Origin: Candidatus Cloacimonadota bacterium
Lineage (GTDB): Bacteria; Cloacimonadota; Cloacimonadia; Cloacimonadales; JAJBBL01
DNA: 47,273 nt
Assembly (NCBI GenBank): GCA_019429305.1
Contig: JAHYIR010000014.1
Coordinates: forward strand, 1-47,273
Direction: 5' to 3'
Every line of letters starts with the position of its first letter. The stretch's first letter is position 1. The notes under the pieces are model-generated. The model made no database searches. It was given only the letters and a program-made list of their open reading frames with translations, and was not told the DNA's origin. The translations under genes and the position numbers were made by a program. This document shows, piece after piece, positions 1-47,273 of the stretch.

Positions 1-345
1 AGCAAGAGTTTGGATCTCATCCAGTACATCATTATAAGTTCGGTAACCGTCAATACGGGTATCTCGCAATTGGAGATTATTCTTCAGACGATCTTCAGTC
101 TGAGTTATGATTGGTTCATACCCCAAGTTCTGAAAATATTGTAACTGGTCTCCACTAACTACCAAATCAAGATACTCACCAGGTCGATATGAAGAAATAT
201 CATATTCTTCTTTTAAACAATAGTTGACTAACTCCTGGTCGGGTTCCAGAAAACGAATTACCATTCTTTCCGTGCTACTTATTTGGTTAATACTGAATAG
301 AGATAACACAAACAATGTTATCAAAAAAATGTTCCAAAATTTCAT
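1..345 (-). CDS. Secreted peptidase N-terminus, probably M14 zinc carboxypeptidase (3' end outside window)
   Basis: This is the first 115 codons of a gene that runs off the left edge. An ATG at 343-345 follows GAGGATGTA, a good ribosome site, and the frame is open to base 1. The product starts with a hydrophobic signal peptide (about residues 1-20, ending near NQIS). Next comes a charged prodomain-like stretch and then GYRTYNDVLDEIQTLA. The 'Y-x-TY-x-E/D-hh-x-EhxxLA' pattern is typical of the entry into M14 carboxypeptidase domains of secreted FCB-group peptidases. The zinc ligands (HxxE...H) would lie beyond the window, so catalysis cannot be checked. A gingipain-like or other secreted peptidase remains possible. 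Secretion is well supported; the family is moderately supported. Confidence 0.6.
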   Translation of the reverse strand, partial: MKFWNIFLITLFVLSLFSINQISSTERMVIRFLEPDQELVNYCLKEEYDISSYRPGEYLDLVVSGDQLQYFQNLGYEPIITQTEDRLKNNLQLRDTRIDGYRTYNDVLDEIQTLA

Positions 346-364
346 TACATCCTCTCTATTTTTT

Positions 365-393
365 TATCTAATCATTTACATAATTCAAGTCAA
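365..393 (-). promoter_or_regulatory. Sigma70-type promoter for the peptidase gene
   Basis: Read on the minus strand, TTGACT (388-393) and TAGATA (365-370) are separated by exactly 17 nt. They lie about 20 nt upstream of the start codon at 345. The match is by consensus only. Confidence 0.45.
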
Positions 394-553
394 AATTCAC
401 CTCTATTTCTTAGAAAGAACGAGCAAATAAAGTTGAAGTTTCTTTTCAAACAAAAAGATTATCAATGTATAAGTCGAGTATTAGGGCTTAGTTGTACTTT
501 TTATGCAAAAACAACAGAAATAATTAATCTTGTCTGTTATCCCTGAGTTAGAA

Positions 554-1291
554 TCAATGTATAGCTCCGAGTTCTTTAACACCTTCCCAGCGCGGATCAC
601 CGGGTGCTTTTTGCAGCAATTCTTGTCTAATCGTCTCATACTCTTCTATTCTCTGGTTCTTTTCATAAAGCTCAAGCAGAAGAAATTTAACATCGAGAGA
701 ATCAAGCTCTACATCCGGATCTTCAATATCTTTACCGTAATATGAAAGTCCGATCTTTAACGTTTCCAGAGCATCGGTATATCTTTCCATCTTCTTTTGG
801 ACAAGAGCCAACCAGACATAAGCGTCATAGTGTTCTATTCGCGTTTCTATAGCATTTCTGAGGGCAATTTCCGCCTCTTTCAGATTATCAGCATAGAAAT
901 AAGCTTCACCTTTATGTCGCCATGGACAAGACCATTGAGGAGCATCATCGTTGATTATGCTATAGATCTCAATGCTCTGTTCGTATTGATTTAAACTGAG
1001 CAGGAGGTTGGCAAATTGGAATTTTGTACCTAATGCCAAAGAATCAATATTATCATGCAAAAACATAATGTATTTATTCAATTCCAGATAGTGTATGTAG
1101 GAAAGTAGCAGTGGAATTTGGTAATTCTCAGGATCTAATTCCAGCTGAGAATGATAATAGTTGATTGCATTGATCATGCTCTCTTCTGTTCTTTCCTGAT
1201 TGAATTCCATAAACTTTTGCATCACATTTTCTTCGGCATTTAAACTCCATACTGCAATCATTACAACTACGATAAATAATAACTTCCGCAT
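554..1291 (-). CDS. Exported TPR-repeat protein
   Basis: The 245-aa product begins with a signal peptide (MRKLLFIVVVMIAVWSLNAEE, cleavage probably after the Ala near 19). The rest is helical, with degenerate tetratricopeptide repeats; the clearest unit is around residues 120-185 (WRHKGEAYFYADNLKEAEIA, then YVWLALVQKKMERYTDALET). No enzymatic motif is visible. TPR proteins of this kind usually act as periplasmic scaffolds. AAAGGAGTAACTAAA precedes the ATG. It is the last member of the minus-strand run with the TolC/adaptor genes, 92 bp downstream of the small lipoprotein gene, so it may have its own promoter. The specific role is unknown. Confidence 0.8.
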   Translation of the reverse strand: MRKLLFIVVVMIAVWSLNAEENVMQKFMEFNQERTEESMINAINYYHSQLELDPENYQIPLLLSYIHYLELNKYIMFLHDNIDSLALGTKFQFANLLLSLNQYEQSIEIYSIINDDAPQWSCPWRHKGEAYFYADNLKEAEIALRNAIETRIEHYDAYVWLALVQKKMERYTDALETLKIGLSYYGKDIEDPDVELDSLDVKFLLLELYEKNQRIEEYETIRQELLQKAPGDPRWEGVKELGAIH

Positions 1292-1383
1292 TTTAGTTAC
1301 TCCTTTAGTATCTATATCAATTGTATAGTTCTCTAACTCGAAAAAGGTTTAGAGTAAAAAATTATGTTTTGAAATAAAAAAGA

Positions 1384-1761
1384 CTACTTTTCTAACTCTT
1401 CAGTAATATCTTCTTCTTCCATTTGTTGGAGCATTCTTTGGTACTCCTGATTTATACGGGCATCGATTCTATCGTAAATATCGTCCCAATCTTCTCCTAA
1501 CTCTTCTGCCTTTTTTAAATACGTATCAGCGTCATAACCGGATCTCTGTGCTACTTCATCAAGTAGTAAGTAAGCATAGTCCTCTTGCTCAAGATCCATT
1601 TCTGTTGTTTCTCGAGCCATCATTCTTTGAAAAAATTCTTCAGTATAATCCTCTGAGATTTTTTCATAATCTGCATCACTCATCTTGCGAGCACAACTCA
1701 TCAGCGAGAAAGCAATCAAGATTGATAATGCAATAAGTAGTAAATAACTTCGTCTCTTCAT
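1384..1761 (-). CDS. Small acidic lipoprotein
   Basis: This 125-aa product has a lipoprotein signal peptide: a basic start MKRR, a hydrophobic core, and lipobox LMSC at about residues 20-23. The mature part is strongly acidic and predicted helical, with many Glu/Asp and a C-terminal MEEEDITEELEK. I recognise no family. The gene starts 15 bp after the adaptor-protein gene ends, so it is almost certainly co-transcribed with it. A lipoprotein accessory to the envelope export system is a reasonable inference, but nothing in the sequence proves it. Confidence 0.75.
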   Translation of the reverse strand: MKRRSYLLLIALSILIAFSLMSCARKMSDADYEKISEDYTEEFFQRMMARETTEMDLEQEDYAYLLLDEVAQRSGYDADTYLKKAEELGEDWDDIYDRIDARINQEYQRMLQQMEEEDITEELEK

Positions 1762-1776
1762 ATTAACCTCCCGGGT

Positions 1777-2892
1777 TTAATGTACAATAAATGCTGGGCG
1801 TTGTTGTTGCCCAGTAGCAGAAGGTTCAATTAATGATACTTTTTCCCCTTCTGCCAAGCCCTCTATTATTTCAACCTGTTGAAAATCGTTTATTCCTGTT
1901 TTTATCAAAGTACCAGTTGAAATGGAATCATTAACTACCTTATAAACTATATCCTGTCCCTCTTCATCACTAAAAATCGCTCTGATGGGAATAACAATTA
2001 TATCTTCTTTGGTTTCTCCAAAAATTGTGACATTAGCAGTCATACCGGGCATTAGTGGGGTTTCCCTTTCAATGATTCGGATTTCTATAGGAAATACCTT
2101 AACATTATTTCGTGTAACAGCCATAGCTCCAATCTTCGATACTACCCCTGTAAAGGTTTCATACGGGAAGGCATCTACTTGTATTCTGGCCTGTTGGGTG
2201 AGATATACTTTGGCGATATCCACTTCATTGATGAAGGAGTTAACTACCATTTGATTGAGATCGGCAAGCTTAACGATAACTGTACCGTCAGAGAAAGAAC
2301 TTGTACTAGATATGACCATCTCTCCCTCCTCTACCATCTTCTGGATAACGGTACCGGAAGCAGTAGAGAAAATGCGGGAGACGTTACCTTCAGTATCTAT
2401 CTCTTGAATGAGTTCAAATTGCTGTAATGCACTTTGATAATTTATAGTGGCTGTTTCTAGATCATCAAGAGCATTATCAACTTCATCTTTGGCAATAAAT
2501 TGTCTTTCAAAGAGAGTCTGTTTACGATCATAATCCTTTTGAGCATTATCTAATCTGATTCTGGATAGATGAAGATTGTTTCTAATATTGGCAATTTGGT
2601 TGGCCTGATTAAAATCGGGTTCAATCTCAGCTATGATGTCCCCATTATTAACAAAGTCACCTTCATCAACAAAAAACTTGATAACTTTCCCACTGATTCT
2701 CGACTTAATATCGATTTCGCGTATAGGTTGAATTTCACCTGTCTCTTCCAGAACTACACTAATAGACCCTTTTCTAACTTCTACAGAACGAACCGTTTGT
2801 TGATGTTCGCCGGTCTGTTTCCCTCTGAAAGCAAAGCTAATAATGACAATAATTATGATAATAATCCCAATAATGATCAAGAATTTTTTCAT
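1777..2892 (-). CDS. Periplasmic adaptor (membrane fusion protein, HlyD/MacA-like)
   Basis: The 371-aa protein has one N-terminal membrane anchor (residues 4-22) and then the standard adaptor plan. A lipoyl-type half-motif (GEIQPIREIDIKSRISGKV, about 53-71) is followed by a coiled-coil hairpin (about 95-165), the second lipoyl half (TASGTVIQKMVEEGEMV, about 178-194), and beta-barrel and membrane-proximal domains to the end (PLMPGMTANVTIF). Such proteins bridge an inner-membrane ABC or RND pump to a TolC-type duct. It lies 42 bp downstream of the tolC-like gene in the same run. No pump gene follows; a lipoprotein and a TPR protein are there instead. Confidence 0.9.
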   Translation of the reverse strand: MKKFLIIIGIIIIIIVIISFAFRGKQTGEHQQTVRSVEVRKGSISVVLEETGEIQPIREIDIKSRISGKVIKFFVDEGDFVNNGDIIAEIEPDFNQANQIANIRNNLHLSRIRLDNAQKDYDRKQTLFERQFIAKDEVDNALDDLETATINYQSALQQFELIQEIDTEGNVSRIFSTASGTVIQKMVEEGEMVISSTSSFSDGTVIVKLADLNQMVVNSFINEVDIAKVYLTQQARIQVDAFPYETFTGVVSKIGAMAVTRNNVKVFPIEIRIIERETPLMPGMTANVTIFGETKEDIIVIPIRAIFSDEEGQDIVYKVVNDSISTGTLIKTGINDFQQVEIIEGLAEGEKVSLIEPSATGQQQRPAFIVH

Positions 2893-2934
2893 TTGAAATC
2901 CTCAAGATTTAATATATAACCATCAATAAATTCA

Positions 2935-4203
2935 TCACCATCTGTCAAGGATTCTACGAGATAAAAAGAGATTTATCTCTTCCTGCTTGATCAATAATTG
3001 ATAATAACGAGAACTCAAATCTATTTCTGCTTCCAGATAGTCACTAGTGACCTGATCAAGTTCTAAAAGACTCATTATTCCAAGATTGAACATCTCCTGC
3101 GCCATATCAAGATTATCTAAAGCGAGTTCATATCTTCGTTCAGATAAACCGTATATTTTGTTCTCATTTTCCCATTCTCTCATCAATTGTCCGAATTGGC
3201 GTTCTTTACTATTAGAGAGATAATCATACTGCATCTCCTGTATTCTGAGATTTCTTTGATTGCGATAATAGACCTGCCTATGTTGCAGTTGATTGAAGAG
3301 AGAATATGAAGCATTAAGAAAAAGGGTGTATGAATCCCGATACTTATCAAAAGCAAAAAGATCGTCTGAATATGGTAATCCTGGGTAACTATAATTATAA
3401 CTGTATGAGATACTTAAAGATGGTAGAAAGTCTAATCGTGTCTGCCAGAGTGAAATAGAGCTTTTTCTTAGGTTATTCTCTGCCTGAATTAGAGCTACTG
3501 GAGACTCGTATTCATATTCCACTTCTGTTATGCTCAAGATCGGTTCACTCAGATCATAACCCAGATCTTCGATGTTAAGATAGAGAAAGAGATTTTCTCG
3601 AGCTTGTCGATACTGAATATCAGCGTTTTCTAATGATATTTGGGCATTGATTAAAGCTATTTCGCTCTGTTTCAGGTCTATCAGTGCTCGCTGTTGTTGG
3701 TTAAATAACAGCTCAACCTGCTCATAGATCTTTTCCTGAATTTCCAGATTAGTTCTCTGTATTTCTACTCGTTTGACTGCTTCCAGTACTCTGATATATC
3801 TGCTGAAGATCTCGAAAACGGTACTTTTACGATTCTCTTCAATATCTAAGCGGGCATTCTGCCAATCAATATTTGCTCGGCGCCAATTAAAATATGTTGG
3901 TTCATTAAGAGAGATGCTCTTGGAGAGATAAAAACCAGCACTTTTAGGTTGATCATCAATTAAACTTCGGCTCGCACTGACAGAAGCGTTTGGTAAAAAA
4001 TCCAAATAAGTTGATAATAAGGAAGAATAGATGTTCTTATTTTGTAGCATTTCTGTTTGAAAAGGGATTGATTGCTGTAATCCTAGCTCAATCAATTCAT
4101 ATAGATCATATTGGATCTCTTTGGCAGATATCTGACTCGTCAGAAATATAGAGAAGAGAATAATGGAAGCAATCGATAAGTTTATCAATCTTGTTATAGT
4201 CAT
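2935..4203 (-). CDS. TolC-family outer-membrane efflux protein
   Basis: The 422-aa product has a signal peptide (cleavage near SAKE, residue 28) and two halves of long amphipathic helices with the OEP-family pattern. Around residues 140-200 are the ALIDLKQSEIALINAQISLE and RQARENLFLYL helices. In the second half are NLDMAQEMFNLGIMSLLELD and SDYLEAEIDLSSRYYQLLIK. These form the trimeric barrel and periplasmic tunnel in the family. Length is normal. It is 20 bp from the upstream DUF445-like gene and is followed by its adaptor, so the two form a duct plus adaptor module. The substrate is unknown. Confidence 0.9.
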   Translation of the reverse strand: MTITRLINLSIASIILFSIFLTSQISAKEIQYDLYELIELGLQQSIPFQTEMLQNKNIYSSLLSTYLDFLPNASVSASRSLIDDQPKSAGFYLSKSISLNEPTYFNWRRANIDWQNARLDIEENRKSTVFEIFSRYIRVLEAVKRVEIQRTNLEIQEKIYEQVELLFNQQQRALIDLKQSEIALINAQISLENADIQYRQARENLFLYLNIEDLGYDLSEPILSITEVEYEYESPVALIQAENNLRKSSISLWQTRLDFLPSLSISYSYNYSYPGLPYSDDLFAFDKYRDSYTLFLNASYSLFNQLQHRQVYYRNQRNLRIQEMQYDYLSNSKERQFGQLMREWENENKIYGLSERRYELALDNLDMAQEMFNLGIMSLLELDQVTSDYLEAEIDLSSRYYQLLIKQEEINLFLSRRILDRW

Positions 4204-4223
4204 TGTTGTAGATCTCCTTGTGT

Positions 4224-4802
4224 TTATCTGATGATTAAATAGATGATCATATTAAAAATACCGGTGAAAAAGAAGAATATTAAAGAGAAGTAGAGCAAAT
4301 ATCTATAGATATATTTGTTATAATACGCTTTTAGTATTGAAATATCCCCCTTTCTCTCTAAAAGAACTATGTAACTTTCAATATTGTATCTTTCCATTAA
4401 ATAGGGAATAAATGTTCTTATGAAGTAACGAGTGAGTTCAAAGACAATCTGAGCGACCAGGTTTTGGATATTACGCTTAACAAAATGAGGTAAAAAACGA
4501 TATTCATCGAGAAATTTCATTCTGTCCCAAATTTTTGTATAGATATCATGTTCTATTTTTGATATCCTGCTATCTGTCTCGAGATTTTCACAGTCATTTA
4601 AGAAATCGTGGAGTAATTTGTAGAGCTTTTGTATGATAAGATTTTTTAGATAAAAGATAAGACCCGGAGTTAGTGGAATATGAATCCGGCCTATATAGAT
4701 CTTTTTTTCCGGATAAAAAAGAAGAGATCTCATAGTAAAGACAAGGAGATAACCCATACCTAGGTTTAAAAGTACAAATAGTAAAGCTTTGAGAAATATC
4801 AT
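4224..4802 (-). CDS. DUF445-like membrane protein, short form
   Basis: This 192-aa protein has an N-terminal membrane segment (about 3-25) and a C-terminal one (about 168-190) flanking a basic helical middle. Residues 30-50 (FYPEKKIYIGRIHIPLTPGL) match the DUF445/YheB signature 'hhxPxxPhxIgxxxIPFTPGhIP'. Full family members are usually 350-400 aa with repeated DUF445 units, so this is a minimal or truncated version. Function is not established for the family; some members are envelope or spore-coat associated. It sits between the TPM-domain gene and tolC in the same orientation. Confidence 0.65.
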   Translation of the reverse strand: MIFLKALLFVLLNLGMGYLLVFTMRSLLFYPEKKIYIGRIHIPLTPGLIFYLKNLIIQKLYKLLHDFLNDCENLETDSRISKIEHDIYTKIWDRMKFLDEYRFLPHFVKRNIQNLVAQIVFELTRYFIRTFIPYLMERYNIESYIVLLERKGDISILKAYYNKYIYRYLLYFSLIFFFFTGIFNMIIYLIIR

Positions 4803-4869
4803 GAACTAACCTTCATAAAGGTTACGGGGATGAGAAAAAAGCAAAAAGTTTCGAATGGTACTCATAAGA

Positions 4870-5652
4870 TTAGAACCTACCAGCAGCTCCGCCTCCACCA
4901 CTGGCTCCTCCTCCAAAACCGCCGAAACCACCAAAACCGCCGAAACCGCCTCCGCGCGAACTTCCTCTGAAACCTCCTCCTCCAAAACCACGACCAGACA
5001 TTCCAAAGATAAACAACCAAGGAATGATCCGACCTTTAGTAACGATGATCAGGAAAATAAAGAAGGCTAGTACTACTAAACCCGATAGGGGGGAGACTTC
5101 CTCTTCACCTCTTAAATGTTCAAAAGCTGCCAACCCTGTCAATTCGACATTATACTCTCTGGCAACTAGAGAAGCAATAGCAGCAACCCCACTCAAAATC
5201 CCTTGATCATAATCATCACGAGAAAGACTAGGTACAATGTAAACATCTCTAATTTCACCAGCCATTCCGTCAGGGATAAACCCTTCAGCACCATAACCGG
5301 TTTCGATCCTTACCCACCGGTCTTCAACAGCTACTAAAATCAGAGCACCTTCATCTCTGTTAGAGCCAATACCCCATCTCTGATAAAGAATATTAGCATA
5401 ATTATTGATATCTTCACCTTTTAGACTGGGAATGATCGCAACCGCTATCTCGAAGTTTGTCTTTTCTTTTACCTCTGTAATAAGATTGAGCAGTGTTCTT
5501 TGTGTTTGCGGAGTCAGTTTTCCCACATAATCATTTACCCATCCTCTTGGTTCAGGATACGTAACAGCATTTAACTCGCTGGGTAGCAAAAAACAAACCG
5601 CTATAAGAATTAATATAATTAACAAAAGAGGGTATTTGATTCTACTTAACAT
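4870..5652 (-). CDS. TPM-domain (YgcG-type) membrane protein with Gly/Phe-rich tail
   Basis: The 260-aa product has an N-terminal signal or anchor (about 8-28). A TPM/TLP18.3-Psb32-MOLO-1 domain follows (about 33-165): [48 protein letters not shown] and GAEGFIPDG are family hallmarks. A second membrane segment is at about 193-215. The tail (225-260) is almost only Gly, Phe, Ser and Arg, with tandem GGFGGF units, as is common in YgcG-like proteins. The domain is thought to act in membrane-complex quality control, but no reaction is certain. Its ATG lies inside the end of ribBA (11-bp overlap, different frame), implying translational coupling. Confidence 0.85.
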
Positions 5653-6853
5653 TGTTCAACAGGTGTCCTAATTTATTTTTCTTGGTCTTTAAATAATTTT
5701 CGTTTTCTTTATTCATATCAATTTCAATGGGTACTCTATCTTTGATCTGCAGATTGTATCCTTGTAAACCAATCAGTTTTTTAGGGTTATTTGTCAATAA
5801 CCTTATGGAAGTTATACCTAACTCTTTCAATATTTGTGCTCCAATCCCATAATCCCGCAAATCTGCCTGAAAGCCAAGTTCAATATTTGCTTCAACCGTA
5901 TCCTTGCCCTGATCCTGAAGATGATAGGCCTTGATCTTATTGATTAAACCAATACCACGCCCCTCTTGTTTCATATAAAGTATTACTCCTTTACCCTCTT
6001 CGGAGATCATTTTGAATGCTTTGGCTAATTGAGCCCCACAATCGCAACGTAAAGAGTAGAGGGCATCTCCGGTTAAACACTCAGAATGAACACGCACAAG
6101 GACATCATCCTGCGGTTTGATCTCACCTTTTACCAGAGCAATATGATATTCGTCAGAGATTGTACTCTTGAAAGTTAAGATTTGGAAATCACCATAGCAG
6201 GTCGGCAACTTTGCTTCAGCTACTTTTTCTACAAGAGATTCTGTCTTTCTCCGATAGCGGATAAGTTCTTCTATGGTAATTATCTTGAGATTATGTTGCT
6301 TAGCAAAAGGTATCAGGTCGTTGAGTCTAGCCATTTCTCCATCTTCTTTGATGATTTCGCAGATTGCTCCTACTGGTTGTAAACCGGCAAGTATCGCTAA
6401 ATCTACTGCTGCTTCAGTATGTCCGGCACGTTTAAGGACACCACCTTTCTCAGCCATGAGAGGGAAAATATGACCAGGTTTTACGAAATCAGAAGTTTGG
6501 GAATTAGGATCTGAGAGCAAACGAATAGTATGAGCTCTTTCTGCTGCAGAGATCCCTGTAGTAGTCTTTTCTTTGGCATCAACAGATACGGTGAATTTAG
6601 TATGATGTCTGTCAGCAATTTTATCAGTCATTAAGGGAATATCAAGCTCATATAATCTCTCAGCCATCATTGGAACACAAAGAAGACCTTTCCCATAGGT
6701 GATCATAAAATTAACTTTTGCCGAGTCTATTAGCTCTGCTGCACCGATCAAGTCTCCTTCGTTTTCTCTTGCTTCATCATCCACAACGATGATCAGATTA
6801 CCCTGTTTTATCTCTTTAACTGCTTCCGCTATAGTAGAGAAATGCTTATCCAT
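5642..6853 (-). CDS. ribBA: Bifunctional 3,4-DHBP synthase / GTP cyclohydrolase II (riboflavin biosynthesis)
   Basis: The 403-aa fusion supplies both entry reactions of riboflavin synthesis. The N-terminal half (about 1-205) converts ribulose-5-phosphate to 3,4-dihydroxy-2-butanone-4-phosphate and shows [12 protein letters not shown] (Mg-binding Glu) and [12 protein letters not shown]. The C-terminal half (about 210-400) opens GTP and shows the zinc motif [20 protein letters not shown], the catalytic [10 protein letters not shown], and [12 protein letters not shown]. Both halves look intact and the length is standard. No other rib gene is near. It is 20 bp downstream of a DUF6485 gene and overlaps the TPM gene, so flavin supply is transcribed with envelope genes. 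No FMN riboswitch-like leader was recognised. Confidence 0.97.
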
Positions 6854-6873
6854 TTAATATTCTCTCTTCTTAA

Positions 6874-7065
6874 CTATCTGTTTTGTCTCATAAAAAAGCT
6901 AATAGATCTGTCATATGTCTTTTCATCTTTATCAGAAAAATAGCAAGCAGGTAGCTGGTTCATACTTCGATGATAACTCATACACTCACAGCAGATACCT
7001 TTTCTGGAACAGGGATAAGAGCAGTTGCATTTCTTGAGATTTTGTTCTTTGTTTTGACACTCCAT
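6874..7065 (-). CDS. DUF6485 small Cys-rich protein
   Basis: This 63-aa protein opens with [20 protein letters not shown] and continues with a CCECMSYHR segment and [16 protein letters not shown]. The eight cysteines and the 'KTYDRSI' ending match the DUF6485 family of short bacterial proteins, probably metal binding. AAGGAG lies 7-8 nt before the ATG. It is the first gene of the run leading into ribBA, 20 bp ahead. The function is unknown. Confidence 0.85.
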
Positions 7066-7258
7066 AAAAAACTCCTTAAAGTTTGTTGTTCATGAATGTC
7101 CGGTTGCTAACTTAATACCATAATTATTTGTTAGTTAACAACTTATGGGATCATTCGTTCATTATTCTAATCATAAACTTTCTTCTAAACAACCTGTATT
7201 TGTCAAATGTTTATTGGTGAAGCAAATGAGTCGGAGGATACTTGATTATCTTGTATTA

Positions 7259-8251
7259 TTACAGAGTATTATCCAAATTTGGAATATAGGTCTCAAATTG
7301 TGATGCCAGCCAATCTATCATGTTTTTCATGTCAGTAGGTAAATCAATTTCTAGATCTATAACTTGTTTGGTGATTGGGTGGATAAATGTTAATCTATAG
7401 GCATGTAGAGCTTGCCTAAGCAAATGTTTATCAAAATAGGATGATACTCTTTTTCGAAGATGAATTGGTAAATGGGACATCTTCTTATTCTTACCATAAA
7501 CTTCATCACCGGCAATGGGACAATTAATGTAATCAAAATGTACTCTTATCTGATGTGTTCTGCCCGTAACAGGCATAATATCAGCCAAAGAGAAAAACTC
7601 AAATGTCTTAAGAATTCGGTAGTTGGTTATGGCTTCTCTTCCTTTTTGAGCAACCGACATTTTTATCCGTTCTTTTTTATTTCTATTTATGAGGGTTTTA
7701 ATAGATCCTTCGAATGATTTAGGAATGCCAATCAATATTGCTTGGTAATGCTTCTTGATCTTTCTCTCCGAGAAAGCTCTACTGAGTTTCGAGAGGGTTT
7801 TATCATCTTTGGCAACAATCAACAGCCCGGAAGTATTTTTATCTAAGCGATGAACTATCCCGGGGCGAGCAGGATTATCCAGATAGGGCATATTTTGTCC
7901 GAAGTGGTTTATAATAGCATTGACAATAGTGCCAGAGGATTGATTTGGAGCAGGATGTACTGATATTCCCGGCGGTTTGTTGATTATAGCTAAAAAATCA
8001 TCTTCCATGACAATATCTAATGGAATTGGCTCTGCTTTTATCTGCTTTTCTATCGGAGGAGGGATTTTGATATCAATAACATCGTTTTCATTCAGCAAAT
8101 AGCTTTTCTTGATTTTTTGAGAATTGACAGTTATTTGGCCGCTATCAATGAGTTTGTTAATAAATGAACGGGAGTAGAGCTCTTCAATACCTAATTCAGC
8201 AAGGTATTTATCAATTCTTAGAACAGTCTTAGAATCATAAATATATTTCAT
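7259..8251 (-). CDS. rluD: RluA/RluD-family 23S rRNA pseudouridine synthase
   Basis: The 330-aa enzyme isomerises uridine to pseudouridine in rRNA. An N-terminal S4 RNA-binding domain (about 10-70; YSRSFINKLIDSGQITVNSQ) precedes the catalytic domain, with the family motif HRLDKNTSGLLIVAKDD (about 133-149; the Asp is the nucleophile), then EAITNYRIL and TGRTHQIRVH. Length fits RluD, which modifies helix 69, but RluC or another RluA-type specificity cannot be excluded. It is the last gene of the adk-ktrB-ktrA-PAS run, 3 bp after the PAS-protein gene. Confidence 0.92.
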   Translation of the reverse strand: MKYIYDSKTVLRIDKYLAELGIEELYSRSFINKLIDSGQITVNSQKIKKSYLLNENDVIDIKIPPPIEKQIKAEPIPLDIVMEDDFLAIINKPPGISVHPAPNQSSGTIVNAIINHFGQNMPYLDNPARPGIVHRLDKNTSGLLIVAKDDKTLSKLSRAFSERKIKKHYQAILIGIPKSFEGSIKTLINRNKKERIKMSVAQKGREAITNYRILKTFEFFSLADIMPVTGRTHQIRVHFDYINCPIAGDEVYGKNKKMSHLPIHLRKRVSSYFDKHLLRQALHAYRLTFIHPITKQVIDLEIDLPTDMKNMIDWLASQFETYIPNLDNTL

Positions 8252-8254
8252 ATT

Positions 8255-9034
8255 TTATTTCTGTTTCTCTGTCTCTTCTCTCAACTTCTCCACCCCTTTT
8301 TTCTCAAGATTAAAAATACCTATGACGGCACCGATAAAATTACCATTAGCATCACGAACTAATTCGTCACGAACTGTGATATGTCTTTTCATTGAATCCA
8401 TATAGAATTGCTTCTGTCTTGCCTTAGACTGTGTTTTAACAATGCTGGTAACGTAGTTCTTGATATTGTTGTCTATTTCTAAGCCGAAGTTTAATTCGAT
8501 AATATTACTATCCTCGGTCATAGTTGGGAAGTGTTCTTTTATCAGATGGTTTGTATAGATAATATCACCTTTTTGATTCACTATCATAAAACCATTTTCA
8601 GTGAGATTTAGCAAGGCAACTATTCTGCTTCTCTGTTCTTGAATTTTCTCCTTCTTCATACCATCAAATTTAAGTATAATAATCAGCATCTTTTTTATCG
8701 AATCAACGACTTCAACTAACTCCTTATCGTATGATTTACGGTATTCTTCCAGATCTATACTCTGGTTATAGCTACCTCGAGAGATTTCATTGATAATACT
8801 TTCAACAGCATTGAGCATTTTCTTCAAGTAACTGGGGAGAAAAGAGATCAGGATGATCACTAGAAAAGTTTGTGCTAAAAGAAAGATCAACATTATTGTA
8901 GAAATTTCTCTGACTGTTAAACTAATCTCTCTCGATTGATTAATAGTGATGCTGACAAGAACATATTGTATTAGTGCTAAAAGTAGTATTATAAACAAGA
9001 AAACAGATATTCTTTTTTTTATTGATATCTTCAT
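8255..9034 (-). CDS. Membrane-anchored PAS-domain protein without a kinase domain, in the K+ uptake operon
   Basis: The 259-aa product has two N-terminal membrane helices (about 10-32 and 45-67) with almost no periplasmic loop. A HAMP-like or coiled linker (about 70-135) follows, then a PAS-like domain (about 138-245: RIVALLNLTENGFMIVNQKG, DIIYTNHL, VRDANGNFIGAVIGIFNLEK). It stops there: there is no histidine kinase H-box, GGDEF, or methyl-accepting region. Its ATG overlaps the stop of ktrA (ATGA), so the two are translationally coupled. I infer a signalling or regulatory subunit for the K+ transporter that senses a ligand or redox state through the PAS fold; the ligand is unknown. Confidence 0.75.
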   Translation of the reverse strand: MKISIKKRISVFLFIILLLALIQYVLVSITINQSREISLTVREISTIMLIFLLAQTFLVIILISFLPSYLKKMLNAVESIINEISRGSYNQSIDLEEYRKSYDKELVEVVDSIKKMLIIILKFDGMKKEKIQEQRSRIVALLNLTENGFMIVNQKGDIIYTNHLIKEHFPTMTEDSNIIELNFGLEIDNNIKNYVTSIVKTQSKARQKQFYMDSMKRHITVRDELVRDANGNFIGAVIGIFNLEKKGVEKLREETEKQK

Positions 9035-9741
9035 ATTGATAACCCCATATCCGGTGTAACCTCTTTGATAAGCTCACTAACATTAGTTGTTGGTCCAAGT
9101 AGAATAAGAACATCCCCTTCTTTGATTACATCATTGGCACCTGGTAAATCATTTACTTTAGTTTCAATTATATTCTCGCCATCTTCTGCAACTCGCATAT
9201 CTGTATATTTAATCGCTACAACATGGATATTTTTCTCATTCGGAAGATTGAGTTGTTGCAGTGTTTTACCGATATAGAAATCGGGAACTGCTAATTCGGT
9301 AATACAGTGTCCGGAACTGAGATTAACATAGTTCAACACATTAGGTGAGAGCAGGGTATGAGCTAATTGTTCTCCCACAAGTTTTTCCGGGAAATGAATA
9401 TTTTTGACCCCGATTATTTCTAAAATTCTGGCATGTAATTGACTATCAACCTTAGCATGAATATTAACAACACCCAATTTCTTGAGAATAGCACTTGTTA
9501 AAACACTGGTCTCAACTTCTCCTACAGCCAATATGACTACGTCAACATCAGTAATACCGATATTTTTAAGTGCCTGCTCATCAGTACAGTCCATCTTCAC
9601 AGTAGCAGAAACTCGTCCACGTAATTCTTCCAGTTTCTTCTCATCATTGTCGATGGCTATTGTCTCAGAACCGTTTTCAAATAAGGTTGTAGCTACTGTA
9701 TATCCGAACTTACCTAAACCAATCACGGCAAATTTTCTCAT
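9031..9741 (-). CDS. ktrA: K+ uptake regulatory subunit KtrA/TrkA (RCK domain)
   Basis: The 236-aa cytosolic protein gates the membrane subunit encoded just upstream in response to nucleotide. The N-terminal RCK domain has the Rossmann GLGKFG motif (8-13) and the acidic end of beta-2 (IAIDND, about 29-34). An RCK_C domain occupies about 145-230 (HCITELAVPDFYIGKTLQQL, then EGDVLILLGP). A single RCK_N/RCK_C unit of this length is the KtrA form rather than the doubled E. coli TrkA. It is 71 bp after ktrB and overlaps the PAS-protein start by 4 bp. Confidence 0.93.
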   Translation of the reverse strand: MRKFAVIGLGKFGYTVATTLFENGSETIAIDNDEKKLEELRGRVSATVKMDCTDEQALKNIGITDVDVVILAVGEVETSVLTSAILKKLGVVNIHAKVDSQLHARILEIIGVKNIHFPEKLVGEQLAHTLLSPNVLNYVNLSSGHCITELAVPDFYIGKTLQQLNLPNEKNIHVVAIKYTDMRVAEDGENIIETKVNDLPGANDVIKEGDVLILLGPTTNVSELIKEVTPDMGLSI

Positions 9742-9812
9742 CTTTAATATCTCCTGTTTATCGAAAATAGATTACTAAGTAATAACAGAGTTTTTGTCAA
9801 TATATCAATTCA

Positions 9813-11516
9813 TTAACCAACAGATACCTTTTCTTCCGAATACATGTAATCTGTTTGAACTTTAGCTCTGGAGAGGGCGAAGATGAAAGTTAACGGTCCT
9901 ATTCGACCAAAATACATCAGGATAGTTATCAATATCCGTCCTGTCTGTGAAAGATAGGGAGTAATACCCATAGACAAACCAACGGTACCAAAAGCAGAAA
10001 AAGCTTCAAACATAATATGTTCAAAGGCAAAGGGCTCAATAAGCATTAAGAAAAAGATGATTATGAATAATAACAGGATAGAAATAGCAATCAACGCCAT
10101 AACTCGTTTGATAAGATTGTCGGAGATCTTTCTTTTAAAGACGATAACATCTCTGTTACTGGAGAGAATTGCCATGACAGAGAGAATTATTACAGCAAAA
10201 CTTGTTGTTTTAATACCGCCTCCGGTAGAACCGGGAGATGCACCAATAAACATCAGCACCACAGAGATAAAAACAGAAGACTTACTAAATTGAGTCACAT
10301 CGACAGTGTTAAATCCTGCAGTACGAGTTGTAACAGATTGGAAAAGGGAACCAAAAAATCTCTCTTTCAAAGAAAAAGATTCCATAGAGTGATTATATTC
10401 CGAAACAAAGTACAAGAAAAAGCCCAATAAGATAAGAGCTATAGTAGTTATTAAAACTAATTTAGTGTGGAGAGAGAAACGAACTGGACGAACCTTATCG
10501 AGCAAATTTCTCTTTATATCAACTAATACACTAAATCCTAATCCTCCAAAAATAATGAGTAACATCATTGTGATGTTGATTCCAATATGGCTTTTATACA
10601 AGGCAAAACTATCGGGATTAAGACTAAAACCGGCATTACAAAAAGCAGAGATAGAATGAAAGATGGCTGAATATACAGCATTAGATGTTGAGTCGTATCT
10701 GCCTGAAAATGCCGAATATAAGAAAATAGCACCGATAAACTCAAAGATAATCGTTACTAGCACAATATTTCTAATTAATCTCAACATATCAAAACGACTT
10801 CTTTCTTCAAAGACGCTTTGCATGATCTTTTCACCGCGGAAAGTTAATCTCTGACCAGTTAGAATAGCAAAAGAAGTCGATATTGTCATGATACCCAGCC
10901 CACCAATCTGGATCAGTAACAGGATAATGACCTGACCAAAGAGAGTAAAATGAGTTCCGGTGTCATAGACAATCAGTCCGGTAACACAGGTAGCCGAAGT
11001 TGAAGTGAAAAGAGCTCCGACAAAATTAGTGCTATTACCTTCTGCAGTTGATATGGGCAGTAATAAAAGCAGGGTTCCGATCATGATGGCGATAAAAAAA
11101 CTAATCAAAACGAAAATTGCTGCATTATCAGTGATATTCTTGAATCTCTTCCATTGATAGATATTCTTAGTGTATCTATGCCCTAAAATAACAATTTGTC
11201 TTCCAATAATAAGTAATTGAAAAATATAAGGTTGCTGGCTTAAACTCAATCCCAGTAATATTAAGATTATATCAGGGATACGAGTTCTCAAACTTAAGAT
11301 CGAGAATCTATTAATCATTATATGGCTGATAAAATTAACTATCAGCAGATAAATGGTCAATTCTGTATAAACACTGTTAATATAAGGATAAGAAGGTAGT
11401 TGATTGAGGTAGTTATAGAGAATAAGCAGAACGACATTTATTATCGCATATATATTGAGCAAATTATCGGATAAGTAACCTATCCCTTTTAGGAAACGCC
11501 AATAACTATTCTTCAT
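9813..11516 (-). CDS. ktrB: K+ transporter membrane subunit (TrkH/KtrB family) with four-helix N-terminal extension
   Basis: The 567-aa channel-like protein has the four pore-loop repeats of the family, each with its selectivity glycine: TSATCVTGLIV, FHSISAFCNAGFS, QSVTTRTAGFNTVD and FEAFSAFGTVGLSMG. KtrB/TrkH cores are about 440-480 aa. Here about 120 extra residues precede the core and contain four hydrophobic segments (about 19-39, 49-69, 81-95, 97-115). The translocation core looks complete. The gene starts 23 bp after adk ends and is followed by ktrA, its regulatory partner. Predicted role is K+ uptake, perhaps Na+- or H+-coupled. Confidence 0.93.
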   Translation of the reverse strand: MKNSYWRFLKGIGYLSDNLLNIYAIINVVLLILYNYLNQLPSYPYINSVYTELTIYLLIVNFISHIMINRFSILSLRTRIPDIILILLGLSLSQQPYIFQLLIIGRQIVILGHRYTKNIYQWKRFKNITDNAAIFVLISFFIAIMIGTLLLLLPISTAEGNSTNFVGALFTSTSATCVTGLIVYDTGTHFTLFGQVIILLLIQIGGLGIMTISTSFAILTGQRLTFRGEKIMQSVFEERSRFDMLRLIRNIVLVTIIFEFIGAIFLYSAFSGRYDSTSNAVYSAIFHSISAFCNAGFSLNPDSFALYKSHIGINITMMLLIIFGGLGFSVLVDIKRNLLDKVRPVRFSLHTKLVLITTIALILLGFFLYFVSEYNHSMESFSLKERFFGSLFQSVTTRTAGFNTVDVTQFSKSSVFISVVLMFIGASPGSTGGGIKTTSFAVIILSVMAILSSNRDVIVFKRKISDNLIKRVMALIAISILLLFIIIFFLMLIEPFAFEHIMFEAFSAFGTVGLSMGITPYLSQTGRILITILMYFGRIGPLTFIFALSRAKVQTDYMYSEEKVSVG

Positions 11517-11539
11517 CTATCTTAGGGTAAAAAGACTTA

Positions 11540-12172
11540 TCATTTTTCTAGATTGATACTTTCGGTCAAATTCCGGAATATTGTTTCGGGAGGATCCGAA
11601 GCATCTATATGAACGAGCTTACTTCTCTTTTTGAAGAAATCTATCAATGGTTTTGTCCTTTCATGAAATATATTTATTCGTCTAACTATTGCCTCTTCGT
11701 GATCATCATTTCTTTGGATCAGTTTTCCACCACAAACATCACATTTGTTTTCATTTTTAGGGGGTTTTATGAGCAAATTATAGTCTTTTCCACAGTTCGT
11801 ACAAACACGTCGGGCAGTGAGTCGTTTGATTGCCGTATCATCGTCTAAATCAAAGAATATAGCATAATTGACCGGAATCCTCTCTTCCATGTATTCTGCC
11901 TGTCTTAATGTTCGCGGGAAACCATCAAATATTATTCCCTGAGCTTCAGGGTGTAAAATATCTTCAATAAGGGTAAAAATATACTCATCAGGCACCAATT
12001 CTCCCGCCAACATATATTTTGTGATTTTGTTGCCCAATTCTGTTTTTTGAGCCATATTCTCACGGAGTAAAGCTCCGATACTAATATGATCGAAATCATA
12101 TCTCTTTTTTAGTAATCCCGCTTGCGTTCCTTTTCCACTTCCCTGAACACCAAAAAAAACTAAGTTCAGCAC
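11540..12172 (-). CDS. adk: Adenylate kinase (zinc-lid type), GTG start
   Basis: The 210-aa enzyme catalyses ATP + AMP <-> 2 ADP. It has the P-loop GVQGSGKGTQ (about 8-17), the AMP-site FDGFPRT and a LID with four cysteines (CTNCGK...CDVCGG), indicating structural zinc. I place the start at a GTG (12170-12172) preceded by GAAGGAGGAAGCTATA. An upstream in-frame ATG at 12244 would add 24 aromatic-rich residues unlike any adenylate kinase N-terminus and has no ribosome site. It is the first gene of the run continuing into ktrB, an unusual partner. Confidence 0.93.
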   Translation of the reverse strand: MLNLVFFGVQGSGKGTQAGLLKKRYDFDHISIGALLRENMAQKTELGNKITKYMLAGELVPDEYIFTLIEDILHPEAQGIIFDGFPRTLRQAEYMEERIPVNYAIFFDLDDDTAIKRLTARRVCTNCGKDYNLLIKPPKNENKCDVCGGKLIQRNDDHEEAIVRRINIFHERTKPLIDFFKKRSKLVHIDASDPPETIFRNLTESINLEK

Positions 12173-12377
12173 TATAGCTTCCTCCTTCTCCAGATACCTT
12201 ATCCTAAAAAAAGATATGAAATAGAAATCATAGTAAAAAGTCAAGATATTTTACGGACACTTTACTGGTAGTTTTGCCCGATAATATTTAAAGTAACCTA
12301 ACATTAGTCTCATTTTTTTTACTGGATACCAGTCATTCTAGTTAAAAACTTAAACTTAAGCGTTATGATTATTTTCT

Positions 12378-12406
12378 TTGACAAAAGGATTGAAATATAT
12401 TACAGG
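12378..12406 (+). promoter_or_regulatory. Possible promoter for ftsB-like gene
   Basis: TTGACA (12378-12383) is a perfect -35. A 17-nt spacer leads to TACAGG, a weak -10, about 36 nt before the ATG at 12442. It lies in the intergenic space shared divergently with adk. Confidence 0.3.
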
Positions 12407-12441
12407 ATTTAACTATATCTTAGTTACAAAGAGAGGACGGA

Positions 12442-12762
12442 ATGGATACTATAAAGCGGAAAGATATCTCTAAAAAGAATAAGAAAAAGGTTAAGAAGTA
12501 TTCTTACTGGGTAATTGTCGTTTCTATCCTGATCTATACACTCTTTTTTACGAGATATAATCTCTTGAGTTATTGGCAGACAAGACGTGAGCACAAACTA
12601 TATCAACAAGCAATAACTGAAGTCAGATTAGATAATGAAGAATTGAGAGAAAAGATCGAAAGACTCGAGAATGATCCGGAAGCGATAGAAGAAGAAGCAC
12701 GGGAACTTGGAATGAAACGGATAGGCGAAACGGTAATAATCATTCGTGATAAAGAAGATTGA
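12442..12762 (+). CDS. ftsB: Septum formation initiator protein (FtsB/DivIC-like)
   Basis: This 106-aa protein has a very basic cytoplasmic start (KRKDISKKNKKKVKK), one membrane helix (about 22-40), and then a leucine/charged coiled coil (about 48-85; NEELREKIERLENDPEAIEE). The end, AIEEEARELGMKRIGETV, is the DivIC/FtsB signature. The family links FtsL and FtsQ/DivIB in the divisome and helps trigger septal peptidoglycan synthesis. A GAGAGGACGGA ribosome site precedes the ATG. It stands 33 bp upstream of the radical SAM gene. FtsB and DivIC cannot be told apart from sequence alone. Confidence 0.88.
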   Translation: MDTIKRKDISKKNKKKVKKYSYWVIVVSILIYTLFFTRYNLLSYWQTRREHKLYQQAITEVRLDNEELREKIERLENDPEAIEEEARELGMKRIGETVIIIRDKED

Positions 12763-12795
12763 TTGTATTTCTTCTCGAGATCATAGAAACTCTCA

Positions 12796-14478
12796 ATGCA
12801 AAAAATACTCTTTGTTGCTATTAATGCTAGGTATGTACATACTAATCTTGCCTTGCTTTACTTAAATCAACTAACCACCACAAAAGCTGAATCCTCGATT
12901 GCTGAATTTAATATCTCTCAAAGCTCTTATGATATTTTAACAGCTATTGATGATTATCTACCTGATATAGTTGGCTTCTCTGTTTACATCTGGAATTCTA
13001 AACTCGTTAAAGAAATCCTAAACGACATAAAAAAAGTGCTTCCCCGGATCAAGGTCATCTTAGGAGGTCCGGAAGTCAGTTATAATCCTCAAGAGTGGTT
13101 GGATTCTTATAGTTCAATTGATTACATTATAACCGGTGGGGGAGAGCAGAGTTGGCAACATCTATTAGATCAACAATTTGACTTACCTGATAAAATTGTT
13201 CATCAAAACAATTATTCTATAAATGATATACCTTTTCCATATTCTGAGAAAAACATTGCTTCATTTAAAGATAGAATAATCTATTACGAAAGCAGCCGAG
13301 GTTGTCCTTATAGCTGCACGTATTGTCTCTCTTCAAGACAAGAGACCTCTTTAGAATTAAGGGATCTGCATCTCGTAAAGAAGGAACTGGCTTTCTTTAT
13401 TAATCAAAAAGTATCTCTCGTTAAATTTGTTGACCGGACTTTTAATGCAAATGCCGAACATGCCCGTAGTATTTGGTCTTTTCTGATGGATAAGAAACCG
13501 TTTACCCGTTTTCATTTTGAGATTAACCCCTCTCTTATCACAGAGCAGGATATCGAAATACTCCAAAAAGTTCCGAGCAATCTTTTCCAATTTGAAATAG
13601 GTGTGCAATCAACCCATACCGAGACCTTAAAAGAGATTTGCAGAAGTGGTGAGTGGTATCTTATAAAAGAAAATATAGCTCGTTTAATCCGAGAAACTTC
13701 TATACCGATCCATCTCGATTTGATATTTGGTTTACCCTATGAGACTTATGATATAGCTCAGAAATCATTTAATGAGATCTATTCACTGCAACCCGATCAC
13801 TTTCAACCGGGAATGTTAAAAGTACTCCCCGGCACGGTTATGGAAGAAAAAGCCCCAACCTATGATCTAGTTTATCAGCAAGATGCACCATATAGGATAT
13901 TAGCTAACAGGTGGATTTCTTTTACTGAGTTAAACACTCTCCAGAAAATCGAACATCTGGTGAACAATCTTTATAATTCTCAACGTTTTACCAGGACCTT
14001 ACAGAACTTGATCAAACTGGTAGATAGCCCTTTTGATCTCTATTTAAAGCTTGTGAAATTCTGGGCAGAGAAAAATGTTCCCCCTTGGCAGAAAGATTGG
14101 GTAAAGACTGCCACTCTAATAGGAGGATTCACTTCTTCATACTACAACTCCAATTACGAGTTCATCTTAGATTGCTTGAGATGGGATTTATGCTCAAGTT
14201 CAGGGTTGCAATATTACCCTGACTTCTTATTAACACCTGAATTAAGCAGAATTCAAGGTCTCTGGAAAAGATATTTAAAGCAATATTTAGATGATCTTTG
14301 TCTGGAATATGAAGTTGAAAAAAAACAAATTCACAGAGGTAATCTTTTTGTACCACAAACCGAAAAATTTCAGAAACAATATCTGATTCATAAAAATGAT
14401 GTTATCTTATTCATTAAATACCCACACAATGTGGTTAGTGAAATCATTATTAACTTTTCAAAAATATCAGACATGTAA
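12796..14478 (+). CDS. B12-binding radical SAM protein with DUF4080 C-terminus
   Basis: The 560-aa product has an N-terminal cobalamin-binding Rossmann domain (about 1-130; VAINARYVHTNLALLYL, then VILGGPEVSYNP). A radical SAM barrel follows, with the 4Fe-4S motif C170-x3-C174-x2-C177 (SSRGCPYSCTYCLSS). The SAM-binding region (FEINPSLI, FEIGVQST) and a long DUF4080-type C-terminal domain (about 370-560) complete it. The opening MQKILFVAINARYVHTNLA is characteristic of this uncharacterised family. The substrate is unknown; methylation or a radical rearrangement is possible. The conventional His motif of the B12 lower ligand is not evident. It is probably co-transcribed with ftsB. Confidence 0.9.
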   Translation: MQKILFVAINARYVHTNLALLYLNQLTTTKAESSIAEFNISQSSYDILTAIDDYLPDIVGFSVYIWNSKLVKEILNDIKKVLPRIKVILGGPEVSYNPQEWLDSYSSIDYIITGGGEQSWQHLLDQQFDLPDKIVHQNNYSINDIPFPYSEKNIASFKDRIIYYESSRGCPYSCTYCLSSRQETSLELRDLHLVKKELAFFINQKVSLVKFVDRTFNANAEHARSIWSFLMDKKPFTRFHFEINPSLITEQDIEILQKVPSNLFQFEIGVQSTHTETLKEICRSGEWYLIKENIARLIRETSIPIHLDLIFGLPYETYDIAQKSFNEIYSLQPDHFQPGMLKVLPGTVMEEKAPTYDLVYQQDAPYRILANRWISFTELNTLQKIEHLVNNLYNSQRFTRTLQNLIKLVDSPFDLYLKLVKFWAEKNVPPWQKDWVKTATLIGGFTSSYYNSNYEFILDCLRWDLCSSSGLQYYPDFLLTPELSRIQGLWKRYLKQYLDDLCLEYEVEKKQIHRGNLFVPQTEKFQKQYLIHKNDVILFIKYPHNVVSEIIINFSKISDM

Positions 14479-14491
14479 AAAGGAGGTCTAT

Positions 14492-14965
14492 ATGAAGAAG
14501 ATGATTTTATGGGCGATATTAATATTGATCATTATCATTGCTATCGGAATATTGTTCTATCTGGGCAGGCAAACTCAATCACCTGACGTTGAACCTATAG
14601 AAGAACAAGAGTATTATTATGACCATCATAATGCACGTAACTCTCTCGATTATGCCGGAAGATACAGCGGAGTGTTACCTTGTGCTGACTGTGACGGTAT
14701 TTTGATGAATCTTGAAATTACTTATGATAGTACTTTCGTGAAGAACTATATCTATCTGGGAAAAGGAGAAGGTGAAGTTTATGAAGCACGCGGTTCATTT
14801 GTTTGGAATGAAACAGGAAACACGATCACTCTACAAGGGGTAGAGGGAGCTAATCAATATTTTGTCTCCGAAAACTATCTGATCCAACTCGATCTGGAAG
14901 GTAAAAGAATTACCGGCGAATTAGCCGATATGTATATATTAAATAAACAAATCGACTTAGAGTAA
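14492..14965 (+). CDS. NlpE-like copper/envelope-stress protein, membrane anchored
   Basis: The 157-aa product has an N-terminal hydrophobic anchor (about 3-25) without a lipobox Cys, a charged linker (28-50), and an NlpE_N domain (about 55-150) with the signature YSGVLPCADCDGI, whose CxxC is the conserved redox/metal pair. In E. coli, NlpE senses envelope and surface stress and activates Cpx; no Cpx pair is seen here. I start it at the ATG at 14492 because AAAAGGAGGTCTAT precedes it. A longer reading from 14396 would overlap the radical SAM gene by 83 bp and hide the signal anchor. Confidence 0.85.
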   Translation: MKKMILWAILILIIIIAIGILFYLGRQTQSPDVEPIEEQEYYYDHHNARNSLDYAGRYSGVLPCADCDGILMNLEITYDSTFVKNYIYLGKGEGEVYEARGSFVWNETGNTITLQGVEGANQYFVSENYLIQLDLEGKRITGELADMYILNKQIDLE

Positions 14966-14979
14966 GAAGAAATTCGAAC

Positions 14980-15237
14980 TTAAACCCTGATTGGTTGTAT
15001 AGTTCCCTGATTTAATTTGAGTGCTGGTTCTCCGCGAACCATCATTATAATGCCGAGCTCTTTCTGACATTGCGGGCAGAGGGGCTTACTCTGTGTTTCA
15101 TAACCTTTAATCCCGACAAAATCCTCTTCTAATCTATTAACAAAACACTTGATGATCTTGCCTTTTCCAGCTTTATAATAGCGAAACAGCCTGAAACCAC
15201 ATTTACAGTATATAGTGAGTATCTTTCCGGTGTGCAT
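14980..15237 (-). CDS. Small zinc-ribbon protein
   Basis: The 85-aa protein has two cysteine clusters, CKCG (about 11-14) and CPQC (about 54-57), plus a Cys at 31, consistent with a zinc ribbon. The rest is rich in Lys/Gly. AAGGGGAAG lies about 11 nt before the ATG. It converges with the NlpE-like gene (14 bp between stops). I recognise no named family; a nucleic-acid or protein-interaction role is a guess. Confidence 0.6.
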   Translation of the reverse strand: MHTGKILTIYCKCGFRLFRYYKAGKGKIIKCFVNRLEEDFVGIKGYETQSKPLCPQCQKELGIIMMVRGEPALKLNQGTIQPIRV

Positions 15238-15330
15238 CAGTAATAAACTTCCCCTTTATATATTACTCTATCCATAGATCATATATCGGATTCAAGGAAA
15301 GATTGTCAAGCTTTGAACAAGCAGAGATAT

Positions 15331-15385
15331 ACCATTAGGGAGTCCTATAGTCGGCTCCCGACCGACTATAGGATTCCCTAAGGGT
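15331..15385. repeat. 55-nt near-perfect palindrome
   Basis: The left arm TTAGGGAGTCCTATAGTCGG (15335-15354) pairs with 15362-15381 with one mismatch (G-U in RNA) around a 7-nt loop CTCCCGA. The arms extend outward (ACCA/GGGT) with one further mismatch. No T-run follows on either strand, so it is not a typical terminator. It resembles a REP-like or miniature mobile palindrome. The remaining 15238-15529 intergenic sequence holds nothing else I can support. Confidence 0.8.
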
Positions 15386-15529
15386 AAAAAAAGAGATATA
15401 CTCAGAATTAAAATATCGATGCGTAAAGATAAATCACCTGTGCAACAGATAAGATTAGTAGATACAAGTTCGCAGGAAGATTTCAATCATAAACAACTAA
15501 GAACTGATCATCTAACCTAAGTCAAGTGA

Positions 15530-15742
15530 TCACATCTTAGATAAGCTTCGTTTTATAAACCCTAAGTTCTTTTTCAAAAAATCATCTACCGCTTCTCTAC
15601 CCAAGTTATCAAGTGATATGTGTTTTGCTTGGGCAATTTTCTTGAAATCAGACACCGTATTCTCGTTAAGTCTGAATGTGATCCGACAATTTCTTTTTTT
15701 CTTAGCCAAATTCTGCGGCGTAGATTTTCGTCCATGCAACAT
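15530..15742 (-). CDS. Ribbon-helix-helix DNA-binding protein (CopG/antitoxin-like)
   Basis: The 70-aa protein has a basic N-terminal arm (GRKSTPQNLAKKKRN) and then a strand-helix-helix unit CRITFRLNENTVSDFKKIAQ followed by SLDNLGREAVDDFLKKNL. This spacing fits the ribbon-helix-helix fold used by small repressors and antitoxins. AGGAGG sits 6 nt before the ATG, so it is surely translated. No toxin-like partner is adjacent (neighbours are the zinc-ribbon gene and a helicase), so it may act alone or be a relic of a toxin-antitoxin pair. Confidence 0.7.
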   Translation of the reverse strand: MLHGRKSTPQNLAKKKRNCRITFRLNENTVSDFKKIAQAKHISLDNLGREAVDDFLKKNLGFIKRSLSKM

Positions 15743-15998
15743 AATAAACCTCCTGACAAATTGAAAAATAAAAAGGACTCTTTATAAAACTAATATAGTT
15801 TTTTTTAGATTTTTAGTCAACTAATATTTCAACTTGCCTTTTATTTTTAATTCACATGATCTTTTAGCTTATGGGATAGTTATAAGTGGATTGTAGTAGT
15901 TAGAGATGATATTAATAGATTTCGTTACCAATAATAAACCTTTACATTTAAACCTCAGAGAAAAGATTGTCTCAAATTCAAATTTAAAGGAACCCCAT

Positions 15999-17588
15999 GT
16001 GATTAAATTCTCACAAATCGTTATGCCTGAGCCGATACAACGTGCTGCAGCAGATTTAAATTTTACCAATCCTACAATGATCCAGGAGCAGGTGATCCCT
16101 TGGTTACTGGAATCAGAACAGGATTTGATAGCTCTTGCCCAAACCGGCACCGGAAAAACCGCTGCCTTTGGATTTCCAACCCTTGCTTTGACCAATATCG
16201 AGGTCGATGCTGTTCAAACACTTATCTTATGCCCAACCAGAGAGTTGTGTCTTCAGATATACAATGATTTTATTGATTATGCTAAATATCTTCCCCGCAT
16301 CAAATGTGCTGCCATCTACGGTGGCTCTTCAATCAATAGACAAAAAGATGTTCTTAAAGCTGGTGCTCATATCGTTATTGGAACTCCCGGCAGAGTTTAT
16401 GACATGATCAGACAACAGGTTCTCAAGATAGATCAGATCAGTCTTTTAATACTTGATGAAGCTGACGAGATGCTGAATATTGGTTTTAAGGAGGATATTT
16501 TTAGTATCATGAGTCACAGTCCTGAAGAGAAGCAGATCCTGCTTTTTTCAGCCACTATGTCCCGCGAGGTCGAGAAGTTGGCAAAGACTTTCATGAAGAA
16601 TCCTCATCGTATCAGTGCCGGCAGTGAAAACAAGGGAGCAGATAATATCCTGCACTATTATTATAAAGTTCAGGCTCGTGATAAATATCTCGCTCTCAAG
16701 CGGATAGCCGATATGAATCCCAAAATCTACGGTATTGTTTTTTGCCGAACCAGAAAAGAGACCCAAGAGATTGCTAACAAGCTACAACATGATGGATACA
16801 ATGCTGATGCCCTGCATGGAGACCTGTCACAGGGGCAGCGGGAAATGGTTATGGACCGTTTTCGCAGAAAATATGTCCAATTGCTAATAGCAACCGATGT
16901 AGCAGCTCGTGGTTTGGATGTGGATGATCTAACCCATATTATCAATTATCATCTTCCCGGAGAACCGGGAGTCTATATCCATCGGACAGGAAGAACCGGT
17001 AGAGCCGGAAAGAGCGGTGTTGCCCTTAGTATTATCCACAGTAAAGAGATCGGACCAATGAAAACAATAGAAAAACGGCTCGGAAAAGAGATCGTTCTCA
17101 CTCCTGTACCGAGTGGAAGGGACATCTGTGAAAAACAGCTATTTCACTTGATAGATAATGTTGAGCGGGTAGAGGTTAATAAAGAGCAGATTGAGTCCTT
17201 CTTACCAAAGGTGTATAAGAAACTGAGCTGGTTAGACAGAGAAGAGCTGATCCAGCGTTTTGTCTCGGTAGAGTTTAACAGGTTTCTCAGTTATTACCGG
17301 GATAATCGTGACCTGGAGACAGTCAGAGCTGAAAGAAAAGAGAGAAAACAAGAAAATGTGGTCCTAAAGAAATTCCGATTGAGTATCGGTTCAAACCATG
17401 GGCTCACCAAACGTGAACTGATGAGATTGATCAATCGTCTGAGGGTGGCGAAGAGTATCGAGATAGGTAGAATTGATATTACCGGTAATCAGAGTTTCGT
17501 CGAACTCGATGCTCGATACGAAAGTTCGTTAGTAAAAGCCCTCAAGCGCACTAAATATCACGGAATATCTATTAATGTTAATGTATAA
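15999..17588 (+). CDS. DEAD-box RNA helicase with DbpA-type RNA-binding domain
   Basis: The enzyme uses ATP to unwind RNA, probably in ribosome assembly or RNA decay. All helicase motifs are present in order: Q-motif region (NPTMIQEQ), AQTGTGKT, PTRELCLQ, GTPGR, DEAD, SAT, ARGLD and HRTGRTGRAG. The last 75 residues (KFRLSIGSNHGLTKRELMRL...) match the DbpA RNA-binding domain, which in DbpA binds 23S rRNA helix 92. I favour the GTG at 15999 (AAAGGA 7 nt upstream; FSQIVMPEPI directly follows, as in most family starts). An in-frame ATG at 15906 would add 31 residues with no family likeness and is the alternative. Confidence 0.93.
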   Translation: MIKFSQIVMPEPIQRAAADLNFTNPTMIQEQVIPWLLESEQDLIALAQTGTGKTAAFGFPTLALTNIEVDAVQTLILCPTRELCLQIYNDFIDYAKYLPRIKCAAIYGGSSINRQKDVLKAGAHIVIGTPGRVYDMIRQQVLKIDQISLLILDEADEMLNIGFKEDIFSIMSHSPEEKQILLFSATMSREVEKLAKTFMKNPHRISAGSENKGADNILHYYYKVQARDKYLALKRIADMNPKIYGIVFCRTRKETQEIANKLQHDGYNADALHGDLSQGQREMVMDRFRRKYVQLLIATDVAARGLDVDDLTHIINYHLPGEPGVYIHRTGRTGRAGKSGVALSIIHSKEIGPMKTIEKRLGKEIVLTPVPSGRDICEKQLFHLIDNVERVEVNKEQIESFLPKVYKKLSWLDREELIQRFVSVEFNRFLSYYRDNRDLETVRAERKERKQENVVLKKFRLSIGSNHGLTKRELMRLINRLRVAKSIEIGRIDITGNQSFVELDARYESSLVKALKRTKYHGISINVNV

Positions 17589-17775
17589 AGAATATTAAAC
17601 TAACTCTTTCATTTGATGATTATCTGGTTGATAAGATCAGAGGTTATTGGTTAGATACTTGCAAAGACGACACTTTACTTTTATGACTTTGTACTGCTCT
17701 TGAGCTTGAATAATGAGAAGTTAGTATTTTCTTGACCTACGATAAATCTGAAGAATTCTGTAGTCAGGAGTCATT

Positions 17776-18879
17776 ATGCACAAAATCAAGTTGTTATTAA
17801 TTATTTTAGTTATTGTAATCACTGGCTGTAAAAATGTAGAATCTCGGTCTTTTTCAGAAAATTCAACAACAGATTCTACTGGTTCAGTGGTTTATTTCAC
17901 ACGCGAAATCAGTTCTGAGGCAGTGCAAAGGATTTATAGCATGATAGAGGGGGAGTTAGAAGGGGAAATTGCCATTAAAGTTCATTTTGGAGAAGATAGA
18001 AACCCGAATTTCCTTCCGGCACATCTGATTAAAGATCTTTGCCTAAAGCTGGATGCTACTCTGGTAGAGACCAATGTCTTGTATGGAGGACCAAGGGGTA
18101 GCACTGAATCTCATATTGCCCTTGCCAGGCGGCACGGGTTTGATTTCGCTCCCATAGATATTCTGGACAGTGAAGCTAATATTGCTTATGATACTCAAAC
18201 AAAACACTTTAGCAGGGTCTATACTGGCAGCCATTTTCCCAATTATGACGGATATTTGATCTTCTCGCACTTCAAGGGGCATGGTAGTGCTGGTTTCGGT
18301 GGAGCTATTAAAAATGTCTCCATGGGATTAGCTTCCAAAGAGGGGAAACGTTTCTTACATCGTGGTAATTATCCAATCTATGATGATTCTAAGTGCATCG
18401 AGTGCAATATCTGCGTAGAAGCCTGTCCGGTAAGCGCTATTACGATCAGACCGGTAAATATCAATCATCTCGATTGTATCGCCTGTGGAATGTGTATATC
18501 TGTCTGTCCGACCGGTGTTTTTTATCAACCCAAGAGCGAAAACAGGCAGGATGCTTTTCTGGAAAGATTGGTGGAATATGCTCAGGTACTATCTCAAGAA
18601 CGAAAGATGGTTTATATCAATGTTTTGGCAAATATCAGCAGGAGTTGTGACTGTGTTCCTAATGCACCTGGTCCCTTCATGGATGATATTGGGATTCTCG
18701 CTTCGACCGATATAGTAGCTATCGAAGCAGCCAGTCATGATCTGATCGATCAGGAACATGACTGTGAAGATACTTTTCTGCAAGTTAATGCTGTCAGTGG
18801 TAAACATCAGATCCGATATGCCCATGAGCTGGGACTGGGTAATATGAATTACCGGCTGGTGGATATTGATGAAGAATAA
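17776..18879 (+). CDS. DUF362 / ferredoxin-domain lipoprotein
   Basis: The 367-aa protein has a lipoprotein signal (lipobox ITGC, about residue 18). The DUF362 domain (about 40-300: KVHFGEDRNPNFLPAHLIKD, VETNVLYGGPR, GGAIKNVSMGLASKEGK) contains two 4Fe-4S clusters, CIECNICVEACP and CIACGMCISVCP (about 211-245). DUF362 proteins are iron-sulfur redox proteins of unknown substrate, and many are cytosolic. Here the lipobox predicts an exported, lipid-anchored form, which is unusual for a protein with two oxygen-sensitive clusters and suggests an anaerobe. SD-like CAGGAG precedes the ATG. Confidence 0.9.
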   Translation: MHKIKLLLIILVIVITGCKNVESRSFSENSTTDSTGSVVYFTREISSEAVQRIYSMIEGELEGEIAIKVHFGEDRNPNFLPAHLIKDLCLKLDATLVETNVLYGGPRGSTESHIALARRHGFDFAPIDILDSEANIAYDTQTKHFSRVYTGSHFPNYDGYLIFSHFKGHGSAGFGGAIKNVSMGLASKEGKRFLHRGNYPIYDDSKCIECNICVEACPVSAITIRPVNINHLDCIACGMCISVCPTGVFYQPKSENRQDAFLERLVEYAQVLSQERKMVYINVLANISRSCDCVPNAPGPFMDDIGILASTDIVAIEAASHDLIDQEHDCEDTFLQVNAVSGKHQIRYAHELGLGNMNYRLVDIDEE

Positions 18880-19384
18880 CAGGAGAGAGGATAAAAACAA
18901 CGGAAAGTTTTACATGAACTCGACTAAGAACCGTGAAAAACTCTTCTCTATTACTGCTTCCGAACCCGGTTATGCTATCTGAAAAAAGTATTTAATTTCT
19001 AAGAAAAAACAGGGGCATGTAAAAAAAAAACGAAAAAAACTTGACATATTTTGGATATTAAAAAATACTTGCCACATACAAAAAAGTATAGATCTTTTAT
19101 GTTAAGTTTAGGTGAGAGATTTTGCTCGATTTAAAAAAGGAAAAGATCGAGGAGTTAAAGGCAAGAGTAATTAGTTATTTTTTATTTTTTTTCATGACGA
19201 ACTTAATATCGTTAAGCAAACTCGCGCTAGCGAAGATCAGAGAGTTAATGTCGCTATTAGGAACAACTAATTAATGAAACATGTTGATTCAAGTTTTGTA
19301 TTTATTATGAATGATCAAGCAAGATATAATGCGAGATCAGAGTTTTTTTTGTTATAAATTGATCGAATTTCAAAGGAGGTAAAT
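18880..19384 (+). other. 505-bp intergenic region with promoter and long leader
   Basis: The region contains no plausible ORF. From 19021 it holds an A-tract, a TTGACA element and about 300 nt of AT-rich leader ending in a strong AAAGGAGG ribosome site before 19385. Small foldable elements include CTCGAT...ATCGAG (around 19125-19161) and TCGC-GCTA-GCGA (around 19221-19232). The word ATATCGTTAAG (19206-19216) recurs in the leader of the protease gene at 43490-43500. Confidence 0.5.
19041..19070 (+). promoter_or_regulatory. Promoter with A-tract upstream element
   Basis: A ten-A run plus GAAAAAAAC (19021-19040) is immediately followed by TTGACA (19041-19046). A weak -10 (AATACT/ATACTT, 19064-19070) follows at 17-18 nt. 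The same arrangement occurs at 43261-43307. The initiation site is inferred. Confidence 0.35.
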
Positions 19385-20332
19385 ATGAAATCGATTTTTA
19401 AATTAATGTTTTTATTAAGTGTTATGTTGGTTGTCCTTGTTGGATGCCAAAATATGCCGAATCTTACAGAACCGCAATCTTATGAAACCGGCATTCTTTA
19501 TTCCGCAAATGCAAGAGAGATTGTACCTGCTGAATATCCGATATGGGCAGGTCAAAACATCCTTGCAGGTACTTTATCGATTTATAATGATGATGAGTAT
19601 CTTTGGGTAACATTTAGCCTGATAGACGGTTGGTTATTAACTGAAACTCATGTTCATGTTGCTGCAACATTATCAGGAATTCCACAGAATCATAATGGAA
19701 CACCCATTCCCGGGCATTTTGATTACAAAGAGGTACACAATTATTTAACTGAATATACTGAAATAATTGATCTGTCTCTTTATGATTTTGAGTGCGAGCA
19801 GACCATAGTAATTGCTGCTCATGCAGTAGTTGTAAAATTAGGTGATGATGATGAAATCATTGAAAAAGAGACTGCTTGGGGTGGCGATGAACCTGGTCCA
19901 GGACCTCGTTGGTGGTTCTATGCTGAGTACACAATACAATGTAATGGTAATGGCAACGGTGAAGGAGAAACTGCATATGGTGGAGATTATCCTGGTGGAG
20001 GAGCAGCTTGGTGGTATTACTTTGATACGGAAGGACCAGCAACTCAAGCTATTTATGCCGGACAAAATCTTATCCCTGGTGCCAGTGTTACTTATGATGA
20101 TGGTTATTTGATAATTAACTTAGGTCCCTACATGAGTTTACAAGCTGGTTCAGAACCGGTCAAAATTCAAGGTTATGCCGAAGGAGATTTACCGAGTGTA
20201 AGACCACCTTCTGGTTTATTTACGACATATAAAGGAACTGATCTAACAGTAATGGTACCTTACTATCGATACTATGTAATTCACTTAGATGTTTTAGTGA
20301 GTGGTTTACCGGGAGCTCAGGGAGCTAAATAA
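19385..20332 (+). CDS. Lipoprotein with paired Trp-rich 'WGGD...WW' repeats
   Basis: The 315-aa product has a lipobox (VLVGC, Cys about 21). The middle resembles secreted FCB-group proteins that open with ILYSANAREIVPAEYPIWAG. Two related blocks follow, ETAWGGDEPGPGPRWWFY and ETAYGGDYPGGGAAWWYY (about 162-180 and 203-221), separated by a Cys-containing strand and Gly/Asn linker. A second 'IYAGQNLIPGASVTYDD' motif echoes 'IWAGQNILAGTLSIYND' in the first half, so the protein is an imperfect two-fold repeat. No enzyme motif is seen; surface adhesion or binding is a guess. A strong AAAGGAGG precedes the ATG, and a terminator follows 40 bp after the stop. Confidence 0.8.
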   Translation: MKSIFKLMFLLSVMLVVLVGCQNMPNLTEPQSYETGILYSANAREIVPAEYPIWAGQNILAGTLSIYNDDEYLWVTFSLIDGWLLTETHVHVAATLSGIPQNHNGTPIPGHFDYKEVHNYLTEYTEIIDLSLYDFECEQTIVIAAHAVVVKLGDDDEIIEKETAWGGDEPGPGPRWWFYAEYTIQCNGNGNGEGETAYGGDYPGGGAAWWYYFDTEGPATQAIYAGQNLIPGASVTYDDGYLIINLGPYMSLQAGSEPVKIQGYAEGDLPSVRPPSGLFTTYKGTDLTVMVPYYRYYVIHLDVLVSGLPGAQGAK

Positions 20333-20371
20333 TCCTGGTAGATTAGAACAATAGCTCAATTCTTAAAAGTT

Positions 20372-20409
20372 AGAAGTTGCCATACCTCGGTATGGCAACT
20401 TCTTTTTTT
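20372..20409 (+). terminator. Rho-independent terminator
   Basis: A perfect 15-bp inverted repeat (AGAAGTTGCCATACC, 20372-20386, paired with 20389-20403) has a minimal loop and is followed by seven T's (20403-20409). It terminates the lipoprotein gene. Confidence 0.93.
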
Positions 20410-20440
20410 GAGCATATCTTAAATGCGTTTAATGATCTTT

Positions 20441-20457
20441 ATAGGACTCCGTCCTAT
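20441..20457. repeat. Short palindrome related to the 15.3-kb hairpin
   Basis: ATAGGAC-TCC-GTCCTAT is a perfect 7-bp hairpin with a 3-nt loop and no T-run. Its ATAG arms and CTCC-G centre echo the larger palindrome at 15331-15385. It lies between convergent genes. Confidence 0.5.
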
Positions 20458-20489
20458 TTGTGGCAGGGATTGTAATATTTAGTCTATAT

Positions 20490-21929
20490 CTACTGTGCGT
20501 AACCGACGATAATTATATTTCCATCAGTGTATGTCTTAATATTACCGACATCAAATCTGTAATTATCGCCATCCCAAGTATTTGATGGCAGATTAGTACC
20601 ATATACATCAAACTCTGAAAAGCGGTCTAAACTGCGGGGATGATTATAGGGATTACCTGTACCAAAACTGATCGTAGCGATTTTAATGTTCCTGTTAAGA
20701 GTCGCATTAAGAAAATTGGCTGTAGATGAGGAATTACTACCATGATGTGCTACCTTCAGAACATCAGCAGATAAATTAAAATTGCTGTTAACCAGATAAT
20801 TCTCTACCTGACTTTCTATGTCACCGGTCAGTAAATATGTAACATCACCGTATTCTATCCGTAAAACGATGGATTTGTTGTTTTCTCCGGAATAGTTACC
20901 CGGTGGATAACCAATATTCAATATCTGGAAACTAACCTCCGAGTCAATATTGAGATAATCACCAACTTGGTAACCTAATGTGTTATTGGGGCGTAATTGC
21001 TCATTAAAAGGGTAACCAAAATGATTTCTGATATTTGCTAATCCACCCCAATGGTCCATATGATTATGAGTTTCAATAAGATATGTAATCTGTTGGATAT
21101 TTTCACTGATAACATAGTTCAACATAAAGGGATATCCGGCACCATGCCATTCCAGATAAGGATTGGCAAAACTCGGTATATAAGTACCATACCCACCGTC
21201 AACGACGATAACATGCCCTTTGGGTGTTTGGATCAATGTTCCGTCTCCCTGAGCGACATCAACAAAATCTACTCGTAATAGGGGATAGGTATGGTTTGTT
21301 GAGGTGAAGAAGAACAAAGTATCCAGCAAAGTATCTGCCCCAAAGATCTGCAGATCGAAAATATAATCGATACCACTTGCTTCAACTGGGAGAGGCATGA
21401 CAATGAAATCTCTCAATTCACCGGTAGAATATGATTCAAAGAGGAACCCGTTACCGTTTTGAGGTTGATACGTGAATTTAACATCAACCGGTTCAGTAGT
21501 CGACAGATGAAATCTGTTCTCATGGATGAATAGCTCCGTGATGAGCATATCGGCATGAGCAATGATCCTGAAGCGGTATTGATCACCATCAAAACTCTCC
21601 TCTTCTGCGCCGGCATTCCAGATGATATGTTTGCCTGCTCCGGCATAAATATCTTGCCCTACATCTCCGGACAGAAGTTCGGGATCAGGAATAAATTCAA
21701 AAGTATCTCCACCGTTATCAGAGAGCAAGAGACTGATCTCTGCCTGCCCATTATTAGCTACATATAGATCATAATAGATATCAACAAGCTTACTCCCGTC
21801 GGTTCTTTGAGCCACACTGGTATTGGATATTATTGGTGCTGTTCTATTATTTGTCAGGTTTTCAAATAACTCTGCAAAAACGTAACCACAAAAGAGAAAG
21901 AATAGTAAAATGATTAAAAAATTTCTCAA
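20490..21929 (-). CDS. Secreted metallo-beta-lactamase-fold hydrolase (ComEC-C-terminal-like)
   Basis: The 479-aa product has a signal peptide (about 1-20). An N-terminal beta-rich region follows (about 25-215; Ig/jelly-roll-like). The C-terminal MBL domain (about 218-470) has VDFVDVAQGDGTLIQTPKG, VVDGGYG, the metal motif THNHMDHWGG (HxHxDH), TGDIE and VAHHGSNSSS. This is the DNA-uptake ComEC/Rec2-type MBL subgroup, which elsewhere acts on nucleic acids. Because it is exported and lacks the ComEC channel, an extracellular nuclease or phosphodiesterase is plausible. It is 11 bp downstream of the Fn3-like gene, in an operon with it. Confidence 0.88.
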   Translation of the reverse strand: MRNFLIILLFFLFCGYVFAELFENLTNNRTAPIISNTSVAQRTDGSKLVDIYYDLYVANNGQAEISLLLSDNGGDTFEFIPDPELLSGDVGQDIYAGAGKHIIWNAGAEEESFDGDQYRFRIIAHADMLITELFIHENRFHLSTTEPVDVKFTYQPQNGNGFLFESYSTGELRDFIVMPLPVEASGIDYIFDLQIFGADTLLDTLFFFTSTNHTYPLLRVDFVDVAQGDGTLIQTPKGHVIVVDGGYGTYIPSFANPYLEWHGAGYPFMLNYVISENIQQITYLIETHNHMDHWGGLANIRNHFGYPFNEQLRPNNTLGYQVGDYLNIDSEVSFQILNIGYPPGNYSGENNKSIVLRIEYGDVTYLLTGDIESQVENYLVNSNFNLSADVLKVAHHGSNSSSTANFLNATLNRNIKIATISFGTGNPYNHPRSLDRFSEFDVYGTNLPSNTWDGDNYRFDVGNIKTYTDGNIIIVGYAQ

Positions 21930-21940
21930 TTATCACCACC

Positions 21941-22702
21941 TTACTTAGAAAACATTTTCATGATCTCATCCCACGAAATTTTTTCTTCGTAGCTATGTTG
22001 AAAATAGTTTAGGACTTGCGTCAAAGGGTCTCCATCATCTAGATAGGCAAGAACTGAGTAAAACATTTTGTCGTGTTCAATCAGTATATCCGGGTGAGTA
22101 AAACTGGTTCCTTCCGTTATGTAAGCTAAAAAATTATACAAATTATGATCTTCGTAGGGAGTATCACTATAAAGAATGATGTATCCATCAGGAGTTATCG
22201 GAACACCGTTTATTGTTTCTGTTACCGGCTCCCATGATATTATGGCATCGATCCTATTGGAGATATCAACTTGAACATTTTCAGGTGGAGCAGGTGGGGG
22301 ATGGATGATGGAAAAAGTATCTTCTGTTATCTTCACAGTTGAATTTCCAAAGCAATCTCGTCCAATAAACTTGATTACTGCGTCATAGCTCTCATCAAAC
22401 GGTACTTCCCAGGCATAACTACCGCTATTCTCATAATCAGCAGCAATTAGAACGAAATCCTCATTCTCATTGTGCCGAAACCACAATGATATCGGATTGG
22501 CAGCCATATTAGTATCTTCTGCTATCCAGAGAAGATTCTGATTACCACCACTGTACCAGATCTCGCCACCAATCGGAGAAATCAAGCTTAATAACGGATC
22601 TATTGTATCGAGTACGAAAATCTCTGTATCTGTGTAAACCGATTGAGCGGTTATTTGAGCAATTAAGATCAGCAGTAAATAAACCCAACAGATTCTTTTC
22701 AT
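21941..22702 (-). CDS. Secreted Ig/Fn3-like protein
   Basis: The 253-aa product starts at the ATG at 22702 (GGAG about 9 nt upstream) with signal MKRICWVYLLLILIAQITAQ. A longer reading from 22762 would bury that signal. Residues about 35-130 form an Ig-like unit: SLISPIGGEIWYSGGNQNLLW is a recurrent motif of 'GG-W' exported repeats. About 140-235 is a fibronectin type III-like unit (PPAPPENVQVDISN, ISWEPV, YIILYSDTPYE). It has no sorting tail and no enzyme motif. It is co-transcribed with the MBL-hydrolase gene, so it may assist or display that enzyme. Confidence 0.75.
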   Translation of the reverse strand: MKRICWVYLLLILIAQITAQSVYTDTEIFVLDTIDPLLSLISPIGGEIWYSGGNQNLLWIAEDTNMAANPISLWFRHNENEDFVLIAADYENSGSYAWEVPFDESYDAVIKFIGRDCFGNSTVKITEDTFSIIHPPPAPPENVQVDISNRIDAIISWEPVTETINGVPITPDGYIILYSDTPYEDHNLYNFLAYITEGTSFTHPDILIEHDKMFYSVLAYLDDGDPLTQVLNYFQHSYEEKISWDEIMKMFSK

Positions 22703-23034
22703 TTTTTCTACTCCATCTACATTAAAGAATAACTTCAAACTCATTTGATTATTTCTTGTCAATTTTTATCATCGGATGAATCTAAACTATCATTCCTGTG
22801 CGATCAGTTCAGTGAGTTCGTCGTTTTATTAGGAGATCTCAATAAAAAGTCTCTCCACTGAGATCAATTATAGCTGTTTAAACTACTATTACTCTTATAA
22901 TAAGTATTGACAACCATGTTACTTGTCGATAGGATACGTCCGGTATACAGAGGCATAAAATCAATCATGAAAAGAGAGCGTTATATTGCCATGATAACCA
23001 GTAAATTCAACAAAACAAATTAGGAGGAAGTATC
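22703..23034 (+). other. 332-bp divergent intergenic region
   Basis: It separates the divergent Fn3-like and GLUG genes. Apart from the promoter at 22907-22935 and the AGGAGG ribosome site of the GLUG gene, I see no gene or strong structure. Confidence 0.5.
22907..22935 (+). promoter_or_regulatory. Sigma70-type promoter for GLUG-repeat gene
   Basis: TTGACA (22907-22912), a 17-nt spacer and TAGGAT (22930-22935) imply a leader of roughly 93 nt before the TTG start at 23035. Confidence 0.5.
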
Positions 23035-24600
23035 TTGGGAGTATTCAAGAACCTTTTATTAACTGCTGTTTTAGCAACAGCAATATTTCATTTAATAGCA
23101 CAGGAATTTGCCGGAGGTTCCGGTACACAAACAGATCCATGGCAGATAGAGACAGCAGGGCATCTGAACAATGTTAGGAATTACATCGGGTCAGCTCATC
23201 ATAACAAATATTTCGTACAAATTGCAGATATTGACCTCTATACGGCTACCCGCGAAGGCGGAGTTTACTGGAATGATGGAGAAGGTTGGGAGCCGATAGG
23301 TTATTATATTAATATGGGTGAAGAAATGCCTTTCTCAGGTAATTATGATGGTTCAGGATATAGTATCTATGGTATTTATATTAATAGACCAGAAACAGAT
23401 CGTCAGGGTCTATTTGGGATAATAAACGAGTCAAATATTTCAAATCTGGGAGTTGTTGATGTTGAGATAACAGGCAATTACTCTGTAGGTGGCCTTGCAG
23501 GATATATCGGGCAAAATTCTTCTGTCATCAATTGTTACTCTATAGGTATCGTGAATGGTTATTCACTATTGGGTGGTTTAGTTGGGATCAGTCAATACAG
23601 TGATATCTTGCAATGCTATAGTCATGCTAATGTGACTGGATACTCAACAGTCGGTGGATTAGTTGGTTCAAACAGTTTCTATAGTGCTGTAGACTTATCA
23701 TACAGCACCGGAGATGTAATTGGTGAATATCAAACCGGTGGTCTTACAGGTGTTAATATCGAAGATTCAGTTATTAGTAATTCATTTAGTACTGGAAGTG
23801 TCACCGGAGTATATAATACTGGTGGTTTAGCAGGATATACTGAGTATCAAAGCACTATATATGGTTGTTACAGTGAAGGTAGTGTAGCAGGTGAACAATA
23901 TGTCGGCGGTTTAGTGGGCAATATTGGATCAGTATTAATTAGAGATAGTCATAGCGCCAGCAATGTTACTGGGGTAAATCATGTTGGCGGTTTGGTGGGA
24001 ATTATTTGGGGTGATGTATTACGTTGTTACAGTATTGGCAGTGTATCTGGCACAACAAATGTTGGCGGTTTAATTGGAACACGCGCAATTTCCGGTTATG
24101 TGGCACTATCATATTGGAATATAGAAACCTCCGGACAGAGTCAGAGTCAAGGTGGTTTTGGCAGGACTACAGAGAGCATGACCTTCCCCTATGCAGAAAA
24201 CACCTTTGTTAATTGGGATTTTGAAGATGTCTGGGGAGCAGATGAGGAATATAACGTCAACTATGGATATCCATATGTAAGGGGATTGATATATCTGAGT
24301 TCAGACGAAATTTCTATCCCTATTTCTCAAAAAACACTTTCCAACTATCCTAATCCTTTCAATCCGGAAACAACTATTAAATTCTTTCTTGGTCAACAGA
24401 GTGTAGTTAAATTGGTTATCTATAACATCCGGGGACAGAGGGTTGCAACGATCTTAGATGAATTGAAAGAAGCTGGTGAACATTTTGTGATCTGGAATGG
24501 CAGGGATTTCAGAGGTGAACCACTTCCTTCCGGTACCTATTTCTATCAATTAACCACTAATGATAACATCTTTACTAACAAGATGCTGTTACTAAAATAA
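23035..24600 (+). CDS. Secreted GLUG-repeat protein with C-terminal Por/FlgD-type sorting domain
   Basis: The 521-aa surface protein starts at TTG (TAGGAGGAAGTATC directly upstream) with a signal peptide ending near HLIAQ. A leading block (GGSGTQTDPWQIETAGHLNN) is followed by about nine GLUG repeats (about 115-385) of the form 'GGLVG...I..CYS.G.V.G'. These build a right-handed beta-helix in secreted adhesin-like proteins. The last 85 residues hold NYPNPFNPETTIKF, then YNIRGQRVATIL and LPSGTYFYQL...KMLLLK, the FlgD-Ig/type IX-like sorting tail. Adhesion or carbohydrate binding is inferred. It converges with the nuclease gene. Confidence 0.92.
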   Translation: MGVFKNLLLTAVLATAIFHLIAQEFAGGSGTQTDPWQIETAGHLNNVRNYIGSAHHNKYFVQIADIDLYTATREGGVYWNDGEGWEPIGYYINMGEEMPFSGNYDGSGYSIYGIYINRPETDRQGLFGIINESNISNLGVVDVEITGNYSVGGLAGYIGQNSSVINCYSIGIVNGYSLLGGLVGISQYSDILQCYSHANVTGYSTVGGLVGSNSFYSAVDLSYSTGDVIGEYQTGGLTGVNIEDSVISNSFSTGSVTGVYNTGGLAGYTEYQSTIYGCYSEGSVAGEQYVGGLVGNIGSVLIRDSHSASNVTGVNHVGGLVGIIWGDVLRCYSIGSVSGTTNVGGLIGTRAISGYVALSYWNIETSGQSQSQGGFGRTTESMTFPYAENTFVNWDFEDVWGADEEYNVNYGYPYVRGLIYLSSDEISIPISQKTLSNYPNPFNPETTIKFFLGQQSVVKLVIYNIRGQRVATILDELKEAGEHFVIWNGRDFRGEPLPSGTYFYQLTTNDNIFTNKMLLLK

Positions 24601-24635
24601 TACAACAGTAAAGGATACAGTAATAAGGGTTCGTA

Positions 24636-25676
24636 TTATTTCAATAAGATCATTTTCCTTGTTTGTCTGGTAGATGGCGATCTGAGCGAATAGAAATAAA
24701 TCCCTGAAGGATATCCATCAGCATCCCAATTTATGGAATGTTTACCTGATTTAAACTCTTCGAGGAGTATTAACTGTCCTTTCAAATTAAAGATCTCAAA
24801 GAACCCACTATCTCCGTCCTTGATCCGGAAATCAATCGTAGTAGAGGGATTAAATGGATTGGGGTAGTTCTGTGAGAGATAATATATCGGGGAAATATCG
24901 ACGATATCATCATTATTAGAAGATGGAAACCAGATCAAAGTAGCAAATTCGGGATGATCTATGAAGGGATTTCTGTTTTGTTGATAGTTGTGATATATAA
25001 CATCGTTTCGGTATATCTCTCTATCGTCAGGGGGATCGGCAAGATGCCATTCATAAAGAGTTGAAAAGACACCATGAAACGGTTCATTATTCGGTGCTGA
25101 AGGAGCATAGTCGACCATTTCCAGATCAGGTCCTCCGACACCCTCATATCTAACGACCATATAAAAGATCATTCTCGCCACATCTCCTTTATCTTCGTCT
25201 CTCGGTTCCCAAGTATAAGTAGTAGTATAACATCCGGTAGGGCCGTCCGGGTCTATGTATTCAACCCCTCCATTATCAAAATCTTTATTACCACGTGCCG
25301 AATTGACCGAAATGTCGCAAGGGCGTATATGATGGACATCTGTACCTGCTCCCATACCTGTACCGAGGTTTCCATGTGAAACTGCCCAGACATGCTCTCT
25401 GTTCCAACCATTACCCTCATTGTATTCCTGTGCAGCATCTACCGACCAGCCGGTATAGATCAGTATCACATTATCCGGATTATCGGGATCTCTGTCGGTA
25501 TCTTTGAGAATATCCCAAAGACTGGCATAAGAAAAGCAAACATGGTCCTTGATAATATTATGAAGCGCTTCTTTCAGCTCTTCTCCGGTCAAACCTTCCG
25601 TTCCGTCATAATAACCTTCAGGTATTTGAGCCGACAGCAATGAACAAAGAAATAGCAAAACTAATATATATCTCAC
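24636..25676 (-). CDS. Secreted endonuclease I family nuclease with sorting tail
   Basis: The 346-aa enzyme has a signal peptide (MRYILVLLFLCSLLSAQ) and an endonuclease I domain (about 18-250). The active-site motifs are NREHVWAVSHGN (about 91-102) and DVHHIRPCDISVNSARGNKD (about 112-131), matching the beta-beta-alpha-metal nuclease signature 'NREHxWP...HHL.P.D..VNS.RGN'. The C-terminus carries NYPNPFNPSTTIDFRI and the SGIYFYSL...KMILLK tail, so it is probably exported by the same route as the GLUG protein and held at the surface. It would degrade external DNA for nucleotides. Length and motifs are complete. Confidence 0.92.
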   Translation of the reverse strand: MRYILVLLFLCSLLSAQIPEGYYDGTEGLTGEELKEALHNIIKDHVCFSYASLWDILKDTDRDPDNPDNVILIYTGWSVDAAQEYNEGNGWNREHVWAVSHGNLGTGMGAGTDVHHIRPCDISVNSARGNKDFDNGGVEYIDPDGPTGCYTTTYTWEPRDEDKGDVARMIFYMVVRYEGVGGPDLEMVDYAPSAPNNEPFHGVFSTLYEWHLADPPDDREIYRNDVIYHNYQQNRNPFIDHPEFATLIWFPSSNNDDIVDISPIYYLSQNYPNPFNPSTTIDFRIKDGDSGFFEIFNLKGQLILLEEFKSGKHSINWDADGYPSGIYFYSLRSPSTRQTRKMILLK

Positions 25677-25984
25677 ATTAACCTCGAAATTTTTTTATGA
25701 AGAACTTAATAAAGTTTAGCATGTTTATGTCAATAAATACAAAGCGTCGGAAACATAATGAAGTAGGTGTCATAGAATTCATTAAGCAGATAATAAGTCA
25801 GCAAATTAAGTGAATAATGAGTTGAAAAAGATAAATTGTTGAGGAAAAATAGATTGACAATTAAAAGATTTTTTATGAAATAGAAGAGTAAAAAAGGTTG
25901 TCCCACTGTACCAAGATCAGACGAGTTACTAATTAGATTTTTTTGTACGAAATGATATATTTTGAATGAAAAAAGGAGGTTGAA
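25677..25984 (+). other. 308-bp divergent intergenic region with weak ridA promoter
   Basis: It contains no plausible gene. A TTGACA at 25854-25859 with a poor -10 (TATGAA region, about 25874-25879) could serve ridA. AAAAGGAGG precedes its ATG. Confidence 0.35.
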
Positions 25985-26356
25985 ATGAAAGCGATCCATA
26001 CGAGTAATGTACCGGCGGCTATTGGTCCATATTCTCAGGCAATTTATCATAAGGGTTTACTTTGTGTGACGGGTCAAATTGGCATTGATCCGAGCACTAA
26101 TAAATTAGCGAGTTCCTTTGAAAAGCAAGTAGAATTGATCTTTCATAGTTTAAGTAGCATACTATCTGCCAGTGATATGACCTTTGCCAATGTAATGAAG
26201 GTTACCGTCTATTTAGAAGATATCTGTCACTTTGAAACGCTTAATAAGATTTACGCTCGATTTTTTTCCGAACCTTATCCGGCACGTGAAACGGTACAGG
26301 TAGCGCGAATTCCTCTGAATGCGGCGGTAGAGATATCACTTATGGCTCATGAATAG
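25985..26356 (+). CDS. ridA: RidA family enamine/imine deaminase
   Basis: The 123-aa enzyme hydrolyses reactive enamine/imine intermediates of PLP enzymes to ketoacids. Family marks are the N-terminal PAAIGPYSQAI, GQIGIDP, VTVYLEDICHFETLN, and the C-terminal YPARETVQVARIPLNAAVEI, whose Arg (in PARET) binds the substrate carboxylate. Length matches RidA exactly. Translation starts after AAAAAGGAGG. It stands alone between genes that point towards or away from it. Confidence 0.96.
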   Translation: MKAIHTSNVPAAIGPYSQAIYHKGLLCVTGQIGIDPSTNKLASSFEKQVELIFHSLSSILSASDMTFANVMKVTVYLEDICHFETLNKIYARFFSEPYPARETVQVARIPLNAAVEISLMAHE

Positions 26357-26477
26357 GAAAAGTATCAGGTAGATAATATAGTCTGAACTTTCATGCATAG
26401 GCAAAGTATTCGGAAATTATTGTCTCTGCTATCAAGCCAGCTATTCTCGACGCTTCATAGCAAATTTATTCTTTTTT

Positions 26478-29400
26478 CTAATCTAACATAGCCCGATATT
26501 CTGCTGCTTTTACCTCATTGCCCATTTTTTCGTAAGCAGAAGCCATATTCTTACATATCTTTATCGTATCGGGATGCTTTAGACCAAACACTTCGTTATT
26601 TATTGAAAATGCTTGTTCATAGTGTTCTACTGCCTTGAGGTAATCTTTTTTATCAAAGTAATCATTCCCTATGGCATAAAAACAACAACCGGTAGTCGGG
26701 TGACGTTCTCCTAGTATTTTTTTAATAGGAGTTAATGCCTGTAGATGATATTCTAATGCTCTGTCGAAGTTACACATAGAGTAGTAAACATCACCAATAT
26801 TGAAATGAGTCATAATAGTATCAGGATGGTTTTCTCCCATAATCTCTTTCTGGATTACATATTCCTGCTCATAGTATTTTAGAGCGGTTTTCAAATTACC
26901 TTGTGCTAAATGAGCTTCTCCTAAAGCAGCGAGACAAGCAGCAGTATGGGGATGCTTATCACCAACTACCAATCTCATTATCGCCAATGCTTTCTCGCCA
27001 TTCATCACTGCTCGATCATAATCTTTTTTACGGTTTAAAGCCAAACTAAAAATAGCATGATCCGCAGCAGTATTTATATGCTGTTCTCCAAAAAGCTCTT
27101 TATCTATCTGGAGGGCTTTTTCTAAACTAACCAATGCTTCATCATAAAGACCTTTATCAATATAAGCTCTCCCGATGCTTCTCATACAACTTGCAGTCAT
27201 AATGTGCTTATCGCCAAACACTTCTTCACTTATAGATAACGATAGTTTAAAACTATCGATAGCTTTTTCAATCTCTCCGAGTCCATAATATATGTGACCA
27301 ATATTGTGATGTGTTCTGGCAGTTTCTCTATTCCGTTCACCCAGTGCCTCTCTCTGGATTGATAGAGCTTGCTCCATATATTTTATCGCTTCTTTGTCGT
27401 CACCCTTTTCAGCATAGTATATGCTGATGTTGTTGAGAGATTTAGCAATATCCGGATGCCTGTCTCCTAATATCTCTTTGTCTATGTTAAGCGATTGTTC
27501 AAAATATCTCAGTGCAGTATCAAAGTCACCTTTCTGAAGATATACTGCTCCAATGTTATGAATGGTTTTAGCATAATCTTCGTGTCTTTCGCCAAAAAGG
27601 TCTTTGAGAATAGACTCTGATTTTGCTAAGTAAGATAATGCCTGGTCATATTTTCCTGTATCAGAATAGACATTGCCAATACTACAATACGCTATAGAAG
27701 TATCCTTGCTTTTCTCACCTGATGTTTCTTTCCAGATAGATAAGGCTTTTTCGTAATGTGACAGAGCTTGCTCGAACTCCCCCTTAAATGCATAGATCAA
27801 GCCGATGTTTTGATAAACGGATGCAGTATCACTACTTTGCTCACCGTCAAACTCTTGGCGAATATCCAATGCATCTTCAAAACAGTTCATTGCCTGATCG
27901 TATTCGCTTTTATCTCTGTAAACGACTCCGATACCGTTCAAACTTTCTGCTACGTCCGGATGCCGATCACCCAAAATATCCTTCCTGATTGCTAAAGACT
28001 TTTCTAAAAAGTGTAATGCTTTTTCATATTCTGCTTTGCTGCTGTAAACGCTACCGATGCCGAACAAAATCCAGGCAGTATCCTCGTTCTGTTCTCCGTA
28101 ATTCTCTAATTGGATAGACAAAGCTTGCTCATAATTAACTAATGATTGGTTATAGTTGGTTAGAGTGTAGTAAGCTAAGCCCAAATAATTGTAAATCCTG
28201 ACGATCTCAGTGTATCGATCGCCTAAATGTTCTTGAGCAATCTTCAATGCAGATTGATAATAATCGATACTCGTAGCAAGGTGATTTTTCTCCATTTCAT
28301 AGTTGCCAGTTTTTTCGTGATAATCAATCGCCTTAGCCCAAATATCAGCTTTAGAGTAATGTTCGGCGATCTCAGCATATTTAGTTCTGTCTTCCGGATA
28401 GAGTTTCTCCATTATCTCACCAGCGAGACGGTGTAATTTCTTGAGCTGTTTCTTGAGCTGCATGTTATAAACAGTTTCTCTTAAAAGAGCATGACTGAAA
28501 ATATATTTTATCTCACTCAAGGCATACCAGATGTGCTCCTGTTCACCATAGTGCAGTTGGCTCTTGACGATCAGTTCATTCATATCATCGGGACGGTGTT
28601 CCATGGTCTCTATCATTTTACAGAGTACTGCTACGGCAAACTCCAGCCCTAAGACACTGGCTGTCTGCACGGTCTGTTTCAACTCAGCATCTAAACGGTC
28701 TAATCTCGCTACAATCACTGCCTGTACCTCTTTTGGGAGTTCTGCTGTCTGATCTTTCAGGTAGTAAATGTTATCACGTACTTCGAACTTCTCAGTTTCC
28801 TGCAGATATTGTGTAAGTTGCTCTACGATAAAGGGATTGCCTTGAGAAATAGAATAGACATAATCGACAATATCAGATGCCAGATCTTTTTTCAAAATCG
28901 ATACCATTAAATCTTGAGCTTGTGTCTGATCAAGTCCGACAAGCTGAATGGTCTCTGTCAAGACATCAGGATCTAGTTTGATCTGCGGATTGGTGCCGTC
29001 ATCAAGCACACGAGAGTTAAGAATTAACTTGAAAGGGATAGCTGCTGCTCTGCGGGTCAGTATCTGCAGAGTATTTGCTGATTCCTGATCCAGCCAATGC
29101 AAGTCTTCAATAACCAGTATGACCGGTTTGACTGAGCAAAAGATCTCTAAGAGAGATTTGAGAGCAAAACCTTTGACTGCCGGTCTGTATCTGGGGTCCA
29201 GATTGGCATAGATACTCCCTTCCCACTCCAGCCCTATAAGTCCGGCAAGTATAGACTCGATCCTGTCTATCTCCAGCAGCTTTGTGTTCGGTATCTTTAA
29301 TTGCTTCATCCTCTTTTTGAACTCTGCCCAGTTATGGCGGAAGTCTTTTCTGCGTTCTGTAATACTACCGGTCATCTTTGTGGTAAGTAACTGTCTAATC

Positions 29401-30818
29401 CAGTGACTAAAAGGGTTTAGGGGTTGCCGGTGAATAGAATCGGTCTTTAATGTAAAACACTGAGCTTTGTCTCCCATCTTCTTTTGCAGTTCATAACTTA
29501 ATCTTGATTTACCCTGTCCCGCTTCACCGTAAAGGTAAGTGACACCGGCAAACTTTCCCTGCCAGAGAACTTCGCAAGTTTCTGCCAATTTGTTCAGTTC
29601 TGTTATCCTGCCAATAAACTCAGTACGATAACCCGATGCAGATTGCCACTCTACTTTAGGGAGCAGGCGGAAGGTTTTGATCGGCTTAGGAAATCCTTTG
29701 AACTCTACCCATCCTAAGTTTTCATAGGTAATGCCATTACTCGTTTCAGTGCGGATATAATTGTCAGCCCAAACATCACCCCATCCGGCTCTCTGCATAT
29801 AACGGTAAGCCAGATTAACAGCCATACCGATAGCGGTATAATCTCCCCGTCTGCGAGAGCCAATGAAGCCGGTAAAGGACTTTCCGTAAGATAATCCTAC
29901 CCTAACATTCTTTTTACATAGCGACTGGAGTTCAATAGCGAAATCGACAGCTCTGGTAGCTCTCTTTTCATAAGCAACAGGTGCTCCAAACAAAACTAAG
30001 GCGATCCATCCCTTATCCGAGCACTCGATATTGTTAAAATAACCGCCATACTTCTCACAAAGGTTAATGATCCTGCCGATTTGCTTGTCATTGGGTACGG
30101 CTAAGTTGATGAAGCAGGAGAGTACATCCCGGAACTCACCATCAATTTTCAGATCAAGGATCTGCTTGGGGATAAATAATTTCTGAGACAAACAGCTGAG
30201 GGATTTATCGGCTAATGTTTCAGGTAATTCGGATTTTTCTAAGATATTGTATCGTTTATCTATTTTAGCAGTAGTGATATTCTTTTTATCAACTGCAGAG
30301 AGAATATTTTGTTCTATTACTACCTGATTCTCTGCTGATCGTTTTCTCGCTTCCACTGCTCTATTGAATCCATCCCCACAAAACCAGTAGGCAAATTTCT
30401 CTTTGGCAGGGATAATGTTCCATCTGACCTTGCCTTTAGCTAAACCTATACTGGCGGATACTTCAAAATCACCAAATTCAGTCTTTTGCAGCCCACTCTT
30501 CAAAAAGAAATCCCTAATGCTAAGTGCAGCATTTAAGGGTCTATCTGCTCCATTATTAAGAAAAACTGCTGTGAATGAGTCTCCGGCAAAGACAGCAATG
30601 AAACCGCCACGCTTCCGTATTGCCTCTATTGATGGCGTAAAGATGGCATTAATAACATTGATCAATACCTCTGTGCTCTCTTCAGATTGCTTCATCAGAG
30701 TATGGGTGAGTTGGGCAAAACCTTTCAGATCAACATTCAAAACATAAGCATCAAAACTCCCTTTAAAGTCTTTCTCTCTTGCCTTCCTTAGAATAAAATC
30801 GGGAACTAAACAACGCAT
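26478..30818 (-). CDS. Soluble adenylyl cyclase-like protein: two cyclase domains, AAA-type ATPase, about 14 TPRs (catalytic residues retained)
   Basis: The 1446-aa protein has the architecture of mammalian soluble adenylyl cyclase (sAC, ADCY10). C1 (about 20-190) contains the metal aspartates D30 (VLNVDLKGF) and D80 (FAGDSFTAVF). C2 (about 228-390) contains K269 (CSDKGW), T328 and the transition-state pair N335/R339 (TAIGMAVNLAYR), corresponding to sAC D47, D99, K334, T405, N412 and R416. The K/T pair predicts ATP to cAMP. A P-loop ATPase follows (Walker A GEAGQGKS, 431-438; Walker B VILVIEDLHWLD, about 563), then kinesin-light-chain-type TPRs (G-D/E-x-H-P-x-TA) to the end. There is no signal peptide; GGGAGGCGAT precedes the ATG. 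Family assignment is strong; activity is inferred. Confidence 0.93.
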   Translation of the reverse strand: MRCLVPDFILRKAREKDFKGSFDAYVLNVDLKGFAQLTHTLMKQSEESTEVLINVINAIFTPSIEAIRKRGGFIAVFAGDSFTAVFLNNGADRPLNAALSIRDFFLKSGLQKTEFGDFEVSASIGLAKGKVRWNIIPAKEKFAYWFCGDGFNRAVEARKRSAENQVVIEQNILSAVDKKNITTAKIDKRYNILEKSELPETLADKSLSCLSQKLFIPKQILDLKIDGEFRDVLSCFINLAVPNDKQIGRIINLCEKYGGYFNNIECSDKGWIALVLFGAPVAYEKRATRAVDFAIELQSLCKKNVRVGLSYGKSFTGFIGSRRRGDYTAIGMAVNLAYRYMQRAGWGDVWADNYIRTETSNGITYENLGWVEFKGFPKPIKTFRLLPKVEWQSASGYRTEFIGRITELNKLAETCEVLWQGKFAGVTYLYGEAGQGKSRLSYELQKKMGDKAQCFTLKTDSIHRQPLNPFSHWIRQLLTTKMTGSITERRKDFRHNWAEFKKRMKQLKIPNTKLLEIDRIESILAGLIGLEWEGSIYANLDPRYRPAVKGFALKSLLEIFCSVKPVILVIEDLHWLDQESANTLQILTRRAAAIPFKLILNSRVLDDGTNPQIKLDPDVLTETIQLVGLDQTQAQDLMVSILKKDLASDIVDYVYSISQGNPFIVEQLTQYLQETEKFEVRDNIYYLKDQTAELPKEVQAVIVARLDRLDAELKQTVQTASVLGLEFAVAVLCKMIETMEHRPDDMNELIVKSQLHYGEQEHIWYALSEIKYIFSHALLRETVYNMQLKKQLKKLHRLAGEIMEKLYPEDRTKYAEIAEHYSKADIWAKAIDYHEKTGNYEMEKNHLATSIDYYQSALKIAQEHLGDRYTEIVRIYNYLGLAYYTLTNYNQSLVNYEQALSIQLENYGEQNEDTAWILFGIGSVYSSKAEYEKALHFLEKSLAIRKDILGDRHPDVAESLNGIGVVYRDKSEYDQAMNCFEDALDIRQEFDGEQSSDTASVYQNIGLIYAFKGEFEQALSHYEKALSIWKETSGEKSKDTSIAYCSIGNVYSDTGKYDQALSYLAKSESILKDLFGERHEDYAKTIHNIGAVYLQKGDFDTALRYFEQSLNIDKEILGDRHPDIAKSLNNISIYYAEKGDDKEAIKYMEQALSIQREALGERNRETARTHHNIGHIYYGLGEIEKAIDSFKLSLSISEEVFGDKHIMTASCMRSIGRAYIDKGLYDEALVSLEKALQIDKELFGEQHINTAADHAIFSLALNRKKDYDRAVMNGEKALAIMRLVVGDKHPHTAACLAALGEAHLAQGNLKTALKYYEQEYVIQKEIMGENHPDTIMTHFNIGDVYYSMCNFDRALEYHLQALTPIKKILGERHPTTGCCFYAIGNDYFDKKDYLKAVEHYEQAFSINNEVFGLKHPDTIKICKNMASAYEKMGNEVKAAEYRAMLD

Positions 30819-30989
30819 ATCGCCTCCCTATCATATCCTTCTAATCTCAAAATTCCCTCAAATTATTACTAATATTTTCTAATAAATCTGTAAAGCTATA
30901 TTTTTTTAAGTTGAAATATTGCTGACTGATAGATGTTACGACAATACTAATGAAACTATAAATGTCCTTGTATCAATCAATGCAGTATT

Positions 30990-31139
30990 CTAACTTAGTT
31001 TTGCAGTAATCATATGTTTCCTGTTTTCTCTTTGCTTTACAGAGCAAATCACATTACCTTCTGTAACAAACTCGGTCTTGATCTCTGCTGCTAACATTAT
31101 ACTATTCAACTCCTCAGTTTTTTTGTTGGTTGTCATCAT
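30990..31139 (-). CDS. Possible 49-aa protein of unknown function
   Basis: An open frame runs from tandem ATGs (31137-31139 and 31134-31136) to TAG at 30990. The product begins MMTTNKKTEELNSIM and is basic near the end (KQRENRKHM). No ribosome site is visible. Its first 15 codons lie in the duplicated cassette; the other copy (32212-32259, minus) reads VKITENELEILNSIMK and then stops. It may be a remnant of a divergently transcribed gene. Confidence 0.25.
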   Translation of the reverse strand: MMTTNKKTEELNSIMLAAEIKTEFVTEGNVICSVKQRENRKHMITAKLS

Positions 31140-31263
31140 ATATCACTTGACCAAAAAGCGGGAATAATGTCGTCCTGGGCATTCGTAAAGTATAAGAATA
31201 AAGAAATAGAGGTTTGGAATGAAAATTAACAGAGTTATCCTGATTCTACTTCTATGTAGTATG
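31094..31263 (+). repeat. Direct repeat copy A (promoter plus signal-peptide start)
   Basis: It aligns without gaps to 32212-32381 (constant offset 1118). From 31133 on, I count 14 mismatches in 131 positions, including 59 identical bases (31185-31243). Upstream it fades to about two-thirds identity. It includes CTTGACC and the ribosome site GAGGTTTGG. Confidence 0.9.
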
Positions 31264-31354
31264 AGACGGCAGGAATGATAACGGAAGAACGATACTCTCC
31301 GGCGTTTATTTCTCTAATCTTGTAACAGAGAGTAATAAATATCTAAACAAGTAA
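31219..31354 (+). pseudogene. Gutted secreted-protein gene: signal-peptide start joined to a sorting tail
   Basis: The ATG at 31219 opens MKINRVILILLLCSM, the signal-peptide start shared with the gene at 32337, but a stop follows at 31276-31278. In the +1 frame the sequence reads GRNDNGRTILSGVYFSNL, then VTESNKYLNK and stop (31352-31354), the end of a FlgD/Por-type sorting domain (compare LPSGTYFYQL...KMLLLK of the GLUG protein). The whole functional middle is gone, so only the first 15 or so and last 29 codons remain, out of frame with each other. This is best explained by an internal deletion. Confidence 0.75.
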
Positions 31355-31505
31355 GATGCTCTAGCTTAAGTGATTTTTAAAAGTTAAACCCCAAGCACAC
31401 GCTATTGGGTTAGTTGTTGGGATGTGGTTACCAAAAAACATTTGACTATCTGATCCATTCATATTTTCGTCTCAGGAAAAGCATTATGAGAATCGGATCA
31501 GAAAC

Positions 31506-32138
31506 ATGATATGTCCCTTATGTGAAAGAGACACCGACAAGATCGTTTCATCAGAGATAGATAAGCGTCTCTACTACCTCTGTGAGAACTGCTTGCTCAT
31601 CTTTGCCGATCTACAACACCATCTGACTCCGAAAGCTGAAGCAGCACGCTATAAAACACATAACAACAGCATCAACGAGTCGGGATATGTCAATTTTCTC
31701 AATCGTTTAGTTAAACCGCTCCTACCTCTCCTGAACGAAAGAATGCTCGGGCTCGATTATGGCTGCGGTCCGGTACCAACCCTCTCACTCCTTCTCAAAA
31801 TGGAGGGGATAGAATGTGAGGATTACGACCCCTTTTTTGTCAGAAGGATACTTGATAAAAAGTACGATTTCATCCTCTCAACAGAATGTTTCGAGCATTT
31901 CCATAAACCCAAAAGTGAACTGCAAAAAATATCCAAACTACTGAAAAAGGGTGGTTATCTTGGTATAATGACTGAGCTATATTCATCGCTTTCGCAATTC
32001 AAAGAATGGTATTATGTTAAAGACCACACTCATGTAGTTTTCTATCACATCAAGACCATCAGTTTTATCTGCGAAAACTATCAGTACGAACTGGTCTGGC
32101 ACGATAACCATAGGGTATTTATCCTCAGAAAGCTATGA
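31506..32138 (+). CDS. SAM-dependent methyltransferase with N-terminal zinc ribbon
   Basis: The 210-aa protein has four N-terminal cysteines (MICPLCERD...YLCENCLLI; C3, C6, C27, C30) forming a zinc ribbon. A class I methyltransferase fold follows: motif I LGLDYGCGPVPTLSLL (about 79-94), acidic beta-2 (EDYDPFF), FILSTECFEHF (motif post-I, about 118-128) and LKKGGYLGIMTE. The architecture resembles Methyltransf_23-type enzymes that modify small molecules or sugars. The substrate is unknown. The ribosome site is weak (CGGATC). It lies between the two copies of the direct repeat. Confidence 0.85.
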   Translation: MICPLCERDTDKIVSSEIDKRLYYLCENCLLIFADLQHHLTPKAEAARYKTHNNSINESGYVNFLNRLVKPLLPLLNERMLGLDYGCGPVPTLSLLLKMEGIECEDYDPFFVRRILDKKYDFILSTECFEHFHKPKSELQKISKLLKKGGYLGIMTELYSSLSQFKEWYYVKDHTHVVFYHIKTISFICENYQYELVWHDNHRVFILRKL

Positions 32139-32211
32139 TCTTATAATGTAGTGAAGCGGTTATTTTTCAACCTATAGATATACAAACTTCCTGAAGCACT
32201 AAATTCTTACT

Positions 32212-32381
32212 TCATTATGCTATTCAATATCTCAAGTTCATTTTCAGTTATCTTCACATAACACTTGACCCAAAAGCGTGAATAATGTCGTCCTGGACAC
32301 TAGTAAAGTATAAGAATAAAGAAATAGAGGTTTGGAATGAAAATTAACAGAGTTATCCTGAGTCTTCTAATATGTGGGATG
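32212..32381 (+). repeat. Direct repeat copy B (promoter plus signal-peptide start of PNGase F-like gene)
   Basis: It is the partner of 31094-31263. It ends inside the signal peptide of the gene at 32337, so that gene and the relic share promoter, leader, ribosome site and about 12 codons. Confidence 0.9.
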
Positions 32382-33983
32382 TTGTTACTTTTTCCTGAGG
32401 TAAAAGTGCACTCTGAAACAAACAGTTCTCTTATTGAATCAATAAGGTTATTCAATTTTGAGGGTAATTTGCCGCCTCTGGTTAGTGATGAATATATCAT
32501 CATTGTGGATGGCAGGCGGGCTAAAAATCATAATAACGCAGTACTTTTTTCTCAGGTTATTGATGATTCTGCTGAGATTGAGAGATACAGCTTTCATTTA
32601 CATATAACACCCGGTGCGGAGGGGGCAGGTCTTGCTCTGATCGATCTCGAGCATACCGGCGATGATACACTCTCCTATAAAGCTCTATCCTGGGAACAGC
32701 CTAATTTTACCGGTTCGTTTGGGTTAGGGTTTGATGTTTATAATCCCCGAACTTCCCATTGGTTTGATGAAAACGGAAATTTCTATGGTCGGGAAGAGAG
32801 GGAGATCTCACTGCACTGGGATAACCGGGAGGTTTTCAAGATGCTTTCGCCCATAGAATTTAGATCAGATCCTCTCGAGTTTGATTTTGTCGAATGCGAT
32901 CTGATGATCAGGTATGTCGTGGCAGGCGCAGAGATATCCCTCTACCTGAAAGAGGAATTGATCATTGATAGCTATTTTATTCCGGGGATGGTGCAATATC
33001 ATAAATCTCCCGTTTTTGGCGCTTCAATTGGGGAGTTAACCACGACTGTCATAATCAAGGATTTTGAGATATCAACAGAGGGTCAGAAATCGGAGTTTGC
33101 TCATTTAGCCCGAATTGATCTCTTGCAGGATGAAGTTTTTCATGCCGGAAGGCGCAATATGTCCTCTACAGTTGACTTTCAGGAAATACCCGAAGGTAAT
33201 CACAGAGTTATTATGACTCTTGATCTCGGTGCTCCCGAGGGTGGCTTTTCAGCTTGGGATGTCGGAGCTGCTATTTTCTTGATCGACTCTGACTCTATCC
33301 GTTATGAGGTCTGCAGATATATCACCCCCTACAACAGAGGTTATATCTGGGAGTTCGATGTCTCACATTTTTTGCCGCTGTTTCAGGATGAGAAAGGGCT
33401 CTATGCTGAAGTTAATACCTGGGAAGCAGTAGCAGAAGATCCCGGAGAGCAAAAAGGATGGAAGGTTACGACGTTTCTCGATTTCTATACAGAGAATCAG
33501 GGCTTGGAACCGTTCTATGTGGAAAATCTCTGGAGTGGCTATCTGGAATATGGAAATCCCGAAGATCCGATAGAGAATAAGTTACCGGAGATAAGGGTAG
33601 CAGTACCTTCAGAAGCACGGTCAGGCAGATTACGGATCGTTGTTACAGGTCACGGTATGGGTCCGAATACAGGTGGGGCAGGGGAGTTTATGCCGGCAGA
33701 AAGGACGGTTATAATCAATGGAGTCGAGTTTACCGATCTTCTCTGGAACAGAGACTGCTATCTCAATCCCGTTAGACCACAGGATGGAACCTGGAAGTTT
33801 GACAGAGCCGGTTGGGCACCGGGAAGCATAGTAAATGCCTGGGAAATTGATCTTACAGAATTTGTTCAGAGTTCTGATGAATTGAGTTTACAATACATTC
33901 CAATGGAATACCTAAATGAGAACAGGGGAGATCATCACCCTGCACATCATCTCTTTGAGTCTCAGATAATATTCTTCAAATGA
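32337..33983 (+). CDS. Secreted PNGase F-like protein
   Basis: The 548-aa protein has a signal peptide (about 1-26, ending near KVHS). A concanavalin/LamG-like sheet domain follows (about 35-250; AGLALIDLEH, FGLGFDVYNPRTSHWFD). The C-terminal half (about 260-545) has the two-jelly-roll layout of peptide-N-glycosidase F: VTGHGMGPNTGGAGEFMP, then CYLNPVRPQDGTWKFDRAGW with APG, the conserved core of the PNGase F C-terminal domain. PNGase F removes N-glycans from glycoproteins. I cannot verify its catalytic Asp/Glu residues here, so 'related fold' is safer than 'glycosidase'. There is no sorting tail. It is read from the duplicated promoter and converges with gatD. Confidence 0.8.
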   Translation: MKINRVILSLLICGMLLLFPEVKVHSETNSSLIESIRLFNFEGNLPPLVSDEYIIIVDGRRAKNHNNAVLFSQVIDDSAEIERYSFHLHITPGAEGAGLALIDLEHTGDDTLSYKALSWEQPNFTGSFGLGFDVYNPRTSHWFDENGNFYGREEREISLHWDNREVFKMLSPIEFRSDPLEFDFVECDLMIRYVVAGAEISLYLKEELIIDSYFIPGMVQYHKSPVFGASIGELTTTVIIKDFEISTEGQKSEFAHLARIDLLQDEVFHAGRRNMSSTVDFQEIPEGNHRVIMTLDLGAPEGGFSAWDVGAAIFLIDSDSIRYEVCRYITPYNRGYIWEFDVSHFLPLFQDEKGLYAEVNTWEAVAEDPGEQKGWKVTTFLDFYTENQGLEPFYVENLWSGYLEYGNPEDPIENKLPEIRVAVPSEARSGRLRIVVTGHGMGPNTGGAGEFMPAERTVIINGVEFTDLLWNRDCYLNPVRPQDGTWKFDRAGWAPGSIVNAWEIDLTEFVQSSDELSLQYIPMEYLNENRGDHHPAHHLFESQIIFFK

Positions 33984-34004
33984 TAGAAGAATAAAAGTTT
34001 CTTC

Positions 34005-35387
34005 CTATTTATGAAACTTCCTGATGAACTCTTCCACTTCGGGGATGCCCCCCTGATATATCAGGTACCCGTTATACGGCTCTCCGGCTGTAATATCTCG
34101 TGCTACAGGGGTTAGCATCATTCTCCTCACCTCTTCAGGATCGTCTGTCTGCCCCAATACCCAGCCAAGTTTAATGTATGCTGTTTCCGGGAGCATATTT
34201 TCTGCCGGAACGATCCCATAACTCATCAAGTCACGACCTGTATCATAGACAAACATATGCACAAAACCCCAGAGTGTCTGGACGGTCATATAGATGTGGA
34301 TACCTTTGGCAATTGCTCTTTTTATTGCAGGATAGAGCGGTTTGTTGATATGTCCCAGTCCGGTTCCGATGATAATGATACCCTTATACCTGTTATCTGT
34401 CAGGGAATCGATCATATCGGGGTGCATATTGGGATAATAGTAAACCATGGCAACCCGTTCTTCAAAGTAGGGCAAAACTTTTACTTTCCGGTCTTTACGA
34501 CGCAGATTGTAATCACTCTTTATCGGTTTGATCTCACCGAGTTTTACTGTCGCCAGAGGTGTATCACCAATAGTTCTGAAAGTCGAGCGGTAAGAGGAGT
34601 GCATCTTTCTTACCCTTGTGCCCTGATGGAGTAATCCATATTCATCACTGGTAGGTCCGAACATGCAAACCAACACCTCAGCTATATCGGAATTTCCTGC
34701 TGTATAGGCTGCGTGCATCAGGTTTAATGCCGCATCGGAGGAGGGGCGGTCAGAAGATCTTTGAGAACCGACCATCACAACAGGGATAGGTAGATCCTGC
34801 AACATATATGACAGGGCAGCAGATGTGTAGTGCATGGTATCTGTTCCGTGACCGATTATAATACCGTCAACACCCTTTTCTATCTCTTCACCGATAGAGA
34901 TTGCCAGTTTTTTATACTGCTCAGGCCCCATATTCTCAGAAAAAACCGCAAAGAGTTTTTCAGTCTCCAGGTTACAGATATCTGCCAATTCAGGGACAGC
35001 ACCGTATAACTCTCCCGGTGAGAAAGCAGGTATAACCGCACCAGTTCTATAATCCAATCTCGATGCTATCGTACCACCAGTACCGAGGAGTTTTACTTTC
35101 GGCAGTCCCGGTGTATAGGGGAATTCCTTCTCGGGGATCTTATAATGTGCCTCTTTGAAACTATCCTCTCTCATACTGGTTATTGTCTCGATGTCTATGC
35201 CAACATTATAACCGGTCGGGAGTTTGATAACTATATGCCGGTCATCATCAGTCTCCGATCTCGGCAGGATTATCCCCTGAAACTTTCCCCGGGTGGTTTC
35301 AATCGTACAATTTCCCCAGACTCTCATCTTGAAGGATTTCAGTAATTCTAACGCTCTGCCCTGGTAACCTTTGAAATAATCAAGCAT
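34005..35387 (-). CDS. gatD: Glu-tRNA(Gln) amidotransferase subunit D (archaeal type)
   Basis: The 460-aa glutaminase subunit of GatDE releases ammonia for amidation of Glu-tRNA(Gln). After an N-terminal beta-barrel (about 20-90, typical of GatD and absent from plain asparaginases) it has the L-asparaginase-type core. The catalytic threonines are in GTGGTIASR (about 102-110) and IIGHGTDTMHYTSAAL (about 177-192); GSQRSSDRPSSDAALN follows. Length equals archaeal GatD. Its start overlaps the gatE stop by 8 bp, so the subunits are translated together. A bacterial asparaginase would be about 330 aa and would lack both the N-domain and the partner. Confidence 0.95.
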   Translation of the reverse strand: MLDYFKGYQGRALELLKSFKMRVWGNCTIETTRGKFQGIILPRSETDDDRHIVIKLPTGYNVGIDIETITSMREDSFKEAHYKIPEKEFPYTPGLPKVKLLGTGGTIASRLDYRTGAVIPAFSPGELYGAVPELADICNLETEKLFAVFSENMGPEQYKKLAISIGEEIEKGVDGIIIGHGTDTMHYTSAALSYMLQDLPIPVVMVGSQRSSDRPSSDAALNLMHAAYTAGNSDIAEVLVCMFGPTSDEYGLLHQGTRVRKMHSSYRSTFRTIGDTPLATVKLGEIKPIKSDYNLRRKDRKVKVLPYFEERVAMVYYYPNMHPDMIDSLTDNRYKGIIIIGTGLGHINKPLYPAIKRAIAKGIHIYMTVQTLWGFVHMFVYDTGRDLMSYGIVPAENMLPETAYIKLGWVLGQTDDPEEVRRMMLTPVARDITAGEPYNGYLIYQGGIPEVEEFIRKFHK

Positions 35388-37365
35388 TGCCGTTACCCCC
35401 TCTGATTTCTTTCCTAACCAGCTTCTCTAATTCTGTTAGTGGGATGTTACCGAGAGCATCCTTTCTTAGTCTTCCCATAATCCAGTCCCTCTCAGCCAGA
35501 GGTTGGTACTTTGATTTATGCTTAAATGCCTGATACATCTGGTGCAGGATCGGAATTTCCTTTATGATCTCATCTCTGCTTATTTTATTGTATCCTACGA
35601 GTGTGAGTAGTGACGAGAAGAGCATTTTTGGGTTTTCATACAGTATCGGTAAAATCTCATAGATAATGTCGAAAGCGATATCTTTTGTGGTAATGAAGTT
35701 AATTAATTCCGAGATCCTTTCCGGTTTGAAAGGCAAGGGTCTGTCACCTTGCAGGGATCTCAGATTATGAGCAAACAACAGGGCAACCTTTTTGGGCGGT
35801 AGATTATTATCTTCCGAAATCTTAGATATTACCGGCATCAGGTTATTCCTTAAAATATAGGTATAAGCATCCTGAGGAACAGTCCATTCGGCAAGCTGTT
35901 CAAATCTTTGATGAACCTCTATCGGCAGATTCTTTCTCGCTTCTTCTATCATGTCCGAGGAGATGGAGATTGGTTTAGAATCTGTATCGGGATACATTCT
36001 GTCAGCACCGGGAAGAACCCTTTCAAAGATATTAGTGCCGTTCGCTAAAGACTTTCGTGTCTCATTCGGGACACCACGAAAAGCGAGTAAACATCTCTCC
36101 TCTATGGTCTCAATAGCTGTCTTAAGATCATCTTCGTGTGTCCAGAAGAGAATCTGGGCATCATCTTCGGATGCTTTAAGAATCCGGGCTATTTCCTGCC
36201 ATTCATCAGGGCTGATGGTAGGAGTTAATTCCTCGGAATGGAACATATTCGGTTTCTCGAGACAGGGTATGACCTTCAACCTGTCGGATATCTCGTCGGC
36301 AAAAGTACGCCCCTGCTGGGTGAAGAATGATAAGATGTTTCTAAAACGGGGAAGATTAACAGAGATAAGCAGCCAGTTTTCTTTGGCTGCCTGCTTGATA
36401 ACGGGGATGTGTTTCCACTTCTGGATCTGGAGCTTCTCATAGCCCACAGACCATTTCTTTTCCTCAACACCTTTATCCTTGAGGGCTTTAACGATCCTGA
36501 GCAGGGCGTATTGACGGAAAGCTTCATTATGAGTAAGGATGGGGATCCAAGAGATGTGTGCCACCCCTTTGATCTCTACTCTTGTTCCTCCGGTTACACT
36601 TACATTTACATCCTGACGTGCTGCTCCGATACCTGTCCTTACTCGCCCTGAACTTCTGGCCAGGAAACGTATATACTGACACGCTTCTGCTGCCTCAAAC
36701 GGGGTTAGCATATCGGGGTAGGTCACCGTTTCGATTAGAGGCATACCCAGTCGATCGGTATAATATGTCCGTGTATGCCGGTGATCTGATACCTCACGGC
36801 AACTATCCTCTTCGATACTGAATTGGATGATGCGGATCTTCCTGCTGGAAATAGGGATCTCACCCTCGATGCCAACTATCGTAGTCCGTTGGAACCCTGT
36901 TGGGATACTGCCGTCGAGATATTGCTTGCGGGTGATATGAAGTTCACCGACGATATTCATCTTGAGCAAGAGTGCGATCTCCATCCCGTAAGCTAATGCT
37001 TCTCTGTTCAGGGGGAAGGGTGGAGTATCGTCTATCTCGTAAGTACAGGCAGTTTCGTTCTTGATCCTGTAAACGATTTGCTTTCTTGTTTTAAACTCCA
37101 TCAGTGCCGTGCCGTCATATTCCCCCAATTCACTGAGAGTCGGTCTCATATGCCGTACGATCTCGGCATCATAGATATCAAGGTCGGAATAGATCCCGGC
37201 AGGGCAGCGACAGAAGAGTTTCCGGGAAGTCAGTAATTGCTGATGTACCTCTAAACCGCATTTGAATCCCAATCTCTTATAGGTGTCCGGCGTTGCCGCT
37301 TTCAGATCTACCCATCCGACCTCTTGTCTGGTCTCTAACCAGTTCTTTTCCCATTGGTTTTGCAT
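35380..37365 (-). CDS. gatE: Glu-tRNA(Gln) amidotransferase subunit E (archaeal type)
   Basis: The 661-aa tRNA-binding kinase/amidase subunit has the GatB/GatE cradle opening FKCGLEVHQQL (about 33-43), a CRCP zinc-type pair and TYEIDDTPPFPLN. EEDSCREVSD and GIGAARQDVNVSVTGG then GTRVEIKG (GatE/GatB signature) follow. An inserted region (about 290-425) is consistent with the AspRS-like GAD domain that separates GatE from GatB. A helical YqeY-like tail (about 510-655) completes it. All parts appear present and the length is slightly above typical GatE. AAAGGAAG precedes the ATG. With GatD it would convert Glu-tRNA(Gln) to Gln-tRNA(Gln). The GatE call over GatB rests on length, insert and gatD partnership. 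Confidence 0.95.
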   Translation of the reverse strand: MQNQWEKNWLETRQEVGWVDLKAATPDTYKRLGFKCGLEVHQQLLTSRKLFCRCPAGIYSDLDIYDAEIVRHMRPTLSELGEYDGTALMEFKTRKQIVYRIKNETACTYEIDDTPPFPLNREALAYGMEIALLLKMNIVGELHITRKQYLDGSIPTGFQRTTIVGIEGEIPISSRKIRIIQFSIEEDSCREVSDHRHTRTYYTDRLGMPLIETVTYPDMLTPFEAAEACQYIRFLARSSGRVRTGIGAARQDVNVSVTGGTRVEIKGVAHISWIPILTHNEAFRQYALLRIVKALKDKGVEEKKWSVGYEKLQIQKWKHIPVIKQAAKENWLLISVNLPRFRNILSFFTQQGRTFADEISDRLKVIPCLEKPNMFHSEELTPTISPDEWQEIARILKASEDDAQILFWTHEDDLKTAIETIEERCLLAFRGVPNETRKSLANGTNIFERVLPGADRMYPDTDSKPISISSDMIEEARKNLPIEVHQRFEQLAEWTVPQDAYTYILRNNLMPVISKISEDNNLPPKKVALLFAHNLRSLQGDRPLPFKPERISELINFITTKDIAFDIIYEILPILYENPKMLFSSLLTLVGYNKISRDEIIKEIPILHQMYQAFKHKSKYQPLAERDWIMGRLRKDALGNIPLTELEKLVRKEIRGGNGNA

Positions 37366-37536
37366 AGTCTTCCTTTGATATGAACCTGAGTAATTTATAT
37401 ACTGGACGAACGGTTTTCATTTTCCCAAATCTCGTCAAGAAAAAGCAAGCGACAGAGATGCTCTATATTGATTTTCCTTCAAGTTTCCCAGCAAACCCAA
37501 AAGGTTTTGAAATTTGTTGGCTATATAACATAAAAA

Positions 37537-37560
37537 TAGTGGGACTAACGGGATTGAAAC
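37537..37560 (-). other. tRNA 3'-end-like fragment (possible attachment-site remnant)
   Basis: On the minus strand the sequence TTTCAATCCCGTTAGTCCCAC resembles the T-loop, the 3' half of the T-stem and the acceptor strand of a tRNA. The 5' T-stem partner (TGTAG) does not pair with CCCGT, and no D- or anticodon arm exists, so this is not a functional tRNA. Such leftovers can mark integration sites. Confidence 0.3.
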
Positions 37561-37669
37561 TACAGAATATTGATACTGTTTATTAACCGATTTAATTAGA
37601 TTCAGCCCTCAAATTTTGGAGAGAGAATAATATTATCAACAACATAAAAATGTTAAATTTTTACTCCTC

Positions 37670-37837
37670 TTATTTCTCATTATTGCTTCTGATGAACCTG
37701 ATCACCCGACCTCCAAATTGTTCTGCGTATTGACCATTAATAAAGGCACTAAAACCGATGAGAGCTACCCCCAGAGCGGCACGAGGTCCAATCTCTTTTA
37801 ATAGAATATTGGAACCTACTAGAAAAAAGCGCAACAA
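37670..37837 (-). pseudogene. C-terminal fragment of an unidentified membrane protein
   Basis: The open frame has no ATG and reads LVGSNILLKEIGPRAALGVA, then LIGFSAFINGQYAEQFGGRV, ending IRFIRSNNEK-stop. It has one hydrophobic segment and a natural-looking basic end, as in the last helix of a transporter, but no start, promoter or upstream domain. I do not recognise the family. Confidence 0.3.
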
Positions 37838-38033
37838 TTACCAGATTGAAGATAAATCTTTTCCAGGAGAACTTATATATTTTATATCCCCTTTTGAAAC
37901 ATAATGATTTGTTTCAATTCAGCTAATTATGGCTAATCAGTCAAGATTAAATTGTTGATTAAGAGCGAAGTTAATTAACTTCATAAATAATGGTGGAACA
38001 TAGCGTGATCGAACCGCCTACAGCACTCCTGCT

Positions 38034-38159
38034 CTATAAGAGACTGATCGTATAGTTGATTAGATAACCGCACAACACTCCGAGATAGTTTCTTCCCTCT
38101 GCTGCAGTCTTCCCGTTCCATTTATTGATTGTGAGTATTTTAGCCAGTTTGCCGATCAT
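38034..38159 (-). pseudogene. Short ORF or gene fragment downstream of cyclase 2
   Basis: The 41-aa frame reads MIGKLAKILTINKWNGKTAA, then EGRNYLGVLCGYLINYTISL. Its composition is protein-like (basic start, hydrophobic end). GAGGA lies too close to the ATG for a normal ribosome site. It is either a small membrane peptide or debris from the same event as 37670-37837. Confidence 0.25.
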
Positions 38160-38183
38160 TCCTCTATTCAAGATAAGATAGAT

Positions 38184-41100
38184 CTATGAATAGTGGTCTT
38201 CTAATTCGGCTCTGTATTTAGTTGTTTTTTCCTGATCACCTAATTCTTCGGCAGTTTTAATTAAATTCTTGATAATTTCAATTGTTTGTTGATTTCTTTT
38301 GCCCAGAGTTTTATCAAATATGGGGAGCGCATCTTCATAATATTGCAGTGTTCTTTTAAGATCCCCTTTCCGGGCATGGATCTTGCCGATACTTTGTAGA
38401 GTATAAGCAGTGTGTATGTGATTCTTGCCGAGTGTTTCATTATAAATTGACAACGCATTTTCCTGATAATTTAAGGCTTTGTCAAGATCCCCTTTACCGA
38501 GATAGATATCACCTATGTTGTGATAGCTGTCTGCTATGCTCGAATGTCTCTCTTCTAATGATTCTCTCTTGATGGTGAGAACCTGTTCATGAAGGCTCAA
38601 AGCCTTATCATATTCACCCTTACCAGAGTAAGCATCACCCAGATAGTATAATGTACCAGCAGTCCGTAAATGCCCCTTTCCAAAAATCTCTTCATCGATG
38701 GATAATGCCTGTTCGTGATAGATCAGGGCATTGTTATTATCATCCTTTTTATGGTAGGATAGACCGATTAAATTAAGAGTAATAGCAATTTGGGGATGCC
38801 GTTCACCCAGGATCTCCTTCTGGACAGAGAGCCCTTTCTCCAGATAAGATAGTGCTGTATTGAATTTTCCAAGGTGAATACAGACATCAGCCATAGTACA
38901 TAGGATTGTTGCAGTACGCGAATGCCCTTCACCAGCAATCTCTTTATAGATTTCATAGCCCTTTTTCAGACAATGCAGAGCTCGATCATACTTACCCATA
39001 AAGGAGTAGTTAAGACCGATATTTACATAACTGTCGGCTGTGGAATAATACTTCTCGCCCAGAAATTCACGCCTGATCGAGAGCGCCTCTTCCATATATT
39101 GCAAGCCTCTGTTCAGATCACCTTTAGATGAGTAAATAGAGCCAATGTTGCACAGGCAATCAGCAACGCTGGGATGTCTCTCTCCGAAGACCTCTTTGAA
39201 ACAGGAGAGACTCTTTTCATAACAGGGTAAAGCGCTGTTATAATCTCCTTTATAGTAGTACACATTACCCATATTCATAACACCTGTAGCAGTTTGTGAA
39301 TGCCTCTCACCCAAAAAGTTCATCCATATTGCCACCGCCTGCTCAATATGAATCATGGCTTTATCGTAGTCACCTTTGGAACAATAGACATTACAGATGT
39401 TATTCAGGGCTATAGCGCTCTTTAACTGCCCCTCCTCAGAGTGCTCACTGTAGATTGATAATGCCTTCTGATAACAGTCCAGAGCCTCATCGTATCTCTG
39501 CTTGTAGCTGCAAACGACACCAATATTGCTCAGGCTGGCAGCGGTTAATAGATGTTTTTCACCGAGCGTGACTTTTCTAATAGACCAAGCCTTGCGGAAA
39601 TAGATCAAAGCATCTTCATAATCACCCCTGTCTCTCTGAAGAACACCTATATCGTTAAAGGTTGAAGCAGTATCCGGGTGCAGCTCACCAAGTACTTCTA
39701 CCCTGATTGCCAGAGCCATCTCATAATAGTATAGCGCTCTGTCATATACCCCCTTATCATGATAAACCGAGCCGACATCATTCAAGCAGTCGGCTGTATC
39801 GGGGTGTTCATTACCCAACGATTCCCTACGAATAGCCAACGCCTCCTCGAAGTACAGCAAAGCCTGATCATACTCACTTCTTGCAAAATATACAGAACCG
39901 ATTTTGCTAAGGATGGCAGCCGTTTCAGCACCTCTTTTGTCATATTGAGCTCGGGTTATACTCAAGGCTGCATCGTAATAATGCATACTCGGAGCGAAGT
40001 GATAACGATCTATTTCAAAATCACCCGCTTTAGTGAAATACAGGAACGCTTTCTCCCGATCTTCCGCTTTATCGTAATGTTGGGCAATCTCGCCAAACAT
40101 AGTTTTATCTTCCGTGTACATTCTCTCCATTACCTCTGCTGCCATCAAATGGAGTCTTTTAAGCTGTTTTTTCAACTGCATATTGTAAACAGCCTCTCTC
40201 AAGATGGCATGGCTGAAGATATATTTAATCTCGCTCAAGGCGTGCCAGATATTCTGCTTTTCCCCAAAATAGAGATGGCTTTTGACTATCAGATCGTTCA
40301 AACTTGCAGAACGGTACTGCATCTTTTCGATCATCTTGCAAAGTACTTCCACGACAAATTCCACACCGAGAACGCTGGCTGCCTGGATCGTTTGTTTTAA
40401 CTCTGAATCGAGTCGGTCCAGGTGTGCCACGATAACACCCTGTAATTCATTAGGTAGTTCTGATGCCTGATCTTTCAGTTCATAACAATTCTCTTGCACG
40501 TCGAGTCTGTTCGTTTCCAACAGATATTTTGTGAGTTGTTCGATTATAAAGGGATTACCCTGAGACAAAGAATATACATATTTACGGAAATCGGGGGTCA
40601 ACTCTTTCTGCAGGATAGTTTTCATCAAATTTGCAGTCTGGGTCTGATTTAGCCCTTCAAGTTTGATAGTTTCGGTAACCACATCGGGGTCAAGCCTTAC
40701 TTGTGGATAACTACCATCATCGATAATCCGTGAAGTCAGGATTATTTTAAAAGGGATATTAGTCGCCCTGCGGGTCAGGATTTGTAGGGTTTCTGCTGAC
40801 TCCTTATCTAACCAGTGTAAATCCTCGATAACCAGAATGACCGGTTTGAAGAGGCACAAAACCTCTATTAACGATTTGAGGGCGAATCCCTTGATTGCAG
40901 GTTTGTATTTCGGCTCAAGATTTGCGTAGATACTACCTTCCCATTCCAGGCCGATCAGCCCTGCCAGAATTGATTCGATTCTATTCAACTCGCTGATTAT
41001 CACCTTACTTTTTGTTAATCTTTTGACCTTTTTCTGGAAGTCAGCCCAATTTTGACGGAAATCTTTACGACGTTCAGAGATAGTACCGACCGAACTTGTA

Positions 41101-42536
41101 GTGAAGAGTTTTCTTACCCAGTACGCATATGGATTCAAGGATTGCCGCTGAATGGAATCGGTTTCTAAAATATAAAAGTCGGTTTTCTTTCCCATTTTCT
41201 TTCGCAATTCGTTGATCAGGCGCGTTTTACCCTGTCCCGCCTCGCCATATAGATAAGTCACACCGGCAAAATTGCCCTGCCGGAGAGGTTCACAACTATC
41301 TACCAGCCTCTTCAACTGGGATCTTCTGCCGATAAGTTTTTTACTATAATGAGGTTTCCTGAGCCAATACTGACCCGGAATCAATTTAAAGACCGTTATC
41401 GGTTTACGAGAGCCCTCAAGTTTAATCCTGTCCAAAACCTCGAAGTTTATCGAGTCACCCGCCTCATCACGAATAGATCTGTCAAGCCAGACCTCACCCC
41501 ATTCTGCTCGCTTCATACAGCTATGAGCAAGGTTAACAGATATCCCGACCGCAGTATATTCCGCACGCTTACTGGAACCGATAAAACCGATATATGATCT
41601 CCCGTGAGAGAGTCCGACTCTGATCTTCTTGCCATACATTAACTGCACCTCTGAAACAAAATCTAAGGCGAAGGTGCAGAATTTCTCATAAGCAACAGGT
41701 GCGCCAAATAAAACTAAGCCGACCCAACCCTGCTCTGAGCAATCTATATTGTTGAAATAACCACCATACTTTTTGCAGAGATCCAATATCTCGCGAATAT
41801 GCTCCTCCTGCGGTTCAGCAAGATTTATGAAGCAGGATAGAACGTCCCGAAATTCACCCTCCGTTTGCAGGTCTGATATCTGCTCAGGTATGAAGAGTTT
41901 CTGAGAGAGGCATCTGTAAGAGACATCGGTCGGGGTATCCGGGAGTTTGGATCCTTTTATGATGTGATAACGTTGATCGATTTGAGTTGAAGTAATGAGT
42001 TTTTTATCATAATTAGTTAGAACATCTTTCTCGATAACTATCCTGTTTGGTTTCGAGCGTCTCCTCGCTTCAACTGATCCTATCAAAGCCTCACCTGAGA
42101 ACCAGTAAACGAATCTCTCTCTGGCAGGTATGATCCTCCATTTTATTACCCCTTTTGAGAGACCTATGCTTGCCGTAATTTCAAAGTCTCCATATTCTGT
42201 TTTATGCTTTCCTCCGCTCAAAAAGAAATCCCTGATTTCGAGAGCAGCATTGATCGAACCATCACCCTTCGCCAGAGGAAAAACTGCCGTAAATGAATCT
42301 ACGGCGAATCCCGAGATGAAACCACCACGTCTCTTTACAGAATCAAAAGATGAACTGAAAAACTTATTTATAGCATTGGTTAAGACCTCTATACTCTCTT
42401 CGGATTGCTTTGACAAAGTAGCAGAAAATTTCGAAAACCCTTGCATATAAACATTCAGGACATAAGCATCAAAGCACCCTGCATATTCTTTTTCTCTCGC
42501 TTTCCTTAGTATCAAATTGGGAACTAAACAACGCAT
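38184..42536 (-). CDS. Paralogue of the sAC-like protein with degenerate cyclase active site
   Basis: The 1450-aa protein is collinear with the 26.5-30.8 kb protein: C1, C2, ATPase and about 14 kinesin-light-chain-type TPRs. The first 341 residues align without any gap. Key cyclase positions differ. The first metal Asp is Tyr (Y30 in VLNVYMQGF), the substrate Lys is Gln (Q269 in CSEQGW) and the transition-state Arg is Ser (S339 in VNLAHS). D80, T328 and N335 remain. The ATPase is intact (GEAGQGKT; VILVIEDLHWLD). I infer a pseudo-cyclase that still binds ATP through the AAA module and proteins through its TPRs, perhaps as sensor or partner of the active paralogue. GGGAGGTAAT gives strong translation. 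Confidence 0.92.
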   Translation of the reverse strand: MRCLVPNLILRKAREKEYAGCFDAYVLNVYMQGFSKFSATLSKQSEESIEVLTNAINKFFSSSFDSVKRRGGFISGFAVDSFTAVFPLAKGDGSINAALEIRDFFLSGGKHKTEYGDFEITASIGLSKGVIKWRIIPARERFVYWFSGEALIGSVEARRRSKPNRIVIEKDVLTNYDKKLITSTQIDQRYHIIKGSKLPDTPTDVSYRCLSQKLFIPEQISDLQTEGEFRDVLSCFINLAEPQEEHIREILDLCKKYGGYFNNIDCSEQGWVGLVLFGAPVAYEKFCTFALDFVSEVQLMYGKKIRVGLSHGRSYIGFIGSSKRAEYTAVGISVNLAHSCMKRAEWGEVWLDRSIRDEAGDSINFEVLDRIKLEGSRKPITVFKLIPGQYWLRKPHYSKKLIGRRSQLKRLVDSCEPLRQGNFAGVTYLYGEAGQGKTRLINELRKKMGKKTDFYILETDSIQRQSLNPYAYWVRKLFTTSSVGTISERRKDFRQNWADFQKKVKRLTKSKVIISELNRIESILAGLIGLEWEGSIYANLEPKYKPAIKGFALKSLIEVLCLFKPVILVIEDLHWLDKESAETLQILTRRATNIPFKIILTSRIIDDGSYPQVRLDPDVVTETIKLEGLNQTQTANLMKTILQKELTPDFRKYVYSLSQGNPFIIEQLTKYLLETNRLDVQENCYELKDQASELPNELQGVIVAHLDRLDSELKQTIQAASVLGVEFVVEVLCKMIEKMQYRSASLNDLIVKSHLYFGEKQNIWHALSEIKYIFSHAILREAVYNMQLKKQLKRLHLMAAEVMERMYTEDKTMFGEIAQHYDKAEDREKAFLYFTKAGDFEIDRYHFAPSMHYYDAALSITRAQYDKRGAETAAILSKIGSVYFARSEYDQALLYFEEALAIRRESLGNEHPDTADCLNDVGSVYHDKGVYDRALYYYEMALAIRVEVLGELHPDTASTFNDIGVLQRDRGDYEDALIYFRKAWSIRKVTLGEKHLLTAASLSNIGVVCSYKQRYDEALDCYQKALSIYSEHSEEGQLKSAIALNNICNVYCSKGDYDKAMIHIEQAVAIWMNFLGERHSQTATGVMNMGNVYYYKGDYNSALPCYEKSLSCFKEVFGERHPSVADCLCNIGSIYSSKGDLNRGLQYMEEALSIRREFLGEKYYSTADSYVNIGLNYSFMGKYDRALHCLKKGYEIYKEIAGEGHSRTATILCTMADVCIHLGKFNTALSYLEKGLSVQKEILGERHPQIAITLNLIGLSYHKKDDNNNALIYHEQALSIDEEIFGKGHLRTAGTLYYLGDAYSGKGEYDKALSLHEQVLTIKRESLEERHSSIADSYHNIGDIYLGKGDLDKALNYQENALSIYNETLGKNHIHTAYTLQSIGKIHARKGDLKRTLQYYEDALPIFDKTLGKRNQQTIEIIKNLIKTAEELGDQEKTTKYRAELEDHYS

Positions 42537-42734
42537 ATTACCTCCCAGAATATCGAAAAGCTCTAAACCATTCTATTTTTGGATAAATATTTATGCAATC
42601 TCATTTCTGTAAAGATATTTTATTATACTCTCATCCCTATTATATATCTCCTCGAGCATAAGCTGTTCGGTCTCTTTCTCAGGTCATTTTGAACTTGATT
42701 ACTTTATATCGTGTTCTGTGGGCAAGAGATATTT

Positions 42735-43181
42735 CTAATACAAGAGCCAGGCGATAGTAGATAAAGTTATATATTTGCTACCATTGACTACATCGAGCTC
42801 GGAAGCAGCCACGAGGAAGTCCTTTCCTCGGTTGTCGGTCAGAGGTTTCAAAATATTAGGGAAGACTTTGCAGAACTTGATTACCATCTGTTGCAGTGAA
42901 TGAAGGAAACACATCGAGAGCAATAATAAAAGGTTCAAATTCTTGAGCCCTGTATAGGACATTAATTGTATCTGCTTAACCGTATCAGGGAACGGTCGTC
43001 TCATCATATCGTGAATCAAACTTGAGATTATACCGCTGCGGGGAGGGATACCGTAATGGAGCAGACTCTTGCTGATAGGGGGCATGGGGTATTTCAGAAT
43101 ATCAATAAGAACGGAAACGGTTAGATAAGCATAAAATCTCTGCAGATGAAAGATTGTGGCACCCGAAGGGTTTATTTGCAT
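42735..43181 (-). pseudogene. Decayed transposase (IS4/IS1634-like) fragment
   Basis: The 148-aa open frame contains VKQIQLMSYTGLKNLNLLLL and then LSMCFLHSLQQM. This resembles the 'hKQ...(I/V)-hS-Y-x-x-LKNLhhLhLL' helix that follows the catalytic Glu in DDE transposases of the IS4/IS1634 type. The preceding segment (RRPFPDTVKQ) looks like a corrupted 'RRW-x-hE-x-hRxhKQ', with Trp and the Glu lost. The N-terminal catalytic Asp region is absent and no terminal inverted repeats were identified. The stretch 42537-42734 holds nothing else clear. Confidence 0.5.
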
Positions 43182-43647
43182 TTGGTTAATGTGTTGTCAG
43201 GTAAGGCATCAGGTACATTTAGGCAATGCTTATTATAAAAAAAACTGGTGTTAGGCAAAAAAAAAATCGAAAAAGCTTGACAGTATTGACGGAAAATATT
43301 CTTGTATCTTTGTAAGCGTCTGCTCAAACAAAACTGTTGTATTAGTTGAGTGTTGAGTAGAACTATTAAACATCAATATCGCAACTGAAACGAGACCATT
43401 GTTAACATTTAGCATATCGAGGTCAAGATGAAGTGCATTTTCTGCGAAAATATCTAAATTGTGTGTCGATATCAAGGATAAGTACGACTATATCGTTAAG
43501 TCCGGGAATACTCGTCAAACATCGCTTACAAATAACCTCTTAGTCGGTAAAGCCAATCGACAATGATCATATCGGGACCTCTCTCTCATTTCTTGTGAGA
43601 TAAACAGTTCCCAGTATTCAAGCTTTAATCCTTTTTGGAGGTTTATC
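43182..43647 (+). other. Leader region upstream of the protease gene
   Basis: This 466-bp region has no convincing gene. An A-tract (43257-43266) and TTGACA (43277-43282) are followed by about 340 nt of leader. CGATAT...ATATCG (43467-43495) can pair, and ATATCGTTAAG (43490-43500) also occurs in the 19.2-kb leader. TTTGGAGG precedes the ATG at 43648. Confidence 0.45.
43277..43307 (+). promoter_or_regulatory. Promoter with A-tract, protease gene
   Basis: TTGACA (43277-43282) is preceded by an A-run and CGAAAAAG, as at 19041. TTGTAT (43302-43307) is a possible -10 at a long 19-nt spacing. Confidence 0.3.
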
Positions 43648-46600
43648 ATGAAAAGGTTTTTTACATACATTACAATACTAATGTTTTTAATCGGTTTTAT
43701 TTCCGTTACACCCCTTTATGCAGGGGTGATGGAAGTGGTTAGAGGAGAGCGCCCCTTCATAGATATCTACCGGGTACCGGATGATGCTATGGAAGAGGGA
43801 CGGATAAGAATAAAATTTCAAAGAGAATATTCCGAGCACCTCGATAATATAGAGTTTACCAGGAACAGGGATGGTATAGTTCTCTCGGGGATCCCGGAAG
43901 TAGATGCCCTAAACCGGACTTATAACGTTCATACAGCCGTAAAACTCTTCGACAGCCCAGCTTTGAGAAACGGTTATGAATGGCGTCACCGGGAGTGGGG
44001 TTTTCATCTCTGGTATGAACTACGGTTTGATACCCGCGAAGACATCAGGAATATTGTTATAGCATATCGTAATCTGAACAGGGTCATCGAATGGGCAGAA
44101 CCGGAATATAGGATAGAATTGACGAGTTATGCTGACGATCTTAATTCCGCAGGCAGGGAAGGGAATCGCAGATCTTCTTCCTCCAATGAAGTCTTTTCAA
44201 CCGATTTTCTGTCCGGACAGACAGAGGGATACCGCTATTCAGATCATATTACAAATCCCGGATCTCCAGGAGAGACAAGATATCGTAATGACGAAGACAG
44301 GGATCTCTGGAACCCTGATGATCCATATTTACTTGGCCAGTGGCATTATCATAACATCGGTCAGTTTGGCGGTACACACGGTGCCGATATTGATCTGCTT
44401 GCAGCCTGGGATATCGAGAAGGGTAATGATGCCGTAGTAGTTGCTGTTGTAGATGGAGGAATTCAATACGATCATCCCGATCTGGCAGCCAATCTCTGGA
44501 CGCATCCCGCTTACCCTTATCACGGTTATAATTTCGTTGATAACAGCATCGTAGTTACTCCCCACTATCATGGAGTCCATGTAGCTGGTACGGTAGCTGC
44601 TGTAAATAATAATGATACCGGAGTTGCTGGTGTTGCCGGCGGCTCGGGAACAGGAGACGGTGTCAGGCTTATGTCCTGTCAGGTTTATGCTGAAAACGGG
44701 AGTGGAGGTCACGCTCAGGCCTTGATTTTTGGTGCCGATAATGGAGCTGCAATATCACAGAACAGTTGGGGTTGGACAAGTCCTGGGGTTTACAGTCAAG
44801 CGGTGCTGGATGCCATCGACTATTTTAATATCAACGGTGGCGGTGATGTTCTGGATGGTGGGATAACAATAGTAGCTGCAGGTAATCAAAACAGTTCCGG
44901 TAGTTATTATCCCGGCTGTTATGCGGGTGCATTTTCCGTGGCGGCGACCAACTACAAAGATCAGAAAACCTACTATTCAACCTATGACACCTGGGTTGAT
45001 ATCTCTGCTCCGGGTGGAGAGTCAGGCATTACCCAGCTTACCCAGGTGCTTAGTACATATATCGATAGTGATTACGGCTATATGCAGGGAACCTCCATGT
45101 CCTGTCCTCACGTCTCGGGAGTGGCTGCACTGGTTATTTCTTACGCTTACCGTAATGGTATCATCCTGACTAACAGCGAACTTGCCGATCTTTTACGTGA
45201 TACTGCCGATGATCATTATGATGTCAATCCTGATTATATAGGAATGCTGGGTACGGGAAGGGTCAATGCCTACAGGGCATTAATGGAATTAGTAGCTGTG
45301 AAGAACCCGCTGAATTTTGCCGCAAGCACGATCAGTGAAGTTCAGATAGATCTCTTATGGGAAAGAACTGATAACAACAATGTTATGCTTCTATGGTCGT
45401 CTGACGACATCTTTGGAGTTCCCAGTAACGGAGCTTCCTATTCTCCAGGAGAGTTGTTACCGGGTGGTGGAACTGTTCTCTATCGGGGTAGCGGTACAAC
45501 ATACAACCATACCGGCTTGAATGAAGCGACGAGATATTACTACAGGGCATTTTCCTATAATAGTTCAAACGACTATTCAAGGGGAAGAACTATCCATGCT
45601 GCAACAGATTATGACTACTTTACCCTACCCTTTACAGAGAACTTCGATCAGTTCACGAACCTGCCTGACTATTGGCAGATAGTTGATCATCAAGGGACCG
45701 GAGAGGTTTGGCTCATCGGGAAAATCGAATGGACACACCTCTCCGGATTGGAAGCTACAACAGGCAACTATGCCTATATGAACAGTGATATGTATGGAAG
45801 AGTTGGTTCTCAAAATACGGACCTGATAACTCCGAGGCTCAATCTATCCGAATACACGGCAGTAAATGTAGACTTTACCCATTACTTCATGCAATGGTTA
45901 GACGTTTCAACGGCTACTTTCTCCTACAGCATTGATGACGGCAACACCTGGACGGTAGTAAATTCCTGGAGCACAGATACTCCCAATCCCGCTTTCTTTA
46001 ACCGGAATATTTATGGCGTAGCGGGGGAGGAAACTGTCAGGTTCAAGTGGCATTATGAAGGTGTCTGGGGATTTTTCTGGTGCATTGATGATATTGTCAT
46101 TACAGGTGAGTATATTGTAGGTTCAAATATGCTGCTGGAATCATATACCTTGAACGGTGATGGGGAGAATACACCTCAATTTGATGAGCTCATTGGCATT
46201 GATATCTTGCTGGCTAATACGGGCAATGAAGGGGCAACGAATGTCCTGGCTACATTATCTACAGATTCTCCGGAAGTTATGATCATTGATGGTCAACAGC
46301 ATTTCGGGGATATTGCTGCCACAAGCACCCTCTCCATAGAAAATGCCTTCACTTTTCAAATAGCAGCCGATATAACCGATCAGACCGGAATAGATTTTCT
46401 TCTATTGATCACTTCCGATTCTCAAGATGATCTGACATATGAGATAAGCATTATAGTAAATGCTCCTGATCTGCAGGTTACAGATTTTGAGGTGATATTA
46501 ATGAATGAAATGATATTCACAATAGAAAACAGTGGTCTTGCCACTTCGCCTGACGGAACTGCAACACTATCGATAGATCATCCCGGGATTTCAGTTAACA

Positions 46601-47273
46601 ATCCTGTTCTGGAATTATACTCTTTTGCTCCTAACTCTTGCAATCAATTGTTTTATTCACTGTCTCTGGGAAACATAGAGAATAACACAGTAGTACCGGT
46701 GACCCTAATCATGGATTACGGGGCATATCAGACCGTCTATTCAGACTACTTCACCGTGAATTTCGATATCGTGGAAGATTTCGAGACCGGGGATTTCGTT
46801 CTACTACCCTGGCAACATTCCGGTGCTCAAGATTGGTATATTGTATCTGATGAGGTATATGAAGGAAACTATGCTGCCCGGTCGGGTAATCTGGCGAACA
46901 ATGAATCTTCTGTTCTGGAAGTAACACTCGATATAACTGATGAGGGGATCATCAGTTTTTACCGTAAAGTATCTTCAGGAAGAAGAGCCGGTCTGAAGTT
47001 CTATATTGATGGAGTAGAGAAAGGTTCCTGGTCAGGTAATGTTAATTGGTCTGAAGTCACCTATAATGTAGAGGCCGGGACAAGAACTTTCCGCTGGGAG
47101 TACATTAACCTTACACCGACAGAGGGTTCTCAATGTGCCTGGATTGATTATATACTATTTCCGAATGTCCAGCTTGCACCAGAGCCGAACATGTATTCTC
47201 TTACAATTGTAATAACAGGTGACGGAACAACTTTACCGACGGAAGGTCAGCATCTCTATGTCGAGAATACGCT
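43648..47273 (+). CDS. Secreted subtilisin-family (S8) serine protease with C-terminal Ig/jelly-roll domains (3' end outside window)
   Basis: The frame is open for 1208 codons to the window edge. It has a signal peptide (about 1-26, ending PLYAG), a propeptide-like segment to about 235, and the S8 catalytic domain (about 245-550): D269 (VAVVDGGIQYDHPDL), H308 (HGVHVAGTVAA), the oxyanion Asn in AAGNQN, and S483 (GTSMSCPHVSGVAAL). An Fn3-like unit (about 555-650), a jelly-roll/MAM-like unit starting LPFTENFDQF, CARDB-like repeats (about 825-1030) and a second 'VEDFETGDF' jelly roll follow. A sorting tail may lie beyond the edge. DGG replaces the usual D-T/S-G, but the triad is complete. TTTGGAGG precedes the ATG. 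Confidence 0.93.
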   Translation, partial: MKRFFTYITILMFLIGFISVTPLYAGVMEVVRGERPFIDIYRVPDDAMEEGRIRIKFQREYSEHLDNIEFTRNRDGIVLSGIPEVDALNRTYNVHTAVKLFDSPALRNGYEWRHREWGFHLWYELRFDTREDIRNIVIAYRNLNRVIEWAEPEYRIELTSYADDLNSAGREGNRRSSSSNEVFSTDFLSGQTEGYRYSDHITNPGSPGETRYRNDEDRDLWNPDDPYLLGQWHYHNIGQFGGTHGADIDLLAAWDIEKGNDAVVVAVVDGGIQYDHPDLAANLWTHPAYPYHGYNFVDNSIVVTPHYHGVHVAGTVAAVNNNDTGVAGVAGGSGTGDGVRLMSCQVYAENGSGGHAQALIFGADNGAAISQNSWGWTSPGVYSQAVLDAIDYFNINGGGDVLDGGITIVAAGNQNSSGSYYPGCYAGAFSVAATNYKDQKTYYSTYDTWVDISAPGGESGITQLTQVLSTYIDSDYGYMQGTSMSCPHVSGVAALVISYAYRNGIILTNSELADLLRDTADDHYDVNPDYIGMLGTGRVNAYRALMELVAVKNPLNFAASTISEVQIDLLWERTDNNNVMLLWSSDDIFGVPSNGASYSPGELLPGGGTVLYRGSGTTYNHTGLNEATRYYYRAFSYNSSNDYSRGRTIHAATDYDYFTLPFTENFDQFTNLPDYWQIVDHQGTGEVWLIGKIEWTHLSGLEATTGNYAYMNSDMYGRVGSQNTDLITPRLNLSEYTAVNVDFTHYFMQWLDVSTATFSYSIDDGNTWTVVNSWSTDTPNPAFFNRNIYGVAGEETVRFKWHYEGVWGFFWCIDDIVITGEYIVGSNMLLESYTLNGDGENTPQFDELIGIDILLANTGNEGATNVLATLSTDSPEVMIIDGQQHFGDIAATSTLSIENAFTFQIAADITDQTGIDFLLLITSDSQDDLTYEISIIVNAPDLQVTDFEVILMNEMIFTIENSGLATSPDGTATLSIDHPGISVNNPVLELYSFAPNSCNQLFYSLSLGNIENNTVVPVTLIMDYGAYQTVYSDYFTVNFDIVEDFETGDFVLLPWQHSGAQDWYIVSDEVYEGNYAARSGNLANNESSVLEVTLDITDEGIISFYRKVSSGRRAGLKFYIDGVEKGSWSGNVNWSEVTYNVEAGTRTFRWEYINLTPTEGSQCAWIDYILFPNVQLAPEPNMYSLTIVITGDGTTLPTEGQHLYVENT

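Follow-up and report, generated by a model that had tools for sequence, protein, structure and literature searches.

The window (here the whole 47,273-nucleotide stretch of DNA analysed, from a Candidatus Cloacimonadota bacterium) carries two giant genes of the soluble adenylyl cyclase (sAC) type, P1 and P2, related to the human enzyme that is regulated by bicarbonate; they are listed with their features in Table 1. A Pfam scan gave the same domain order for both proteins: a cyclase head of C1 and C2 halves, followed by an AAA_16 ATPase and then an extended TPR region. Pairwise alignment of P1 with P2 runs without gaps over roughly the first 829 residues (61% identity), extending the gap-free alignment of the first 341 residues that had been described in an earlier note on this DNA; the open reading frame, strand and length of P2 were also as described there. 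No operon link between P1 and P2 was found. Exactly three giants of this type are present in the genome, the third (P3) lying on another contig.

Table 1. Positions of the giant genes and their features (window coordinates, except for P3, which is given by locus and position on its own contig)
Feature	Position	Strand	Remarks
P2, giant probable pseudo-cyclase, 1450 aa	38184..42536	minus	C1-C2 cyclase head, AAA_16 ATPase, helical arm, 14 TPR units
P1, intact paralogue, 1446 aa	26478..30818	minus	D30, D80, K269, N335 and R339 all present
P3, third giant, 1404 aa	L055:5223-9437, contig 1		genome search
P2 C1 half of head, residues 1-200	41937..42536	minus	sAC alignments, AlphaFold model, fold search
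P2 C2 half of head, residues 205-390	41367..41924	minus	domain scan, sAC alignments, AlphaFold model, fold search
P2 Walker A GEAGQGKT, residues 431-438	41223..41246	minus
P2 Walker B VILVIEDLHW, residues 566-575	40812..40841	minus
P2 TPR array, 14 x 42 residues, 830-1417	38286..40049	minus
P1 TPR array, 14 units	26568..28331	minus	register as in P2, no unit-by-unit correspondence
P2 Y30 for metal Asp (human sAC D47)	42447..42449	minus	TAT vs GAT in P1
P2 V79-D80	42297..42302	minus	second metal Asp (sAC D99) kept; Gly before D80 replaced by Val (G79V)
P2 Q269 for adenine-binding Lys (sAC K334)	41730..41732	minus	CAG vs AAG in P1; variable in relatives
P2 N335 kept (sAC N412)	41532..41534	minus
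P2 S339 for transition-state Arg (sAC R416)	41520..41522	minus	AGC vs CGT in P1

In P2, a P-loop ATPase with Walker A and Walker B motifs is flanked by an effector domain on one side and a repeat sensor on the other, the arrangement by which STAND proteins are recognised (profile scores of 64 bits for AAA_16 and 80 bits for TPR_MalT). As read from this architecture, ligand-driven ADP/ATP exchange and oligomerisation would be predicted for P2. The head has the C1-C2 pair of sAC in one chain (profile E 1e-58). AlphaFold modelling of P2 residues 1-395 with 28 relatives yielded an sAC-like structure with a pLDDT of 89.5 and a pTM of 0.87, and the first 24 PDB matches in a fold search with this model were all human sAC, at TM of about 0.82. 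The model indicates that the family fold suits the P2 sequence, which falls short of proving that P2 folds.

The catalytic site of the P2 head

Alignment of P1 with human sAC pairs D30, D80, K269, N335 and R339 with D47, D99, K334, N412 and R416, respectively, and the family profile gives an identical register; the numbering and roles of these human residues follow the sAC structures. P1 has all five residues characteristic of sAC, namely two metal-binding aspartates in C1 and a lysine, an asparagine and an arginine in C2, whereas P2 has Y30, D80, Q269, N335 and S339. The three substitutions proposed earlier (D30Y, K269Q and R339S) are therefore present in P2 and fall at the equivalents of sAC D47, K334 and R416. 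Since catalytic residues are missing, P2 is filed as an sAC relative with a degenerate site rather than as a cyclase.

The three substitutions do not carry equal weight. D30, D80, N335 and R339 are each at least 90% conserved throughout the phylum and rarely replaced; two of them, and G79 as well, are altered in P2. The K269 position, on the other hand, is often occupied by H, N, S, G, L or D in relatives, so that K269Q is weak, non-diagnostic evidence and loss of this lysine was rejected as a diagnostic mark. Comparison of the catalytic with the other conserved sites in P2 (2/4 versus 5/51) was not significant by Fisher's test (p=0.07); a version with G79 added (3/5), chosen after the data had been seen, gave p=0.012. 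Sequencing error was rejected as the source of the changes, as P2 differs from P1 at hundreds of further positions. Judged by these residues, the P2 head is very probably catalytically dead and can hardly make cAMP. At the position of K95, the bicarbonate-site lysine of human sAC, P1 has V76 and P2 has G76.

Many class III cyclases are heterodimers in which the partner has a degenerate site (PMC8815786). The C1 half of P2 lacks the D47 equivalent and its C2 half lacks the equivalents of K334 and R416, so that a site assembled from P2 and P1 would be incomplete either way. The idea that P2 completes the P1 active site by swapping cyclase halves was therefore rejected, and the heterodimer-partner role suggested in the earlier note is disfavoured in this form. 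The roles left are decoy action, scaffolding by P2 on its own and regulation by way of the ATPase-arm region.

Constraint, rate and turnover in the giants and their relatives

P2 has no orthologue in the sampled genomes, where a scan with P2 gave only a distant TPR match, and its maintenance was therefore read from its divergence to P1. The P2 frame is open across 1450 codons at about 50% overall divergence. Pairwise fits for each domain, a check that the earlier note had called for, gave a P1-P2 omega of about 0.13 in the cyclase region and 0.12 in the ATPase, which indicates purifying selection; omega=1 was rejected in both (2 delta lnL of 160 and 157, respectively). Synonymous sites are near saturation, so these values are rough and their direction is the result; in the TPR region and in all comparisons with P3 the sites are saturated and only an omega below 1 is usable. 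A three-branch codon model for the TPR region did not converge (omega 3.7, with a likelihood poorer than that of the constrained fit) and was discarded.

The P2 head has not been constrained as tightly as its ATPase. Branch lengths, estimated under a fixed topology separately for the cyclase and the ATPase-arm, were 0.226 and 0.212 for P1, 0.547 and 0.305 for P2, and 1.524 and 0.665 for P3. The corresponding cyclase/ATPase ratios (with 95% intervals) are 1.06 (0.54-1.81), 1.78 (1.28-2.62) and 2.32 (1.71-3.51): the head outpaces the ATPase in P2 as well as in P3. The contrast between P2 and P1 is suggestive, the P2 ratio being the higher in 94 of 100 bootstraps and the interval of the ratio of ratios being 0.94-3.62. 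Identity between P1 and P2 is 66% in the ATPase and 58% in the cyclase, an order inverted with respect to other pairs. In each of 15 further pairs diverged to a similar extent, which share members and hence are not independent, ATPase identity trails cyclase identity by 5 points or more, whereas here it leads by 8. The nearest 16 relatives share 55 conserved columns, of which 9 are changed in P2 and 4 in P1. The faster head means that relaxed constraint accounts for part of the pattern, so that selection for a new role is not the whole explanation. The earlier view that P2 has been selected for a non-catalytic role and is not decaying thus holds as regards the open frame, the low omega, the fold model and the Walker A and B motifs, which are intact as had been stated, and has to be tempered for the partly relaxed head.

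The TPR array followed a different course. Both P1 and P2 have 14 TPR units of 42 residues each with identical start positions, and P3 has 12 clear units in the same register. Alignment of units 2-14 between P1 and P2 gave a diagonal score of 198 against 190 expected (p=0.16); unit-by-unit correspondence has been lost, although the 829 residues upstream of the array are 61% identical. All TPRs had been described as intact, which is correct for repeat number and consensus but not for positional homology, and the statement that the rest of the protein was kept fails for the array, which has turned over. Such turnover or exchange is not peculiar to dead heads, as it also occurs in catalytically intact pairs: L098 and L136 are 87% identical in the ATPase and 32% in the TPR region, while in many other pairs TPR identity is close to cyclase identity. 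Positions 2, 5, 9, 12 and 13 of the TPR line its concave ligand face (PMC1261162). These correspond to positions 3, 6, 10, 13 and 14 of the units defined here, and each of the five ranks within the top seven of the 42 for variability (p=2.5e-5). Any TPR that binds a ligand would be expected to vary at its concave positions, and the finding supports the array as a putative binding surface.

The tree places P1 and P2 as sisters (100/74) with P3 next (100/95). The five catalytic positions of P3 read T, E, K, K and Q, and it is more degenerate than P2. Since P1 has kept its site and P2 and P3 carry different replacements, each of these two lost the site independently; the ATPase motifs are intact in all three giants. 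This comparison is drawn from one draft genome. For a wider view, homologues were gathered across 125 genomes of the phylum. The resulting alignment has 97 rows and represents 61 genomes; some rows are partial, and a few belong to other types of cyclase. All five catalytic residues are present in 66 rows. A metal aspartate is missing in P2, P3, L041 and L052, and L116, whose C1 half is incompletely covered, lacks the C2 residues too. The tree groups L041 with L052 as sisters, so that these two probably reflect a single loss. The arginine alone is missing in L065, L135, L110 and L113. L113 is interrupted by an in-frame stop and could be a true pseudogene. L053, L054 and L001, other cyclase types that align in C2 only, were left out of the loss count.

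Walker A is retained in the degenerate L041, L052 and L116, which points to parallel losses: by its residues, at least one lineage beyond P2 and P3 has lost the catalytic site and kept Walker A. An intact copy lies alongside the degenerate one in five of the eight genomes that have a degenerate copy, to which extent the prediction that degenerate copies accompany intact ones holds. In G048 and G078, both incomplete draft genomes, a degenerate copy was found and no intact copy was detected.

Possible roles of P2 and known relatives

P2 and P3 are intact proteins with conserved ATPase motifs and fully diverged sensor arrays, and are therefore probably regulators and not broken genes. That P2 in particular is a maintained non-catalytic sensor or regulator we regard as highly probable. 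We propose that P2 is an ATP-switched TPR sensor with a dead cyclase output, probably regulating P1 or acting as a scaffold, a reading to which we assign a probability of about 0.55. According to this model, the TPR array of P2 would bind a ligand or partner other than that of P1, binding would be linked to the ATP switch, and an interaction rather than cAMP would serve as the output. P2 could then hetero-oligomerise with P1 through the ATPase-arm region and tune the P1 cyclase. This route is preferred because the ATPase-arm is the best conserved region and STAND-type ATPases oligomerise, as is established for MalT and the NLR-type STAND ATPases. The identity of the partner as P1 is the weakest step of the model and is put forward tentatively.

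A less likely alternative is that P2 acts without P1, as an ATP-switched TPR scaffold in which the cyclase fold serves as an autoinhibitory lid or structural cap. The conservation of the Walker motifs and arm ahead of a faster-evolving head would fit such a role, as would the degenerate copies of G048 and G078; however, the P2 head is still under purifying selection, most genomes of this kind do have an intact copy, and these two are incomplete drafts. It is rather improbable that P2 is a decoy or inhibitor, which would compete with P1 for ligand or draw it into dead complexes. A dead copy of a signalling enzyme that retains an oligomerisation ATPase would have the usual make-up of a dominant-negative paralogue, but the TPR arrays of P2 and P1 are unlike unit by unit, which makes competition for one ligand less likely. 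Early decay towards a pseudogene is very improbable, for although the P2 branch is faster than that of P1 in every domain, the 1450-codon frame is open, omega is about 0.13, and the ATPase motifs and TPR consensus are intact. Equally hard to credit is a P2 that is still catalytic through another metal arrangement or in another reaction: D80 and N335 are retained and a few relatives lack the arginine or the lysine alone, but P2 has lost both a metal aspartate and the transition-state arginine, and the two-metal mechanism of class III cyclases requires both aspartates.

Returning to the proposed ATP-switched sensor, several known proteins offer points of comparison. Like P2, human sAC (ADCY10) has two tandem cyclase domains per chain, on which the P2 model superposes (TM 0.82 by query), and it carries an ATPase and a repeat-containing C-terminal part. 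It differs in having D47, K334 and R416, which lack equivalents in P2, and K95, which lacks one in both P1 and P2; the TPRs of P1 and P2, unlike human sAC, are of the 42-residue kinesin type. To our knowledge, the role of the ATPase-repeat part of human sAC is poorly understood, and one intact giant beside two independently killed ones provides a natural comparison for a role of the ATPase-TPR part beyond cAMP. Pseudo-enzyme partners are well known among kinases; those of sAC-type cyclases are little described, and a search of the available literature for 'pseudocyclase' returned no match.

One precedent is found in Mycobacterium tuberculosis, whose Mclx1, Mclx2 and Mclx3 (Rv0386, Rv1358 and Rv2488c) comprise one active and two degenerate cyclase-ATPase paralogues, for which a response to ATP or cAMP without catalysis has been proposed (PMC4452763). 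As with the three giants, one copy is active and two are degenerate, each with a cyclase domain and an AAA/NB-ARC ATPase. The Mclx proteins, however, have only one cyclase domain and end in a DNA-binding LuxR helix-turn-helix, in place of the C1-C2 pair and TPR array of the giants; no HTH family was found in the Pfam scan of P2, the C-terminus of which is TPR. Mclx2 and Mclx3 are thus a close precedent, and what is new here is the sAC-type C1-C2-ATPase-TPR architecture. On a larger scale, the sAC-type giants of the phylum might be modular, NLR-like sensors in which arrays are re-made, the ATPase is kept and heads are repeatedly killed, one active member being served by dead-headed paralogues in a hetero-oligomeric network; we consider this unlikely as it stands.

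Other likenesses are more distant. A class III cyclase-like protein of Pseudomonas aeruginosa (PDB 6yii) has a cyclase-like fold and, according to its PDB title, binds ATP non-enzymatically; it ranked 44 in the P2 fold search with a TM of 0.61, far weaker than sAC. The TOMM system kinase/cyclase fusion protein (TIGR03903) aligns over the cyclase C2, the ATPase and the next helical region, but scores 114-140 against a cut-off of 706, and its kinase domain is absent here. A role in Pycsar defence was not favoured, as the match of P2 to the Pycsar cyclase (PycC) family is weak and generic (E 5e-4); no Pycsar effector was recognised in the partly scanned neighbourhood. The remaining cAMP machinery found in the genome consists of one transmembrane class III cyclase, which from its sequence appears to be CHASE2-like, and one cNMP-binding domain protein, in which that domain is fused to a histidine-kinase-like region.

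Additional copies with degenerate cyclase sites

The genome encodes a third sAC-type giant, P3, which carries T/E/K/K/Q at the five catalytic positions (D47, D99, K334, N412 and R416 of human soluble adenylyl cyclase, sAC). Judged by sequence, P3 is a second pseudo-cyclase of this genome, its loss being independent of that in P2, the degenerate giant of the window. The homologues L041 (genome G054) and L052 (G048) form an additional degenerate clade, with E/D/N/E/K and R/D/S/L/E, respectively, at these sites; both retain the ATPase Walker A motif despite their degenerate cyclase sites. The L113 homologue (G079), which has an in-frame stop and a Phe at the R416 position, may be a true pseudogene.

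TPR arrays and a cNMP-binding protein

Between L098 (G077) and L136 (G062), identity is 78% in the cyclase and 87% in the ATPase, but just 32% in the TPR region, suggesting that the array was exchanged or re-amplified in this pair. Just one cNMP-binding domain was found in the P1/P2 genome, and it is fused to a histidine-kinase-like region (assigned by eye), not to a Crp-type DNA-binding domain.

Genes between the giants

Feature coordinates
Feature	Position	Strand	Location
Protein with PNGase F-like C-terminal domain (N-glycanase_C)	32337-33983	plus	between P1 (intact cyclase site) and P2
GatD and GatE	34005-37365	minus	
P3 (1404 aa)	L055:5223-9437		own genome, contig 1
cNMP-binding domain protein	L066:1402-2535		own genome, contig 3

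This bacterial genome carries an archaeal-type tRNA amidotransferase, GatD/GatE. Since only one GatB/GatE catalytic domain was found in it and GatC is missing, GatDE appears to replace GatABC. GatD_N was detected in 46 of 123 genomes from the phylum; among 14 control genomes, it occurs in archaea only.
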